From contig JAEUIE010000021.1 of NCBI GenBank assembly GCA_016795155.1, positions 1 to 56,085 of the forward strand: DNA of 56,085 nt, read 5' to 3'. Position numbers and translations under genes: made by a program. Below the pieces are notes generated by a model that was given only the letters and a program-made list of their open reading frames with translations, was not told the origin of the DNA and made no database searches. The stretch is from Planctomycetia bacterium (GTDB taxonomy: Bacteria > Planctomycetota > Planctomycetia > Gemmatales > HRBIN36). Positions 1 to 56,085 of this stretch are shown piece by piece. Positions within the stretch are counted from its first letter, which is position 1; each line of letters opens with the position of its first letter.

Positions 1-3
1 GCG

Positions 4-43
4 GTCCCGCCCCCCACTTAAAGAGTGGGGGGCTAAATAGGAC
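4..43. repeat. GC-rich hairpin repeat, copy 1
   Basis: A palindrome with a CCCCCCACT / AGTGGGGGG stem, followed by GGCTAAATAGGAC. The same design (C-rich stem, then GGGGGCTAAATGGGAT) recurs twice near the right end of the window at 55317-55456. It lies outside any gene. Function unknown; it looks like a dispersed REP-like sequence. Confidence 0.6.
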
Positions 44-51
44 ATCACTGC

Positions 52-214
52 TGCACGGACAGCATACTCTGCCAGTAAGTCCGGCAGACTATGCTGCAGC
101 GATAGAACGACTTGGCTGAACAATTGACTTTTCCTTCACCCAAGCACGGAATGGGCCTCAGTTGTGTTAAGAATCGTTTGCGTGGGTACACGCAAACCAT
201 GGCATACGAGTAGT
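52..214 (-). repeat. Family I MITE-like element, diverged copy
   Basis: Read on the minus strand, this stretch aligns along its length with the elements at 21926-22078 and 23184-23334. It shares the GCCATGGTTTG start, a hairpin at 176-197 (8-bp stem GTTTGCGT/ACGCAAAC, loop GGGTAC on the plus strand), the internal block TGCTTGGGTGAAGGAAAAG, and a GCCGGAC..-type terminal hairpin. The ends have diverged from GGGTGCCA. It stops about 40 bp before the start of the zinc-ribbon gene at 253. Confidence 0.7.
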
Positions 215-252
215 ACTGATTCTGAATAATTCTAATTCGGTGACCAACCACT

Positions 253-711
253 ATGGCACTTGATAAGTCTGGAAAATGGTGGAAGGGCAGCACAGCAGCG
301 GATGCCCTCGAGTATTTGAACGAACTCGAGCCCGGCGGCTACTCCGTCGATGAAGTGCTTCCGCAATCCTGCGCATGTGGTTGTGTTACTTTTCAAGTTT
401 TTCGAAACGATAATGAACTGAGTTACTTGGTTTGCAGCGAATGCCGTACCAAGTCATTTGTGACTGATTCGGAACAACACGATGAAGGCGAAACCTACGA
501 GTTAATCAAGTGCTCTTGCAAGAATAAACGAATGCGGGTTTTCTTAGGCGTTCACAGCATCAGTGATAAAGAAGTCGCTAACTGGATGAGCATTTGTACG
601 ATTTGCGACAAATGTAAGGTCATCGGAAGTCCGCTTGATTGGGAGTTCGATACCGAGAAGTCGGATGAAACCTATGCCAAGCACACGCGCCCTCTAAACC
701 CCCAATCCTAG
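253..711 (+). CDS. Orphan double zinc-ribbon protein, function unknown
   Basis: This 152-residue soluble protein belongs to no family I recognise. Two cysteine clusters are visible. The first is CACGC near residue 41 with CSEC about 35 residues later. The second is KCSCKNK near residue 86 with CTICDKC about 30 residues later. Each half therefore looks like a small zinc ribbon. There is no signal peptide or membrane segment, and the tail is charged and probably disordered. The ATG follows a family I repeat element by 38 bp, and base composition is more AT-rich than the neighbouring metabolic genes, which fits acquired DNA. The next gene is on the opposite strand with its stop nearby. A role in nucleic-acid binding or protein contact is only a guess from the zinc sites. 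Confidence 0.65.
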   Translation: MALDKSGKWWKGSTAADALEYLNELEPGGYSVDEVLPQSCACGCVTFQVFRNDNELSYLVCSECRTKSFVTDSEQHDEGETYELIKCSCKNKRMRVFLGVHSISDKEVANWMSICTICDKCKVIGSPLDWEFDTEKSDETYAKHTRPLNPQS

Positions 712-720
712 CGGGATGAA

Positions 721-1578
721 CTATCGCTTCACCTCCTGCAACATCGTAGGCATTCCCGCCTGGCCTAGCACCATGCGCAAACAGGTGTACGCTGCCTCGG
801 TTACCTGTACAGGTTTCATCTTCCATATTTCCGGGTTCATGATCTCAGCGGTGACATAACCCTGGTAATCAATGTGCTTCAGGTAGTCGATCATGGGCTG
901 AAGTACGAAGTCCCCCTCGCCGGGAAATATACGGTCAGCGTCGGCAGCTAATTCCCTGGCAACGCCTGAAAGATCACAGAGTTGCACCGCGAAGAGATTT
1001 TCGTTGTTCAAGAGTGCCAGGTCTTCGAGCTTGCTCGGACCGGTGTAATAATGAAAAGCATCCAGGCAGATGCCCAGGTTAGGCGATTGAATCGAAGAGA
1101 CCAACGCGACAGCAGTGGGAATGGAAGAACACCAGCCGGAGTTGCTTCGAAACTCCAGAGCGAGTTTTACATCAAACGATGAAGCCAGTTCGGCCGCCTG
1201 GACCAGGCCGACCTGAGCCCGCTCCAAGGCCTGCGGTTCCAGTGTTTCCACCACATCCGGGACGATGGCCAGCGTTTGAATACCAAATTCCTGACAGAGG
1301 CTTAGTCGTCGCTGAAGTTGATCAAAGAGCGTTCGACGGGCTTCGCCTTGTGAGAACATCAAGCCACCCTGGTAGGCAGCTCCAATGAATGAAACGTTAC
1401 GATCCTTCAGCAGTTGTTTGATAGCTGATGGCTGTGCCCACGCGCCTTTGCCCTGCAGGTAGTCTTCCAGTTTGGTAAGCCAGACTTCCAGATACTGGCA
1501 TCCAGCATCAGCGCACGAGGCAATATCGTCGGCCAGGGTACCGTTCAATGTTGTCACGCTGCTGAGACTGACTTTCAT
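721..1578 (-). CDS. Sugar phosphate isomerase/epimerase (xylose isomerase-like TIM barrel)
   Basis: The protein has 285 residues, the usual length for AP-endonuclease-2/xylose-isomerase-like TIM barrels. Conserved metal-site regions are visible: LALEFRS (Glu) at mid-protein, ICLDAFHYY (Asp and His), VQLCDLSG, and the late TAEIMNPE (Glu), matching the Glu-Asp-His-Glu divalent-metal site of the family. No signal peptide is seen, so it is probably cytoplasmic. An AAGGT sequence lies 7 bp before the ATG. Such proteins isomerise or epimerise sugars or inositol derivatives; the substrate cannot be told from sequence. It stands alone, with its 3' end facing the zinc-ribbon gene. Confidence 0.85.
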   Translation of the reverse strand: MKVSLSSVTTLNGTLADDIASCADAGCQYLEVWLTKLEDYLQGKGAWAQPSAIKQLLKDRNVSFIGAAYQGGLMFSQGEARRTLFDQLQRRLSLCQEFGIQTLAIVPDVVETLEPQALERAQVGLVQAAELASSFDVKLALEFRSNSGWCSSIPTAVALVSSIQSPNLGICLDAFHYYTGPSKLEDLALLNNENLFAVQLCDLSGVARELAADADRIFPGEGDFVLQPMIDYLKHIDYQGYVTAEIMNPEIWKMKPVQVTEAAYTCLRMVLGQAGMPTMLQEVKR

Positions 1579-1662
1579 GGTGCGACCTTTTCAGGTTTTG
1601 TTTATTGAGTGAGCGTTTTCAGAGTAGGTATCAATCCATCAGTCCAAATAAAGAATCTGGTC

Positions 1663-1792
1663 TCAGGCCCAACGGGCCAGGATAACTCAGCCCAGGGCAC
1701 CGCCCTGGGTGAATAAGCCAGATGCAGAATAAGCCCTGAAAGGGCGAGACAAACGCATGCGAATGATTGTTATCCCGCCCCGTTGGGGCTGA
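1663..1792. repeat. Family V palindromic element with 24-bp imperfect inverted ends
   Basis: The left end (1663-1686, TCAGGCCCAACGGG...) and the right end (1769-1792, ...CCCGTTGGGGCTGA) are inverted copies agreeing at 20 of 24 positions. Each end is itself a small hairpin. Two more hairpins lie inside: CCCAGGGC/GCCCTGGG at 1691-1709 and GCCCT/AGGGC at 1733-1745. It fills most of the 372-bp gap between the isomerase and amidase genes. I see no gene in the rest of that gap. Similar CCCAGGGC..GCCCTGGG repeats are common in planctomycete and verrucomicrobial genomes. Confidence 0.75.
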
Positions 1793-1950
1793 AACAAGGA
1801 GATGTACTACATAGCAACCTCAGCCACCATCTGGTTTCCACCCACTTTCAATTTGCTCGTCAGTATCCATCTTATCAAATCCTTTGCTGCTATCTTCACG
1901 TGCTGACATCGTGTATCGTGTACCCTTTACACCATGAACCGGAATGAACC

Positions 1951-3600
1951 ATGTTATCACGTCGGCGCTGGGTGCAGACTATTGCAGGAATGGGGATTGG
2001 CACCACCACGTTTCAGCGGGCATTGGCTGCACAGACAGGCAGTCAGCCTCGTGCCAATGTTACCCCCGAGATGATTCAGCAGGCGGAATGGATTGCAGGC
2101 ATCACACTGACTGAAGACGAACGCAAACGCCTTGCCGGAATGATGACTTCACAACTGCAGTCGTTTGCTTCCATGCGGCAAGTGAAGTTGGAGAATGACA
2201 TTCCGCCGGCACTGGTGTTTCAGCCTACGGCTTCACATACCGGGCAGCGGGAACTGGGAAGCATCAGCCTGGCGATGCCACGGCATGTCAGCAAGCCGAG
2301 AGCGGAAGATGACCTGGCATTTGCTTCCATGATCACCCTGAGCCACCTGATTCGCACCAGCCAGATGAGTTCACAGGAGCTTACTCAGTTTTATCTGAAG
2401 CGATTGAAGAAGTATGATCCGAAACTGCTGTGTGTCGTCAGCCTGACTGAAGACCTGGCCATGAAACAAGCCGAGCAGGCGGACCAGGAAATAGCACAGG
2501 GAAAATACCGTGGGCCTTTGCACGGCATACCCTGGGGCGCCAAAGATCTGATTGCCTATCCGGGTTACAAAACAACCTGGGGTGCCGGACCGTACAAAGA
2601 ACAAACTCTCAATACCAAAGCGACGGTTGCACGCAAGCTGGAAGAAGCCGGCGCTGTCATGATTGCCAAGCTCACGCTTGGAGCCTTGGCGATGGGCGAT
2701 GGCTGGTTTGGCGGCATGACGCGCAACCCGTGGAACATCAAGCAGGGGTCATCGGGTTCATCCGCAGGCTCAGCATCAGCAACCTCGGCAGGCTTGGTCG
2801 GTTTTGCCATTGGAACCGAAACACTCGGCAGCATCGTGTCGCCTTGCACTCGTTGCGGAGTCACCGGTTTACGCCCCACGTTTGGCAGAGTCAGCAGGCA
2901 TGGCTGCATGGCGCTTGCCTGGAGTATGGACAAGATCGGCCCGATTGCTCGCACCGTGGAAGATTGTGCATTCATCTTCAATGCCATACAAGGTATTGAT
3001 GCCGATGATCCGAGTACCGTAGACCGTGGATTTACTTACCCCTCTCCCAAGCCGCTGCGATCCATGCGGGTGGGGTATGTTGCCAGCAGCAAATCGATTG
3101 ATGAGCGGGAAGAGTTGCGAACACTTCGCGATCTCGGTGTTGAGCTGGTTCCGATCAAGATCCCTGCTCAATCGCGAGTCATGCCTTTGTTCACGATACT
3201 GACAGCCGAGGCTGGTGCCTGTTTTGATGAACTCACACGTAAAGGAATCAAGGAAGGCATAGGCACCTGGCCTGGAACGTTCCAGCAGGCACAGATGATT
3301 TCTGCAGTGGAGTATTTGCGTGCCAACCGTATCAGAACCCAACTCATGCGGGAAATGGACGACATCATGAAAGACATTGACCTGTATGTCGCAGGCAATG
3401 ACCTGATCCTGACTAACTTCACCGGCCATCCTCAGGTAGTCATGCCTTTCGGGTTCAACAAAAGTTCTGATGGGACCGAAACGCCGAAGGCCATTACCTT
3501 TACCGGCCGGCTATTTGGCGAAAGTGAACTGCTCACGGTAACGAACGCATTTCAGCAGAAAACCGGATATCACCTGCGCCGACCATCGCTGCCGAGTTGA
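1951..3600 (+). CDS. Amidase-signature hydrolase with twin-arginine signal
   Basis: This 549-residue amidase-signature enzyme hydrolyses amide bonds by a Ser-cisSer-Lys triad. Visible are Lys198 in GAKDL, the Ser-rich QGSSGSSAGSA loop around residues 268-278, and the nucleophile Ser294 in GTETLGSI. The N-terminus MLSRRRWVQT followed by a hydrophobic stretch ending in ALAAQ looks like a Tat signal, so the enzyme probably acts outside the cytoplasm, unlike GatA. A stretch of about 100 residues precedes the catalytic domain and may be a family-specific extension. GatB and GatC genes are absent nearby, which argues against a tRNA amidotransferase. The substrate is unknown. Confidence 0.88.
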   Translation: MLSRRRWVQTIAGMGIGTTTFQRALAAQTGSQPRANVTPEMIQQAEWIAGITLTEDERKRLAGMMTSQLQSFASMRQVKLENDIPPALVFQPTASHTGQRELGSISLAMPRHVSKPRAEDDLAFASMITLSHLIRTSQMSSQELTQFYLKRLKKYDPKLLCVVSLTEDLAMKQAEQADQEIAQGKYRGPLHGIPWGAKDLIAYPGYKTTWGAGPYKEQTLNTKATVARKLEEAGAVMIAKLTLGALAMGDGWFGGMTRNPWNIKQGSSGSSAGSASATSAGLVGFAIGTETLGSIVSPCTRCGVTGLRPTFGRVSRHGCMALAWSMDKIGPIARTVEDCAFIFNAIQGIDADDPSTVDRGFTYPSPKPLRSMRVGYVASSKSIDEREELRTLRDLGVELVPIKIPAQSRVMPLFTILTAEAGACFDELTRKGIKEGIGTWPGTFQQAQMISAVEYLRANRIRTQLMREMDDIMKDIDLYVAGNDLILTNFTGHPQVVMPFGFNKSSDGTETPKAITFTGRLFGESELLTVTNAFQQKTGYHLRRPSLPS

Positions 3601-3642
3601 ACTGCGGTATAATGTTCGTTGTCGATTGCCGAGGGAATTGCG

Positions 3643-5214
3643 ATGTACCGGCGAAACATGGTTCCATTTCTGCTGGCAATTTGCACCTCAGCATTGATTG
3701 GTCTGAGTGCACAGTCAGCCGACGAAGAGTATCGGCTGGAGATGCTGGGCGTGGTTGATACCAGCCAGTTTCCGGAAGTGGGCATCAAGTTTCGCATTCT
3801 GAACAGCAAGGGTGAGCCTGCCAAAGAACTGCCTCGTGCAGATATTGTGGTGTATGAAGATGGCAAAGAAGTGCATCGCATTAAGCCGAAAATTCTTCGC
3901 GAAGTGCCTTCGTCGGCCATGCTGGTATTCGATACTTCAGGTAGCATGGCCAGGCAGGAAAAACTGGCGGAAGCACAACGGGCCTCCACGATATTTCTTG
4001 ATCAGCTGCACCCTGACACACATTGCGGGCTGGTGCTGTTTCACCATGAACCGTATGGCCGCTATGCAGCCCGGAAAGACCGTGGAGCTCTGTTCCAGGC
4101 CATCAGTGAGTGCCAGGCTGCGGGCGGTACAGCCTGCTTCGATGCCATCAAAACTGCTTTGAATGAAATGGATCAGGATGGCCGAGACAAGCGGCATGCC
4201 CTGGTCGTGATGACCGATGGCCGTGATGTGAACAGCAAAGCCAAACTGGATGAAGTGATTCAGCTTGCCAAATCGCTCGAAACACCCGTTCACACCATTG
4301 GACTCGGCGAAGCGGGCAGGCAACAACCGGTACGCACTTTGCTTGTCCTGGATCGCAGTGGCAGTATGTCAGACCGCAACAAGATGACTGGCCTGAAGCG
4401 GGCTGCCTTACGGTATATCGATCTGTTGCCTGAACAGGGTGCGGAGACTTCGCTGATTTCATTCAGTTCGTCGGTTTCATCAGCTGAGGAATTCAGTGCA
4501 GATAAAGCAACATTGAAAAGCAAGATACAGTCGCTGCAGCCTCGAGGCGACACAGCAATCTATGATGCTTTGTGGGATGCATTGGAAACCATGAACGCTG
4601 CACGTGTTGCCGGTGCAGGCAAACCACCCAGACAGGCGCTCATCCTGCTGACCGATGGCCTGGATAATCGCAGCAGGCATCATCCCAATGATATCGTTGA
4701 ACGAGCCAAGCAGGATGATGTCCGCATCTATACGTTGGGACTGGGTACCGGTCGGGAAATCGACAAGAATGTACTTCAAGGCCTGGCAGATGAAACCGGT
4801 GGGCAGTTCTTCCATATCGAATCGCCTGATAAGCTCACCGAGGTCTTCGAAGAACTTTCCATTGCACTTCATGATGATGGCATTGATGAACAGGCCTTGC
4901 AACGGCTGGCTGCCTCCACCGGCGGGCAGTACTACCATGTGCGGGAAATAGGCAAACTGAAATCGGCATTCGAGCAACTGGCGGCAACCGTTGAAAACAC
5001 TCACAGTATCAAATTCCTCAGCCAGCGAGCCAGGCAGGATGGCACCGCTCGTGGAATCGAGATTAAACTGGGTTCACTCACTTCAACGCAGGCTGGTTAT
5101 GCCACGCATGGCTTGTTGACACCCCAGAGTCATTCGGGGTTGTACCTCACTGGATTAATCCTGCTGCTGGTCATGATGCTCTTGCCCATGCTCTGGCGGT
5201 CGCGGACGGTTTAG
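3643..5214 (+). CDS. Membrane-anchored protein with two von Willebrand A domains
   Basis: The protein has 523 residues from the ATG at 3643, chosen because GAGG lies 8 bp upstream and a signal peptide follows directly; a TTG at 3619 would add 8 residues. After the signal peptide come two successive VWA domains, each with an intact metal-ion-dependent adhesion motif: DTSGSM near residue 92 and DRSGSM near residue 236. The C-terminus has one membrane helix (LYLTGLILLLVMMLLPML) followed by a short basic tail. The predicted topology puts both VWA domains outside the cytoplasmic membrane. VWA proteins mediate protein contacts; the partner is unknown. It starts 42 bp after the amidase, so the two may be co-transcribed. 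Confidence 0.8.
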   Translation: MYRRNMVPFLLAICTSALIGLSAQSADEEYRLEMLGVVDTSQFPEVGIKFRILNSKGEPAKELPRADIVVYEDGKEVHRIKPKILREVPSSAMLVFDTSGSMARQEKLAEAQRASTIFLDQLHPDTHCGLVLFHHEPYGRYAARKDRGALFQAISECQAAGGTACFDAIKTALNEMDQDGRDKRHALVVMTDGRDVNSKAKLDEVIQLAKSLETPVHTIGLGEAGRQQPVRTLLVLDRSGSMSDRNKMTGLKRAALRYIDLLPEQGAETSLISFSSSVSSAEEFSADKATLKSKIQSLQPRGDTAIYDALWDALETMNAARVAGAGKPPRQALILLTDGLDNRSRHHPNDIVERAKQDDVRIYTLGLGTGREIDKNVLQGLADETGGQFFHIESPDKLTEVFEELSIALHDDGIDEQALQRLAASTGGQYYHVREIGKLKSAFEQLAATVENTHSIKFLSQRARQDGTARGIEIKLGSLTSTQAGYATHGLLTPQSHSGLYLTGLILLLVMMLLPMLWRSRTV

Positions 5215-5227
5215 GAGCCAATTGATA

Positions 5228-5333
5228 AACCGTGGCAAGGTTATTCGGTACTCCGAATGACCCTGTTGTTCTGCGATAACACCTTAGCCTCGCAGGGTGA
5301 TGCATGAATACATGCATTAACCCTGCTACAGCT
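5228..5333. repeat. Family II palindromic element (GTACTC-loop hairpins)
   Basis: The ends are inverted (AACCGTGGCAAGG at left, CCCTGCTACAGCT at right). The left hairpin has stem ATTCG/CGAAT around the loop GTACTC (5248-5253). The right hairpin has stem ATGCAT/ATGCAT around GAATAC (5306-5311), one base from GAGTAC. Related elements lie at 19699-19802 and 23082-23183. It occupies about a third of the roughly 340-bp gap before the kinase gene; I see no gene in the remainder. Confidence 0.75.
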
Positions 5334-5556
5334 AACCAGTTCTTCAAAAGAAACGCCTGCTCCGGAGATGAAGTGAATGCTGTTGCATTGACGGAGATGT
5401 GTTACCACCTCATCAATCAGATTGCGGTTATCAGAAGACATAATCTCTTCAATTCAACATGGATACATCCAGAATCCACAGTTTATCATGCTTGTATTCA
5501 AAATGGAAATGACGGATACTGGCCATTGAAATGATGAAAAGAAATTGAGCAATGGC

Positions 5557-8500
5557 ATGACAACCGAGAGCCTTTACGAACTGTTGATCAAAACACCATC
5601 AGCTGAGCGAGAAGCAGTGCTGGATCGGATTTGTGCCGGTGATCCGGTACTTCGAGCCAAAGCGAATGCTTTAATGGAACAAGAATCGTCAACACCTGAT
5701 GTTGTTCAAGCGTTAACCCAGGAAATGACTTCCGGGTTTGAAACGGGAGAATTCAAAGCAACGTCCGGCCCGATTCCTGGGCAAGTCATCGCCGGTCGAT
5801 ATACGCTGATTGAACGAATCGGTGAAGGGGGCATGGGCGAAGTCTGGGTAGCCAGGCAGACTGAACCGGTGAAACGCAAGGTTGCTATCAAGCTTATCAA
5901 GGCAGGTATGGATTCCAGGCTGGTTCTGCAGCGGTTCGAGCAGGAACGGCAGGCCCTGGCCATGATGGATCATCAGAATATTGCCAAAGTACTGGATGGT
6001 GGATTGACACAGGATCGTCATCCGTTTTTTGTGATGGAACTGGTGCATGGTCAACCCCTCACTAAATTCTGTGATGATGCCAAACTGGGTATTCGGGAAC
6101 GGCTGGAAGTGTTCATTCCTATCTGCCAGGCAGTGCAACATGCACATCAGAAAGGGATTGTGCATCGCGATCTGAAACCTGGGAATATTCTGGTATCTGT
6201 CCATGATGGTAAACCAGTTCCCAAGGTTATTGATTTTGGTGTGGCCAAGGCCACCAGTGGTCGATTGACTGACGATTCGCTTTCCACACAGTTTGGTGCC
6301 GTGGTAGGCACGCTCGAATATATGTCACCAGAACAGGCTGGCTTGACCGGCGAAGATATTGATACCAGGTCTGACATCTATTCTCTGGGAGTACTGCTCT
6401 ACGAATTGTTAACCGGTTTCCGCCCGATTGATGCCAGGCGACTCAAGAAAGCAGCGTTGACGGAAATGATTCGCATGATCAGGGAAGAGGAGCCTTCCAA
6501 ACCATCGACCAGGTTCTCGACCGATGAATCGGCTCCCTCGATGGCTGCATTGCGTCATACCGAGCCAAGAAAGCTGGTAAGTCTCCTGCGAGGTGAACTC
6601 GATTGGGTGGTGATGAAGTGCCTGGAGAAAGATCGCAGTCGTCGATATGAAACAGCCAATGGCTTGTCTCTGGAACTGCAGCGGTATCTGGCCGGCGAAA
6701 CGGTCATGGCTGCTCCTCCGAGTACGATGTATCGATTGCAGAAGTTCATCGCCCGGAACCGGGTAGTCGTTCTGGCCAGTGGCGCTGTCGCTGCAGCGCT
6801 ATTGGCTGGCATAATTGGATTTGCATGGCAGGCAAACCTTGCAAGGAAAGAGCGTGACGCCGCCATCGTGGCACAGCAATCCGAAGCGGAACAACGTCGT
6901 CGGGCCGACGAGCAGAAGGCAGCCGCTGAAGCCCAGAGAGCACGTGCAGAATCGGCAGAAGCTGAAGCAAAACGCCGTGCGGAAGAGTTGGAGAAAGTTG
7001 CTGAGTTTCAGGGGAAAATGCTTTCGCAGGTTAATCCCGCCCAGGCAGGAACACGGCTTTCAGAAGATGTTCGCACGCGATTCAATGCTTCGTTATCCAA
7101 GACTGGTGTCTCGGAAGCGGAACAGAAATCGCAACAGGAAATGTTCGCAAGTCAGTGGAGCAGGGTAAATACCACCGATGCAGCTCTGGATCTGATTGAC
7201 CAAACCATTCTCAAGCCCGCGATAGCAGCTATCGACAAGCAATTTGTGGATCAACCCGTCGTGTCAGCTAATTTGAAGCATGTTCTGGCGGAGAGGTACC
7301 ACGACCTGGGATTGAACCAGGCTGCCATGACACTGGAACATCAGGTACTGGCAGAACGGCAACGTGTACTGGGTGTGGATCATCCCGATACTCTGATTTC
7401 CATGGGTAACCTGGGGGTGTATCTGAATGCCCTGGATAAGCGTAAAGAGGCAGAGCCATACTATCGGGAAGCCCTGGAAAAGAGCCGTCGGGTGCGAGGG
7501 GATGATCATCCCGAAACGCTGGTCTGTATTGCCAATATGGGATCGATGCTTCGCGTCAATGGAAAATTCAGTGAGGCTGAAGTGTTATTTCGCGAGGCTC
7601 TGGATAAAAGACGCCGAATTCTGGGTGAAGAGAACCCTGAAACGCTGACATCGCTGGATGATTGGGGAATGCTGCTGAAAGATCAGGGTAAGTTGAACGA
7701 AGCAGAACCCTATTATCGAGAGACTTTAGAAAAACGACGTCGAGTCCTGGGAGAAGATCATCGCGATACGGTACGATCGGCCAATAATCTCGCCACCTTG
7801 TTGAAAGACCAGGGAAAACTCGAGGAATCGATCACGTACTTCAGGCAGATAGTGGAGATTCGTCGAAAAACGCTTGGCGATGTTCATCCGGACACGCTTC
7901 GGGCCATCCAGAACCTTGGTGCTGTATTGAATAGCAACGGTAATAACAACGAGGCAGAAGCCCTGCTCCGCGAAGCACTGGCCAGTCAACGCCGCATACT
8001 GGGTACCGATCATCACAGCACCCTTACCACCCTGGGAAACCTGTCGGTTCTGATGATCGGTCAGAACAAGCTGGCTGAGGCAGAACCCTTGTGCAGGGAA
8101 ACGCTGGAACGTCGACGACGACTCCTGGGTGACAATCATCAGGAAACGCTGATAGCAAACAATGTGATGGGTCTTGTGCTGGCACGGCAGAAAAAGGAAA
8201 CCGAGGCAGAACCGTACTGGCGAGACACCATGACTATCAGCCAGCGTGTACTGGGGCCTGCCCATCCCGACACCATGATCTATACCCATAATCTGGCCAG
8301 ACTTATGGCTGATCAGAACAAGAATGACGAAGCAGAAAAGCTCTATCGCGAAGTCGTTCAACGTGGTGGACCTGCTATCGGGGCCGGGCATCCTATCGTC
8401 ATGAGTGCCACCCGGCATCTCAGCAGTCTGCTGTTGCAGCAGAAACGGTATGCTGAAGCCGTTGAACTTCTGACCCAGGCAGAACCGGCGGCCCGCAAGT

Positions 8501-8799
8501 CGCTAACGGGCGCCAATGAACGAACCCTGGCAGCCTTGATTGAAAATCTGGGAAGGGCCCGGACACGCTTGGGACAGTTTACAGCCGCTGAAGCCAATAT
8601 TCAGGAGGCCCATGCCCTTTACCTGAAGTTACGTGGACCTGAAAGTACTGAGATACGAAACTGCATGAAACTGTTTGTTGAATTCTACCAACTCTGGGAT
8701 AAGTCCGAGCCGGGCAAAGGATATGACACTCGAGCAGCAGACTGGCAGAAGAAGCTCGATGCCAGCCAGCCAGCGGGAAAATCTGCTGAGAAAAAATAA
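5557..8799 (+). CDS. Ser/Thr protein kinase with transmembrane helix and TPR sensor region
   Basis: This 1080-residue Hanks-type kinase phosphorylates Ser/Thr and senses through a repeat domain. The order is: a short N-terminal region; kinase domain at residues about 80-370 with GEGGMGEVW glycine loop, VAIKLIK lysine, HRDLKPGN (Asp205), DFGVAK (Asp226) and SPEQA; one membrane helix at about 403-425; an Ala/Glu/Arg-rich coiled coil; then some ten kinesin-light-chain-like TPR units (repeating EAEPLYREAL..RRRxLGxDHPxTL) to near residue 1050. The start is uncertain between ATG 5557 and TTG 5545. An ECF sigma gene follows 92 bp downstream on the same strand. Kinase-linked ECF factors are a known planctomycete arrangement, which suggests that the kinase controls the sigma factor. 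Confidence 0.93.
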   Translation: MTTESLYELLIKTPSAEREAVLDRICAGDPVLRAKANALMEQESSTPDVVQALTQEMTSGFETGEFKATSGPIPGQVIAGRYTLIERIGEGGMGEVWVARQTEPVKRKVAIKLIKAGMDSRLVLQRFEQERQALAMMDHQNIAKVLDGGLTQDRHPFFVMELVHGQPLTKFCDDAKLGIRERLEVFIPICQAVQHAHQKGIVHRDLKPGNILVSVHDGKPVPKVIDFGVAKATSGRLTDDSLSTQFGAVVGTLEYMSPEQAGLTGEDIDTRSDIYSLGVLLYELLTGFRPIDARRLKKAALTEMIRMIREEEPSKPSTRFSTDESAPSMAALRHTEPRKLVSLLRGELDWVVMKCLEKDRSRRYETANGLSLELQRYLAGETVMAAPPSTMYRLQKFIARNRVVVLASGAVAAALLAGIIGFAWQANLARKERDAAIVAQQSEAEQRRRADEQKAAAEAQRARAESAEAEAKRRAEELEKVAEFQGKMLSQVNPAQAGTRLSEDVRTRFNASLSKTGVSEAEQKSQQEMFASQWSRVNTTDAALDLIDQTILKPAIAAIDKQFVDQPVVSANLKHVLAERYHDLGLNQAAMTLEHQVLAERQRVLGVDHPDTLISMGNLGVYLNALDKRKEAEPYYREALEKSRRVRGDDHPETLVCIANMGSMLRVNGKFSEAEVLFREALDKRRRILGEENPETLTSLDDWGMLLKDQGKLNEAEPYYRETLEKRRRVLGEDHRDTVRSANNLATLLKDQGKLEESITYFRQIVEIRRKTLGDVHPDTLRAIQNLGAVLNSNGNNNEAEALLREALASQRRILGTDHHSTLTTLGNLSVLMIGQNKLAEAEPLCRETLERRRRLLGDNHQETLIANNVMGLVLARQKKETEAEPYWRDTMTISQRVLGPAHPDTMIYTHNLARLMADQNKNDEAEKLYREVVQRGGPAIGAGHPIVMSATRHLSSLLLQQKRYAEAVELLTQAEPAARKSLTGANERTLAALIENLGRARTRLGQFTAAEANIQEAHALYLKLRGPESTEIRNCMKLFVEFYQLWDKSEPGKGYDTRAADWQKKLDASQPAGKSAEKK

Positions 8800-8891
8800 T
8801 TCAGTCTGATGCTGTTTCCCCCGATTTTACGCTCTTGTGTGTAGGAACATTACAGGTTGATACGGACAATGAGCATGGGTAAGGCAGCATT

Positions 8892-9383
8892 ATGACTCCC
8901 GATAATCTTCTGCCTCAGGTTTACGGTGAGTTGCGTAAGCTGGCAGCTTCCAAGCTCAAATCCGAGCAGCCGGGCCAGACGCTTTCCGCCACGGCCTTGG
9001 TTCATGAAGCATGGCTGCGACTTTCCGAGGCATCAGTGGATTTCCAGGATCGGACACATTTCTTCCGAACTGCAGCCACTGCCATGCGTCGCATCCTGAT
9101 GGATCGGGCACGTGCGAAGTCGACGAAGAAGCGGGATGGTGGCATGCGCGTAACGCTGGATGATCCGCCGGATCGAATGCCCGATGAGCAACTGCTGGCG
9201 ATTGATGAAGCTATTTCAGCCTTGGCAGTGGAGAAGCCTGATCATGCCAAACTGGTGGAACTCCGATTTATCGTCGGATTGACGGGAGACGAAGCTGCAG
9301 AAGTCATGAGCATTTCACCCGCCACCGCAGACCGCATGTGGCGATACGCCCGCGCCTGGCTTCAGGTACACTTGGAAAAATAG
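8892..9383 (+). CDS. ECF-type RNA polymerase sigma factor (planctomycete kinase-linked type)
   Basis: The protein has 163 residues. The N-terminal region 2 (LLPQVYGELRKLAASKL..TALVHEAWLRL) and region 4 helix-turn-helix (LRFIVGLTGDEAAEVMSISPATADRMWRYARAWL) match the short ECF-like sigma factors expanded in Rhodopirellula, Gemmata and Verrucomicrobium. It would direct RNA polymerase to a regulon that is not identifiable here. AAGG lies 8 bp before the ATG. It sits downstream of the large kinase. No anti-sigma gene is adjacent, so control by phosphorylation from the kinase is an inference from context. Confidence 0.92.
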   Translation: MTPDNLLPQVYGELRKLAASKLKSEQPGQTLSATALVHEAWLRLSEASVDFQDRTHFFRTAATAMRRILMDRARAKSTKKRDGGMRVTLDDPPDRMPDEQLLAIDEAISALAVEKPDHAKLVELRFIVGLTGDEAAEVMSISPATADRMWRYARAWLQVHLEK

Positions 9384-9392
9384 TAATCAGAT

Positions 9393-9527
9393 GTAGACGC
9401 GGCTTCCAGCCGCGTCACCGGATGTTGGAGTACATCACTAAACTTGGCTGATGGAACAGTCCTGCTGTCTCTCGGTTGGTCGAGATAATTCCCATTCTCC
9501 GCTGACGCGGCTGGAAGCCGCGTCTAC
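9393..9527. repeat. Family IV element with TTCCA-loop terminal hairpins
   Basis: A 135-bp unit with inverted ends GTAGACGCGG / CCGCGTCTAC. Each end is a perfect hairpin with a 9-bp stem GACGCGGCT/AGCCGCGTC around loop TCC (9396-9416) or its complement GGA (9504-9524). It fills the space between the sigma factor and the convergent TPR gene and could double as a bidirectional terminator. Confidence 0.8.
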
Positions 9528-9539
9528 TACTCTTACTAG

Positions 9540-9860
9540 TTATGCAGAAATCCCCGCCAGAATCCCTTCCATTTCCTGATAGGCATGATGATCTGCCTGC
9601 TTGAAGGCTGTCTGCATGCCCATCGTGAGCATTGCCTTGGCTTCGTCCAACCGATCAGCCTTGATGAGCAGTTGCCCGACTTGAAGGAATCCTGGAACAT
9701 ACTCAGGGTTGGCCAGCAGCAGCGACTGTAATTGTTCAATTGCTCCGGTTGTATCACCCGCGGATTCCATTTCCATCGCCAGGGCATATCCCAGGAACGG
9801 ATCGTTCGGCTCATCAGCCAGCAGAGATTGCAACTGTGACAGTCGGGAAGAGTTGGACAT
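9540..9860 (-). CDS. Small TPR-like protein
   Basis: The protein has 106 residues from the ATG at 9860, preferred over upstream starts because GGAG lies 6 bp before it. The sequence has alternating amphipathic helices with TPR-type spacing: PFLGYALAMEMESAGDTTGAI, then PGFLQVGQLLIKADRLDEAKAM. These form about two TPR units and a final helix. No signal peptide or membrane segment is seen. TPR proteins are protein-binding adaptors; the partner is unknown. It is transcribed towards the sigma factor gene with a palindromic element between them. Confidence 0.75.
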   Translation of the reverse strand: MSNSSRLSQLQSLLADEPNDPFLGYALAMEMESAGDTTGAIEQLQSLLLANPEYVPGFLQVGQLLIKADRLDEAKAMLTMGMQTAFKQADHHAYQEMEGILAGISA

Positions 9861-10089
9861 TTTTTCTCCGTAGGGTGTTGTGGCAGGCAAAGTTGACTCG
9901 AAACGTACGGGCATTATAGGCGGCATGTTGTGCGTTTTAGTTAAGATTCTCGTCACCCGCTGAAAACCCGCAGAACTGAAGTAAAACCCAGACTATGGCT
10001 ATGAAGGAAAAGGGGCATCGAGGACGAAATTCACTTCAGTATCGGCTCCGCCACCAAACGCCGTTCACTCTTCATATAGCGATGCTTCC

Positions 10090-11439
10090 ATGAGTTTATC
10101 ATCCCGCCGTCGCTCGTTCACCTGGGTTCTCTTCCTCATTGTTTCCCTGGCTGTTCACGAGCCAGTCTTCGCGGGCGAACCGGAATCGGTGCCAAGCCGA
10201 CGCAATGCCATTGTCAGCGTGGTGGAAAAGAGCAAGGCATCGGTAGTCAATATCCACAGCGAACGGATGACCGCCATCCCCTATGGCGATCGCAGCATGG
10301 GTGGTTCCAGTGGTCGTTCCAATGGCATGGGTACTGGTATCATCCTCGATCCTCGAGGCTACATCGTCACCAATTTCCACGTGGTCGATGAAGTGACCAA
10401 ACTGCAGGTCAGGCTTAATGGCGAGGAAGAGCGATACGACGCCGTGGTGGTTGCTAAAGACAAGGAATCCGACCTGGCGGTCATCAAGATCAATGCGAAG
10501 AAACCTCTGCCGGTTATCAAGCTTGGCACATCGAGCGATCTGATGGTTGGCGAAACGGTCATCGCCATCGGCAACGCTTTTGGGTATGAACATACCGTCA
10601 GCATGGGAATTGTTTCTGCACTCGGTCGCGATGTCGTATTAAATAAGGAAGTCAATTACAAACAACTGATCCAGACCAACGCCAGCATTAATCCCGGCAA
10701 CTCAGGTGGGCCACTGCTGAACATCGATGGCGAACTGATCGGCGTCAATGTGGCTATTCGTGCTGGTGCCCAGGGTATCAGTTTTGCCATTCCGGTAGAC
10801 AGCATGCTGGAAACCGTGAGTGACTTGCTCGCCCGTTCACGTCGTCATGCTTTCCCGACTGGTTTGCAGTATCGGGATAAGGTCTTTGTCGCTCAGAATC
10901 CCTGTCGGGCTTTGGTGGTTGAAAAGGTACAGGGAAACAGCCTGGCTGATAAAGCGGGTCTGAAAACGGGTGACACGATTCTCACTGTCAATAACCAGTC
11001 GATTGCCTGCGGTCTCGATTTTGAACGTGCCTTGCTCGAAGCCAAACCTGGTGAAAAGCTGGCGGTGAAATATCGCCGAGGCAAGGAAGAGAAGCAGGTG
11101 GAATGGGCGTTTGAATCCAAAGCTGACCTGACGCAGGCTGATCCACTCTGGCGGGAACTGGGCCTGAAACTGACGACTACCGACAGCGAATCGATCACCC
11201 GTTTGTATGCACACCTGCATGGCGGCATGCTGGTGACAGAAGTGTTGAGCCAGGGGCCTGCAGCCAAGGCGGGTATTCAAGCAGGTGATATTCTGGTTGG
11301 ATTGCAGAACTGGGAAACCTGCAATTTCGACAATGTGAACTACGTACTGAACCACGAGAACTATGCAAACTTCAAACCCCTGCAGTTTCACATCATCAGA
11401 AAAGGTCAACTGCATCGAGGCAGTTTTGTGAAAGAGTAA
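10090..11439 (+). CDS. HtrA/DegP-family serine protease with two PDZ domains
   Basis: This 449-residue trypsin-fold protease belongs to the envelope quality-control family. The catalytic triad is visible: His97 in TNFHVVDE, Asp128 in ESDLAVIK and Ser205 in NPGNSGGPL. A basic N-terminus and a hydrophobic stretch ending near VFAG form a signal peptide, so it should act in the periplasm or stay membrane-tethered. PDZ1 covers roughly residues 265-340 (KAGLKTGDTIL) and PDZ2 roughly 370-440 (AAKAGIQAGDILV). Length and order match DegP/DegQ-type proteins. No obvious Shine-Dalgarno precedes the ATG. About 230 bp upstream of it hold no recognised element. Confidence 0.92.
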   Translation: MSLSSRRRSFTWVLFLIVSLAVHEPVFAGEPESVPSRRNAIVSVVEKSKASVVNIHSERMTAIPYGDRSMGGSSGRSNGMGTGIILDPRGYIVTNFHVVDEVTKLQVRLNGEEERYDAVVVAKDKESDLAVIKINAKKPLPVIKLGTSSDLMVGETVIAIGNAFGYEHTVSMGIVSALGRDVVLNKEVNYKQLIQTNASINPGNSGGPLLNIDGELIGVNVAIRAGAQGISFAIPVDSMLETVSDLLARSRRHAFPTGLQYRDKVFVAQNPCRALVVEKVQGNSLADKAGLKTGDTILTVNNQSIACGLDFERALLEAKPGEKLAVKYRRGKEEKQVEWAFESKADLTQADPLWRELGLKLTTTDSESITRLYAHLHGGMLVTEVLSQGPAAKAGIQAGDILVGLQNWETCNFDNVNYVLNHENYANFKPLQFHIIRKGQLHRGSFVKE

Positions 11440-11548
11440 GGTTACCAAACTGGGTACCTACCCATAAGTGTTAGCAGGCTTCTGTACAAGTAGAGGGGAT
11501 AAGATATAGTGAGATGTGGCTAGCGGAATTCCAATGAGGCAGCAAGCC

Positions 11549-11896
11549 ATGTTTCGATACTTGTCGATGTTGATAATCCTCACAGCAGGATGTTCCTCAG
11601 GATACCTTACTCAGCCTGTCAAAGTGCCAACAAAGACCAGGCCATTTTCTACTTTAATAGGTTCGCAATCTGCAAGAAGTGGTAGAGTTACGCCTTATGT
11701 TCGTTCTGAATTAGAGTCCATGCTGTTGGGTAAAACCGAAATAGAAGTAGTTGGAAAACTAGGAAATCCAAACAGAAAGACCGAAAAAACATGGGTGTAT
11801 TCAGACCCATCCAAAGATTTGAAAAGCGGAAAAGTAACGTATTCCTTCTCCTTGCATTGGAACTCGGGAAAGGTCGAAAAGATTACCTATGAATGA
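11549..11896 (+). CDS. Small lipoprotein, possibly SmpA/OmlA-like
   Basis: The protein has 115 residues from the ATG at 11549, chosen because GAGG lies about 8 bp upstream and the lipoprotein signal then has normal length; in-frame starts at 11534 (ATG) and 11516 (GTG) also exist. The lipobox is LTAGC, so it should be lipid-anchored after cleavage before Cys. The C-terminal half (MLLGKTEIEVVGKLGNP, WVYSDP, YSFSLHWNSGKVEKI) resembles the SmpA/OmlA (BamE-like) fold, where a short helix-turn precedes beta strands, but this is a weak pattern match. Base use is more AT-rich than in the flanking protease and dehydrogenase genes. Confidence 0.7.
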   Translation: MFRYLSMLIILTAGCSSGYLTQPVKVPTKTRPFSTLIGSQSARSGRVTPYVRSELESMLLGKTEIEVVGKLGNPNRKTEKTWVYSDPSKDLKSGKVTYSFSLHWNSGKVEKITYE

Positions 11897-11925
11897 TTGA
11901 ACTACTATTGCTCAGTTTGAGTAAG

Positions 11926-13422
11926 CTACTTCTTCTTCATCGCCCGTCGGGTCGCACCAATCATTCCGAACAAGGATTTGGTTCGCTGCCAGAATGTTGG
12001 ACTGTGATCCCAGCGCAGCATCTGACTGAGAACTTCATCGTTGGTGACGGGTGAACTCCCCATCGGGTCAAAGTGAGGCCGCCAGGAATTGGTGCGATAG
12101 CTGAACACCTGGGGTACTGTCATTTCCAGCAACCCTTCGGGGCCGTGCGTCACTCCCCAGCCACTTCGGCCTACGCCACCAAATGGAGTTGCAGGGTGGC
12201 CCACTGCTGCCACGATGTCATTGACCGTAACTAATCCACACGGAAGCTGAGCAGCAATGGTGCGTGCCTGTTGTCTGTCTTGAGTAAAGATTGACATGGC
12301 CAGACCATAGTCAGATTGCCTGATGCCCTGGATGGCGTCGTTGACATCCTGATAGGGAATCAGCATAGCTACCGGTGCAAACAGTGCTTCCTTGCAGATT
12401 TCCATATCGGGGCGAACCTGGGAGAGAATCACCAGTGATTGAACCGCATCCTCAAGGTTGCCTTGAGCAGGGATCAGCACTTTGCCACCCCGCGATTGTG
12501 CCTGTTCCACCAGACGCTTGATCAATGTCGGTTGAGAAGACATCGCGAGCGGTCTGGAGGAGGCATTTTTTTCATGCAACTTCAACAGCTTTTGTTCGAT
12601 GTCTCCCAGCAGATTCTTGGGAACAAAAATGCGACGTGCCGCCACGCATGTCTGGCCAGCGTTGACGGTAACACCAAAGTAAATACCTCGGCTGGTTAAA
12701 TCGAGATTCGCATCGGGCAATACCAGACAGGCATCGTGCCCTGACAATTCAAGAGTGGATGGAATCAGCCTTTCACCAAGCCTGGTTGCGAGTCTGCGGC
12801 CTGTGGTATCGTGACCAGTGAACACAACGTAATCAATATCCGCTTCAGCCACCGCTGGGCCCCATTCCCTTTCGGCAGGCAGCACGTGAACGAGGTCATC
12901 AGAAATATCGCATTGACGAAACCAATCAGTCATAACCTGAGCGGTCCGCGGTGCGATCTCCGAAGGCTTCCAGATCACACCATTGCCTGCAGCCAGGGCA
13001 TGGACGATCTGAGCACCATTGAGGTAAAGAGGATAATTCCAGGTGCCTATGATGCCTACCAGCCCGCGTGGGCGACGCATCACGATGTCTTTTTCCCCCA
13101 TGAGCCAGACGGGAACATCGCGCCAGGAAACGGAACGAGGTTTCAAGATGCCATGAGCTCGTTTCTCCAGAAAACGGCAGGCGCCCGCAACCGGCAACAA
13201 CTCTGCAGCAATGGTTTCACCCAGAGGCTTGTGAATATCAGCTTGGAGAGCTTCTGCAAAAGCAGTCTGCATGCCGGGCAGTGCATGTCTGAGCTTGCGG
13301 ATATATTGCAGTCGTTCACTTACCGGGCGGGCAGCCCATCTTTCCTGTGCGTTTCGCATGCGGGTGGTGATAGCAGGATCAACTCGAAACCTGGAGCTGA
13401 CAGGAATCACTGATGCATTCAT
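11926..13422 (-). CDS. NAD(P)-dependent aldehyde dehydrogenase
   Basis: This 498-residue enzyme oxidises aldehydes to acids. The catalytic Cys259 lies in NAGQTCVAARR and the general base Glu225 in STLELSGHD. The cofactor-loop motifs GIIGTWNYPLYL and WKPSEIAPRT are present, as is the C-terminal PFGGVGRSGWG. Motif spacing is closest to class 3 or coniferyl-aldehyde-type dehydrogenases. A C-terminal stretch (WQRTKSLFGMIGATRRAMKKK) is hydrophobic and basic and might contact the membrane, as in some class 3 enzymes. No neighbouring gene indicates the substrate. Confidence 0.92.
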   Translation of the reverse strand: MNASVIPVSSRFRVDPAITTRMRNAQERWAARPVSERLQYIRKLRHALPGMQTAFAEALQADIHKPLGETIAAELLPVAGACRFLEKRAHGILKPRSVSWRDVPVWLMGEKDIVMRRPRGLVGIIGTWNYPLYLNGAQIVHALAAGNGVIWKPSEIAPRTAQVMTDWFRQCDISDDLVHVLPAEREWGPAVAEADIDYVVFTGHDTTGRRLATRLGERLIPSTLELSGHDACLVLPDANLDLTSRGIYFGVTVNAGQTCVAARRIFVPKNLLGDIEQKLLKLHEKNASSRPLAMSSQPTLIKRLVEQAQSRGGKVLIPAQGNLEDAVQSLVILSQVRPDMEICKEALFAPVAMLIPYQDVNDAIQGIRQSDYGLAMSIFTQDRQQARTIAAQLPCGLVTVNDIVAAVGHPATPFGGVGRSGWGVTHGPEGLLEMTVPQVFSYRTNSWRPHFDPMGSSPVTNDEVLSQMLRWDHSPTFWQRTKSLFGMIGATRRAMKKK

Positions 13423-13622
13423 GACAGGTGCCTGGAGAGGAACAATTGGTGCAATTGAGGTACATCATATCAGGGATAAGCTGGCGTATCTCTACAAAAG
13501 CACAATGTAATTTCGATCATTGAACTCGTAACCCTTTTTGCCGAACAGTGTTATATTTAATGTGTCACCTGTCCAAATCGTGAACTATGCTTGTAGACAG
13601 TATCCATCGATGGAGAGTTTGA

Positions 13623-16600
13623 GTGTCATTCAACCGTTCAAGTTCCCCAGGACTTGAAAAAGAGATTGGACAGCTTCGAGAAGAGATAACACGGCTGAAA
13701 ACCCTGGCTGATCTGTCGTGGATGATTGATCACCCGGTGCCGTCGTTTATTGTTGCCTGCGATACCAAATGCATCCTGGAAGTAAACCATGCTGCTACCA
13801 GGCAATACCGGTATGATCGTAGCGAGTTGCTGAATCAATCGCTCGAGTTTCTGACTGCACATAGCTCAGGTATCTATTCCAGAAAAAATCTGAGTATTCC
13901 ACAGCCTGCTTCAACAGGAGTACTCGTCAAGCAGCTTCGCCGCGATGGTACTATTTTCACCGGTGAACTGGTTCGAACACCGATTACCTATGGCGGAAAG
14001 AGTGCCGAACTGGTTCAGGTCTGGGATATCAGTCGTCAGGTCGATGCGGAATTGAATCTGCGTACTCTCGAACGGCGTTACCACTGGTTTATGGATCAGG
14101 TGTCGGAATCGATCTGGCGGACAGAGTTGGAAATGCCGATTCCCATCGGTCTGCCTGTGGAAGAACAGATCGAGCGATGTTACCGGTACGGGTATATCGC
14201 CGAGGTGAGCAAAAGCACTGCCCGCCTGTATGGTTATCCGAATGAACAAGCCATGGTGGGGACGCGTCTGGAAAGCCTGTTGCCTCGCAATCCCCAGAAT
14301 CACGAATATCTGCGACAATTCATTCAAAATGGCTACCAGTTATCAGAAGCAGAATCGCAGGAACTTGATGCTCAGGGTAATACCATCTGGTTTCTCAATA
14401 AGCTGGTGGGTGAGGTGGAAGGCGGTTTACTGGTCCGTGCGTGGGGCACCAGTCTGAATATTACCGAACGCAAGCGAGTCGAAGCACATCAGAAACGGTC
14501 CGACCAGATGTGGCGGGATGCCCTGGAGCACGTCCAATTGCTTGCCTACTTTCTGGACAATACTGGAACCATCACTTACATCAATCCATTTTTCAGTAAA
14601 TTGACCGGCTGGGAACATGATGAACTGCTGGGTCAATCGATTTACAATACCTTTCAGCCTGATTATCAGTTTCCCAGAGAGACACAGTCACAGCAAGGCA
14701 ACAGTAATCTGCTCACACGCAGCGGAAAACTGCTGCAGATACACTGGAACACGACACTGATCCATGATGAGCAGGGCAAGCCTCTGGGTGTGTTCAGCAT
14801 CGGTGAAGATGTCACAGAACAGCAGCGAGTACATGGCGCTCTGAAGGAAAGTGAAGATCGCTATCGCCGACTGGTCGAAGGCATGCCACTGGGGTTGTAC
14901 CGTTCAACACCGGAAGGGCAATTGACCTTTGCCAATCCTGTGGTGCTCAATCTGCTTGGTCTGAGCACGGTGGAAGAAGCAGCCAGGGTGAATCTGAATC
15001 AATACGCTTATGGCCCGGCATATTCGCGGGAAGAGTTTCAAGCCCGACTGGAACGTGAAGGCGAAGTACATGGGTTGGAATTCAAGTGGAACAAGCCCGG
15101 TGGCGAAACGCTCTGGGTACGTGAGCATTCGCGTGCAATTCGAGATGAATTTGGCCAGATTCAATGCTACGAAGGAACACTGGAGGACATTACCCGGGAA
15201 AAGAAGGCGAACCGCATTTCGGAGGAACGGGAAGAGCATTACCGCATGCTCAGCCAACTGGCGCCGATCGGCATCTTCATGACCTGTCAGGGAATCGTCG
15301 TCCATGCCAATCAGTATCTGACTCGATTGCTCGGCTTCTCCAAGCCTGAAGAACTGGAAGGTATGTCACTGCTGGATCTACTGCACCCTTCTGAGAGAGA
15401 AGAAGTTCAGCAGGTATTTCTGCAAGGTCCGGAAATCTATGGCCAGCTTCCCATCCAGGAACGCAGGCTGCTGAAGAAGGATGGCTCTACGCTTTTAGTG
15501 CAGGGCCACATTGCACGCGTCCATGTCAACAATCAGCGAGGCAGCGTCATCGTTGTGCGTGATGTGACTGCAGAACGGCAAACCGAGATGGAGCGCCGAC
15601 GCTGGCAGCAGCGCATCCTCGAAATGCAGAAACTCGAAAGCCTGGGATTGCTCGCAGGCGGGCTGGCTCACGATTTCAACAATCAACTAACCGTTATCCT
15701 GGGCCATGCCAATCTGCTGCAAAAGCAACTGAAGGGTAAGGATGACATACTGTCCCTCTTGGCGCCCATCGAACAGGCTGCAATTCACTCAACTGAACTC
15801 TGTCTACAGATGCTGAGCTTTGCCGGACGAGGCAGAATTCAGGTGCAGCATGTCAACCTGACCGAACTGGTGCAGGCTTCATCCGGTTTGCTCCGAATCG
15901 CTTGTGCCAAGAAAGCCAGGTTACAGTTTGAACTGGCCGATGGCCTTCCTCCTATTCAAGCGGAAGAAGCACAGTTGCGTCAGGTATTGATTAACCTGGT
16001 CAGTAATTCATCAGATGCGATGACTGGCGAGCAGCCTGGTGAAATTGTTGTTCGAACTGGTAGGCAAACCATTGATGAAACGTACCAGAATGCAGAGATG
16101 ACTCTCGAACTTCCGCATGGGGAGTATCTGTATCTGGAGGTGAGCGATACCGGATCTGGCATGGATGTGAACACGCGCCGCCGGGTTTTTGAACCATTTT
16201 TTACGACCAAACCTTCAGGCCGTGGATTAGGTCTTGCAGCAGTGCTCGGTATCGTTCGCAGCCATGGTGGCGCTATTGAATTAACCAGTAAACTGCGCCA
16301 CGGCTCCACGTTTAAAGTTTTTCTTCCCATCAAACGTGCGGTACGGGAAGTTATGCCTCATGCTAATCCTGAAGAGAAGGGCCAGAATATTCTGGTCGTG
16401 GATGATGATGCCAGCTTGCGGAATCTGACCAGCCGAGTACTGAAAAACCAGGGCTGGAATGTGATTGAAGCAGAAGATGGTCATTCCGCCTGCGATTTAT
16501 TGCGACTGCAGGGAGGCAGCATCAGTCTGGCTTTAATTGATTTGGTCATGCCCAACATGGACGGTGTGGATACCCTGCGACAATTATGGAAACTGGAACC

Positions 16601-16796
16601 GACGCTGCCCGCCGTTGCCATGAGCAGCTTCGGTTCGCTTGAACTGGAAAAGAGATTTGAAGGGTTCCCACTTCGAGGCATCCTGCCCAAACCCTTCACG
16701 CCAGCTACGCTGATTCAGGCCGTGGAGCACGTACTGGGGCCTGGCACGAACCGACAAGCCAACCAGCCCACTATTTCACCAACCCCAGTTCCTTGA
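13623..16796 (+). CDS. Hybrid sensor histidine kinase with multiple PAS domains and receiver
   Basis: This 1057-residue protein has no membrane segment, so it is probably a cytoplasmic sensor. About five successive PAS/PAC modules fill residues 30-655. Dimerisation/phosphotransfer follows, with His683 in GLAHDFNNQLTV; then the ATPase domain (NLVSNSSDAM N-box, VSDTGSGMD G1, GLGLAAV G2); then a C-terminal receiver with acidic pocket VVDDD and phospho-acceptor Asp973 in ALIDLVMPNMDG. The GTG start is supported by GGAGAG about 7 bp upstream. The receiver suggests an internal or outgoing phosphorelay, but no cognate regulator is adjacent. Its last 26 bp overlap the convergent aspS gene. Confidence 0.93.
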   Translation: MSFNRSSSPGLEKEIGQLREEITRLKTLADLSWMIDHPVPSFIVACDTKCILEVNHAATRQYRYDRSELLNQSLEFLTAHSSGIYSRKNLSIPQPASTGVLVKQLRRDGTIFTGELVRTPITYGGKSAELVQVWDISRQVDAELNLRTLERRYHWFMDQVSESIWRTELEMPIPIGLPVEEQIERCYRYGYIAEVSKSTARLYGYPNEQAMVGTRLESLLPRNPQNHEYLRQFIQNGYQLSEAESQELDAQGNTIWFLNKLVGEVEGGLLVRAWGTSLNITERKRVEAHQKRSDQMWRDALEHVQLLAYFLDNTGTITYINPFFSKLTGWEHDELLGQSIYNTFQPDYQFPRETQSQQGNSNLLTRSGKLLQIHWNTTLIHDEQGKPLGVFSIGEDVTEQQRVHGALKESEDRYRRLVEGMPLGLYRSTPEGQLTFANPVVLNLLGLSTVEEAARVNLNQYAYGPAYSREEFQARLEREGEVHGLEFKWNKPGGETLWVREHSRAIRDEFGQIQCYEGTLEDITREKKANRISEEREEHYRMLSQLAPIGIFMTCQGIVVHANQYLTRLLGFSKPEELEGMSLLDLLHPSEREEVQQVFLQGPEIYGQLPIQERRLLKKDGSTLLVQGHIARVHVNNQRGSVIVVRDVTAERQTEMERRRWQQRILEMQKLESLGLLAGGLAHDFNNQLTVILGHANLLQKQLKGKDDILSLLAPIEQAAIHSTELCLQMLSFAGRGRIQVQHVNLTELVQASSGLLRIACAKKARLQFELADGLPPIQAEEAQLRQVLINLVSNSSDAMTGEQPGEIVVRTGRQTIDETYQNAEMTLELPHGEYLYLEVSDTGSGMDVNTRRRVFEPFFTTKPSGRGLGLAAVLGIVRSHGGAIELTSKLRHGSTFKVFLPIKRAVREVMPHANPEEKGQNILVVDDDASLRNLTSRVLKNQGWNVIEAEDGHSACDLLRLQGGSISLALIDLVMPNMDGVDTLRQLWKLEPTLPAVAMSSFGSLELEKRFEGFPLRGILPKPFTPATLIQAVEHVLGPGTNRQANQPTISPTPVP

Positions 16797-18564
16797 GTTG
16801 CTTTTGATCAACCTGAGCTGGTGCACCGGTCATCAGATCGCGGGCTCGTTGATTCTTGGGGAAGGCAATCACATCGCGGATGTTGGAAGTGCCAGCCAGG
16901 ATCATGGCCCAGCGATCCAGGCCCAGAGCAATGCCACCATGTGGAGGAGCACCGTAGCTGAGTGCATTCAGCAGAAAGCCAAACTTGTACTGAGCCTGCT
17001 CCTTCGACATGCCCAGCACCGAGAACAATCGCGATTGCACTTCCGGACTGTGGATACGAATGCTCCCGCCGCCACACTCGTAGCCATTGATCACGAGATC
17101 ATAAGCCTTGGCACGCACCGCACCGGGATTGCTTTCCAGCAGGTGCAGGTCTTCATCCATGGGGGCAGTAAACGGATGGTGATTGGCGGCCCACCGTAGT
17201 TCTTCCTCATCCCAGATGAACGAAGGAAAATCAATGATCCAGGCCAGCTTGTAAACAGGCTTGGTGTTATCGTAGAATTTCAGTTCAGCAGCCAGCCGGG
17301 TGCGCACCTGTCCCAGCGATTGGCAAACGCAGTCTTCCGTATCAGCAACAAACAGGATCAAGTCGCCGGCACCAGCGTTCATCAGTTGTCGAAGTTGCTG
17401 CTGCGATTCTGCTGGCAGAAACTTTTCGATGGGCGAGTTGAACTTGTCAGCTTCCACTTTGATCCATGCCAGCCCCTTGGCGCCGAAGGTTTTGACAAAC
17501 TCGGTGAGTTCATCCAGTTTTTTCCGCGTGTAAGTTTCCGCTGCACCTTTCGCGCAAAGTGCCCGCACCTTGCCACCTTTGGCTAATGCATCGTGAAAGA
17601 CCTTGAACTGAGTAGAAGTTGCCCAGGTGGAAAGTTCTACGATCTCCATGCCGTAACGCAAGTCAGGCTTGTCGCTGCCATATCGAAGCATGGCATCGGC
17701 ATACTTGATGCGCTGGATGGGCAGAGGAATATTCACTTGATTCGTTTCACGGAAGATCGCTGCACACAGTCGTTCGATAACGTCGAAGACATCGTCCATC
17801 TCCACAAATGACATTTCAAAATCAAGCTGCGTGAATTCAGGCTGCCTGTCGGCACGCAGGTCTTCATCACGCAGACAGCGTGCGATCTGAAAATACTTGT
17901 CGTAGCCTGAGACCATCAAAAGCTGTTTGTAAATCTGAGGCGACTGGGGCAGGGCATACCACTCGCCGGGAAACACCCGGCTGGGAACAAGATAGTCGCG
18001 GGCACCTTCCGGTGTGCTGCGACCCAGCAGCGGTGTTTCGAGTTCCAGAAATCCTTCCGTATCCAGAAAATCACGAATGGTCTTGTTCATGCGGTGACGA
18101 ACCGCCAGCGTTCGCTGCAGGTTGGGCCGTCGCAGGTCGATGTACCGATGTTCCAGACGCAGGTCTTCATTAGCCAGGTCAGGGTCACCCATGGTCTGGT
18201 TTTCCTGAGGCACCGACATGACATCAAAAGGCATCTGCGGACAGCGGTTAAGAACTTTGAATGCACTGGCATCAACCTCAATAGCGCCGGTGGCCAGTTT
18301 GGGATTGGATTTGCCTTCCAGTCGCGCACGCACGGTGCCCTCAATCATCAGGCACCATTCACGACCAATTTCTCTGGCCTGGGCAAGCTCAGCCCTTGAT
18401 GCTTCCAGAACTACCTGGGTGATGCCATACCGATCACGCAGATCGACAAAAACCTGATCGTTATAAACGCGAGTAGTATTCACCCAGCCGTTCAATCGTA
18501 CCGATTTTCCGACGTGGCTGGCACGCAGTTCGCCGCAAGTGTGAGTACGTCGCGTCAGGCTCAT
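16771..18564 (-). CDS. aspS: Aspartyl-tRNA synthetase (bacterial type)
   Basis: This 597-residue enzyme charges tRNA(Asp), and in many bacteria without AsnRS also tRNA(Asn). It has an N-terminal OB-fold (VRLNGWVNTTRVYNDQVFVDLRDRYG), class II motif 2 around FQIARCLRDEDLRADRQPEFTQLD and motif 3 GGIALGLDRW. The GAD insertion typical of the bacterial enzyme fits the total length. The gene is complete and its 3' end overlaps that of the histidine kinase on the other strand. It is monocistronic as far as seen. Confidence 0.97.
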   Translation of the reverse strand: MSLTRRTHTCGELRASHVGKSVRLNGWVNTTRVYNDQVFVDLRDRYGITQVVLEASRAELAQAREIGREWCLMIEGTVRARLEGKSNPKLATGAIEVDASAFKVLNRCPQMPFDVMSVPQENQTMGDPDLANEDLRLEHRYIDLRRPNLQRTLAVRHRMNKTIRDFLDTEGFLELETPLLGRSTPEGARDYLVPSRVFPGEWYALPQSPQIYKQLLMVSGYDKYFQIARCLRDEDLRADRQPEFTQLDFEMSFVEMDDVFDVIERLCAAIFRETNQVNIPLPIQRIKYADAMLRYGSDKPDLRYGMEIVELSTWATSTQFKVFHDALAKGGKVRALCAKGAAETYTRKKLDELTEFVKTFGAKGLAWIKVEADKFNSPIEKFLPAESQQQLRQLMNAGAGDLILFVADTEDCVCQSLGQVRTRLAAELKFYDNTKPVYKLAWIIDFPSFIWDEEELRWAANHHPFTAPMDEDLHLLESNPGAVRAKAYDLVINGYECGGGSIRIHSPEVQSRLFSVLGMSKEQAQYKFGFLLNALSYGAPPHGGIALGLDRWAMILAGTSNIRDVIAFPKNQRARDLMTGAPAQVDQKQLKELGLVK

Positions 18565-18661
18565 GATTGCTTTCTGCTCAAAAAGATAGGATAATTATTG
18601 GTTGAAGCGTCATTATAAAGGGAATACCCCTGTTGCGTAGCGTACCTCTGAAGAGGCAGTC

Positions 18662-19636
18662 ATGTACCGTATTGTGTTCGCCTGTTTCCTGATCTGCGTC
18701 AGCTCGTTCTGGATGCTGCTGGCAGATGAAGCGGAACGCCGAGAGTTGCCGCGGGGGTTGCCTGCGCTCAGTCAGTCCAGCGATTCTCCCGCTCAAATTG
18801 AGTTGGGGAAGAGACTGTTTAACGAGAAACGGCTGTCGGCTGATGGCAGCATATCGTGTGCCTCCTGTCACGATGCAAAGCATCATTTTGCCACTGCAGA
18901 TGCCAAGGCCATTGGAATTCGAAAACAGATTGGCCGTCGCAATGCACCTTCGCTGATGAACAGGGCTTTTGGAAAAGCCTTTTTCTGGGATGGTCGTGTC
19001 AAGTCTCTGGAAGAGCAGGCCCTGCTGCCAATCGAAGATCCCACAGAAATGGGGAATACGGTTGACAACGTTTTGAAAACACTCAGTGAAGACAGCAGTT
19101 ACGTCGCGCAGTTTAACCAGGCATTTGGCAGTAAGGAAATTACTCGAGAGCGGCTGGCAAAAGCCTTGGCTTCGTTTCAGAGAACACTATTGATGGGCAA
19201 CAGCCCGGTCGATGCATTCGTGGATGGCGACACCTCCAAGTTATCTGAATCAGCCAAACAGGGATTATGGCTGTTTGAAAGCAAAGCACAATGCTGGAAA
19301 TGTCATTCGGGGAAGAACTACACCGATGAGCAGTTTCATAACAACGGAGTCAGTTGGGGAATTAAGCCAATCGATCTGGGCCGGTATGAAATTACCAAAC
19401 TGGAGAAAGATAAAGGTAAATTCAAGACACCATCCCTGCGTGGCGTAGCCAAGACCGCTCCCTATTTCCATGATGGATCGTTCAGTACGCTCGAAGATGT
19501 GGTCCAATTCTACAGCGATGGCGCCAAGCCTAACCCCTACATCGATCCCATTCACAAGCCCATTTATCTCACCGACCGGGAGAGAAAAGACCTGGTGGCG
19601 TTTCTGAAGGCGTTGTCGGAAGAAGTCAAAGAGTAG
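18662..19636 (+). CDS. Di-haem cytochrome c peroxidase (MauG/CcpA family)
   Basis: The 324-residue protein has an N-terminal signal peptide (hydrophobic stretch ending near LLADE) and two c-type haem sites: CASCH at residues 66-70 and CWKCH at 211-215. It also has the family motifs RRNAPSLMN, FFWDGR and TPSLRGVAKTAPYFHDGS. The family reduces hydrogen peroxide or oxidises protein substrates in the periplasm using cytochrome c electrons. GAAGAGG lies 6-7 bp before the ATG. It is followed by a palindromic element, and no partner cytochrome gene is adjacent. Confidence 0.93.
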   Translation: MYRIVFACFLICVSSFWMLLADEAERRELPRGLPALSQSSDSPAQIELGKRLFNEKRLSADGSISCASCHDAKHHFATADAKAIGIRKQIGRRNAPSLMNRAFGKAFFWDGRVKSLEEQALLPIEDPTEMGNTVDNVLKTLSEDSSYVAQFNQAFGSKEITRERLAKALASFQRTLLMGNSPVDAFVDGDTSKLSESAKQGLWLFESKAQCWKCHSGKNYTDEQFHNNGVSWGIKPIDLGRYEITKLEKDKGKFKTPSLRGVAKTAPYFHDGSFSTLEDVVQFYSDGAKPNPYIDPIHKPIYLTDRERKDLVAFLKALSEEVKE

Positions 19637-19698
19637 CTGTTCAACATGACACCCTTGTTTTTCGTAAACTCAAAGTAGGTGCATGTTGAACAAACAGT

Positions 19699-19802
19699 AA
19701 CTGTGGCAGGGTTATGCATGTACTCATGCATGACCCTGCGAGACGTGGAGTTGTTCACTTCCCGCAGGTTCATCCGGAGTAACGGATAACCCTGCCACGG
19801 TT
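19699..19802. repeat. Family II palindromic element (best-formed copy)
   Basis: Inverted ends AACTGTGGCAGGGTTA / TAACCCTGCCACGGTT match at 15 of 16 positions. The left hairpin has a long stem around GTACTC (19720-19725; ATGCAT on both sides). The right hairpin has CCG/CGG around GAGTAA (19777-19782), one base from GAGTAC. It separates the peroxidase from the TatD-like gene. Confidence 0.85.
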
Positions 19803-19853
19803 ATTCAACAGGGTGGTAGAGTCCTTTGTGCTTTTTGTTCCAGGTGGTTTGCG

Positions 19854-20654
19854 ATGAACTACATCGACCCGCATATTCACATGATCTCCCGCGTGACCGA
19901 CGACTATCAGCGGATGGCGTATGCGGGGTGTCAGTTGATCTCGGAGCCTGCTTTCTGGGCGGGGTTTGATCGTGGGTCGGCGGAAGGCTTTCGGGATTAC
20001 TTCCGCCATCTTGTTGAAGTCGAACCCAAGCGGGCGGCTCAGTTTGGTATCAAGCATTACAGTTGGCTCTGCATCAATGCCAAGGAAGCGGAGAACGTTC
20101 AGCTATCGCGCGACGTGATCAAGCTTATCCCCGAATTTCTCAATCGCCCGAATGTGTTAGGCATCGGCGAGATCGGACTGAACAAGAACACCCGCAACGA
20201 AGCTACGGTTTTTCTGGAACATCTCGAATTGGCCATGAAGACCGATGAACTCATCCTCGTCCATACGCCTCACCTGGAAGACAAGTACCAGGGCACGCGG
20301 ATGATCCTGGACATGATCAAGAGCGACAGTCGCATCAAACCCCATCGGGTGCTGATCGATCACGTCGAAGAACACACCGTCAAGCTCGCTCTCGATGCAG
20401 GTCACTGGTGTGGCATGACGTTGTACCCCATCACCAAGTGTACCCCCGCCCGTGCTGCTGACATCATCGAACGCGTTGGCACCGACCGCATCATGGTCAA
20501 CTCTGCAGGCGACTGGGGTAAGTCCGATCCGCTCGCCGTCCCCGAGTTTATCCAAGAGATGAAACGCCGTGGGCATGCGGAAGAAGTGATTCAGAAAGTG
20601 GTCTACGAGAATCCACTGACCTTCTTCAGGCAGTGCCGGAGGTTTGCTGGATGA
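19854..20654 (+). CDS. TatD-like metal-dependent hydrolase (COG1099-type TIM barrel)
   Basis: This 266-residue amidohydrolase-fold protein has metal ligands visible in IDPHIHM at the start, GIGEIGLNK (Glu), LVHTPH (His), LIDHVEEH (His) and the late NSAGDWGKSDP (Asp). The last motif is typical of the TIM-barrel hydrolases grouped as COG1099, distinct from the canonical TatD at 37199. Cyanobacterial EboB proteins belong to the same broad family, but no other ebo genes are adjacent. The substrate is unknown. AGGTGG lies a few bases before the ATG. Its stop overlaps the next start as ATGA, so the two are translationally coupled. Confidence 0.85.
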   Translation: MNYIDPHIHMISRVTDDYQRMAYAGCQLISEPAFWAGFDRGSAEGFRDYFRHLVEVEPKRAAQFGIKHYSWLCINAKEAENVQLSRDVIKLIPEFLNRPNVLGIGEIGLNKNTRNEATVFLEHLELAMKTDELILVHTPHLEDKYQGTRMILDMIKSDSRIKPHRVLIDHVEEHTVKLALDAGHWCGMTLYPITKCTPARAADIIERVGTDRIMVNSAGDWGKSDPLAVPEFIQEMKRRGHAEEVIQKVVYENPLTFFRQCRRFAG

Positions 20655-21211
20655 GGCCTCATAAGCTGGTCACCATAGCTCGATTTCAAGGCATCAGCAC
20701 TGCCAGCCTGGCTCGCAACAGATTGGAGCAGGCGGGGATACCGTCCTTTCTTGCTGATGCGGAAACCATCACCACCGATTGGCTGCTCAGCAATGCGATG
20801 GGTGGCGTGAAACTGCAGGTTGAAGCCGGCGATGCTGACCGGGCCCGGGAAGAACTGGCTAACGATATGGATGCCGAGAGCATCGAAGCGCTGAACAGGG
20901 AAGCGGTTGAATCAGCAGACGAGGATACGGAACCCGATGCTGCCGATCCCGATGAACCGGTAGCAGAATTGTCGGAACGCGAGGAGACAGCACAGCGGGC
21001 CTGGCGTGGAGCGTTGTTGTCGCTGGCTTTTCCACCGATGTTTTATCTCATCCTGTGGATGCTCAGCAGAGTTTACTTTTCGGATCAGCCCCTGGGGCAG
21101 GAATATCGACGCAAGGCATGGTATGCCGCCATGCTTACCATACCCGTAGTCGTATTGCTCACCTCAGCGCTGTTGCTAGTGTTTGCAGAAACAATGAGCT
21201 ACCTGCTCTAA
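20651..21211 (+). CDS. DUF2007-domain membrane protein
   Basis: The protein has 186 residues from the ATG at 20651, which overlaps the TatD-like stop (ATGA). The N-terminal 70 residues (KLVTIARFQGISTASLARNRLEQAGIPSFLADAET..GGVKLQVEAGDADRAREEL, in fragments) match the DUF2007 putative signal-transducing fold. An acidic linker follows (residues about 80-115). Two hydrophobic helices near the C-terminus (GALLSLAFPPMFYLILWML and YAAMLTIPVVVLLTSALLLV) anchor it in the membrane. The role is unknown. The coupling suggests it works with the upstream hydrolase. Confidence 0.78.
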   Translation: MRPHKLVTIARFQGISTASLARNRLEQAGIPSFLADAETITTDWLLSNAMGGVKLQVEAGDADRAREELANDMDAESIEALNREAVESADEDTEPDAADPDEPVAELSEREETAQRAWRGALLSLAFPPMFYLILWMLSRVYFSDQPLGQEYRRKAWYAAMLTIPVVVLLTSALLLVFAETMSYLL

Positions 21212-21225
21212 CTGAAAGCGATACC

Positions 21226-21780
21226 ATGTTCCCAACCGTTATCAAATCTCTGCATCTGCTGTCGCTTGCATTATGGTCTGGAGCAGTCGTCTTTTTCTCA
21301 TTCTTCGTGGCATTGCCCACCATCGACAGCATGAAGCGACTGGCACAAAGCACAGGCAACTGGCTGAAGCTCACCACCGAACAACAGGGAACCAGGCTGG
21401 CGGGCGAATTTCTCGATGTCGTCTTCACCCGCTATTTTCCGTTTCAGTGCATCTGCGGGTTGTTGGCACTCGTGACTGCCTGCTGGTGGTGGAATACGCC
21501 AGGCTGGCTTGGCAAACTGCGAGTCATTCTGATCGCACTGGCCTGTAGCGGAGCAGCGGTCAATTATTTCGTGCTGGCCCCCCGCGTGCATGACTTGCGC
21601 ACCCAGCGTTACTCAGAAGACAAGCAGGTAGCTGATTCTGCCAATGCAGAGTTTGGAAAAGCACACAATTACAGTTTGATCCTCGATATGGTGGGTTTGC
21701 TCTGTGTGTTGATTACGTTGATTCTCTTCGTGATGGTTGAGCAAAGTACCCTCTCCCTCTCGGGGAGAGGGTTAGGGTGA
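21226..21780 (+). CDS. DUF4149-type four-helix membrane protein with repeat-derived C-terminus
   Basis: The protein has 184 residues from the ATG at 21226, 14 bp after the DUF2007 gene; an upstream in-frame start at 21055 would overlap that gene and is unlikely. Four membrane helices are visible (SLHLLSLALWSGAVVFFSFF; ICGLLALVTACWWW; LRVILIALACSGAAVNYFVL; LILDMVGLLCVLITLILFVM). The layout fits DUF4149, a family of unknown function often annotated as TMEM205-like. The last ten codons and the stop lie inside the palindromic element at 21748-21899, so the natural tail was replaced or extended by the repeat. Confidence 0.8.
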   Translation: MFPTVIKSLHLLSLALWSGAVVFFSFFVALPTIDSMKRLAQSTGNWLKLTTEQQGTRLAGEFLDVVFTRYFPFQCICGLLALVTACWWWNTPGWLGKLRVILIALACSGAAVNYFVLAPRVHDLRTQRYSEDKQVADSANAEFGKAHNYSLILDMVGLLCVLITLILFVMVEQSTLSLSGRGLG

Positions 21781-21899
21781 GGGGTTTATTCTTATGGCGT
21801 AAGCCCTTCATGAAATGATCATTTACAAACAACACGAAGGGCTTCGCCATTAGCGTATCCCCTCACCCCCAGCCCCTCTCCCCAAGAGGGAGAGGGGAG
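21748..21899. repeat. Family VI element (CCCTCTCC/GGAGAGGG palindrome), overlapping a gene end
   Basis: The ends are about 36-bp inverted copies, each a hairpin (CCCTCTCC..GGGGAGAGGG, then TTAGGGTGAGGGG). The centre carries another inverted pair (AAGCCCTTCAT / CGAAGGGCTTCGCC). A full second copy lies at 27901-28049 and a solo end lies inside pntAA at 39124-39165. Confidence 0.85.
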
Positions 21900-21925
21900 A
21901 AATCGAAGTGCATTCTAGTCAGGCT

Positions 21926-22078
21926 CGGGTGCCATGGTTTGTGTGTACCCACACTAACCATGCTCAACGTTACTGAGTGTCATTCTGTGCTTGGGTGAAG
22001 GAAAAGGCAATTGTTTAGTTGAGTCATTCCATCCCCGTAGCATAGTCAGCCGGACATACCGGCAGGCTATGGCACCCG
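21926..22078 (+). repeat. Family I MITE-like element, copy 1
   Basis: A 153-bp unit with 10-bp perfect inverted ends CGGGTGCCAT / ATGGCACCCG. A left hairpin has loop GTACCC within GTGTGTACCCACAC. There is a conserved middle (TGCTTGGGTGAAGGAAAAG) and a right hairpin GCCGG-ACATA-CCGGC. It is in the same orientation as the copy at 23184-23334. The two bracket a two-gene cassette. Confidence 0.85.
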
Positions 22079-22084
22079 GGCACG

Positions 22085-22480
22085 TTAGCAACTTGCCTGA
22101 CGTATACTCTGAATGTTTGCGAAAATGTTATTTACGATACTGTTTTGATCCGGTTCGCCATTATACGAATGTCCTACGCCGATAAGCTCAAAATTCCCTG
22201 GATGATAACTTTCGTCGAATGCCGATTTTCTAGCTTCTTCGATAAGCCCGTGAGTCCACTTAGCTGCTGTTCCAACCTTTTTTGTCAAAACGTTAAATAT
22301 GACTGCATCAATATCGGTCAGTTCCAGCATCATAGTCCGTCCAGCCGTTAAGGCAAATCCATACATTAGCATCCCAAGTATCGACGCACCCAATTCGTCA
22401 TTCTCGTCCACCCACCTTGAATCCGCAAGAATATGATCAACCAACTCTCCAACGCTTTTAGTCAAAGCGGCACTATTCAC
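22085..22480 (-). CDS. Orphan protein of unknown function (cassette gene 2)
   Basis: The protein has 131 residues and I recognise no family. It is a soluble, probably mostly helical protein with a rather hydrophobic middle (GASILGMLMYGFALTAGRTMML) that could be a buried helix rather than a membrane span. It starts 28 bp after the stop of the 168-residue gene on the same strand, so the two likely form an operon. Its stop is 6 bp from the edge of a family I element. The DNA is visibly more AT-rich than the surrounding core genes, consistent with acquisition. The arrangement resembles mobile accessory pairs, but no toxin, antitoxin or immunity motif is visible. Confidence 0.6.
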   Translation of the reverse strand: MNSAALTKSVGELVDHILADSRWVDENDELGASILGMLMYGFALTAGRTMMLELTDIDAVIFNVLTKKVGTAAKWTHGLIEEARKSAFDESYHPGNFELIGVGHSYNGEPDQNSIVNNIFANIQSIRQASC

Positions 22481-22508
22481 AGTTAATTCCTTTTTACTTA
22501 AAGATTGA

Positions 22509-23015
22509 TTACAGAATAACTAATTGACCATGATCATAATCTTTGCCGATCCAGCCGCAAGGTATTCGGCCATTAATAATAAGCTCGTGCATTTCAAAGT
22601 AGAACGGCTCATGAATATAATTTTTGAATTGAAAACAGAAGACAATAAAGAGGATAACCCTGTCCATGGTAGCAAGTAGCTTGTCAGGCAAGTCTGCATT
22701 CATTACTTTGTCTCTAACCATGGAAGATGTAACAGCTTTAATATGATCAACATAGTCGTTATAATTTGGGTGCTTAGTCGAATCCCGAAGGCTAGTAAAT
22801 TTTGGGAATAACTCTTCACGTATTCTATTCGCCGTTTCAACAAGAATTCCATTCCAGACCCTTTTGGACATCAACTCAAGCGCAGTGTGTATGTTGTCAG
22901 CAAGTGCATATTTTCCCTCGTGAATGCCGAGGGGTTGTCCGAATTTTGAAAACCAGTTTGCATTCCTTAGTTGTTCGATGACTTCCGTGGCTTCGTTTGT
23001 CAGAACGCAATTCAT
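22509..23015 (-). CDS. Orphan protein of unknown function (cassette gene 1)
   Basis: The protein has 168 residues and I recognise no family. The sequence looks all-helical with charged surfaces (EVIEQLRNANWFSKFG; LADNIHTALELMSKRVWNG; ANRIREELFPKF) and a hydrophobic segment near residues 120-135 (RVILFIVFCFQFKNYI). The C-terminal part (FYFEMHELIINGRIPCGW) may be a small beta unit. It is the first gene of a minus-strand pair with 22085-22480. Its upstream side carries a family II and then a family I repeat. AT-rich base use matches its partner but not the neighbouring MATE or DUF4149 genes. Confidence 0.62.
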   Translation of the reverse strand: MNCVLTNEATEVIEQLRNANWFSKFGQPLGIHEGKYALADNIHTALELMSKRVWNGILVETANRIREELFPKFTSLRDSTKHPNYNDYVDHIKAVTSSMVRDKVMNADLPDKLLATMDRVILFIVFCFQFKNYIHEPFYFEMHELIINGRIPCGWIGKDYDHGQLVIL

Positions 23016-23081
23016 AAATCACCCTCAATCGTTGAACATCAAACAGAAGCCGGGTGCCCGGAATATTGACCCCAAGCGATC

Positions 23082-23183
23082 AACTGTGGCAGGGTCGTGT
23101 GGTACTCCACTCGACCCTGAAGTCTCGCGGAGAAGTTGCTCCTCAGCAACAGGGTCGAGAATGAGTACTTTCACGACCCTGCT
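23082..23183. repeat. Family II palindromic element abutting family I
   Basis: The left end is AACTGTGGCAGGG. The left hairpin has an imperfect 12-bp stem around GTACTC (23102-23107) and the right hairpin a 13-bp stem around GAGTAC (23163-23168). It runs directly into the family I element at 23184 with no spacer. With that element it fills most of the 387-bp gap between the orphan cassette and the MATE gene; I see no gene there. Confidence 0.85.
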
Positions 23184-23334
23184 GGGTGCCATCGTTTGTG
23201 TGTACCCACACTAACCATGCTCAACGGTACTGAGTGCCATTCTGTGCACGGGTGAAGCAAAAGGCAATTGTTTAGTTGAGTCTTTCCATCCCCGTAGCAT
23301 AGTCAGCCGGACATACCGGCAAACGATGGCACCC
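23184..23334 (+). repeat. Family I MITE-like element, copy 2
   Basis: A 151-bp unit whose ends (GGGTGCCATCGTTTG and CAAACGATGGCACCC) form a perfect 15-bp inverted repeat. Body and internal hairpins match copy 1. The inner bases of the terminal repeats differ from copy 1 but still pair with each other. Confidence 0.9.
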
Positions 23335-23402
23335 GGCTCTCGTTCATGGTTCTACTCTTATAAAAAGATAGGCAGCATTGTTCCTCGAAACCACACCCTA
23401 AT

Positions 23403-24830
23403 GTGAATACCGAACCTATCGCACAACAGAATTGTCCCTCTGAAATGAATTCCTCTCTCACCATGAATAATGGCCTGATTTTTCGTGAGCTGCTCAGGCT
23501 GGCCTGGCCGCTCATGATCAGCAATCTGTTTTTCTCCATCCAGATTGCCATCGATCGCATCATTCTGAGTAAGTACGACCCGGATACCTCGGCAGCAGCC
23601 TTGGCATCTTCCATGCTGCTGTGGATACCCATTATCTTTGTGCAGAATACAGGCAGCTACGCAACGACTTTCGTAGCCCAGTATTTCGGCGCCAAACGCT
23701 ATGAGATGATTGGTCCCATCGTCTGGCAGGCACTTTACTGGAGTTTGCTGGGTGGCTTGGCTGTTCTGCTGTTGTCCTTCTTCTCCCTGCCATTGATGCA
23801 GTTGACAGGCCATTCGGAAAAGCTGGTTCGCCTGGAAGCAGAGTATTTTTATTGTTTATGTTTCACCGGAATCCCCATTTCCATCACTGCATCGGTGAGC
23901 GGGTTCTTCTCAGGCCGGGGTGATACCCGCACCGTTATCTGGATCAATGCCATCGGCTGCATCGTGAATGCGGTACTCGATTACTGCTGGATCTTTGGCA
24001 ACTTCGGCTTTCCGGAAGGCGGCATCACCGGTGCAGGCTGGGCGACGGTGGCCGGGTGTACCGCATCTGCTTTGTGTGGACTCTGGCTCTTTACCCGGCA
24101 TCATTTTGATGAACAGTTCAACACGATTCGTGGCAAAAGATGGAATGGCCATCTGTTCCTGCAACTGATTAAATTCGGTATGCCCAACGGCTTCCAGTCA
24201 ACGTTTGATCTCATTGCCTGGACACTGTTCACCCTGATGGTGGGATGGTTTGGCAAAGCAGAACTGGCAGCCACCAGTAACGTCTTTGTCATTAATGCCT
24301 TGTTCTTTATTCCCATGATCGGTATCGGACAGGCATCCGGTGTATTCGTCGGCCAGCGGCTAGGGGAAAACCGGCCTGACCTGGCGGAGCGGGGCATCTG
24401 GATTGGTGCTATTGCTACCGTGATTTTCATGACGAGCATGGGATTGCTCACCGCTCTTTCACCGGGACTCATTCTACCTTTGTTTGCCAGTGATAAGGAA
24501 CCGGAGATATGGAATGAAGTGGCACAACTGATGCCCGGCTTGCTCTGGTATGTGGCAGCGTATGCCGCTTTCGACGGGTTGAATGTTCTGCTGGCATTCA
24601 GTCTGCGTGGTGCTGGCGATACGGCATACATTTCCTGGATTTACCTGGGCTGCGGCCTGATATCGTTGGCGCTGCCAGTTTACTTGTGTTATCACTGGGG
24701 TTGGGGTTTTTATTGGGCGTGGAACTTTGCAGTGATTTACCTGATCGTTCTTCTCTGTTTCATCTTCCCCCGCTTTCTCTGGGGCCCCTGGCGGAACATG
24801 CGTGTCATCGAGCCGACCGTCATCGAATGA
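23403..24830 (+). CDS. MATE-family efflux transporter
   Basis: This 475-residue inner-membrane antiporter with twelve predicted helices exports cationic drugs or metabolites using a Na+ or H+ gradient. The two homologous halves are recognisable (LRLAWPLMISNLFFSIQIAIDRI near the start, LIKFGMPNGFQSTFDLIAW in the second half), as is the GRGDTRTV loop typical of the family. The start is uncertain: GTG 23403 gives the longest form, but ATG 23445 and ATG 23463 leave all helices intact, and no clear Shine-Dalgarno decides it. The substrate is unknown. The phosphatase gene begins 25 bp downstream. Confidence 0.9.
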   Translation: MNTEPIAQQNCPSEMNSSLTMNNGLIFRELLRLAWPLMISNLFFSIQIAIDRIILSKYDPDTSAAALASSMLLWIPIIFVQNTGSYATTFVAQYFGAKRYEMIGPIVWQALYWSLLGGLAVLLLSFFSLPLMQLTGHSEKLVRLEAEYFYCLCFTGIPISITASVSGFFSGRGDTRTVIWINAIGCIVNAVLDYCWIFGNFGFPEGGITGAGWATVAGCTASALCGLWLFTRHHFDEQFNTIRGKRWNGHLFLQLIKFGMPNGFQSTFDLIAWTLFTLMVGWFGKAELAATSNVFVINALFFIPMIGIGQASGVFVGQRLGENRPDLAERGIWIGAIATVIFMTSMGLLTALSPGLILPLFASDKEPEIWNEVAQLMPGLLWYVAAYAAFDGLNVLLAFSLRGAGDTAYISWIYLGCGLISLALPVYLCYHWGWGFYWAWNFAVIYLIVLLCFIFPRFLWGPWRNMRVIEPTVIE

Positions 24831-24855
24831 CTTGCCTGGGTTCTACAATAGGGGA

Positions 24856-25512
24856 ATGTTACCACTACCGAAGCTTGTACTGTTTGATTTCGATGGCACG
24901 CTGGCGGATGGCTTTCCCGGCATTGGCGATGCAGTCAATGCTGTCCGGCAAAGCCGAGGCCATTCACCACTGGAACTCGACGCGATCAAGAAACATGTAG
25001 GCTGGGGTCTGGATCACCTCATCAAACAAGCAGTGCCCGATACCGATGTAGATCGCGACATCGTGCTTTATCGTGAACACTACGCTACCACCATGCTTAC
25101 CGGCACCGAATTGCTGCCCGGTGTGAAGGAGGTGGTGGATGCCTTGCATCAAACAGAAATCAGGCTGGGAGTCTGCAGCAACAAAAAGAGAATGTACACC
25201 GAGCAGCTTCTGGTGCTGCTCGGCATCATGCCACCGATCGAGCGTGTCTTCGGGCCGGATGATGTACCGAACCACAAGCCGGCGCCCGACATGCTTTATG
25301 CAGCGATGGACTATTTCAAGGCATCACCTGAAGAAACACTTTATGTGGGTGATATGATCGTGGACATTCAATGTGCCCATGCCGCGGGTGTGCCCATCTG
25401 GGCGATTCCTACCGGAGCCATGACTGCAGAACAATTGTTGGCGGAGAAGCCAACACGCCTGCTGACTTCGATGCACGATATGCTTTCCATGTTGCCGCTT
25501 AATGCATCTTAA
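24856..25512 (+). CDS. HAD-superfamily phosphatase, phosphoglycolate-phosphatase-like
   Basis: The protein has 218 residues from the ATG at 24856. HAD motif I DFDGTLADG (nucleophile and acid Asp), motif II in GVCSNKK, the motif III Lys in NHKPAPDML and motif IV YVGDMIVDIQCA are intact, with a helical cap between I and II. It most resembles Gph, which removes phosphate from 2-phosphoglycolate, but substrates vary widely in this subfamily. It sits 25 bp after the MATE gene and overlaps the convergent cupin gene by 14 bp. Confidence 0.88.
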   Translation: MLPLPKLVLFDFDGTLADGFPGIGDAVNAVRQSRGHSPLELDAIKKHVGWGLDHLIKQAVPDTDVDRDIVLYREHYATTMLTGTELLPGVKEVVDALHQTEIRLGVCSNKKRMYTEQLLVLLGIMPPIERVFGPDDVPNHKPAPDMLYAAMDYFKASPEETLYVGDMIVDIQCAHAAGVPIWAIPTGAMTAEQLLAEKPTRLLTSMHDMLSMLPLNAS

Positions 25513-25978
25513 ATCGTGAATTCGGATCAGCTTCGTGTCTGATCTCATCTACTTCCTGCAGCTTTCCTTGCCCTTTGTAAAGTTGGTTGGCAGCATTGAA
25601 CACCATGCCGGGAACGCTGCCGACGTTGCGGTAGCCATGTACGACACCCGGTGGAATGATCACTGCCATCGGCTTGCTTTCGCCCACGGTAGTTGTCTGA
25701 AACACGTTATAGGTTGCCGAATCAGGCCGGTTATCCCAGAGAAAAAGCTGAAAATCAGATGGGCCGATGAAGCAGAAGTAATCTGCCTGATGCACATGTT
25801 CGTGCGGCCCGCGCGAGATGCCCGGATAAGTCAGTGAACTGTACGCCATGACCGGACGATACTTTTCTGGCACTTCATCGTTGCGAAAGAACTCGCAGAG
25901 CCATCCCCGTTTATCCTGATAAATCGATAGTGGCCTTAAGATGACATCGGCAATGATGCCCGGCGTAAAACCTTCCAT
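25499..25978 (-). CDS. RmlC-like cupin, dTDP-4-dehydrorhamnose 3,5-epimerase family
   Basis: The protein has 159 residues from the ATG at 25978, chosen because AGGGAA lies 7 bp upstream. Sequence features of the RmlC jelly roll are DKRGWLCEFF, SRGPHEHVHQADYF with the active-site His, FLWDNRPDS and IIPPGVVHGYRN. True RmlC acts in dTDP-rhamnose synthesis, but no rmlA, B or D gene is nearby and the protein is shorter than most RmlC enzymes. An epimerase acting on another nucleotide sugar is as likely. Its 3' end overlaps the HAD phosphatase gene by 14 bp on the other strand. Confidence 0.8.
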   Translation of the reverse strand: MEGFTPGIIADVILRPLSIYQDKRGWLCEFFRNDEVPEKYRPVMAYSSLTYPGISRGPHEHVHQADYFCFIGPSDFQLFLWDNRPDSATYNVFQTTTVGESKPMAVIIPPGVVHGYRNVGSVPGMVFNAANQLYKGQGKLQEVDEIRHEADPNSRFKMH

Positions 25979-26053
25979 TGCATTTTCCCTGTTTCTGGCG
26001 GCGACGGCTATCTGCCTCATGATATGAAGCAGACAACTGATCCAAGCATAGCA

Positions 26054-27856
26054 TTATTTATTTCGTGACAGAATCACTTTAATCGCTTGCCTGGCTGCAG
26101 TGCCCACCAGGCGATCATTCTGCACTTTCTGCAGTTCCGGGATGGCATCTTTGTCGCCGATGCGTGCCAGTATTTCGATGGTGATGTACCGCACCTGGGG
26201 TTCCAGATCTGTCAAATGAGGCATAACTGCCTTCTGTGCCGCGTTACCCATCGTTATAAGGCATTCAGCAGCTTCCTTGCGTTCGAAGTTATCCTTGAGC
26301 AGCCTGGCTACTTCCTTGCAGGAAGAAACAACCTGGTTGTCGCCAAAGTAACGCAACGCATCTTTCTTACACCAGTGATCTTTGAGCAGAGTTTCCGCAT
26401 GTTGACCGATGAGTTCCCGATCTTCCTGTGCGGTTGCCCATTTCCTGCATGCTTTGAAGACCTCATGTTTTTGATGGATTTCATTGTCTTCCAGCACGTT
26501 AAGCAGGGCTTCGAGAACTGCTTTCTTTTGCGATTCAACAACGCGTATCGAAGCAATCTCTTTCACGCCGTCCATTTTTTTGAAGAAATCCTTACCCTTT
26601 AATTGGTCAAGGAGGTTATCAATTTCCGGTGAGGTATTTTGCTCCGGTGGTGGAGCTGCCTTGAATGGATTCTCAGGTTCCGACTTGGCTGGTTTTGCTT
26701 CTTTGAATGGATTGTCGGTCGACGATTCCTGGTTGCCTGCCACGGGTGTTTCATAGTAGACCATCAGCTTGGCATGGCCGAGCATGCGTTTGATCTGCTG
26801 TACTGTCCTTTGCATCCCTTCCAGTTTGCTCAGCCGTTGCAGTTGAGCTTCAATATCGCTGGTGATTTTCCGCAGCTCATTCTGTGCCTTGCGAGTGGTG
26901 GCATTGTCGGGCCGCAGTACTTTTTCCTCCTTAATTTTGGTGATCTTGAGGTGATTATCCTGCAGCTCATCAATCAGGCTGGAAAGAACCTTCAAGACTG
27001 GTTCAGCGCTTTCGCTATTGTGAATGTTGTTCAGCAAATCGGGAATCATTTTGGCACGGTTGTTGCGAGTTATCAGCAGAAATTCGAGATCCTTTCGAGC
27101 GATCTCGTCCGCATCCGGAGCAGAGTTGTTGGTAGAAGTCGGTGAACGCTTCAATTCGTTATCCATGCCTGGCTGTGGAAATACGTTCGCGGTTGCATGA
27201 GGCTGATCTGCCAGTTTCAAGTCTCCTGCCATCCCGAAAAATGTCTGGAGCAGGCCACTCTCCCGGGGCAGCATTTTCGCGAGAGACGGGTTAGACATCA
27301 TTTTGCCAAAGGCCATGGACAATCGGTTTTGCAGTTTCATAATCTGTGGCAGATAATCTTCGAACAATCGGGCTTTGGTTGCTTCATCGAGTTCGGACAG
27401 CAGCGTTTTGTTCTTGTCGGAGTATTCCTTCGCTTCTTTCTGGAGTACGCGCAGTTTGTCGATAGCTGGCGCTACATCACCAGGTTCTTTGACACCTTCC
27501 AGGGTTTCAACCATTTTCTCCATGAGGGCAATGCCCTTTTTCATATTGCGTTCCGGCCCCGAGCCTCCCATCTGATCAATCAGCAGATAGATACCCACTC
27601 CAAGACTTGCTAGAAGTACCAGCCCAGTGAGTATTCCCACGATCATCCCTACAGGAATTCGATTCACACTGCTTCTGCGTCGGGGAGTCTTTTTCGTGGG
27701 AGTTGCGGATGTTGTTGCAGTGGGCATGCGATCGGCAGCAACATTCACCAGCCCTTGACATTGTGCACAGCGGACCATGGGATGCCGCGCTGCGACATCT
27801 TCGCCAATCTTGACGACAGCACTGCACTGTGGACAACGCAGCCTAACCACGGTCAT
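26054..27856 (-). CDS. Zinc-ribbon (MJ0042-type) membrane protein with HEAT-like repeats
   Basis: The 600-residue protein starts with a zinc ribbon (CPQC at residues 8-11 and CAQC about 20 residues later), the MJ0042 type common in planctomycetes. A basic linker and one membrane helix (VGMIVGILTGLVLLASLGVGIYLLI, in two parts, near residues 68-92) follow, then a long, mainly helical, Lys/Glu-rich extracytoplasmic region. The C-terminal 180 residues have HEAT/armadillo-like units (VSSCKEVARLLKDNFERKEA; PHLTDLEPQVRYITIEILARIGD). It is probably a membrane-anchored scaffold. No enzyme motif is seen. GAGGAG lies about 10 bp before the ATG. Confidence 0.75.
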   Translation of the reverse strand: MTVVRLRCPQCSAVVKIGEDVAARHPMVRCAQCQGLVNVAADRMPTATTSATPTKKTPRRRSSVNRIPVGMIVGILTGLVLLASLGVGIYLLIDQMGGSGPERNMKKGIALMEKMVETLEGVKEPGDVAPAIDKLRVLQKEAKEYSDKNKTLLSELDEATKARLFEDYLPQIMKLQNRLSMAFGKMMSNPSLAKMLPRESGLLQTFFGMAGDLKLADQPHATANVFPQPGMDNELKRSPTSTNNSAPDADEIARKDLEFLLITRNNRAKMIPDLLNNIHNSESAEPVLKVLSSLIDELQDNHLKITKIKEEKVLRPDNATTRKAQNELRKITSDIEAQLQRLSKLEGMQRTVQQIKRMLGHAKLMVYYETPVAGNQESSTDNPFKEAKPAKSEPENPFKAAPPPEQNTSPEIDNLLDQLKGKDFFKKMDGVKEIASIRVVESQKKAVLEALLNVLEDNEIHQKHEVFKACRKWATAQEDRELIGQHAETLLKDHWCKKDALRYFGDNQVVSSCKEVARLLKDNFERKEAAECLITMGNAAQKAVMPHLTDLEPQVRYITIEILARIGDKDAIPELQKVQNDRLVGTAARQAIKVILSRNK

Positions 27857-27900
27857 GATGATTTACTCCTCAAATGAACTGCCTCAAACAGATCTAAGTA

Positions 27901-28049
27901 CCCTCTCCCCCCTGGGGAGAGGGTTAGGGTGAGGGGTAATCATTCGTGGCGAAAGCCCTTCGTATCATGAACATTTACACACAGCACGTAGGGCTTCGCC
28001 ATCAGAATATCCCCTCACCCCCAGCCCCTCTCCCCGGTGGGGAGAGGGG
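27901..28049. repeat. Family VI element, second full copy
   Basis: The same architecture as 21748-21899: CCCTCTCC..GGGGAGAGGG ends in inverted orientation, a TTAGGGTGAGGGG extension, and a central inverted pair (GGCGAAAGCCCTTCG / AGGGCTTCGCC). It fills about half of the 330-bp gap between the zinc-ribbon and EF-hand genes. The rest holds a terminator and no gene I can see. Confidence 0.85.
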
Positions 28050-28139
28050 AGTAAGACAATATTCATGCTCAGTTTGAGTAACTGAGTTATTGTGAATGAC
28101 TTTAGAAGCAGCCGCAAGTCAGAAACACCAAAAGAAACA

Positions 28140-28159
28140 CCGCATGGATTGCCATGCGG
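28140..28159 (-). terminator. Intrinsic terminator of the EF-hand gene
   Basis: A perfect 8-bp stem CCGCATGG / CCATGCGG with a 4-base loop lies 30 bp past the stop of the EF-hand gene. On the minus strand it is followed by a T-rich tract (TGTTTCTTTTGG). Confidence 0.7.
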
Positions 28160-28188
28160 TGCGCGGTGTGCATCAATGAGGGATGGCT

Positions 28189-28527
28189 TTAGTTGGGGTC
28201 TTTCTTCTTGCGATTGCGGCCTTGTGCTTCGCGGAACTTCTTGTACTCATCGAGAGTTACCTTGCCATCCTTATCGCTGTCCATGCGGTCGAACATCTTG
28301 CTGGCGAATTCAGCGTCTTTTTCCACAGCTTTCTGCATGCGGGCATCGCTGTCGACGTACTTCTTCCATTCTTCCTTGGTCACTTTGCCGTCATTGTCGG
28401 CATCCATCTTCTTGAAGGTTTCTTCAGGAGTGGCCTGTTGACGTTTCTTCTTTTCATCCTGAGCCATGCCGGGAGCACAGAACAAGAGTGCCAACGCCAA
28501 AGCCAGTACCATCTTCCACGCTTTCAT
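28189..28527 (-). CDS. Secreted EF-hand calcium-binding protein
   Basis: The protein has 112 residues from the ATG at 28527, which has AAGGAG about 7 bp upstream. The signal peptide is clear (KMVLALALALLFCAPGMAQ). Two canonical EF-hand loops follow, DADNDGKVTKEEW and DSDKDGKVTLDEY, with Asp at positions 1, 3 and 5 and Glu at 12, so calcium binding is likely. The tail is very basic (RNRKKKDPN). Secreted EF-hand proteins are abundant in planctomycetes; the specific role is not known. Confidence 0.88.
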   Translation of the reverse strand: MKAWKMVLALALALLFCAPGMAQDEKKKRQQATPEETFKKMDADNDGKVTKEEWKKYVDSDARMQKAVEKDAEFASKMFDRMDSDKDGKVTLDEYKKFREAQGRNRKKKDPN

Positions 28528-28636
28528 CGAATACTCCTTGGTTTTGTGGTAGACTGATGCTTCCACGATGTAGGAAGCGTACGCAATCTAACCCCACCAG
28601 TTCAAGAGTAGACTGCGATTCTCATAGAATTCTCTC

Positions 28637-29644
28637 ATGTCAAACAGGCAATTAGTAACAGGTGCAACGGGTTTGCTTGGCTCCCACCTGGCAGAACAAC
28701 TGATTCAGGCAGGCCATCAGGTTCGGGCACTTGTACGACCTGGCAGCGAAACTGCCTTCCTCCGTCAGATCGGTGTTGAGTGTTCTCCAGGCGATTTAAG
28801 CGATAGGGAAAGCATTCATCGTGCCATGCAGGGAGTCGATACCGTCTATCATGCCGCTGCCAAGGTAGGCGACTGGGGCACCCGTCAGGAATTCGAGCAA
28901 TATACCATTACCGGTACCGAGAATGTAGCTCAAGCCTGCATGAAGGCAGGCATCCGACGATTGGTCCACGTCAGTTCGACCAGCGCCTATGGCCATCCAT
29001 CGTGGGATGCTGCTGCCATAGATGAAAGCTGCCCGCTCGGAGATCAATTCTGGGTTTGGGATGACTACACCCGTGCCAAGGTTGAAGCCGAGAAAATGCT
29101 CTGGAAAATGTTCGAGGAGCAGAAACTACCGTTGACCATCGTTCGCCCCAGCTGGCTTTATGGACCTCGCGACAGACTGACAGTTAACCGCATGTATCAT
29201 TCGTTAAGACTCCGGAAAGCGCGAATTATTGGTGCAGGAAATAACCGCATGAACACGGTCTATGCAGGAAGCGTTGCCCATTGCTGCGTGCTCGCAGCGG
29301 CAAGCGACCAAGCGTTAGGCCAGGCCTACAACGCCACCTGCGATGGTGCCGTCACGCAGCGTGAATGGTTTGACCTGTGGGCTGAAGCGTTCCAGTTGCC
29401 CAAACCCACTGCAACCGTGCCTTACGCCCTGGCATTCCGGGCGGCGCTTTTTCTGGAAGCCCTGTACCGCATGAGCGGCTCCAGCAAGCCACCTTACATC
29501 ACCCGCTACGCAGTCTGGCTCTTGGGCAGGCCAACGTTCTACGTGACAGGGAAAGCAGAGCGGGAACTGGGCTGGAAACCTGTAGTCACCTATGCCGAAG
29601 GTGTCAGAAGAACGGTTGAGTGGTATCAATCGCAAAGCAAATAA
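28637..29644 (+). CDS. NAD(P)-dependent epimerase/dehydratase (extended SDR)
   Basis: The 335-residue protein has the Rossmann glycine motif TGATGLLGSHLAE at residues 8-20, DTVYHAAAKVGDWG, VSSTSAYG (catalytic Ser) and YTRAK (catalytic Tyr and Lys, about residues 138-142). The domain is closest to 3-beta-hydroxysteroid dehydrogenase/isomerase-like and dihydroflavonol-reductase-like SDRs. The substrate is unknown. No Shine-Dalgarno precedes the ATG. It ends just before a bidirectional terminator. Confidence 0.88.
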   Translation: MSNRQLVTGATGLLGSHLAEQLIQAGHQVRALVRPGSETAFLRQIGVECSPGDLSDRESIHRAMQGVDTVYHAAAKVGDWGTRQEFEQYTITGTENVAQACMKAGIRRLVHVSSTSAYGHPSWDAAAIDESCPLGDQFWVWDDYTRAKVEAEKMLWKMFEEQKLPLTIVRPSWLYGPRDRLTVNRMYHSLRLRKARIIGAGNNRMNTVYAGSVAHCCVLAAASDQALGQAYNATCDGAVTQREWFDLWAEAFQLPKPTATVPYALAFRAALFLEALYRMSGSSKPPYITRYAVWLLGRPTFYVTGKAERELGWKPVVTYAEGVRRTVEWYQSQSK

Positions 29645-29647
29645 TAA

Positions 29648-29669
29648 CAGCCAGGCTTTCGCCTGGCTG
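29648..29669. terminator. Bidirectional terminator hairpin
   Basis: A perfect 9-bp stem CAGCCAGGC / GCCTGGCTG with loop TTTC lies between the convergent SDR and secreted-protein genes, directly after the SDR stop codon. Confidence 0.7.
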
Positions 29670-29695
29670 TAAACATTGACAAATATCAGCAAGCC

Positions 29696-30760
29696 TTACT
29701 TGGCAGGTGCAGGAGGAGTGGTTGCAGGTGCTGGAGCAGCAGTGTCGTTCGGGTTCTTGTCGTGCGTGCTGGTGTAGGTCATCTGGGTCATGTCGAGTTC
29801 GACATCAGCAGCCTGGTCGCTGACAGTTACACTCAGTTTTCCACCCAGTTTGACTGTCATCTGGGATTCAGCAACACGGCCTGCATCTGCATCAAAGTAA
29901 ACGGTACCAGATGCTTCCTTGGTATCCAGAGTGCCGGAGTTGATTTTGAAGGGCAATCCTGCAGCCTGGGTGGCAGCGGGAGGTGCGTACTTCAGGGTCG
30001 TCTTCAGGAGAATCTTGTGCAGCGTAGCAGCATCTCGCTTCTCCGTGGTATCGTAAGTGTAATCGTAGGTGGCGGTGTAGGAACCAATGGGGCCCATGTT
30101 CATGGTGCCGGTTCGCTGCCACTTGTCGTCCTTCTTTACCTTCTTGCCCTTGTCAGGCACCAGGGTGAAAGCAGGTTCTGACATCAGTTTGAGCTGTTCA
30201 TCGTTGAGAATGTTGCTCAACAACAGCTTCATCTGCGGGTTGGCATCGGTCAGCTTCTTGACGAACTCCTCGCGACCTTCCACCTTGACCACCTTCATGG
30301 TGTTCGGATCGAGTGTCAGCTTGAACGTGGAGCCGATCAGTGGTTTGAAGAAGCTGGCCAGTGGATTGTCAGGAGCATCCTTGGCAGTGGAATCAAACTT
30401 GATTTCATTGCCTGAGATGTTGATCTTCATCACGACGGATTCGATCTTCTGCAGGAGAACAATCTTGCTGGCGTCAACGTCTTCAACCTTCCAGGAGAAG
30501 ACAAATTCCTGTTCCTGCTTCTGATCAACGTTGGTGTTCATCACCTTCATTTTCTGTTCGGTGATGGTGCGGAGTTTCTGGTAAAGCACCTTGTCCTTGG
30601 CAAACTTCCAGGAGAGTTCCGTTTCACCGGAGGCAGGAGCAGCAGCAGGAGCCTTCGACTCGGCTGGGGTTTTGGCGGGTGCATCTTTCTTTTCCTGGGC
30701 GACGGTTGCCGTCAGGCCAAGCACTGTTGCCAGCCCCAGGACCCATAGAAATCGCTTCAT
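29696..30760 (-). CDS. Secreted protein, DUF6263-like
   Basis: The protein has about 354 residues from the ATG at 30760; a GTG one codon earlier (30763) is equally possible, since AAGGAG lies 8 bp before it. A signal peptide (FLWVLGLATVLGLTATVAQ) is followed by a low-complexity Lys/Pro/Ala linker (residues about 25-47). A beta-rich domain comes next (LSWKFAKDKVLYQKLRT; IGSTFKLTLDPNTMKVVKV; DKWQRTGTMNMGPIG; SYTATYDYTYD) and a Pro/Ala tail. The pattern matches DUF6263, whose function is unknown. It is probably exported and free or surface-associated. Confidence 0.72.
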   Translation of the reverse strand: MKRFLWVLGLATVLGLTATVAQEKKDAPAKTPAESKAPAAAPASGETELSWKFAKDKVLYQKLRTITEQKMKVMNTNVDQKQEQEFVFSWKVEDVDASKIVLLQKIESVVMKINISGNEIKFDSTAKDAPDNPLASFFKPLIGSTFKLTLDPNTMKVVKVEGREEFVKKLTDANPQMKLLLSNILNDEQLKLMSEPAFTLVPDKGKKVKKDDKWQRTGTMNMGPIGSYTATYDYTYDTTEKRDAATLHKILLKTTLKYAPPAATQAAGLPFKINSGTLDTKEASGTVYFDADAGRVAESQMTVKLGGKLSVTVSDQAADVELDMTQMTYTSTHDKNPNDTAAPAPATTPPAPAK

Positions 30761-30855
30761 CACTGCAAATACTCCTTGATTAGAACCTTAGCAAAGGTTT
30801 GATGTATGGTTATGATACCGAACAGCAAGATGAGCCATAAGTGAAATTGTTATCA

Positions 30856-33030
30856 TCACTTCGGGCGAATGGCATTATCCGTACGGGTGATTTCGACCAG
30901 ATTGTCAAAAAAGGTAGCTCCGCCGCCTAAATCTGTTACGCGGGTCGACGTGGTTACGTTCGCATTCTTACCATCTACCGTGTATTCGCTCCACCAGATA
31001 CCCTGTGAAACCACCGTTCCCGCCTTCACTTCCTGGCCCACTTCAGCAACTGCAAGGTAGTTGCCCCGGTCATTATAAACCTTGACCCAGTCATTATTTC
31101 TGATTCCACGCAGTTCCGCATCCTTTTCATGCAGGATGACGGTTGCCTGGCCAGCATCACGACGCAAGCTGGCCACATTGACAAAGCTCGAATTCAGGAA
31201 CGAAGGACTCGGTGGAGAAACCATCTGGAGCGGATATTTCCTCGATAATACAGGATTGGTGAGAGGATCTTCCGCGGGAGGTGTATAGGTAGGCAGCGGA
31301 TCCACGCCTTGTTCAGCCAGCAATGAACTGTAGATTTCACACTTTCCCGAAGCTGTTGGAAAGTAGCCCGTCGCAAACGGAGCATAATCAACGGGGATAT
31401 TGAGCCGAACAGGGCCTTCCTTCTTTAATCGCTCCAGAGAAATACCTGCCAACGGATTTTCTGCACCCTCGGGTTTGCGTTCCGGTTTGACCAAGGCATC
31501 GGCAGGATGTGGTGTTGGCTGGAGTAATTCGCGAGCCAGATCTTCATCGGTTAGATCAAAAAGCTCAGCAGGCAACTGCATGGCACGAGCAAGCAGGCGG
31601 AAAACATCCGTATTCGATTTGCATTCGCCTAACGGTGCGATGACCGGTTCATTCAACTGCAGGTAGCAGTGACCATAGGAATGATGAAGATCAAAATGTT
31701 CCAGTTGCGAAGTCGCAGGTAGAACAATATCTGCCCACTTGGCGGTATCGGTCATGAACAGATCATGGACCACGGTAAACAAATCTTCCCGGGCTAAACC
31801 TTTCCAGACCCGTTCCACATCAGGACAGATGGCAGCAGGATTGGAATTGTAAACATAGAGTGCCTTCACAGGCGGTCCAGGCAACTCGCCATTCAGAGCC
31901 TCTGCCAGGTTGACCATATTAATGGTGCGTGTGCCCGGCGGTATGAGATCAGGTCGTTCCAGCCGATGCCCAGGCAAACCATACAGTTTGCTGGTACTCA
32001 ATAGCGCCCCACCACCTTGGTCACGCCAGGCACCCACCACTGCAGGCAGTACACAGATAGTGCGAACAGCCATGCCTCCGCCATAGTGTCTCTGCAGACC
32101 ATAGTTCAGGCGAATAAGGCTGGGGCGTTTCGTTGCATATTCCCTTGTCAACTGTTCCAGATCGCTGACCGGTATACCGGTGATCTGTGAGACTCGATCA
32201 GGTGGGTACTCCTTCAGCACACGTTCACGCAGAGCCTCAGCGCCGATGCAATGATCTCGAAGGAAGGCATCATCCTGCCAGCGGTTCTGGAAAATCAGAT
32301 GCATCATGCCCAGAGCCAGGGCGCCATCAGTGCCCGGGCGAATGGGAATCCACCAGTCGCTGCGGGCAGCCGTTTTGCTTTTGAATGGATCGATCGTAAT
32401 GATTCTTGCACCCAGCTTGCGGGCCTGGTGCATGATCGACCAGAGATGCATGTTGGTCACGCTGGTGTTGGAGCCCCAGTTGATGATGCATCGGCTATGA
32501 ATGACGGTTTCTGGATCGATGGCGGCACGGGTTCCCAGCGTGTAGGTGCTCCCAACAGTTCCCGCGGTGGCACAGATCGTTCGATCCAGCAGACTGGCTC
32601 CAGACAGGTGGAAGAAACGTCGGTCGAGACTGTTGCCTTGCAGTTGCCCCATGGTGCCTGCGTAGCTGTAAGGCAGGATTGACTGTGGGCCGTCACTCGA
32701 TTGCGATATCGAGGTAAACCTGTTCGCAATGGTATCGATGGCTTCCTGCCAGGTAATGCGGGTAAATGAACCATCTCCCTTGGGGCCTATGCGTTTCAGC
32801 GGGAACATCAGCCTGTCTGGATGATAGACACGTTCGAGATATCGATTGACTTTGACACAGAGGAATCCGCGGGTGAAGGGATGGTTTTTGTCGCCTCGCA
32901 AATCGATGGCTCGACCATCAGAAACGTGAACCGTCATGCCACAGGTATCTGGGCAATCGTGCGGACAAACTGCGCGATGAGTTGTCGAACTGCGAGGAGA
33001 CAACCATTGTGAAGAGTCAGCCTGGCTCAT
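30856..33030 (-). CDS. Molybdopterin-dependent oxidoreductase (DMSO reductase/formate dehydrogenase-like family)
   Basis: The protein has 724 residues from the ATG at 33030, chosen because AGGGAA lies about 8 bp upstream; a 14-residue longer form is possible. The N-terminal 4Fe-4S site has Cys22, Cys26, Cys30 and Cys58. The family motifs PLKRIGPKGDGSFTRITW, INWGSNTSVTN, DPFKSKTAARSDWW and the C-terminal molydopterin-dinucleotide domain (LRRDAGQATVILHEKDAELRG, in part) are clear. There is no Tat signal, so it acts in the cytoplasm. No electron-transfer or anchor subunit is adjacent. The substrate is unknown. Confidence 0.9.
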   Translation of the reverse strand: MSQADSSQWLSPRSSTTHRAVCPHDCPDTCGMTVHVSDGRAIDLRGDKNHPFTRGFLCVKVNRYLERVYHPDRLMFPLKRIGPKGDGSFTRITWQEAIDTIANRFTSISQSSDGPQSILPYSYAGTMGQLQGNSLDRRFFHLSGASLLDRTICATAGTVGSTYTLGTRAAIDPETVIHSRCIINWGSNTSVTNMHLWSIMHQARKLGARIITIDPFKSKTAARSDWWIPIRPGTDGALALGMMHLIFQNRWQDDAFLRDHCIGAEALRERVLKEYPPDRVSQITGIPVSDLEQLTREYATKRPSLIRLNYGLQRHYGGGMAVRTICVLPAVVGAWRDQGGGALLSTSKLYGLPGHRLERPDLIPPGTRTINMVNLAEALNGELPGPPVKALYVYNSNPAAICPDVERVWKGLAREDLFTVVHDLFMTDTAKWADIVLPATSQLEHFDLHHSYGHCYLQLNEPVIAPLGECKSNTDVFRLLARAMQLPAELFDLTDEDLARELLQPTPHPADALVKPERKPEGAENPLAGISLERLKKEGPVRLNIPVDYAPFATGYFPTASGKCEIYSSLLAEQGVDPLPTYTPPAEDPLTNPVLSRKYPLQMVSPPSPSFLNSSFVNVASLRRDAGQATVILHEKDAELRGIRNNDWVKVYNDRGNYLAVAEVGQEVKAGTVVSQGIWWSEYTVDGKNANVTTSTRVTDLGGGATFFDNLVEITRTDNAIRPK

Positions 33031-33275
33031 GGAAAAGTTCCCTGAAATAGTGCTCTTTTTGAACCTCATCATGATTTTGTAATATTTTTGCGATTCTCGC
33101 AGCTTTCGCTTGATATCCGTTCTCTCAACTGTTACAAATGGTTATCGTCAGAAAATAATATCAGGTGTGTGGCCTGGTATGTCACGGAATCTTGGCATTG
33201 TAATTGTTCATGCAGCAACCGCGACCTGACAACCGGGATTTCTCGGGCTCTCCTTATAGTTCGGAGGTTTTGCAC

Positions 33276-34454
33276 ATGCGGAGGACTCTGTTCGCCAAAA
33301 AGCCTTGTCACCAGCCGAGGCGGATGGGCTTTACGCTCATCGAATTGCTGGTAGTAATCGCCATTATAGCGTTATTGATGGCACTGTTGCTGCCTGCCAT
33401 CCAGAAAGTGCGTGAAGCAGCCAACAAGATGTTGTGTGCTTCGAACGAAAGGCAGATCGTCATTGCTTGCCATAATTACCATGGTGATTTTGGAAGATTG
33501 CCACCAGGCAACCTGGGGCCAATTCCTGCCAATGCGCCCTCGGGCAGCCTGACCGATGCCAATGGTTCTCACGTAGGATTGCTGGCCATCATCCTGCCTT
33601 ACATTGAAGGTGATAACATCTTCAAGGTCTTCAACCCGTTGGTGGTTCTTGACGTGACCCGTAACGGCATCCGCTGGTATGCATTGCCCAATTTAAGTGA
33701 TTCTACCATCGTCTACAACATTGCCCGCTCGAAGATCAAAGTTTATCAGTGCCCCAGCGATGGCATGGACAGCGACACGGCAGACGCTTCCACTTCTGCG
33801 TGGGGAACTGGAACCAACGTGGTTGGCGTAAACATGTTTAACAATCTGGCTGCTCCACTGCTGCGCATTGGTGCTGGCACTGCAGGTATTGCTAACGGTA
33901 CTGCCAGCCAGGCTGAAACGCTCGGCACCACCAATTACATCGGTGTGAATGGTGCTTCTGGTCTAGGAGACGACGTCGGTGGTGCAAATCCCAATCCACT
34001 ATTCACCGGTCACGGTGCGTTTGGTCTGAATACCTTTGTTGGCATCTTCACCAATCGTACCAATCTGACTCTTGGTCAGTTGGCCGTGCAGGATGGTACC
34101 AGCAATACCATTGCACTGGCTGAAACGGTCGGCGGTCGCCTGTTAGGTCGCCGAATGTACCACCTGACCTGGATGGGTGTAGGCTCTGCAGGTATGGTTC
34201 TCGGCTTACGTCAGGGTAATGTTGATCACTCTCCATTTAATGGCGCCAGCATGCATGCCGCTGGTATCAATGCCTGCTTTGGAGACGGTTCAGTTCGTAC
34301 TGTCAAGTATGGCAACACCAACATCTGCCCACAGGCCAACAATCCTGCTTCTATCGCCACTGCGATTCCTACTTCACCCGATTGGTTTACTCTGATGTGT
34401 CTGCTTGGCCGTCGCGATGGTATCAACCGTGATTTTTCCAGTTTACTTGACTAA
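33276..34454 (+). CDS. DUF1559 pseudopilin-like protein
   Basis: The protein has 392 residues from the ATG at 33276, which has a strong CGGAGG 8 bp upstream. The N-terminus is a type IV prepilin-like segment: basic leader (CHQPRRMG), cleavage before [20 protein letters not shown], then DUF1559 (SBP_bac_10). The C-terminal H-X9-DG motif is visible ([15 protein letters not shown]). Planctomycetes encode very many of these; they are thought to be exported by a type II/IV-pilin-like system and to form surface structures, but function is largely unproven. Two micro-lipoprotein genes follow. Confidence 0.93.
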
Positions 34455-34486
34455 GATGAGTCTCCGTAAACTATAATCAATGCAGG

Positions 34487-34515
34487 CTAAATGCGGCTCC
34501 TCTAGCCGCATTTAG
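34487..34515 (+). terminator. Terminator/attenuator after the DUF1559 gene
   Basis: A perfect 12-bp stem CTAAATGCGGCT / AGCCGCATTTAG with loop CCTCT, followed by TCTTAATAA, lies 32 bp after the stop codon. The T-tract is weak, so part of the transcription may continue into the lipoprotein genes. Confidence 0.65.
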
Positions 34516-34551
34516 TCTTAATAACCCCCCCTTTTCATGAAGGAACTCAGA

Positions 34552-34740
34552 ATGCGCTTACTCAGTCTTGCCTTGCTGGTTTGCAGCCTGGCTCTTGCAG
34601 GTTGTGGAAACGAAGCCAAGGTAGCTCAACCTAAAGATACCGTTCCCCCACCGAAGGCAGATGAGATTATTGGTGGAGGCACACCGATGCCTGCCGCCAA
34701 GACACCCGCCAAGACACCTGCCAAGCCTGCCGGTAAATAA
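34552..34740 (+). CDS. Micro-lipoprotein, paralogue A
   Basis: The protein has 62 residues from the ATG at 34552 (AAGGAA 7 bp upstream); a start at 34537 would add 5 residues. The lipoprotein signal ends in LALAGC. The mature part is a short, probably unstructured Pro/Lys/Ala-rich chain with the block DTVPPP..(D)EIIGGGTPMPA, shared nearly unchanged with the next gene. The repeat TPAKTPAK forms the tail. Short lipoproteins next to DUF1559 genes recur in planctomycetes, so it may assist or tether the pseudopilin, but this is inference. Confidence 0.8.
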   Translation: MRLLSLALLVCSLALAGCGNEAKVAQPKDTVPPPKADEIIGGGTPMPAAKTPAKTPAKPAGK

Positions 34741-34761
34741 CTGCTCGATTCAGGTTTGTAG

Positions 34762-34789
34762 ACACCCCGGAATCAGTCTGCCGGGGTGT
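34762..34789 (+). terminator. Intrinsic terminator after micro-lipoprotein A
   Basis: A 9-bp stem ACACCCCGG / CCGGGGTGT with a 10-base loop is followed by TTTTCGTT, 21 bp past the stop codon. Confidence 0.75.
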
Positions 34790-34925
34790 TTTCGTTAATC
34801 CATAAAATACTGAGATCTATTACTGCGTTGATGCTTCTTTTATGCTATCTTTGAAGAGGCTATAGTCGAGAAATCGACATTCGTCTAATTTCATCATAAC
34901 CTCATTACTGACTGAGGAAATCAGC

Positions 34926-35099
34926 ATGCGGCTTCTTTGTTTTGTCTTTCTTGCTGCATTATTGTCTATAGCTGGTTGTTCATCCGAGGCCAAGGTGATC
35001 TATCCTACGGATACTGTACCACCACCCCGGCCTGAAGACATTATTGGCGGTGGCACACCCATGCCAGCAACCAAGGCTCCCGCCAAGCCAGCCAAGTAA
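34926..35099 (+). CDS. Micro-lipoprotein, paralogue B
   Basis: This 57-residue protein is easily missed because of its length. GAGG lies 8 bp before the ATG. The signal (CFVFLAALLSIAGC) has a lipobox SIAGC. The mature chain reads SSEAKVIYPTDTVPPPRPED, then IIGGGTPMPATKAPAKPAK, closely matching paralogue A (GNEAKVAQPKDTVPPPKADE, then IIGGGTPMPAAK). This is a local duplication with each copy keeping its own ribosome site. The conserved block rather than the signal is what both copies preserve, which argues that it is functional. Confidence 0.82.
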   Translation: MRLLCFVFLAALLSIAGCSSEAKVIYPTDTVPPPRPEDIIGGGTPMPATKAPAKPAK

Positions 35100-35134
35100 T
35101 GATCAATCCCCTGCTTCAATTCTCCGGACCGCTC

Positions 35135-36121
35135 TTAATTCCAGACTAACTGGTTGCGGTATTGCCAGTATTGCTCCGGCGTTTCGCACAACAACTGTAA
35201 CTTGCTGTTCCATTCCGGTTTCCAGCTGACCTCCAACGCCTGCACATTACTGTGAAGATGATCAACCGCAGCTGCTCCAGACAAAACCATGTCTGCCCAG
35301 GGTTGCTGCAGGATGGCAGCCAGCGCTATGGCATCAGGTGTATATCCCAAAGAATGGCAAAGTTCTCCCAGTGAAGAGTCCCTGGAGATTCCCCGCTGCG
35401 TCAATCGGCCGTTAGCCAATCCTTCTTTCACCATCACCATCCAGCCTTGTAGATGTGCTGCAGCAAGCATCGGACCGACGCTGCGCTCGTGTAGATTCCA
35501 GGTTGCCTGCACACTGCCAAAAAGTGATTCTTCACCTCGTTTGATCAACATAGCTTTTTCCAGAGTATCGCTTTGTCTAGCACCACTGAGTGATAATCCG
35601 ATGATCAAGCCGCCGTCGCGCAGGCGCGCCAGTTCATCCAGCACTTCACAATTTTCGAGAACACCACTATCCAGTGTTGCAGAGTGAATCTGATACAATC
35701 GCAACCAGTGTCCCAGGTAACCGCTGCTCTCAGCCATCTGTCTGCGCAGCGTTACCAGGTTGTGGCTTTTGATTTCATGCTGAGGAGCATCGACCTTCCA
35801 GTCAGCAGTATAGGTGTAGCCCCACTTGGAGCTGACAAAAACTTCATCACGGGAAATATTGCGAATCCGCAGCCACTGGCTGAGAAACTCTTCACCCGCG
35901 CCGTAAGAACGGGCAACATCAAAACTGCGAATGCCCGCAGCCCAGGCTGCGTCGAGAACCTGAATCGCGTGGAGCATCATGGCTTCCCGCGTCCGTTCTG
36001 CAGGCAAGTCCTCCTCGTGTCCCAGAGTCATGTAGCCCGGTCGACCGAGAGCTGCCAGCCCCAACCCCATGCGGGTATAGGAAACCGTTTTGCCCTGAAC
36101 TGTTTTGGTGAGGATTTTCAC
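35135..36121 (-). CDS. Aldo/keto reductase
   Basis: The protein has 328 residues from the GTG at 36121, which overlaps the pyrD stop as GTGA and has AGGAG 8 bp upstream inside pyrD; a longer ATG form would run antiframe through pyrD and is rejected. The catalytic tetrad of the family is present: Asp and Tyr in FDVARSYG, Lys in SSKWG and His in QIHSAT. It reduces carbonyl groups with NAD(P)H; the substrate is unknown. It is the last gene of a tatD-pyrD-reductase operon. Confidence 0.88.
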   Translation of the reverse strand: MKILTKTVQGKTVSYTRMGLGLAALGRPGYMTLGHEEDLPAERTREAMMLHAIQVLDAAWAAGIRSFDVARSYGAGEEFLSQWLRIRNISRDEVFVSSKWGYTYTADWKVDAPQHEIKSHNLVTLRRQMAESSGYLGHWLRLYQIHSATLDSGVLENCEVLDELARLRDGGLIIGLSLSGARQSDTLEKAMLIKRGEESLFGSVQATWNLHERSVGPMLAAAHLQGWMVMVKEGLANGRLTQRGISRDSSLGELCHSLGYTPDAIALAAILQQPWADMVLSGAAAVDHLHSNVQALEVSWKPEWNSKLQLLCETPEQYWQYRNQLVWN

Positions 36122-37173
36122 GCACGGTTCTCCTGGAGATGCTGTGCACATGCTGCAGGCAAGCCTGGCCCGGCATAGATCATCCCACTGTAGAGTTCCA
36201 CCAGTTGCGCCCCGGCACTGACCAGTCGCTCGGCATGTTCCGGTGCAGTAATGCCTCCACATCCCACAATCAGCATCTCCGGGCCAACAATATTTCGTAA
36301 GTGTTCAATGATTTGTATCGCCATGGGTAATAGAGGTGCGCCTGAGATGCCTCCTGCATCGCGCTGCAAGAGTGTTTGTGTTGCTCTGGTCGAGGTGTTT
36401 ACTGCAACCCAGCCATCGCAGGCATTGGATGAAAGAATAGGTTCAACCAAGGCGCGCAAACTGGCATCAGTCCATGCCTGCTTGTCAGGATCATCGGGTG
36501 GGAGTTTCATCAGCAACGGCAGTTTGCGACCAGCTTGTTGCTCCAGAGTCTGCAGTTTCTCCTTAACAGGCAGGATCAGTTCCGAAGTCAAACGTGGATC
36601 GCTCAGCAATCCGCGAAGCCCGGCAGTGTTGGGTGAACTGAGATTGATGACAAAAAAATCGGTATGTTCCGCGAGTTGATCCACCAAGGCAAGCAGTTCC
36701 GCCCTGGCAACGTTCAAATAACTTTCGGGTGAATTGCATTGCTTGAGATGCCCGGGGTGCGGCCCGATGTTGCACGCCACCAGCATACCTTCTCGTTTCG
36801 CTGTCGGGAACCGTTTCAACCGTTCCAGAACTGCCTGCACACCATCGCTGGGGAACCCCAGTTTGTTCCAGATGCCTTGGACTTGTGAGAGTCGTTCCAG
36901 TCGAGGTTTGGGATTACCTGGCCAGGGTTCCACCAGGATGGTGCCCACTTCCACAAATCCCACGCCGAGTCGTTCGATGCCGTTGAGTGCGGTAGCGTTT
37001 TTATCGAAACCTGCAGCAATGCCTACACAGTTGCGAAAGGTTAAGCCGTTCCACGTAAACGGATCATGTATCGTTTTAGCCCAGCGAACAGGCAGCTTCA
37101 GCAGTTGCAGGCCAGCTGCATGGGCGATTTCTGGAGGTAGGCATCGAATCAGGGGGCCAGCAAGATGATACAT
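36118..37173 (-). CDS. pyrD: Dihydroorotate dehydrogenase (quinone), class 2
   Basis: The protein has 351 residues from the ATG at 37173 (a GTG at 37179 adds two). It oxidises dihydroorotate to orotate in pyrimidine synthesis, passing electrons to quinone at the membrane. Class 2 features are the N-terminal helical segment (HLAGPLIRCLPPEIAHAAGL) for quinone/membrane contact and the catalytic serine in NLSSPNTAGLRGL. FMN-site motifs are GIAAGFDKNA and IIGCGGI-like IVGCGGITAPEHA. It starts about 25 bp after tatD and overlaps the reductase gene. Confidence 0.95.
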   Translation of the reverse strand: MYHLAGPLIRCLPPEIAHAAGLQLLKLPVRWAKTIHDPFTWNGLTFRNCVGIAAGFDKNATALNGIERLGVGFVEVGTILVEPWPGNPKPRLERLSQVQGIWNKLGFPSDGVQAVLERLKRFPTAKREGMLVACNIGPHPGHLKQCNSPESYLNVARAELLALVDQLAEHTDFFVINLSSPNTAGLRGLLSDPRLTSELILPVKEKLQTLEQQAGRKLPLLMKLPPDDPDKQAWTDASLRALVEPILSSNACDGWVAVNTSTRATQTLLQRDAGGISGAPLLPMAIQIIEHLRNIVGPEMLIVGCGGITAPEHAERLVSAGAQLVELYSGMIYAGPGLPAACAQHLQENRA

Positions 37174-37198
37174 ACTCACATTGTATAGCTGTGAATCA

Positions 37199-37987
37199 TC
37201 AACGGGCTTCGTTCATGCGTGAGAACAATCGCTTGGCATTTCCGGTAGTCAATGCATCAAGCTCCTGCAAGCTGATGCCACGAGTATCAGCAACACATTG
37301 TGCCGTATGCATCACATGAGCTGGTTCGTTTTTCTTGATCACACCACGTAACGGCACCGGCGTAAGGTACGGTGCATCCGTTTCTACCAGAATACGGTCA
37401 GCAGGCACTTGAGCAGCATAGCTACGCAGCTTGTCAGCATTCTTGTAGGTCACCACACCTGAAAACGACAGGTACAATCCCATTTCCAGGCAGGCATCAC
37501 CAAAAGTCGGACTTCCAGAGAAGCTGTGCATCACACCCAATATCGGGCCTTGCAGTTCGTACTCCTGCTTCAGCATCTTCAGCATGTCGCCATCCGCTTC
37601 CCGGCAATGAATCACCACAGGTAGCCCTGTTTTTCTCGATAACTCCAGATGCCTGCTGAAGTAATCCTGCTGCAACGGGAACGGAGTGTTGTCCCAATAA
37701 CGATCCAGACCTGTTTCGCCCAGCGCCACCACGCGAGGTTCATCCACCAGTTTCACCACGCCTTCCCAATCTCTAGGTTGAGCTTCCTGTCCATAATTGG
37801 GATGAATACCCACGCTGGCAAAAACGCCACTGAATGACTGTGCTAACTGAACACACTGGCGGGCTGAACCATATGATGTTGCGATGGAAATCATGTTGAG
37901 CACACCAGCCGAGTGTGCACGCTCAACGACTGCTGCCACTTCGCCTCGCAGTTTATCATCGTCCAGATGGACATGGGTATCGATCAC
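37199..37987 (-). CDS. tatD: TatD-family metal-dependent deoxyribonuclease
   Basis: This 262-residue protein is the standard length of TatD/YcfH proteins. Metal ligands are visible: IDTHVHLD (two His), GETGLDRYW (Glu), VIHCREADG (His), MHSFSG (His) and VETDAPYLTP (Asp). Family members are 3'-5' DNases involved in DNA repair or degradation. It is the first gene of a minus-strand operon with pyrD and an aldo/keto reductase. Its upstream side holds a solo family I hairpin that instead faces pntAA. Confidence 0.92.
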   Translation of the reverse strand: MIDTHVHLDDDKLRGEVAAVVERAHSAGVLNMISIATSYGSARQCVQLAQSFSGVFASVGIHPNYGQEAQPRDWEGVVKLVDEPRVVALGETGLDRYWDNTPFPLQQDYFSRHLELSRKTGLPVVIHCREADGDMLKMLKQEYELQGPILGVMHSFSGSPTFGDACLEMGLYLSFSGVVTYKNADKLRSYAAQVPADRILVETDAPYLTPVPLRGVIKKNEPAHVMHTAQCVADTRGISLQELDALTTGNAKRLFSRMNEAR

Positions 37988-38124
37988 AGAGTGGTTCCTG
38001 TTGTGATGTTGTCTGCGTTATTGTAGTGGCTTGAAGTGGAACAAATCGTTAGCCTAGTCAAAGCGGTGCGAGTAAGCTGATATCACAATGCAGCTAAGTG
38101 TTAACGCATTGATATCGTGCGAAT

Positions 38125-38163
38125 CGGGTGCCACGGTTTGCGTGTACTCACGCTAACCGTGCC
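38125..38163 (+). repeat. Solo family I hairpin upstream of pntAA
   Basis: CGGGTGCCACGG leads into a 12-bp stem with one mismatch around the loop GTACTC (38144-38149). Only the left end of a family I element is present. It ends 51 bp before the pntAA start codon. A near-identical solo copy lies 56 bp before the gene at 48331. Confidence 0.8.
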
Positions 38164-38214
38164 AATTCACCGAATAGACACTTTTCGGGCATACTTAGGC
38201 GGACGAGGTAGATC

Positions 38215-39405
38215 ATGAAGCTGGCAGTTCCCCGCGAAACGGTACCGGGAGAAACGCGAGTGGCCCTGGTGCCTGAATCGGTGAAAAAACTGGTCGGTGC
38301 TGGTTTCCAGGTCAGTGTCGAAGAAGGTGCAGGTAGCGCTGCGGGGTTTGCTGATCAACTTTATCGCGATGCAGGAGCCACCATTGAAAGCAGTGCCGAT
38401 GCGTTATTTAACCATGCAGATTTTATTCTGAAAGTATCCGCACCGACCGTGGATGAAGTCAAGCTGTACCCATCACAAGCCAGGCTGCTGACTTCCCTGA
38501 TGCCTACCCGACATATCCCCGCAGTGCAGGCTCTGGCTCAGCGGGGTATCACCAGTTTTTCCACCGATGCCATTCCGCGAACCACCCGTGCCCAGGCCAT
38601 GGACACGCTTTCCTCGATGGCCAACATTGCAGGCTACAAAGGCGTGTTGCTGGCAGCAGTGGAGTTACCTCGTTATTTTCCGATGTTGATGACTGCTGCA
38701 GGCACGGTGATGCCCGCCAAGGTTTTTGTGATTGGCGCCGGTGTTGCCGGTCTCCAGGCAATTGCAACTGCCAAGCGATTGGGTGCACAGGTTTTTGCAA
38801 CCGATGTTCGCCCTGAAGTGAAAGAACAAATCGAAAGCGTCGGAGCCAAGTACGTTGGCATAGAATTGAAGCAGAGCGCTGCAGCAGGTGGTGGCTATGC
38901 CAAGGAGCTTTCAGAAGAAGACAAAGCCCGACAGAAACAGATGCTGGCAGAGCAGTGTGCTGTTTCTGATGTGGTAATCACTACCGCACTCATCGGCGGA
39001 GTGTTTGCACCCAGACTCATCGGCGAAGACATCGTAAAATCAATGAAGCCCGGCTCCATCATCGTCGATCTGGCCGCCGACGGCGGCGGAAACTGCGAAT
39101 TGTCCCAGCCAGGGTTTCTTGTTCCCCTCTCCCCTCTGGGGAGAGGGGTTAGGGGTGAGGGGAGAGAGCAAGGCGGAGTTACCACTGTCCATGGTGTCAA
39201 AATCATCGCCCCACTTAACCTGCCCGCTTCCGTTCCTAACCATGCCAGCCTGCTCTGGTCTCGCAACCTGACCAGTTTTCTGTTGGCCTTCTGGAAAGAC
39301 AAGAATTTCCAATTCGATCTCAACGACGAAATCCTCCGTGGCAGCCTGATCACCCACCAGGGTGAGGTGATGCACGCCAAGACGAAGGAGTTGATCAAGC
39401 CATGA
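38215..39405 (+). CDS. pntAA: NAD(P) transhydrogenase subunit alpha part 1, with a repeat-encoded insert
   Basis: The 396-residue NAD(H)-binding domain I of proton-translocating transhydrogenase passes hydride between NADH and NADP+. Signatures are RETVPGETRVALVPE, RTTRAQAMDTLSSMANIAGY, the Rossmann motif GAGVAGLQAIATAKRLGA, and PGSIIVDLAADGGGNCE. Residues about 304-317 (PLSPLGRGVRGEGR) are encoded by a family VI palindrome at 39124-39165. Normal homologues go from the NCEL..PG segment straight to the NGV.I.G-like segment, so this is an in-frame insert. GAGG lies about 6 bp before the ATG. The stop overlaps pntAB as ATGA. Confidence 0.93.
   Translation: MKLAVPRETVPGETRVALVPESVKKLVGAGFQVSVEEGAGSAAGFADQLYRDAGATIESSADALFNHADFILKVSAPTVDEVKLYPSQARLLTSLMPTRHIPAVQALAQRGITSFSTDAIPRTTRAQAMDTLSSMANIAGYKGVLLAAVELPRYFPMLMTAAGTVMPAKVFVIGAGVAGLQAIATAKRLGAQVFATDVRPEVKEQIESVGAKYVGIELKQSAAAGGGYAKELSEEDKARQKQMLAEQCAVSDVVITTALIGGVFAPRLIGEDIVKSMKPGSIIVDLAADGGGNCELSQPGFLVPLSPLGRGVRGEGREQGGVTTVHGVKIIAPLNLPASVPNHASLLWSRNLTSFLLAFWKDKNFQFDLNDEILRGSLITHQGEVMHAKTKELIKP
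39124..39165 (+). repeat. Family VI palindrome inside pntAA
   Basis: CCCCTCTCCCC / GGGGAGAGGGG hairpin followed by TTAGGGGTGAGGGG, the same sequence as the ends of the intergenic elements at 21748-21899 and 27901-28049. It is exactly 42 bp (14 codons) in the reading frame, with no stop codon. Confidence 0.85.
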
Positions 39406-39713
39406 TTGCATCCTCTACCACCATCGACTATATGTCGATGCTGTTTGTCTTCATGCTGGCTACCTTCATCGGGATTGGTGTTATCCGGAGGGTCTCGCGG
39501 CTGCTGCACACGCCATTGATGTCGCTGACCAATGCCATTTCCGCCATTGCGGTAGTGGGAGCCATCATCGTGGCGGGTGGCGAAGAGTACCCCACGTATG
39601 TCCGAGTGCTCGGAGCCATTGCCCTGTTCTGCTCCATGACGAACATTGTTTCAGGCTTCATGATCACCGAACGCATGCTCAAGATGTTCAAGACGAAAGA
39701 GGAGGCAAGATGA
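39402..39713 (+). CDS. pntAB: NAD(P) transhydrogenase subunit alpha part 2
   Basis: This 103-residue membrane piece of the alpha subunit carries three predicted helices (MSMLFVFMLATFIGIGVI; ISAIAVVGAIIVAGG; VLGAIALFCSMTNIVSGFMI). Splitting of alpha into two proteins is typical of many bacteria. Its start overlaps pntAA by 4 bp and its stop overlaps pntB by 4 bp, so the three subunits are translationally coupled. Confidence 0.93.
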   Translation: MIASSTTIDYMSMLFVFMLATFIGIGVIRRVSRLLHTPLMSLTNAISAIAVVGAIIVAGGEEYPTYVRVLGAIALFCSMTNIVSGFMITERMLKMFKTKEEAR

Positions 39714-41122
39714 TGCACCCCTACGTCATTGAATTCATCTATCTGATAGGCACCGGGCTTTTTATTTTCTCCCTGCACTGGATGAGCGATCCGAAGACCG
39801 CACGAAAGAGCGTTGCCGCCGGTGCACTGGGTATGTTGCTGGCGATGCTGGCAACCTGGGCCAGACCCGAAGTGACCCGGCATCTCTGGGTGCTGATTCC
39901 CCTGGCTTTAGCCATCGGGCCTGGCATGTGGCTGGCCAATGTGCCTTTGACTGCAGTACCGCAGCGAACCGCCATCTCCCATGCCTTCGGTGGCCTGGCT
40001 GCCGGGCTGGTGGGAACCGCCAAGTATTTCCACTGGTACAACAGCGAGCCGGAAATGCTCACGGCATTTCGCATGGGTGCCATCATCGTTGAAATCATTC
40101 TTGGTTACCTGACATTTACCGGCAGCTTGATTGCTGCTGGTAAACTGCAGGAAATCAAATGGATACCGCAAAGGCCTTGGGTCTACAAAGGTCAAAACCT
40201 GGTCAATCTGGGTGCATTTGCACTGGCACTCTTGCTGGGAATTCTGCTGGTCATATGGCCTGATTCTGCCTTTTCACCAGTGCTGTTCATTCTGTTATTG
40301 ATCCTCTCCCTCAATTTCGGCTGGATGCTCGTGATGCCTATTGGTGGAGCGGACATGCCCACGGTCATTGCCATTCTGAATTCGTATGCCGGCCTTTCTG
40401 CAGTGGCGATGGGTTTTGTGCTCGATAACAAACTGCTGATCACTGCAGGTGCACTCGATGGTTCCAGCGGATTGATTCTCTCCATCATCATGTGCAAGGC
40501 GATGAACCGCTCGTTCTTCAATGTGCTCTTTGGCGCCTTTGGCCAGGTGCAGGAACAGAAATCTGGCGGCGAGCAGAAAGAATATAAGTCCGATACACCC
40601 GAAAACGCAGCAGCCATGATGGAGCAGGCCAGCTCCGTGGTGATTGTCCCCGGCTATGGCATGGCAGTAGCCCAGGCACAACATAAAATCCGTGAACTCT
40701 ACGATGCACTCAAGAAACGGGGCATCAGTGTCAAATTCGCCATTCACCCCGTGGCAGGTCGCATGCCAGGTCACATGAATGTGCTCTTGGCCGAGGCGGA
40801 GATTCCTTACACCGATCTTGTTGAGATGGAAGATATCAACCACGACATGGCACAGGTCGATGTCTGCCTGGTGGTAGGCGCCAATGATGTGGTAAACCCT
40901 GCCGCCGAGCATGACAAGAGCAGCCCGATTTACGGCATGCCCATCATCCAGGCGGAGAAAGCCCACACGATCTTTGCCATCAAGCGCAGCAAAAACCCGG
41001 GCTTCGCGGGCATCGATAATGAACTCTACTTCAACGACAAAACCTGGATGCTCTTCGGCGACGCCAAGGCGGTGGTAGGGGAACTGGTGAAAAGCCTGAG
41101 CGGCGGCGGAGGCATTCACTAA
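39710..41122 (+). CDS. pntB: NAD(P) transhydrogenase subunit beta
   Basis: The 470-residue protein has an N-terminal membrane domain of about eight to nine helices that conducts protons, and a C-terminal NADP(H)-binding domain III with GYGMAVAQAQHKIREL, FAIHPVAGRMPGHMNVLLAEA, VGANDVVNPAA and KRSKNPGFAGIDNELY. GGAGG lies just upstream, inside pntAB. It completes a full pnt operon that lets the cell make NADPH at the expense of proton-motive force. Confidence 0.95.
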   Translation: MMHPYVIEFIYLIGTGLFIFSLHWMSDPKTARKSVAAGALGMLLAMLATWARPEVTRHLWVLIPLALAIGPGMWLANVPLTAVPQRTAISHAFGGLAAGLVGTAKYFHWYNSEPEMLTAFRMGAIIVEIILGYLTFTGSLIAAGKLQEIKWIPQRPWVYKGQNLVNLGAFALALLLGILLVIWPDSAFSPVLFILLLILSLNFGWMLVMPIGGADMPTVIAILNSYAGLSAVAMGFVLDNKLLITAGALDGSSGLILSIIMCKAMNRSFFNVLFGAFGQVQEQKSGGEQKEYKSDTPENAAAMMEQASSVVIVPGYGMAVAQAQHKIRELYDALKKRGISVKFAIHPVAGRMPGHMNVLLAEAEIPYTDLVEMEDINHDMAQVDVCLVVGANDVVNPAAEHDKSSPIYGMPIIQAEKAHTIFAIKRSKNPGFAGIDNELYFNDKTWMLFGDAKAVVGELVKSLSGGGGIH

Positions 41123-41154
41123 GTGCCCACGCTAACAGTTTGTGAATGATAGTA

Positions 41155-41177
41155 GTCCTCTCTCTCCGAGAGAGGAC
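41155..41177. terminator. Hairpin between convergent pntB and a membrane-protein gene
   Basis: A perfect 10-bp stem GTCCTCTCTC / GAGAGAGGAC with a 3-base loop lies 32 bp past pntB. There is no strong T-tract on either strand, so terminator function is likely from position only. Confidence 0.45.
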
Positions 41178-41215
41178 CAGTCGTGCAAAATCATGGTGCT
41201 TTTTGTTAGTCGCTC

Positions 41216-41599
41216 TTAGATATCCAGGCGCATCCGTTTTTTCTTCTTTTTCTTCTTGGATTTGGCCTCAGGGATAAACCATTTTCTCAGCCAACCCCGT
41301 TTGTACAGTTCCCAGCCAACGGTAATGGGGAAAGCCAGCAAGCCGACAAATAAGAGAGCCATCCAGCCTTTCCAGAAGCCGCTGACGCGGTTAAATTCCG
41401 CAAACCCACCGGTGATGACGGCATAGCCGCCAATGCATCCCATGATGAGAAGCAATATCAGTATGAAGAGTGACTGTGCTTCGGATTTGCGAAACGCGCG
41501 AAATTCAATCCAGGTCAGAACTAGCGGAAATGCAAACACCACAGGCAATAGCAGCAACCCAAGTACAGGGTTACCCGATTGGCTGGCAAGCAGGTTCAT
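41216..41599 (-). CDS. Small membrane protein with poly-lysine tail
   Basis: The protein has 127 residues from the ATG at 41599, chosen because GGGAG lies 8 bp upstream. Three hydrophobic helices are seen (GNPVLGLLLLPVVFAFPLVLT; SLFILILLLIMGCIGGYAV, preceded by a charged loop; WMALLFVGLLAFPITVGW). The C-terminus is strongly basic (KSKKKKKKKR), suggesting a cytoplasmic tail that may contact nucleic acid or acidic lipids. No family recognised. It is 56 bp from the GlcD-type gene upstream on the same strand, so it may be the second gene of that operon. Confidence 0.65.
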   Translation of the reverse strand: MNLLASQSGNPVLGLLLLPVVFAFPLVLTWIEFRAFRKSEAQSLFILILLLIMGCIGGYAVITGGFAEFNRVSGFWKGWMALLFVGLLAFPITVGWELYKRGWLRKWFIPEAKSKKKKKKKRMRLDI

Positions 41600-41655
41600 G
41601 ACGTGTACTCCCGGGAACATTTCCCTAAGCACTTAACTGGCGCATTCAGGCCGTC

Positions 41656-43104
41656 TTACGATGCCCCGCCTTTAATTCTGCGATGCCCCTCCACGCAACT
41701 GCCGCCACTGGGGAGCATCTTGCCTGGGTTGCACAGACCTGTCGGATTGAACGCCTGCCTCAGCTTTACCATCGTTTCAATGTCAATCGGCGAGAACATC
41801 TTATCCATCAGGTCGATCTTCTCCACACCGATGCCATGTTCGCCTGTGACGCTGCCACCCTGCGTGATGCACTCTTCCAGAATTTCGTGGCTGGCAGCCA
41901 GCACATTTTTGACCTGTTGTGGATCACGTTCATCAAACAGCATGGTCGGGTGAAGATTGCCATCGCCAGCATGAAACACGTTGGCAATCATCACCTGATG
42001 CTTGTCGCCAATCTCACGAATCTTGCGGAGCATGTAAGGCAGTTTAGTGCGGGGTACAACACCATCCTGCGTGCACAAACTCGGAGCGAGTCGCCCCATG
42101 GCGCCAAATGCCTGTTTGCGGGCTTTCCAGAGCAGCAGTCGTTCTGCTTCATTCCTTGCTCGCCGTACTTCTCGCGCACCATTCTGTTTGGCAACTGCTT
42201 CAATGCGATCCGCTTCTGCGTCCAGCCCTGCTTCAACTCCATCCAGTTCCATGATGAGCACAGCTTCCGCATCGAGTGGGAAACCGAAGTGAAACGCTTC
42301 TTCGAGTGCTCCCATGATAGGTCGGTCAATCATTTCGAGTGCTGCAGGTACAATGCCCGCCGCGATAATTCCACTGATGCAGTTCGTGGTATCATCAATG
42401 GAATCAAACACGCCCAGCAGCGTGCGAACCGCTTGCGGATTGCGAGTGAGTTTCACCCAGATTTTCGTGACAACGCCAAACGTGCCTTCCGAGCCGACAA
42501 TGATGCCGGTGAGATCAAGGCCTGGAGCTTCCCCCAGTGGCCCACCCGTCTGAATCTCTTCGCCATCAGGCAACACCAGTTCAACCCCCAGGACATGGTT
42601 GACCGTGACTCCATATTTCAGAGTATGTGGCCCGCCGGAGTTGGTGGAGACATTCCCTCCAATCGTGCAGGCACCCTGGCTGCTAGGGTCGGGAGAAAAA
42701 TGCAAACCATGCCCAGCGACATGCCTGGTCAGCCATAGATTGACAACGCCCGGCTCCACGACCGCATACTGTTCCTCCACATTCACTTCGAGGATGCGTT
42801 TCATGCGGGAAAGCGCGATCATCACGCAGCCATCAACCGAAAGAGTGCCTCCTGCCAGGCTCGTACCAGCGCCTCGTGGAACAAAGGGGATGTTCGCCTG
42901 GTGACATAACTTCACAATGGCGACTACATCTTCAGTATGACGAGGAAAGACCACCACGCCTGGCTTTTTGCGTTCAATGGTGTAACCATCGCATTCATAC
43001 GAAGCCAGGTCGCTGGATGCAGTCAGGACATTGTCCCGGCCTAGCACCGTCTGCAGTTGGCGAACAAACGAAGTATCGACGGATTGTTGCGGTGGTGAAG
43101 TCAT
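41656..43104 (-). CDS. FAD-linked oxidase, glycolate/lactate dehydrogenase GlcD type
   Basis: The protein has 482 residues from the ATG at 43104; a 44-residue longer frame would run through a palindromic element and is not credible. The FAD_binding_4 (PCMH) domain covers about residues 45-220 (VVFPRHTEDVVAIVKLC; PRGAGTSLAGG; GACTIGGNVSTNSGG). The FAD-oxidase C-terminal domain ends with FHAGDGNLHPT and GEHGIGVEK. These enzymes oxidise 2-hydroxy acids such as glycolate or D-lactate. Neither glcE nor glcF is adjacent, so the electron partner is unknown. Confidence 0.9.
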   Translation of the reverse strand: MTSPPQQSVDTSFVRQLQTVLGRDNVLTASSDLASYECDGYTIERKKPGVVVFPRHTEDVVAIVKLCHQANIPFVPRGAGTSLAGGTLSVDGCVMIALSRMKRILEVNVEEQYAVVEPGVVNLWLTRHVAGHGLHFSPDPSSQGACTIGGNVSTNSGGPHTLKYGVTVNHVLGVELVLPDGEEIQTGGPLGEAPGLDLTGIIVGSEGTFGVVTKIWVKLTRNPQAVRTLLGVFDSIDDTTNCISGIIAAGIVPAALEMIDRPIMGALEEAFHFGFPLDAEAVLIMELDGVEAGLDAEADRIEAVAKQNGAREVRRARNEAERLLLWKARKQAFGAMGRLAPSLCTQDGVVPRTKLPYMLRKIREIGDKHQVMIANVFHAGDGNLHPTMLFDERDPQQVKNVLAASHEILEECITQGGSVTGEHGIGVEKIDLMDKMFSPIDIETMVKLRQAFNPTGLCNPGKMLPSGGSCVEGHRRIKGGAS

Positions 43105-43167
43105 GCTTCCAAGATACAGCAGCAACTGCTGGCAAGCTAGATTGTTTTGCAGCACGTTGAATGTTCT

Positions 43168-43318
43168 GAATCCGTGCCACACTCCAGTCACTGTACTCAA
43201 TGGATGGGGTGTGCTGCGCGCATGAGATGACGACACTACTCACCTATGCGAAACGAGTAACACGGTTAGTGCTTCGCAACCACACCCCGACGAGTACGTC
43301 GGAGTGTGGCACAAATTC
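43168..43318. repeat. Family III palindromic element (GTACTC/GAGTAC loops)
   Basis: The inverted ends (GAATCCGTGCCACACTCC and GGAGTGTGGCACAAATTC) agree at 16 of 18 positions. The left hairpin carries loop GTACTC (43193-43198). The right hairpin has a 12-bp stem with one mismatch around GAGTAC (43292-43297). It lies between the divergent GlcD-type and DUF58 genes, 59 bp before the DUF58 start, so both promoters must sit in or beside it. Confidence 0.85.
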
Positions 43319-43377
43319 GGAATATGAAAACGCACTTTGTCATTGCATCACAATGACTTAGCCTTTAACTTGAATCC

Positions 43378-44265
43378 ATGCCTATTCGTACATCAATGCT
43401 ATCTCCTGAGTTCATGGGAAAGCTGGAACAACTGGAATTGATCGCCCGTCGGCTACTTCTCGGACGGTTCAAGGGCGACCGCTTGAGCAAACGCAAAGGC
43501 ACGAGCGTAGAGTTTGCCGATCACCGGCATTATGTCGTCGGAGATGATTTCCGCTTCCTCGACTGGAACCTCTATGCCCGGCTCAACAAGCTGTTCATCC
43601 GGCTCTATCAGGAAGAGGAAGACCTCCAGATCAACATTCTGGTAGATGTCAGCAAGTCGATGGAGTTTGGTGAGCCAACTAAGCTGCAGTATGCCAAGCA
43701 GATCGCAGCAGCGTTGGCATATATCGGCCTGGTAAACATGGATCGTGTCAACTTGGGCGGATTGAGTGACACTTACCTGCCTGGCCCACATACGTTGCGG
43801 GGCAGAAAAACGATGCCTCGCGTGCTTGAATTTCTCGATGATCTTGAACCAGCATCACAAGGCAACCTGACAGCAGCTATCAAATCGTTCTGTGTACGTG
43901 CAGGCAGCCGAGGCATTGTGGTGTTATTGACAGACTTTCTCGACAAGACTGGTTTTGAGGAGCCGCTCAAAATGCTGGTTGCTCGCAAAATGGAGTGTTA
44001 TGTCGTGCAGATTCTATCGCCGGAAGAAATAGACCCTGGCTTGCAAGGCGACCTGAAACTGGTGGACGTAGAAGATGACGACTTGGCTGAAATATCGGTG
44101 ACGCCTGCCTTGATTCAGCGGTACAAGAAGAATCTTGCGGCCTATCAATCAGCCATCAGCACCTATTGCCGACAGCGAGGCATTCAGTTCATGACCAGCA
44201 GTACGCAGGAGCCATTTGATAAGTTGGTGCTAACCCAGCTCAGGCAACGTGGCTTGGTGCGTTGA
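43378..44265 (+). CDS. DUF58-domain protein (VWA-like)
   Basis: The 295-residue protein has the DUF58 core GTSVEFADHRHYVVGDDFRFLDW (in part) and IRLYQEEEDL, followed by a VWA-like fold with INILVDVSKSMEFG, where the MIDAS motif is DVSKS. No signal peptide or membrane helix is seen. DUF58 proteins usually pair with MoxR-type AAA+ ATPases, forming chaperone-like systems. No moxR lies next to it here, so its partner must be elsewhere. Confidence 0.87.
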   Translation: MPIRTSMLSPEFMGKLEQLELIARRLLLGRFKGDRLSKRKGTSVEFADHRHYVVGDDFRFLDWNLYARLNKLFIRLYQEEEDLQINILVDVSKSMEFGEPTKLQYAKQIAAALAYIGLVNMDRVNLGGLSDTYLPGPHTLRGRKTMPRVLEFLDDLEPASQGNLTAAIKSFCVRAGSRGIVVLLTDFLDKTGFEEPLKMLVARKMECYVVQILSPEEIDPGLQGDLKLVDVEDDDLAEISVTPALIQRYKKNLAAYQSAISTYCRQRGIQFMTSSTQEPFDKLVLTQLRQRGLVR

Positions 44266-44266
44266 A

Positions 44267-44405
44267 GAATCTGTGCCACACTCCGGCATGTACTCATGAC
44301 GGGGTGTGGTTGCGGGAACATGAGCCCATCTCATCTAATCAGAGTGACGCTACGAGTGAATGCAGCACACCTCGACGTGAGTACCTGTCGAATTGTGGCA
44401 CGAAT
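44267..44405. repeat. Family III palindromic element, second copy
   Basis: The left end GAATCTGTGCCACACTCC leads to a hairpin around GTACTC (44290-44295). The right half has a hairpin around GAGTAC (44379-44384), then TTGTGGCACGAATGC. It directly follows the DUF58 stop codon, so the DUF58 gene is flanked on both sides by family III elements. Confidence 0.8.
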
Positions 44406-44453
44406 GCCGAATGTCACATGTTCAAGGTTACCGTTGGTTTATTGTAGTGGCGA

Positions 44454-46385
44454 TTAAGCCGTCCGCTCTTTCATCCATGCTTTCGGCTTCAGTTTGCGGC
44501 TTTTCTCTACCAGTTCAATAACTTTCTTGGTGATCCCTGCCTCATCCAGACCGAGGTCATGCAGTAGTTCGTGTCGTTCGCCATGCTCCACAAAGCGATC
44601 AGGCAGACCCAGACGAGTGATGTGTGAAGTATCCAGCCCGGCCTGGTTGGCTGCTTCCAGAACGGCGCTGCCAAAACCGCCTTCGAGAGTGCCTTCCTCG
44701 ATGGTGATGACAAAAGGCAACTCGCGAACTGCACGCAGAATGGTTTCCTGATCCAAAGGCTTCAGGAACCGGGCATTGATGATGCCAATGTCCAGTCCCT
44801 TTTCTTTTCGCACCCGTTCAGCGACACGCACACACTCAGGCATCAGGGTACCGTAGGCAATGATGGCCCCATCCAGACCCCAGTCGATGACTTCAGCCTG
44901 GCCAAGTTGCACCGGTGCTGGGGCACGTTCAACCGTTTCCAGGTTGGCCTTCGGGTAGCGCATGGCCACGGGGCCGTTATGAGCGACCATGAAGTCCATC
45001 ATGGGGGCGACGTCGTGTTCATCGCCTGGGGCCAGGATCACAAAATTGGGGAAGATACGCATGTACGAATTGTCGTACGTGCCGTGATGTGTCGGCCCAT
45101 CAGGTCCGGTCAGTCCACCACGATCGAGGCAGAAGATGACATGCAGATTCTGTAAGGCCACTTCCTGGAAAATCTGATCGTAGGATCGTTGCAGGAACGT
45201 TGAGTAGATAGTGACAATCGGCTTCATGCCTGCCTTAGCCATACCAGCGGCAAAAGCTACTCCGTGCGATTCACAGATGCCTACATCGAAAAATCGCTTG
45301 GGGAAATCTGCACGCACCTTTTCCAGCTTGTTGCCCTGGCACATGGCTGCAGTGATGACCGCAACTTTTTGGTCACTTTCCATCACGCGATGAATGCTGC
45401 TGGAAACCGCATCGGTGTAAGCCTTGGTGCCTCCCGATTTCAGGCTGAGAATCTGCCGTTCCGGCCCCACTTTTTCAATAACAGGCGGTGTGTGATATTT
45501 GACAGGATCTTCGCTGGCTTCGGGTACGCCATGTCCTTTATTGGTGAGAACGTGTAGAAGCACCGGCCCATCGAGTTGCTTCATGTCGCGAAGCACTTTG
45601 CGTAGTTGAGTCAAATCGTGGCCATCAATGGGGCCGAAGTAGCGGAAGCCCAGTTCTTCAAAGAGCATTCCGCCGGTGAGGGTCGCTTTCAGCCCCTCGC
45701 GCATCTGGTGCAGAGCCTGGTTAGCCATGTTGCCAACAATGGGCACCTTGGACAGGATGTCAGAAATCAGTGCCTTGGAATCGCGGTAGAAGGAACTGAC
45801 ACGGGCACGATCGAGGGCACGTGCCACCGAACCGGTGCGTGGGCAGATGGACATCTTGTTATCATTGAGGATAACCAGGAACTTCTTGCCAAGTTCACCA
45901 GCGTTGTTGAGTGCTTCGTAGGCAATGCCGGAGGGCAGGGAACCATCGCCGATAACGACTACGGAATGTCGTTCGCTTTGGCCCATGAGATCATCTCCAG
46001 CTTTAAGTCCGATGCCACTGGAAATGCTGCAGGCGGCATGACCGGTCATGAACAGATCGTAGGGGCTTTCTGCAGGGTTGGGGTAACCCATCAAGCCGCC
46101 CTTGGTGCGAATGGTGTGGAACTGCTTGTACCTTCCGGTGATGAGTTTGTGCGGATAAATCTGATGGCCTGTGTCCCAGACCAGTCGATCAAACCGGAAA
46201 TCATAACTGAGGTGCAAAGCCAGGCACAATTCAACGACGCCGAGGTTGCTGGCAAAGTGTGCCGGGCGTGTGGTCAGCACGCGCACCAGTTCATCACGTA
46301 TTTCCTGCGTGAGTTGCTCCAGTTCCGGCTCGCTCAATCGATGCAGATCAGCAGGAGATTCAATCCGTGAGAGCAAAACGCTCAT
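44454..46385 (-). CDS. dxs: 1-deoxy-D-xylulose-5-phosphate synthase
   Basis: The protein has 643 residues from the ATG at 46385 (GAGG 5 bp upstream). It is a thiamine-diphosphate enzyme that condenses pyruvate and glyceraldehyde-3-phosphate in the first step of the MEP isoprenoid pathway, and also feeds thiamine and pyridoxal synthesis. The ThDP motif GDGSLPSGIAYEALNNAG..LNDNKMSI is present, as are the transketolase-like region (GICESHGVAFAAGMA; DRGGLTGPDGPTHHG) and the C-terminal domain with EEGTLEGGFGSAV. It has typical family length and no isoprenoid partner gene beside it. Confidence 0.97.
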   Translation of the reverse strand: MSVLLSRIESPADLHRLSEPELEQLTQEIRDELVRVLTTRPAHFASNLGVVELCLALHLSYDFRFDRLVWDTGHQIYPHKLITGRYKQFHTIRTKGGLMGYPNPAESPYDLFMTGHAACSISSGIGLKAGDDLMGQSERHSVVVIGDGSLPSGIAYEALNNAGELGKKFLVILNDNKMSICPRTGSVARALDRARVSSFYRDSKALISDILSKVPIVGNMANQALHQMREGLKATLTGGMLFEELGFRYFGPIDGHDLTQLRKVLRDMKQLDGPVLLHVLTNKGHGVPEASEDPVKYHTPPVIEKVGPERQILSLKSGGTKAYTDAVSSSIHRVMESDQKVAVITAAMCQGNKLEKVRADFPKRFFDVGICESHGVAFAAGMAKAGMKPIVTIYSTFLQRSYDQIFQEVALQNLHVIFCLDRGGLTGPDGPTHHGTYDNSYMRIFPNFVILAPGDEHDVAPMMDFMVAHNGPVAMRYPKANLETVERAPAPVQLGQAEVIDWGLDGAIIAYGTLMPECVRVAERVRKEKGLDIGIINARFLKPLDQETILRAVRELPFVITIEEGTLEGGFGSAVLEAANQAGLDTSHITRLGLPDRFVEHGERHELLHDLGLDEAGITKKVIELVEKSRKLKPKAWMKERTA

Positions 46386-46565
46386 GAAAACCTCATCGAA
46401 CACAAAAAGCATACATGCAGGGAACAGGCATGACAGACATCATTCTATTGCCAGACCTTTACTTTGCGTTGTAAAGTTACCGTATCCGCCAGAAATTGCA
46501 AGAGAAACTGGGTAACATCTTCCTAACGCTCACTGACTACCTGACTTAAAGCAATCTATTCTGCC

Positions 46566-46593
46566 TTGTACGTCACCCGGCATGAACTAGAAT
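46566..46593 (+). promoter_or_regulatory. Candidate sigma-70-like promoter for cysteine dioxygenase
   Basis: TTGTAC (46566-46571) and TAGAAT (46588-46593) are separated by 16 bp and lie 40 bp before the cysteine dioxygenase start. This is a consensus match only. Confidence 0.35.
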
Positions 46594-46633
46594 TAGGGCT
46601 GATGGACTGTGCAAATCCCTGAAGGATTGAGTC

Positions 46634-47173
46634 ATGATTCCTCCCGTATTAGCCCCGCTGTTTAAGTATCTTGATGCATGCGATGAGCCTGTTGACCTCG
46701 CCAGATTGGAAGCATTGCTCAAATCTGCTCATATTACTAGGGAAGATCTGAAAGAATATGTTCAGTTCAATGAAACAACGTATCGCCGCAATCGCATTCG
46801 ACTGAGCGACTGGTACGAATGCCTGGTCCTGTGCTGGAAGCCTGGACAGAAGTCCTACATTCACGATCATCGTGGTTCCAGTTGCAGCTTCAAGGTAATT
46901 CAGGGAACTGCAAAGGAAATTATCTGTGCCCGCACAGGACGAGTAACTGATTTGCCACTCGTCAGGCCCATTGATACCCGCACCCTGCCTGAGGGTTGTG
47001 TCTGCGGATCGCTGGCAGCTCACATCCATGAAGTGGTCAATCCCAGCGATGCGACAGATCTGATTACGCTTCACATCTATTCGCCACCGCTGAACATGCA
47101 GATTTATGACTACGATGAAGAGGCTCAGGAGACATTCTGCCCTGAAGGTCGTGCGCTGGAATACAGCATATGA
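46634..47173 (+). CDS. Cysteine dioxygenase type I
   Basis: The 179-residue cupin enzyme oxidises cysteine to cysteine sulfinate with non-haem iron. Iron ligands are His77, His79 (IHDHRGS) and His132 (AHIHEV). Substrate residues Tyr50 and Arg52 (TYRRN) are present. Cys84 (SSCSFK) and Tyr149 (LHIYSPP) occupy the positions of the Cys-Tyr crosslink of animal enzymes (Cys93 and Tyr157 in rat); many bacterial homologues have Gly at the Cys position. AAGGAT lies 8 bp before the ATG. Its stop overlaps the exporter gene as ATGA, so sulfur from cysteine breakdown may be exported by the next protein. Confidence 0.92.
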   Translation: MIPPVLAPLFKYLDACDEPVDLARLEALLKSAHITREDLKEYVQFNETTYRRNRIRLSDWYECLVLCWKPGQKSYIHDHRGSSCSFKVIQGTAKEIICARTGRVTDLPLVRPIDTRTLPEGCVCGSLAAHIHEVVNPSDATDLITLHIYSPPLNMQIYDYDEEAQETFCPEGRALEYSI

Positions 47174-48186
47174 TCAAAGCCTGGGTGAGTTATCTGCCCG
47201 GCTGGGCCATCATGGTGGTGCTGTCCCTGATTGCCATGGGTATCTCGAAACTGGTAGTCATAGGCGGCAAGGAACCACTCGAAGCATCAGCTCTTGTCGT
47301 AGTGCTCGGCATTATCCTTCGAAATACCTGGAAGATTCCTTCTCAGTGTTCTGCAGGCATCAAGGCTGCTGAAAAGCTACTGGTGTTAGGCATCATCCTG
47401 ATGGGGTTTGGTCTCAATTATCAAAAGGTATTCAGCGAAAGTCGCGATATCCTCACGCTGATCGTTGTCACGATGACCGTCGGTTATGTGTTGATCTATC
47501 TGCTCAGCCAATGGGCTAAACTGTCGCAGAAACTCGGAATACTACTCTCGGTTGGCACCTGTATCTGTGGTGGCACTGCCATCGCACTTATTGCTCCCAT
47601 CATCAAAGCGAAAGAAGAAGAAACGAGTTACAGCGTTGCAGTGATTGCCTTATGGGGTGTAGTCGCAGTTTTGCTGTATCCCCTGGTAGCACAGTCGCTC
47701 GGCATCAATGCCCATGACTTTGGTCTCTTTGCGGGTACTGCCATTCATTCAACGCCTCAGGTGGTGGGTGCCGGGTTTATTCATTCGGAAGAGGCAGGCA
47801 ACCTGGCGACCGCAGTCAAGCTGGTTCGTAATTGTTTCATTGCACCGCTGGCACTCCTCATTGCCTTGTGGTTTACCCGACAGCAGGTGAAGTCGGAGAA
47901 AACCAACATCAACTTTGCCCGCATCTTCCCCTGGTTTCTGTTTGCCTATTTTCTGACCAGTTGGATTGGCACACAGGGGTATGTCACCGATGCACAGTTC
48001 AAACAATATCTGGAACCAGCAGGGAAGTTCCTCATTCTGCTGGGCATGGCTGGCGTTGGCTTGAATACCGATCTGGGTTCGCTGCGACGTGTCGGAATTA
48101 CCCCACTCATCATCGGATTAATCGGAGCGCTGGTGGTGGCGAGTGTCAGTGCAGCGATGATCTACTGGTTTCATCAACACGCTTGA
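47170..48186 (+). CDS. YeiH-family putative sulfate/sulfite exporter
   Basis: This 338-residue integral membrane protein has about ten helices. Family signatures are LGIILRNTWKIPSQCSAGIKAAEKLL (in part), LILMGFGL-like ILMGFGLNYQKV, VGTCICGGTAIALIAPIIKAKEEETSYSVA (in part) and GTAIHSTPQVVGAGF. The family (UPF0324) is annotated as putative sulfate exporter. It is translationally coupled to cysteine dioxygenase. Since cysteine sulfinate breakdown releases sulfite, export of sulfite or sulfate is the natural reading of the pair. Confidence 0.9.
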   Translation: MIKAWVSYLPGWAIMVVLSLIAMGISKLVVIGGKEPLEASALVVVLGIILRNTWKIPSQCSAGIKAAEKLLVLGIILMGFGLNYQKVFSESRDILTLIVVTMTVGYVLIYLLSQWAKLSQKLGILLSVGTCICGGTAIALIAPIIKAKEEETSYSVAVIALWGVVAVLLYPLVAQSLGINAHDFGLFAGTAIHSTPQVVGAGFIHSEEAGNLATAVKLVRNCFIAPLALLIALWFTRQQVKSEKTNINFARIFPWFLFAYFLTSWIGTQGYVTDAQFKQYLEPAGKFLILLGMAGVGLNTDLGSLRRVGITPLIIGLIGALVVASVSAAMIYWFHQHA

Positions 48187-48235
48187 ATTCATATCATTCG
48201 TAGAGCAGTTCTTTCGCTTGGAAAATCATGCGGGT

Positions 48236-48274
48236 CGGGTGCCACGGTTTGAGTGTACTCACGCTCACCGTGCC
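48236..48274 (+). repeat. Solo family I hairpin upstream of the GT87-like gene
   Basis: CGGGTGCCACGG leads into an imperfect 12-bp stem around GTACTC (48255-48260), ending in CCGTGCC. It differs from the solo copy at 38125-38163 by few bases. It sits 56 bp before the start codon at 48331. Confidence 0.8.
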
Positions 48275-48330
48275 AATTTAACGCATTGTTATTCTTGCGG
48301 CTAACTGAGTTGTCATGCTTGGACAGTTCC

Positions 48331-49899
48331 ATGACCTGGTCCCAATTCCTTTACGAAGCAGCATGTTGGCCGTTTGAACGATTTCAACGGCATTTCCTGT
48401 CGTGGGTTCTCTGTGTAGTGCTTAGTCTCTGGCTGGTGCACACCACGCTACAGGATGGCGTGGAAGGTCATGCAACCTGTGACTTTGCCGGGCAGTGGAT
48501 GCATGGCCGGGGCTTCTTTCGTGAAGAAGCTGATCAACTCTACCAGGTGGAAGCGGGCAAACGCTGGCTCAGCGAAGGGTACAAAGACAAATACCTCGAA
48601 GATCAGATCAACGATGTGCTCAAAAAAGGTGGGCACAACGATCTCTACGAGAAAGGTATTGCTGGTGCCTTGTACCCGCCAACAGCCAGCGTGGCATTTT
48701 CTTATTTTGCTCAATTCACACCTGCTACTGCTCATGCTGTCGCGTTCTTTTTCTACCTCGGCATGTGTTACGGCTCAGGCTGGCTGATCAGCAGAATTAC
48801 CCAGGGTCGGCTGCAATGGGGCGAAGCCACGCTCTGCATCCTGTTCTTTCCGAATAACTTCATGGGCCTGATGCTGGGCCAGAACCAGGTACTGTCGCTG
48901 ACCATTCTCTGTGCAGGCTGGTACTGTCACCACCGTCGCTGGCCTTTTGTTGCAGGACTCATTTGGGGGCTGTTTGCATATAAGCCGGTGTTCGCGGTGG
49001 CATTGCTCCTGGTGCCGATTGCCTTGCGAAGCCCACGCTGGTTTCTGGGTATGGCACTCAGTGGCATGCTCTGTGTTGCGGGGACATTACCCTATACCAA
49101 GGGTCTCGACCCATGGTTTCGCTGGCTGGAGGTGGGAAAGCAGGCCGAGCGATTGTATCAGATTGACCGCAACTGGGTATGGATGAGTCGCGACCTGGTC
49201 GGGCTGCCTCGCCGCAAGATGTGGGATGCAGAATCGTTCACCAATGTCTGGCGTTACAACATTGGAGTCTGGCAGCCCGGCTGGTCGTGGTATTACACTG
49301 ATAGCAAAGGAGAAACCACATTTAGTCCTGGTGTCTGGCTCTTCTGGGGCGATGATTATGATTGGCAAAAACATCAGCGGGTTTACTGGTACGAAAATGA
49401 ACAGGGCCAGGAAACGGGATACTGGTATCTGACTGTCATCGGCTATGTCCTGCTGGGTTCCGTTGCAGGCTTAACCGTTCTGATTAGCGTGTTTTCCTTC
49501 CCTCGACATCGTGATAGTTTCAGCCGAGCCACTGTGGATGGCGTACCAGCTATCTTTGTACTGACCGGCAGCCTGCTCTGTGTCTTCCACTTCATGCACT
49601 ACGATCTGCTCTCGTTTGCCTTGCCACTGCTTCTGGGATTGGGACAACTCGGCCAATGGCCTTTGCGACGGCGAATTCTTTACATTCTGTTTTATCTCAT
49701 CTGGCTAGGCAGAACCTGTGCGTTTTATTTTGGAAACGGCATTTTTGCAGTGCCTTGGGAAACTTACCTGTTGCTCATTCTGTGGGGTTGGATGGGCTTT
49801 GTTACATGGAAAGAACGCAACATAAATCAACCAGAAAACAAACCTGTTTCAGAAGTTTTGCTGAACCAGAATCAGGATGCACATGAAGTGCTGAATTGA
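48331..49899 (+). CDS. GT87/DUF2029-like polytopic glycosyltransferase
   Basis: The protein has 522 residues from the ATG at 48331; an upstream in-frame start at 48253 lies in the repeat hairpin. Around ten membrane helices are predicted. The block GLMLGQNQVLSLTILCAG and GLIWGLFAYKPVFAVALLLVP (in part) matches DUF2029/GT87, polyprenyl-phosphate-mannose-dependent transferases such as PimE that act on the outer face of the inner membrane. A soluble loop of about 120 residues rich in Trp and Tyr lies between helices (residues about 265-385). The acceptor is unknown. Confidence 0.8.
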   Translation: MTWSQFLYEAACWPFERFQRHFLSWVLCVVLSLWLVHTTLQDGVEGHATCDFAGQWMHGRGFFREEADQLYQVEAGKRWLSEGYKDKYLEDQINDVLKKGGHNDLYEKGIAGALYPPTASVAFSYFAQFTPATAHAVAFFFYLGMCYGSGWLISRITQGRLQWGEATLCILFFPNNFMGLMLGQNQVLSLTILCAGWYCHHRRWPFVAGLIWGLFAYKPVFAVALLLVPIALRSPRWFLGMALSGMLCVAGTLPYTKGLDPWFRWLEVGKQAERLYQIDRNWVWMSRDLVGLPRRKMWDAESFTNVWRYNIGVWQPGWSWYYTDSKGETTFSPGVWLFWGDDYDWQKHQRVYWYENEQGQETGYWYLTVIGYVLLGSVAGLTVLISVFSFPRHRDSFSRATVDGVPAIFVLTGSLLCVFHFMHYDLLSFALPLLLGLGQLGQWPLRRRILYILFYLIWLGRTCAFYFGNGIFAVPWETYLLLILWGWMGFVTWKERNINQPENKPVSEVLLNQNQDAHEVLN

Positions 49900-49902
49900 G
49901 TC

Positions 49903-49930
49903 TTGCAACATTCGGTCTGTTTTCTATCGT
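49903..49930 (+). promoter_or_regulatory. Candidate promoter for fae
   Basis: TTGCAA (49903-49908) and TATCGT (49925-49930) are 16 bp apart and end 39 bp before the fae start codon. This is a consensus match only. Confidence 0.3.
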
Positions 49931-49969
49931 ATCGACGTAGACTTAAATACCCTTCCAGGAGAGTTCAGT

Positions 49970-50467
49970 ATGTCCATGTACATCGGCGAAGCCTTGTGCG
50001 GTGAAGGCAATGAAATAGCACACATTGATCTGCTCCTGGGTTCCAAGGATGGTCCCGTAGGCGTGGCATTCGCCAACGCCTTGGCCAACCAGTCTGCAGG
50101 CCACAACAATCTGCTGGCCGTTCTGACTCCTAACCTCGTTTGCAAGCCCGCCACCGTGATGATCACCAAGGTCACCATCAAGGGCATGACCCAGGCTGCA
50201 CAGATGTTTGGCCCTGCTCAAAAAGCAGTTGCCATGGCTATTACCGATTGTGTTGCGGAAGGCGTGCTCCCCAAGGGTACCGCTGATGAACTGGTCTGCG
50301 TCTGTGGCGTGTTCATTCACCCGCAAGCAAAAGATAACAAGAAGATTTACCAGTACAACTACGATGCCACCAAGCTGGCGCTCAAACGTGCAGTGAACGT
50401 GGAACCGAAGATCGAGGAAATCCTTGCCAAGAAGGATAGCGTCAAGCACCCCATCTTCGAATCATAA
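49970..50467 (+). CDS. fae: Formaldehyde-activating enzyme
   Basis: This 165-residue protein is the expected length for Fae, which condenses formaldehyde with tetrahydromethanopterin in the H4MPT-linked C1 oxidation pathway. Key features are GEALCGEGNEIAHIDLLLG with the catalytic His at residue 18, GPVGVAFANALA, LTPNLVCKPATVM, the GPAQKAVAMAITD helix, and the closing KHPIFE. AGGAG lies 9 bp before the ATG. Other H4MPT genes are absent from the window. It precedes rpmA-obg but is separated from them by a terminator. Confidence 0.95.
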   Translation: MSMYIGEALCGEGNEIAHIDLLLGSKDGPVGVAFANALANQSAGHNNLLAVLTPNLVCKPATVMITKVTIKGMTQAAQMFGPAQKAVAMAITDCVAEGVLPKGTADELVCVCGVFIHPQAKDNKKIYQYNYDATKLALKRAVNVEPKIEEILAKKDSVKHPIFES

Positions 50468-50515
50468 TCGTAACTGGTTGAAGTGCTTGGAGTTACGAAT
50501 AATTACATATCCGAT

Positions 50516-50546
50516 TTTCACTCCTGCAGCAATTGCAGGAGTGAAA
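50516..50546 (+). terminator. Terminator after fae
   Basis: A perfect 13-bp stem TTTCACTCCTGCA / TGCAGGAGTGAAA with a 5-base loop lies 48 bp past fae and 103 bp before rpmA. The A/T-rich stem base gives a short T-tract on each strand. Confidence 0.6.
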
Positions 50547-50649
50547 TTCGTGCTGTTTGATGGACTTCCTGCTGGTTGTCCGTATCATTTCTTTCCGGCA
50601 AATTATTGCGAATTATGAGCTGAATGCTCGTCAGATATGAGGCTTAGTT

Positions 50650-50916
50650 ATGGCACATAAAAAGGGTCAGGGATCAACACGCAACGGTCGCGATTCCAAT
50701 CCCCAATACCGTGGTATTAAGGTGTATGGCGGTGCTCGTGTGAGCAACGGCGGCATCATCGTTCGCCAGCGAGGCACACAGTTTCACCCAGGCCGTAATG
50801 TAGGCTGTGGCAGTGATTACACGCTCTTCGCACTGGCTGAAGGTACGGTTTACTTCGATCAGAATGGCCGTCGCGTAAACGTCAAGACCGACGAAGTTGC
50901 AGTTGCTGGCAAGTAA
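50650..50916 (+). CDS. rpmA: Ribosomal protein bL27
   Basis: The 88-residue protein is a standard bL27: [16 protein letters not shown] start, [33 protein letters not shown]. It supports the peptidyl-transferase centre of the large ribosomal subunit. The N-terminus starts directly with the conserved form, so no leader cleavage is required. GAGG lies 7 bp before the ATG. The usual rplU partner is not upstream, where fae is found instead. Confidence 0.98.
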
Positions 50917-50950
50917 GCTGGCTTCATTGCATTTGGAAGAGTAGAGTCAT

Positions 50951-50975
50951 GGGTGGCACAGGCCACCCTTTTTTT
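50951..50975 (+). terminator. Strong intrinsic terminator between rpmA and obg
   Basis: A 7-bp stem GGGTGGC / GCCACCC with loop ACAG is followed by seven Ts (50969-50975). It would end or attenuate rpmA transcription 12 bp before the obg start. Confidence 0.75.
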
Positions 50976-50987
50976 ATCGGTGCAATC

Positions 50988-52058
50988 ATGTTTGTGGATC
51001 GTGTTTCATTATTTGTGAAAGGGGGCCATGGCGGACGAGGCAAAGTCAGCTTTTATCGTGCCAAGTATGTCATGAAAGGCCCACCCGATGGTGGCGATGG
51101 CGGGCATGGCGGGAATGTCATCATCCGTGCTGTGCCGGGAACCGACAGTCTTGCTGCTGTGTCGAACATCAAACATTGGAAAGCCAAGAACGGCGGCGAT
51201 GGCGGTGTCAACAACCGTCATGGCTTCCAGGGTGAAGATATGATCATGATCGTTCCACCGGGAACAGTCATACGCGATCGTGATCGGGGCCATGTCATCA
51301 AGGATCTCACTGAACCGTTCGAAGAAGTGATCATTGCCAAGGGTGGTTACGGCGGTCGAGGCAACCGTCACTTTGCTACTTCAATCAACCGCTCCCCACG
51401 CACGGTAGAACCAGGCCAGGAAGGCGAAGAGCGCTGGATCGTGTTGGAACTGAAACTGATTGCTGATGCCGGGCTGATTGGTATGCCTAACGCAGGCAAA
51501 TCAACGATGCTGAGCCGATTGTCGCGGGCACAACCCGAAATTGCCGATTATCCGTTTACGACCAAGTTTCCCAACCTGGGTGTGGTGCAGATGGGTTACG
51601 AACACGGTTTCGTGCTGGCTGATCTGCCTGGGCTGATTGAGGGTGCTCATACTGGCACTGGGCTAGGGCTTGAATTCCTTCGCCACGTGGAACGTACCAG
51701 GGTGCTGATCCACCTCATTGAGCCGTTTCCTGTGGATGAGTCTGATCCTGTTGCCAACTATCGTGCCATCCGTCATGAACTGGAACAGTACAGCAAAGAA
51801 CTGAGCCAGAAGCCTGAAGTCGTGGCACTCAGCAAGTCTGAACTGACTGAAAGCGAAACGGTTCGCCAGCAATTGGAATCAGCCATCGGCAAGGAAGTGC
51901 TGGCAGTCTCTGCAGCAACCGGGCAGGGGCTGTCTACTCTCGTGAGTCAGGTAGTGCAGATACTCAAAGAAACCAAGCCTGAACCGGTAGCGCCAACTCG
52001 TGTTACGGTGCCTTTTCCCGATATGCCAGCTGCCCAGATAGGGTCATCCAGTTCATGA
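50988..52058 (+). CDS. obg: GTPase Obg/CgtA
   Basis: The protein has 356 residues from the ATG at 50988 (MFVDRVSLFVKGG, the canonical Obg start). An in-frame ATG at 50949 lies inside the terminator stem and would add 13 unusual residues. The glycine-rich Obg domain (KGGHGGRGKVSFYRAKY; GGDGGHGGNV; GGYGGRGNRHF) is followed by a G domain with GMPNAGKS (P-loop), DYPFTTKFPNLG (switch I), DLPGLIEGA (G3) and a short C-terminus. It takes part in large-subunit assembly. Its stop overlaps coaX as ATGA. Confidence 0.96.
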   Translation: MFVDRVSLFVKGGHGGRGKVSFYRAKYVMKGPPDGGDGGHGGNVIIRAVPGTDSLAAVSNIKHWKAKNGGDGGVNNRHGFQGEDMIMIVPPGTVIRDRDRGHVIKDLTEPFEEVIIAKGGYGGRGNRHFATSINRSPRTVEPGQEGEERWIVLELKLIADAGLIGMPNAGKSTMLSRLSRAQPEIADYPFTTKFPNLGVVQMGYEHGFVLADLPGLIEGAHTGTGLGLEFLRHVERTRVLIHLIEPFPVDESDPVANYRAIRHELEQYSKELSQKPEVVALSKSELTESETVRQQLESAIGKEVLAVSAATGQGLSTLVSQVVQILKETKPEPVAPTRVTVPFPDMPAAQIGSSSS

Positions 52059-52807
52059 AACTGATCGATCTCATTGTGGTAGACGCAGGCAACACTCGTT
52101 GCAAGGTGGGGCTGGTGCATGCCGAGCAATTGATGGTGGTGCAGACTTATCCGCTTGCCGAGTGTGATAACGAACCGTGGCGAGACGCCGATTTTCAACA
52201 CCTGCTTCTGCACCAGGCACGCTGGATCATCTCAGGTTCCAATCCACCGGTGATGAAGCAGCTCGCCCACTGGCTTCTCCGCAACGGGCAAAACTGCACC
52301 GTACTGGATGCATCAAGTCATTTGCCACTCACCATCAAAGTGAAGCAGCCTGAACGGGCAGGCCGTGATCGATTGCTCAATGCGCTCGGAGTGCCAACCA
52401 GGCCAGCCATCATCATCAGTGCAGGCACTGCCATCACCGTGGATGCAGTGGATACTGATGGTAGTTTTCTGGGCGGTGCCATCTTTCCAGGCCTGCGCTT
52501 GATGGCACAAGCCTTGAACGATCATACCGCAGCCCTGCCTTTGATCGATCCCACTCTGCCTGTACCTCCACTGCCTGGAAAATCGACCGAGGAAGCCATG
52601 CATGCCGGCATCGTGCAGGCTGCAGCGGGCGGAATCGTAGGCTGCATTACCGAGATGCTCCCCATCATGCAGTCCGATTCATTCAGCATCTACATCACAG
52701 GTGGCGATGCAGAATGCCTGATACCCTGGCTGCCCTGGGATGTGGAAATGACACCTCACTTGGCACTACAGGGTCTGATTGTCGCTTCCCAGGCTACGCA
52801 GTCATGA
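52055..52807 (+). CDS. coaX: Type III pantothenate kinase
   Basis: This 250-residue kinase belongs to the ASKHA fold and makes 4'-phosphopantothenate in coenzyme A synthesis. The phosphate-binding motif VVDAGNTRCKVG is at residues 8-19. The signature PERAGRDRLLNA and the second phosphate loop ISAGTAITVDAVD are present, as is GGAIFPGLRLM. Overlaps with obg and with the GTPase downstream (both ATGA) place it in the middle of a tightly coupled operon. Confidence 0.94.
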   Translation: MKLIDLIVVDAGNTRCKVGLVHAEQLMVVQTYPLAECDNEPWRDADFQHLLLHQARWIISGSNPPVMKQLAHWLLRNGQNCTVLDASSHLPLTIKVKQPERAGRDRLLNALGVPTRPAIIISAGTAITVDAVDTDGSFLGGAIFPGLRLMAQALNDHTAALPLIDPTLPVPPLPGKSTEEAMHAGIVQAAAGGIVGCITEMLPIMQSDSFSIYITGGDAECLIPWLPWDVEMTPHLALQGLIVASQATQS

Positions 52808-53871
52808 ACCAGGATGTTGTATGTTGCCTGACCCCGGCAGGGGTATCCGCCCTGGCTGTCGTCGGGTTGCGTGGCCCCTGTGCCTGGCAAAAACTGGCTC
52901 CCTTTTTTTCAGGCTCGAAACAAACGCCAGTATTATCTGAGAAGCCACGGCTATACCTCGGCATGCTGCAACGCGACGGATTGGGCGATCAAGTAGTGCT
53001 GATGCTCAAAGGTTCGCCCCGTCATCAGGAAATCGAACTGCAACTGCACGGCGGGCCAGGAACCGTAGCATGGTGCCTGCAACTCGCACGGGATTTGGGG
53101 TTTCACGAGCTAGACTGGCCTGATTGGGAAGACGATATCCGCTGGAAGTTGTTGCCTGTTTCATTAACCAAAAAAATGGCAAGCATGCTGCTGGATCAAA
53201 GTCCACAAGCTTGGAAATCCGCTGTTGCATCTCTTCAAAATAGAATACATAGCAAATCTGAACCAACTCAAACATTACGAAATGAGATCCAGGAACTTCG
53301 CAACTGGCATGCATTCGGGCAACATCTCGTAACACCCTGGAAGGTGCTGATTGCCGGGCCACCCAATGTTGGCAAAAGCAGCCTGCTGAATGCACTGATC
53401 GGTTACGAACGTGCCATCACTTCTCCAATACCAGGAACCACACGCGATCTGGTTTCAGCCACTATCGCCTGGAAGGGATATCCGATTGAACTTATCGATA
53501 CTGCCGGCGTGCGGGAAAGTACTGATCAACTGGAACAGGAAGGGATTGCAAGAGCCATCTCCGCAAGTGAAAATGCTGATTTGATTCTCTGGCTCGTTGA
53601 TCTCAGCCAATCGGAACGGGCACAGCCAAAACAGATACAACCTGATTTCTTCATCGGAACCAAAGCTGATCTGCCTCGTTATTATCCGGACAAGGTCGAT
53701 TACGAAGTTTCATCTCAAACCGGCATCGGGCTTGATGCACTGCTTCATGCAATCATCAGCAAGCTGATTCCACAGGAACCAGTGCCTGGGCAGGTATTAC
53801 CGCTAACTCTTGCCCATTTGGAAGAGCTTCGCTGTCTTGACCAGCTTTTGTCAGAATCACAGTCTCTTTAG
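52804..53871 (+). CDS. MnmE-like GTPase lacking the C-terminal catalytic motif
   Basis: The protein has 355 residues from the ATG at 52804. The N-terminal TrmE-like fold (LTPAGVSALAVVGLRGP; ELQLHGGPGTVAW) is followed by a G domain with GPPNVGKS (185-192), GTTRD, DTAG (232-235) and GTKAD. Canonical MnmE, a tRNA wobble-uridine modification enzyme, has about 450 residues and ends in a Cys-x-Gly-Lys motif. Here the helical domain is shortened and the protein ends in LLSESQSL with no such motif. It is probably a divergent paralogue, with the tRNA-modifying role lost or altered. It is coupled to coaX by ATGA. Confidence 0.85.
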   Translation: MNQDVVCCLTPAGVSALAVVGLRGPCAWQKLAPFFSGSKQTPVLSEKPRLYLGMLQRDGLGDQVVLMLKGSPRHQEIELQLHGGPGTVAWCLQLARDLGFHELDWPDWEDDIRWKLLPVSLTKKMASMLLDQSPQAWKSAVASLQNRIHSKSEPTQTLRNEIQELRNWHAFGQHLVTPWKVLIAGPPNVGKSSLLNALIGYERAITSPIPGTTRDLVSATIAWKGYPIELIDTAGVRESTDQLEQEGIARAISASENADLILWLVDLSQSERAQPKQIQPDFFIGTKADLPRYYPDKVDYEVSSQTGIGLDALLHAIISKLIPQEPVPGQVLPLTLAHLEELRCLDQLLSESQSL

Positions 53872-53943
53872 TTCCAGAACCCTTGCTCCAAAACTCGTTT
53901 AGTGCATAGAATCGTGTATTGCTATTGTTGGAGTGTGAATGCC

Positions 53944-54912
53944 ATGCGATTTGCCCTGGCGACGGTTCTGAATCTGTTTCTGATGTCGGCATTATTAGCC
54001 ACGGACAAAAGCACCGGACAAGTCGTGTTTACTCCACAGGAAGATCAATCCAACATCCCCGAAGCATATCGCCTGGATGCCCATGAATTTCCCTACGAGA
54101 TGAACCTGAAGAAATCCTTCGACAAGGAAGGCTATCAGCTGTTCGAAGTCCGTTTCCCCTCCGCGGTAACCACGAAGTTTCCTGAAAACAATACCGTCCA
54201 TTGCCAGTGGTACAAGCCTCTGGGCAATGGCCCGTTTCCCACCGCCGTGGTTCTCGATATTCTGGGAGGCGATCAGTCACTGGCACGGGTTCAGTCAGCC
54301 TATCTGGTTCGCAAGGGAATCGCCTGCCTGTTCGTGCAGATGGCCTACTACGGTCCTCGTCGGCCTGCTAACAGCAAAGTGCGTCTGCTGATGCCTGACG
54401 TTGATCACTCGCTGGCTGCAGTCCGCCAGACAGTGCTCGATATTCGACGTGCAAGCGCCTGGCTCGCCAGCCGACCTGAAGTGGATAAGCAAAGGCTCGG
54501 CGTCATCGGCACGTCGCTTGGTTCCTTCATGGGGACATTGACAGCAGAAATGGAACCACGCTTCAAGAAGGTAGCCATCGTGCTGGGTGGCGGAGGCGTC
54601 GTCGATGCCTTCTACGATCACCCTAAAGGTGCAGCCATCCGCCTGCTCTGGGAATCGCTGGGTGGCACCAAGGAAAAGCTGAAAAACCTGATTGCTGTAG
54701 CTGACCCGATCACCTGTGCAGCAAATCTGAAGGATCGGCAAGTCATCATGATTGCAGCCAGCAAGGACGAAATTGTTCCACCCTCAGCCTGCAAGAAGAT
54801 GTGGGAAGCCTTGGGGCAACCCAAAATTGTCTGGTACGACGCCGGCCATTACACCGCGGTCTACTTCATTTATGATGCATTACAGCATGTGATCGCCCAC
54901 TTCAAAAACTGA
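53944..54912 (+). CDS. Secreted alpha/beta hydrolase
   Basis: The protein has 322 residues from the ATG at 53944, chosen because a signal peptide (FALATVLNLFLMSALLA) follows at once and GGAG lies about 10 bp upstream. The nucleophile elbow is GTSLG, the acid is in ASKDEIVPP and the His in DAGHYTA, an intact Ser-Asp-His triad in the usual order. The core (PTAVVLDILGGDQ, KGIACLFVQMAYYG, VDKQRLGVIGTSLG) resembles acetyl-xylan-esterase or dienelactone-hydrolase-like enzymes. The substrate is unknown. It follows the MnmE-like gene after 72 bp. Confidence 0.87.
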   Translation: MRFALATVLNLFLMSALLATDKSTGQVVFTPQEDQSNIPEAYRLDAHEFPYEMNLKKSFDKEGYQLFEVRFPSAVTTKFPENNTVHCQWYKPLGNGPFPTAVVLDILGGDQSLARVQSAYLVRKGIACLFVQMAYYGPRRPANSKVRLLMPDVDHSLAAVRQTVLDIRRASAWLASRPEVDKQRLGVIGTSLGSFMGTLTAEMEPRFKKVAIVLGGGGVVDAFYDHPKGAAIRLLWESLGGTKEKLKNLIAVADPITCAANLKDRQVIMIAASKDEIVPPSACKKMWEALGQPKIVWYDAGHYTAVYFIYDALQHVIAHFKN

Positions 54913-54922
54913 CACGCAACAC

Positions 54923-55092
54923 TGTGGGACACGTTTCCAACGTGTCATCGGGGATGATTCGCCAGGACATCGCAAGCCGCTGGCACGATACAATCGTGCC
55001 CCACGATATTGTGGAACAGGATTCCAATCCTGTTCGCAGTGACAATACGCTGTCACCGCTCGCCGCTGTCAAGATTGGAATCTTGACCCACA
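54923..55092. repeat. Array of six hairpins with TTCCAA-type loops
   Basis: Between inverted ends TGTGGG / CCCACA lie hairpins at 54928-54946 (GACACGTT/AACGTGTC, loop TCC), 54982-55000 (GGCACGAT/ATCGTGCC, loop ACA), 55001-55014 (CCAC/GTGG), 55014-55035 (centre TTCCAA), 55039-55056 (GTGACA/TGTCAC) and 55068-55087 (centre TTGGAA). The gap 54913-55563 contains no credible gene; this array and the inverted pair at 55317-55456 are its main content. Confidence 0.8.
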
Positions 55093-55316
55093 ACAGAGTG
55101 CAAGAAGTCCAAATCGACTGACAGCCCGTGACGCCAGCCAGGGTTGGCCTGCGCGGCGACTTAACGCAATCAACACCGGTCGCAACATACGCCAAGCGAT
55201 TGCAGATTTCCCCAGGTCGGGTGGCACTGAACTGCTGTACTCGGCAGATCAGTGCGGGACCACAAATGTTCACAGTTAGTGAGACTTGGAAAGAGTGTAT
55301 TTTTAAAAAAAATAAC

Positions 55317-55456
55317 CCATTTAGCCCCCGGCTCTTTAAGCCGGGGGGGGTCGCGCGATGTTGAATGTTCATCTCGATATCACTCCCTCGCGAACAGATT
55401 TCACCACCGCGCGATCCCGCCCCCGGCCTGAAGGGCCGGGGGCTAAATGGGATCAC
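55317..55456. repeat. Inverted pair of GC-rich hairpin repeats
   Basis: Two copies of the repeat at 4-43 face each other. The left copy reads CCCATTTAGCCCCCGGC.. with a GGGGGGGG run, then TCGCGCGAT. The right copy reads GCGCGATCCCGCCCCCGG.. and ends GGGGGCTAAATGGGATC. Each is a hairpin, and the whole 140-bp unit could fold into one long stem. Confidence 0.8.
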
Positions 55457-55563
55457 GCCCAACTGTCTCAGATCGTCTCAAATTACCGCAGATACTTTAC
55501 AACCAACGCTCCGAAAAGTTACGCTGTGGGTTTGTGTACAAACGTCCATGTTGGAGCGTCACC

Positions 55564-56085
55564 ATGCAGACACCGCAGCAAATGAAGGAGAAGATGGCCA
55601 AGCAGGCCAAGCTTGGCCTCAGCATCGAAACGTGCAGCCAGGTTCAGGAACTCATTCACCAGATGGCCAAGGAACAGATCGATGCTGCCATCCGGGAATT
55701 TCAGCGCGATCTCGGCTTCGAAGCGGCTAAGCTCGACGTCCTGGCCCACCAGATGCAGCAAATCCATCGCATGCATTCCATTGGCGATTCGATGGCCCGT
55801 CGACTCAAGGAAGGTGACCTGCCCGCATCGTTCTACAACGCCTATCGTCACGTTGTCAAGGATACGTCAATGTTGCTGCTGCAACTGGATGAGCAACGCA
55901 TCAAGGAGAACCGCAAGACGTTTATCTCGCCGGAAGATGCCGACGCCAAGCTCGCGGAAGAGCAGCGATGGAACCACGTCCTGTACGCTTCATCGGAAAT
56001 GAAAATCCGGAATGGCTACTATTACGATCCACGACGCGGCGTGGCGCAGCCTGCACTCGATCTGCCGATGGAGCAGGTCGCTGAA
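55564..56085 (+). CDS. Unidentified coding region, cut by the window end
   Basis: An open frame of 174 codons begins at ATG 55564 with GGAG 7 bp upstream and has no stop before the window ends. The protein is soluble, charged and Gln/Met/Lys-rich at the start (MQTPQQMKEKMAKQAKLGLS), then mainly helical (VQELIHQMAKEQIDAAIREF; FYNAYRHVVKDTSMLLLQL). Codons end mostly in C or G. I recognise no family. It follows a 650-bp hairpin-rich gap, so it may begin a different gene block. Confidence 0.6.
   Translation, partial: MQTPQQMKEKMAKQAKLGLSIETCSQVQELIHQMAKEQIDAAIREFQRDLGFEAAKLDVLAHQMQQIHRMHSIGDSMARRLKEGDLPASFYNAYRHVVKDTSMLLLQLDEQRIKENRKTFISPEDADAKLAEEQRWNHVLYASSEMKIRNGYYYDPRRGVAQPALDLPMEQVAE

Follow-up and report, generated by a model that had tools for sequence, protein, structure and literature searches.

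The stretch of DNA analysed here (the window, 56,085 nt) is one entire contig (C21) of a 5.28 Mb genome (G000; 68 contigs, 97% complete), the source of which probably belongs to the order Gemmatales. Two short open reading frames (ORFs), encoding proteins of 168 and 131 amino acids, lie between two REPINs, inverted doublets of REP hairpins, with genes encoding cytochrome peroxidase, TatD, DUF2007-like, DUF4149, MATE and HAD proteins as neighbours. The features concerned are as follows.

52–210 (approximate), minus strand: third REPIN of the same family, at the left end of the contig, inverted and 78–80% identical
21927–22079, plus strand: REPIN copy 1, consisting of hairpin H1, a spacer of approximately 80 bp and inverted hairpin H2
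22085–22480, minus strand: 131-aa ORF, all-helical, patchily distributed family with weak Imm48 similarity, possible immunity protein
22509–23015, minus strand: 168-aa ORF, RhsI2-like predicted fold, C-terminal motif PCGW, read as an orphan immunity protein
23083–23187 (approximate), no strand assigned: sibling-family REPIN, GTGGCAGGGTCG... hairpins, GTACTC loops at 23103 and 23167
23184–23336, plus strand: REPIN copy 2, with GGGTGCCATCGTTTG at both ends

Much of this layout had been described in an earlier, sequence-only reading, which was borne out in several respects. The two directly repeated elements of approximately 150 bp are in the same orientation and 93% identical over 153 nt, and both possess perfect terminal inverted repeats, of 10 bp in copy 1 (CGGGTGCCAT) and of 15 bp in copy 2. 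One gene does end close to an element edge, the stop codon of the 131-aa gene lying 5 bp from copy 1. The enclosed same-strand pair is indeed AT-rich, with GC contents of 39.8% and 43.4% for the two genes against 52.1% for the window, and none of 1104 sliding 930-bp windows across the whole contig was lower in GC than the gene-pair stretch. The genes were also said to be of unknown family and accessory, and neither belongs to any curated family. The 168-aa protein gave nothing above cut-off against Pfam, NCBIfam and PADLOC, and searches of both proteins against NCBIfam, PHROGs and PADLOC returned nothing over chance. The 168-aa and 131-aa families were found in 4/61 and 5/61 near genomes and in 9/343 and 4/343 genomes over the phylum, respectively. 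As the two genes are 28 bp apart on the same strand they probably form a single transcript.

The elements had been termed MITE-like, which was nearly right; they are small non-autonomous repeats, namely REPINs. Each full copy carries two hairpins of one kind, H1 (GGGTGCCATGGTTTGTGTG-TACC-CACACTAACCATG) and, on the opposite strand, H2 (GGGTGCCATAGCCTGCCGG-TATG-TCCGGCTGACTATG), giving the two inverted REP hairpins plus spacer of the REPIN/RAYT anatomy described in PMC3116915. The REP hairpin bears a GTGSCA tag, and most of its versions have a GTAC loop. A census based on pattern searches and fetched loci produced 50 genomic matches to the left-hairpin pattern and none in a reversed control, the matches lying mostly between ORFs, together with seven near-full 150-bp copies; there are thus many extragenic copies in the one genome. 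The window itself contains 13 tagged hairpins, compared with 0.1 expected from a Markov control, hairpins of this kind are present in 7 of its 32 gene gaps, and no match to the window REPIN family was found in 25 relatives. Across 18 different hairpin versions 97% of stem cells were paired and two-sided changes occurred in 9 of 12 pairs; none of 500 shuffles reached this level of pairing, nor did slid registers come close, and the folded strand of the hairpin is therefore a target of selection or mobility. Rfam searches gave nothing beyond chance matches, which fell far short of the gathering scores, and integron attC-like sites were rejected from the sequence, as boxes of that type are missing from the ends and the hairpin occurs as a dispersed unit.

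Individual copies show some further peculiarities. In copy 2 the presence of GGGTGCCATCGTTTG at both ends breaks one pair of the left hairpin while perfecting the terminal inverted repeat, and its ends seem to have been homogenised. Lone H1 hairpins (38114–38198, 48225–48309 and loci L020–L049), which often lie 20–100 bp upstream of an ORF start, form part of a conserved unit that extends further and seems to have an outer stem, ATGCGGgT ... aCCGCAT. This unit looks better conserved than would be expected of decayed REP singlets; a brief look at the lone H1 hairpin as a leader element found neighbouring genes of mixed orientation.

The GTGSCA tag and GTAC-loop stem recur in sibling families, forming inverted doublets in the window at 19721/19781, 43194/43296 and 44291/44383. 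A further doublet at 23103/23167, the second hairpin of which falls just outside the tag rule, belongs to the sibling REPIN that separates the start of the gene pair from copy 2 and abuts the latter. Sibling REPINs with GTGGCA and GTGCCA tags and GTACTC loops occupy the intergenic stretches 19700–19800, 43180–43310 and 44270–44400. A third repeat family, characterized by CCCTCTCCC/CCCTCACCC palindromes, is present at 21739–21902, 27891–28054 and 39117–39163, and the first of these copies directly precedes REPIN copy 1. The DUF4149 ORF ends inside that copy and thereby takes its final residues and its stop codon from the repeat. The doublet at approximately 23083–23187, the third-family copy at 21739–21902 and the roughly 50-fold scatter of the hairpin were all absent from the sequence-only account.

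Elsewhere in the genome a Y1 transposase gene (contig C32, 35497–35727) was identified as a RAYT by NCBIfam NF047646 (90 bits, cut-off 80), with a GTGGCA-type inverted doublet, a sibling REPIN, on each side. It is a candidate mobiliser of the GTGSCA-tagged repeats. No RAYT flanked by GGGTGCCA-type hairpins was detected in this genome, so that mobilisation of the window family by a RAYT in trans is inferred, as probable. Mobilisation of REPs by RAYT is described in PMC2817692, and the repeats resemble the RAYT-mobilised REPINs of that source and of PMC3116915 in that they form inverted pairs of hairpins with compensatory changes in the stems, lie outside genes and share the genome with a REPIN-flanked RAYT. 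They differ in tag (GTGSCA with a GTAC loop, against the GTAG or CGTC tags of PMC3733652) and in the window doublet, which at 153 bp is longer and has hairpins that are not alike.

Profile searches and structure prediction, both proposed with the sequence-only reading, were informative for the 168-aa protein, yielding an RhsI2-like predicted fold, but matched the 131-aa protein to no solved fold. The AlphaFold model of the 168-aa protein (pLDDT 89.7, pTM 0.86) aligned by VIA-align with RhsI2, the protein that confers immunity to Rhs2, a T6SS effector of Serratia marcescens (8cm0; Z 11.2, rmsd 3.1 over 132 residues). Both RhsI2 structures, 8cm0 and 9t38, were matched (Z 11.2 and 10.9), and the best unrelated chain scored Z 3.5, although helical folds can attain middling Z by chance. 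Foldseek comparison of the model to the PDB gave nothing significant, 8cm0 was not listed up to E 10 when PDB sequences were searched with the family profile by hmmsearch, and the profile produced only chance matches to helical PDB stretches. The 168-aa protein is accordingly classed as RhsI2-like by fold and not assigned to an RhsI2 sequence family.

One species-genome scan detected 25 loci of the 168-aa family, from Planctomycetota, Proteobacteria, Verrucomicrobia, Paenibacillus and one cyanobacterium; a plasmid search gave one weak match. The window protein is only 17–28% identical to the other aligned members, a level at which its binding specificity would not be predictable. A second paralogue, 26% identical, is encoded in the same genome (C3:92782). 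At that locus (L082:6680–6725, 6777–7283 and 7582–8058) approximately 300 bp separate the paralogue from a gene for a baseplate/VgrG-like OB-domain protein, and a tagged REP hairpin follows the stop codon of the paralogue closely, approximately 50–80 nt behind the gene, but around one fifth of window gene gaps also hold such hairpins.

The neighbourhoods of homologues provide a separate indication of function. In six loci (L086, L087, L088, L089, L097 and L110) the homologue starts 0–38 bp after an ORF encoding an HNH-like toxin tip with the motifs NHLNQ, PHYNFH and (V)PRIPGR, these being looser in the related tip of L110. The tip ORF of L097 includes a pretoxin HINT domain (E 1e-11); in L110 the tip (L110:3635–3994) ends an 1157-aa RHS protein with 11 RHS repeats (E 1e-81). 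No match to the tip was obtained in Pfam, and its profile found nothing in the PDB. At other loci the homologue is either solitary or next to a SUKH-1, DUF6881 or XisI gene. The toxin profile was found in three genomes that also encode the 168-aa family (G003, G007 and G011) and in G058, a genome-level co-occurrence (p 4e-4) that is partly ascertained, the profile having been built from immunity-gene neighbours. Fold match and toxin adjacency are independent and agree, both leading to an immunity reading of the family, and RhsI2 is known to block the DNase Rhs2-CT (PMC4524185). The 168-aa protein is very probably an antidote against a rival's DNA-cutting toxin. The window gene itself is without an adjacent toxin, and single-protein and profile searches for the toxin in G000 were empty, although at 97% completeness a gap could hide one. 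As this genome has two family members and no detected cognate toxin, the 168-aa gene is most likely an orphan immunity gene. RhsI2 and the window protein share size and predicted fold, and relatives of the latter sit directly behind an HNH-like tip; they differ in that identity is 11% and that the window gene, in a planctomycete genome with no detected family toxin, lacks a neighbouring one.

For the 131-aa protein an immunity function is plausible, at about an even chance. The model is all-helical (pLDDT 88) and resembles Imm48 (PF15574) in a weak profile match over positions 7–97 of 123 (E 0.002); the score of 18.3 bits is under the curated cut-off of 25 and the match is not common to relatives, appearing in one of five. 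Foldseek searches against PDB and BFVD gave nothing significant, the best VIA-align hit had Z 4.1 with no solved relative found, and plasmids contained no match. A distant relative (L077) shares a gene row with an immunity gene of SUKH-4 type and one resembling carrier-protein genes, and another relative is near a DUF4272 gene. That the 131-aa gene could instead be an unrelated accessory gene merely lying behind the orphan immunity gene is close to evenly poised, leaning a little to the doubtful side: in L017, L018 and L019 homologues of 40–53% identity are on their own, next to unrelated genes, the Imm48 match is weak and no solved fold was matched, whereas the SUKH-4 row and the size, patchiness and operon arrangement of the gene suit immunity gene rows.

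The two families were not adjacent in any other genome examined, and in G011, G241 and G298, where both are present, they are at distant places; a constant co-occurrence of homologues, which the earlier reading had put forward for checking, was not upheld, nor was a constant association with the repeat, as both families also occur in genomes where the repeat was not found. Because of this lack of linkage the pair is read as a local assembly, as in orphan immunity rows. Such rows and islets have been described as rAID (recombinase-associated acquired interbacterial defence) in Bacteroidales (PMC12247911), in an S. Typhi islet (PMC7400221) and in Serratia Rhs loci (PMC10539506), and the window pair resembles them in comprising short co-oriented immunity genes without toxins, diverged from toxin-linked relatives and patchily distributed. 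It differs in having just two genes, flanked by REPINs, without an adjacent T6SS or Rhs locus and, unlike rAID, with no tyrosine recombinase among the neighbours.

The same unlinked distribution bears on the proposal that the locus is a composite mobile unit, in which two REPINs, or recombination between them, brought the gene pair in. A cassette bracketed in this way would be losable by homologous recombination, leaving an empty site with a single REPIN. The bracketing is non-random: copies 1 and 2 are the most similar of the seven near-full copies (93% identical ungapped, 90% in a multi-copy alignment, against 62–85% for other pairs), they are 1257 bp apart (P ~5e-4 under uniform placement, 0.01 for any pair), and they enclose the most AT-rich stretch of the window. 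However, tandem clustering of REPINs and their insertion beside existing ones are known (PMC3116915), and the doublet abutting copy 2 is an instance of such spread at this locus; local REPIN spread therefore accounts for the bracket as well as cassette capture does, and no cassette transport is needed. Hairpins of this kind already occupy more than one gene gap in five in the window, REPINs occur singly genome-wide, other copies were not seen bracketing cassettes, there is no evident target-site duplication, and both genes have homologues in genomes in which the repeat was not found. In relatives having both, the DUF4149 and MATE genes are on different contigs and so are not neighbours. Carriage of the pair by its REPINs is accordingly judged unlikely. 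A broader role of REPINs as recombination joints for gain and loss of immunity cassettes in Gemmatales-like planctomycetes, a RAYT/REPIN analogue of rAID, is a very remote prospect. A preference of full REPINs for immunity genes was considered and rejected, since other copies adjoin mixed genes and only the HNH-like neighbour on C14 is clearly AT-rich. There, a full REPIN (L139:1932–2080) adjoins a gene of 42% GC encoding a 403-aa protein (2248–3459) which, by eye only, resembles an HNH endonuclease.

Two short same-strand genes so closely spaced might also constitute a toxin–antitoxin or anti-phage defence module rather than immunity to delivered toxins, and the 168-aa protein weakly matches HicB-like (E 0.026) and AbiB (E 0.012) profiles. 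The HicB-like match is, however, far below cut-off and not common to relatives, the partners are unlinked elsewhere, homologues follow RHS and pretoxin tips, and the predicted fold is that of RhsI2, making such a module very unlikely.

We regard as quite probable the overall explanation that the two genes form an accessory locus, acquired and situated in an intergenic region rich in REPINs, with the 168-aa gene providing orphan immunity. The pair would have arrived by horizontal transfer. The 168-aa protein would remain cytoplasmic, where it may bind a competitor's delivered toxin, of Rhs or pretoxin type, at its HNH-type nuclease tip and block its DNase activity, as RhsI2 does that of Rhs2-CT, thereby protecting the host. 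Because no such toxin was found in G000, this protection would be directed at the toxins of others. A second immunity protein may be encoded by the 131-aa gene, and the flanking REPINs would be bystanders. What had been proposed as an undescribed accessory system is indeed accessory, but is now read as orphan immunity in the case of one gene, possibly of both. All of the parts are new members of kinds already known. These data offer a likely function for a widespread 168-aa family and for an HNH-like toxin tip, both nameless and without a Pfam match, demonstrate a RAYT/REPIN system in planctomycetes, and suggest that planctomycetes keep orphan immunity genes against contact-delivered toxins.
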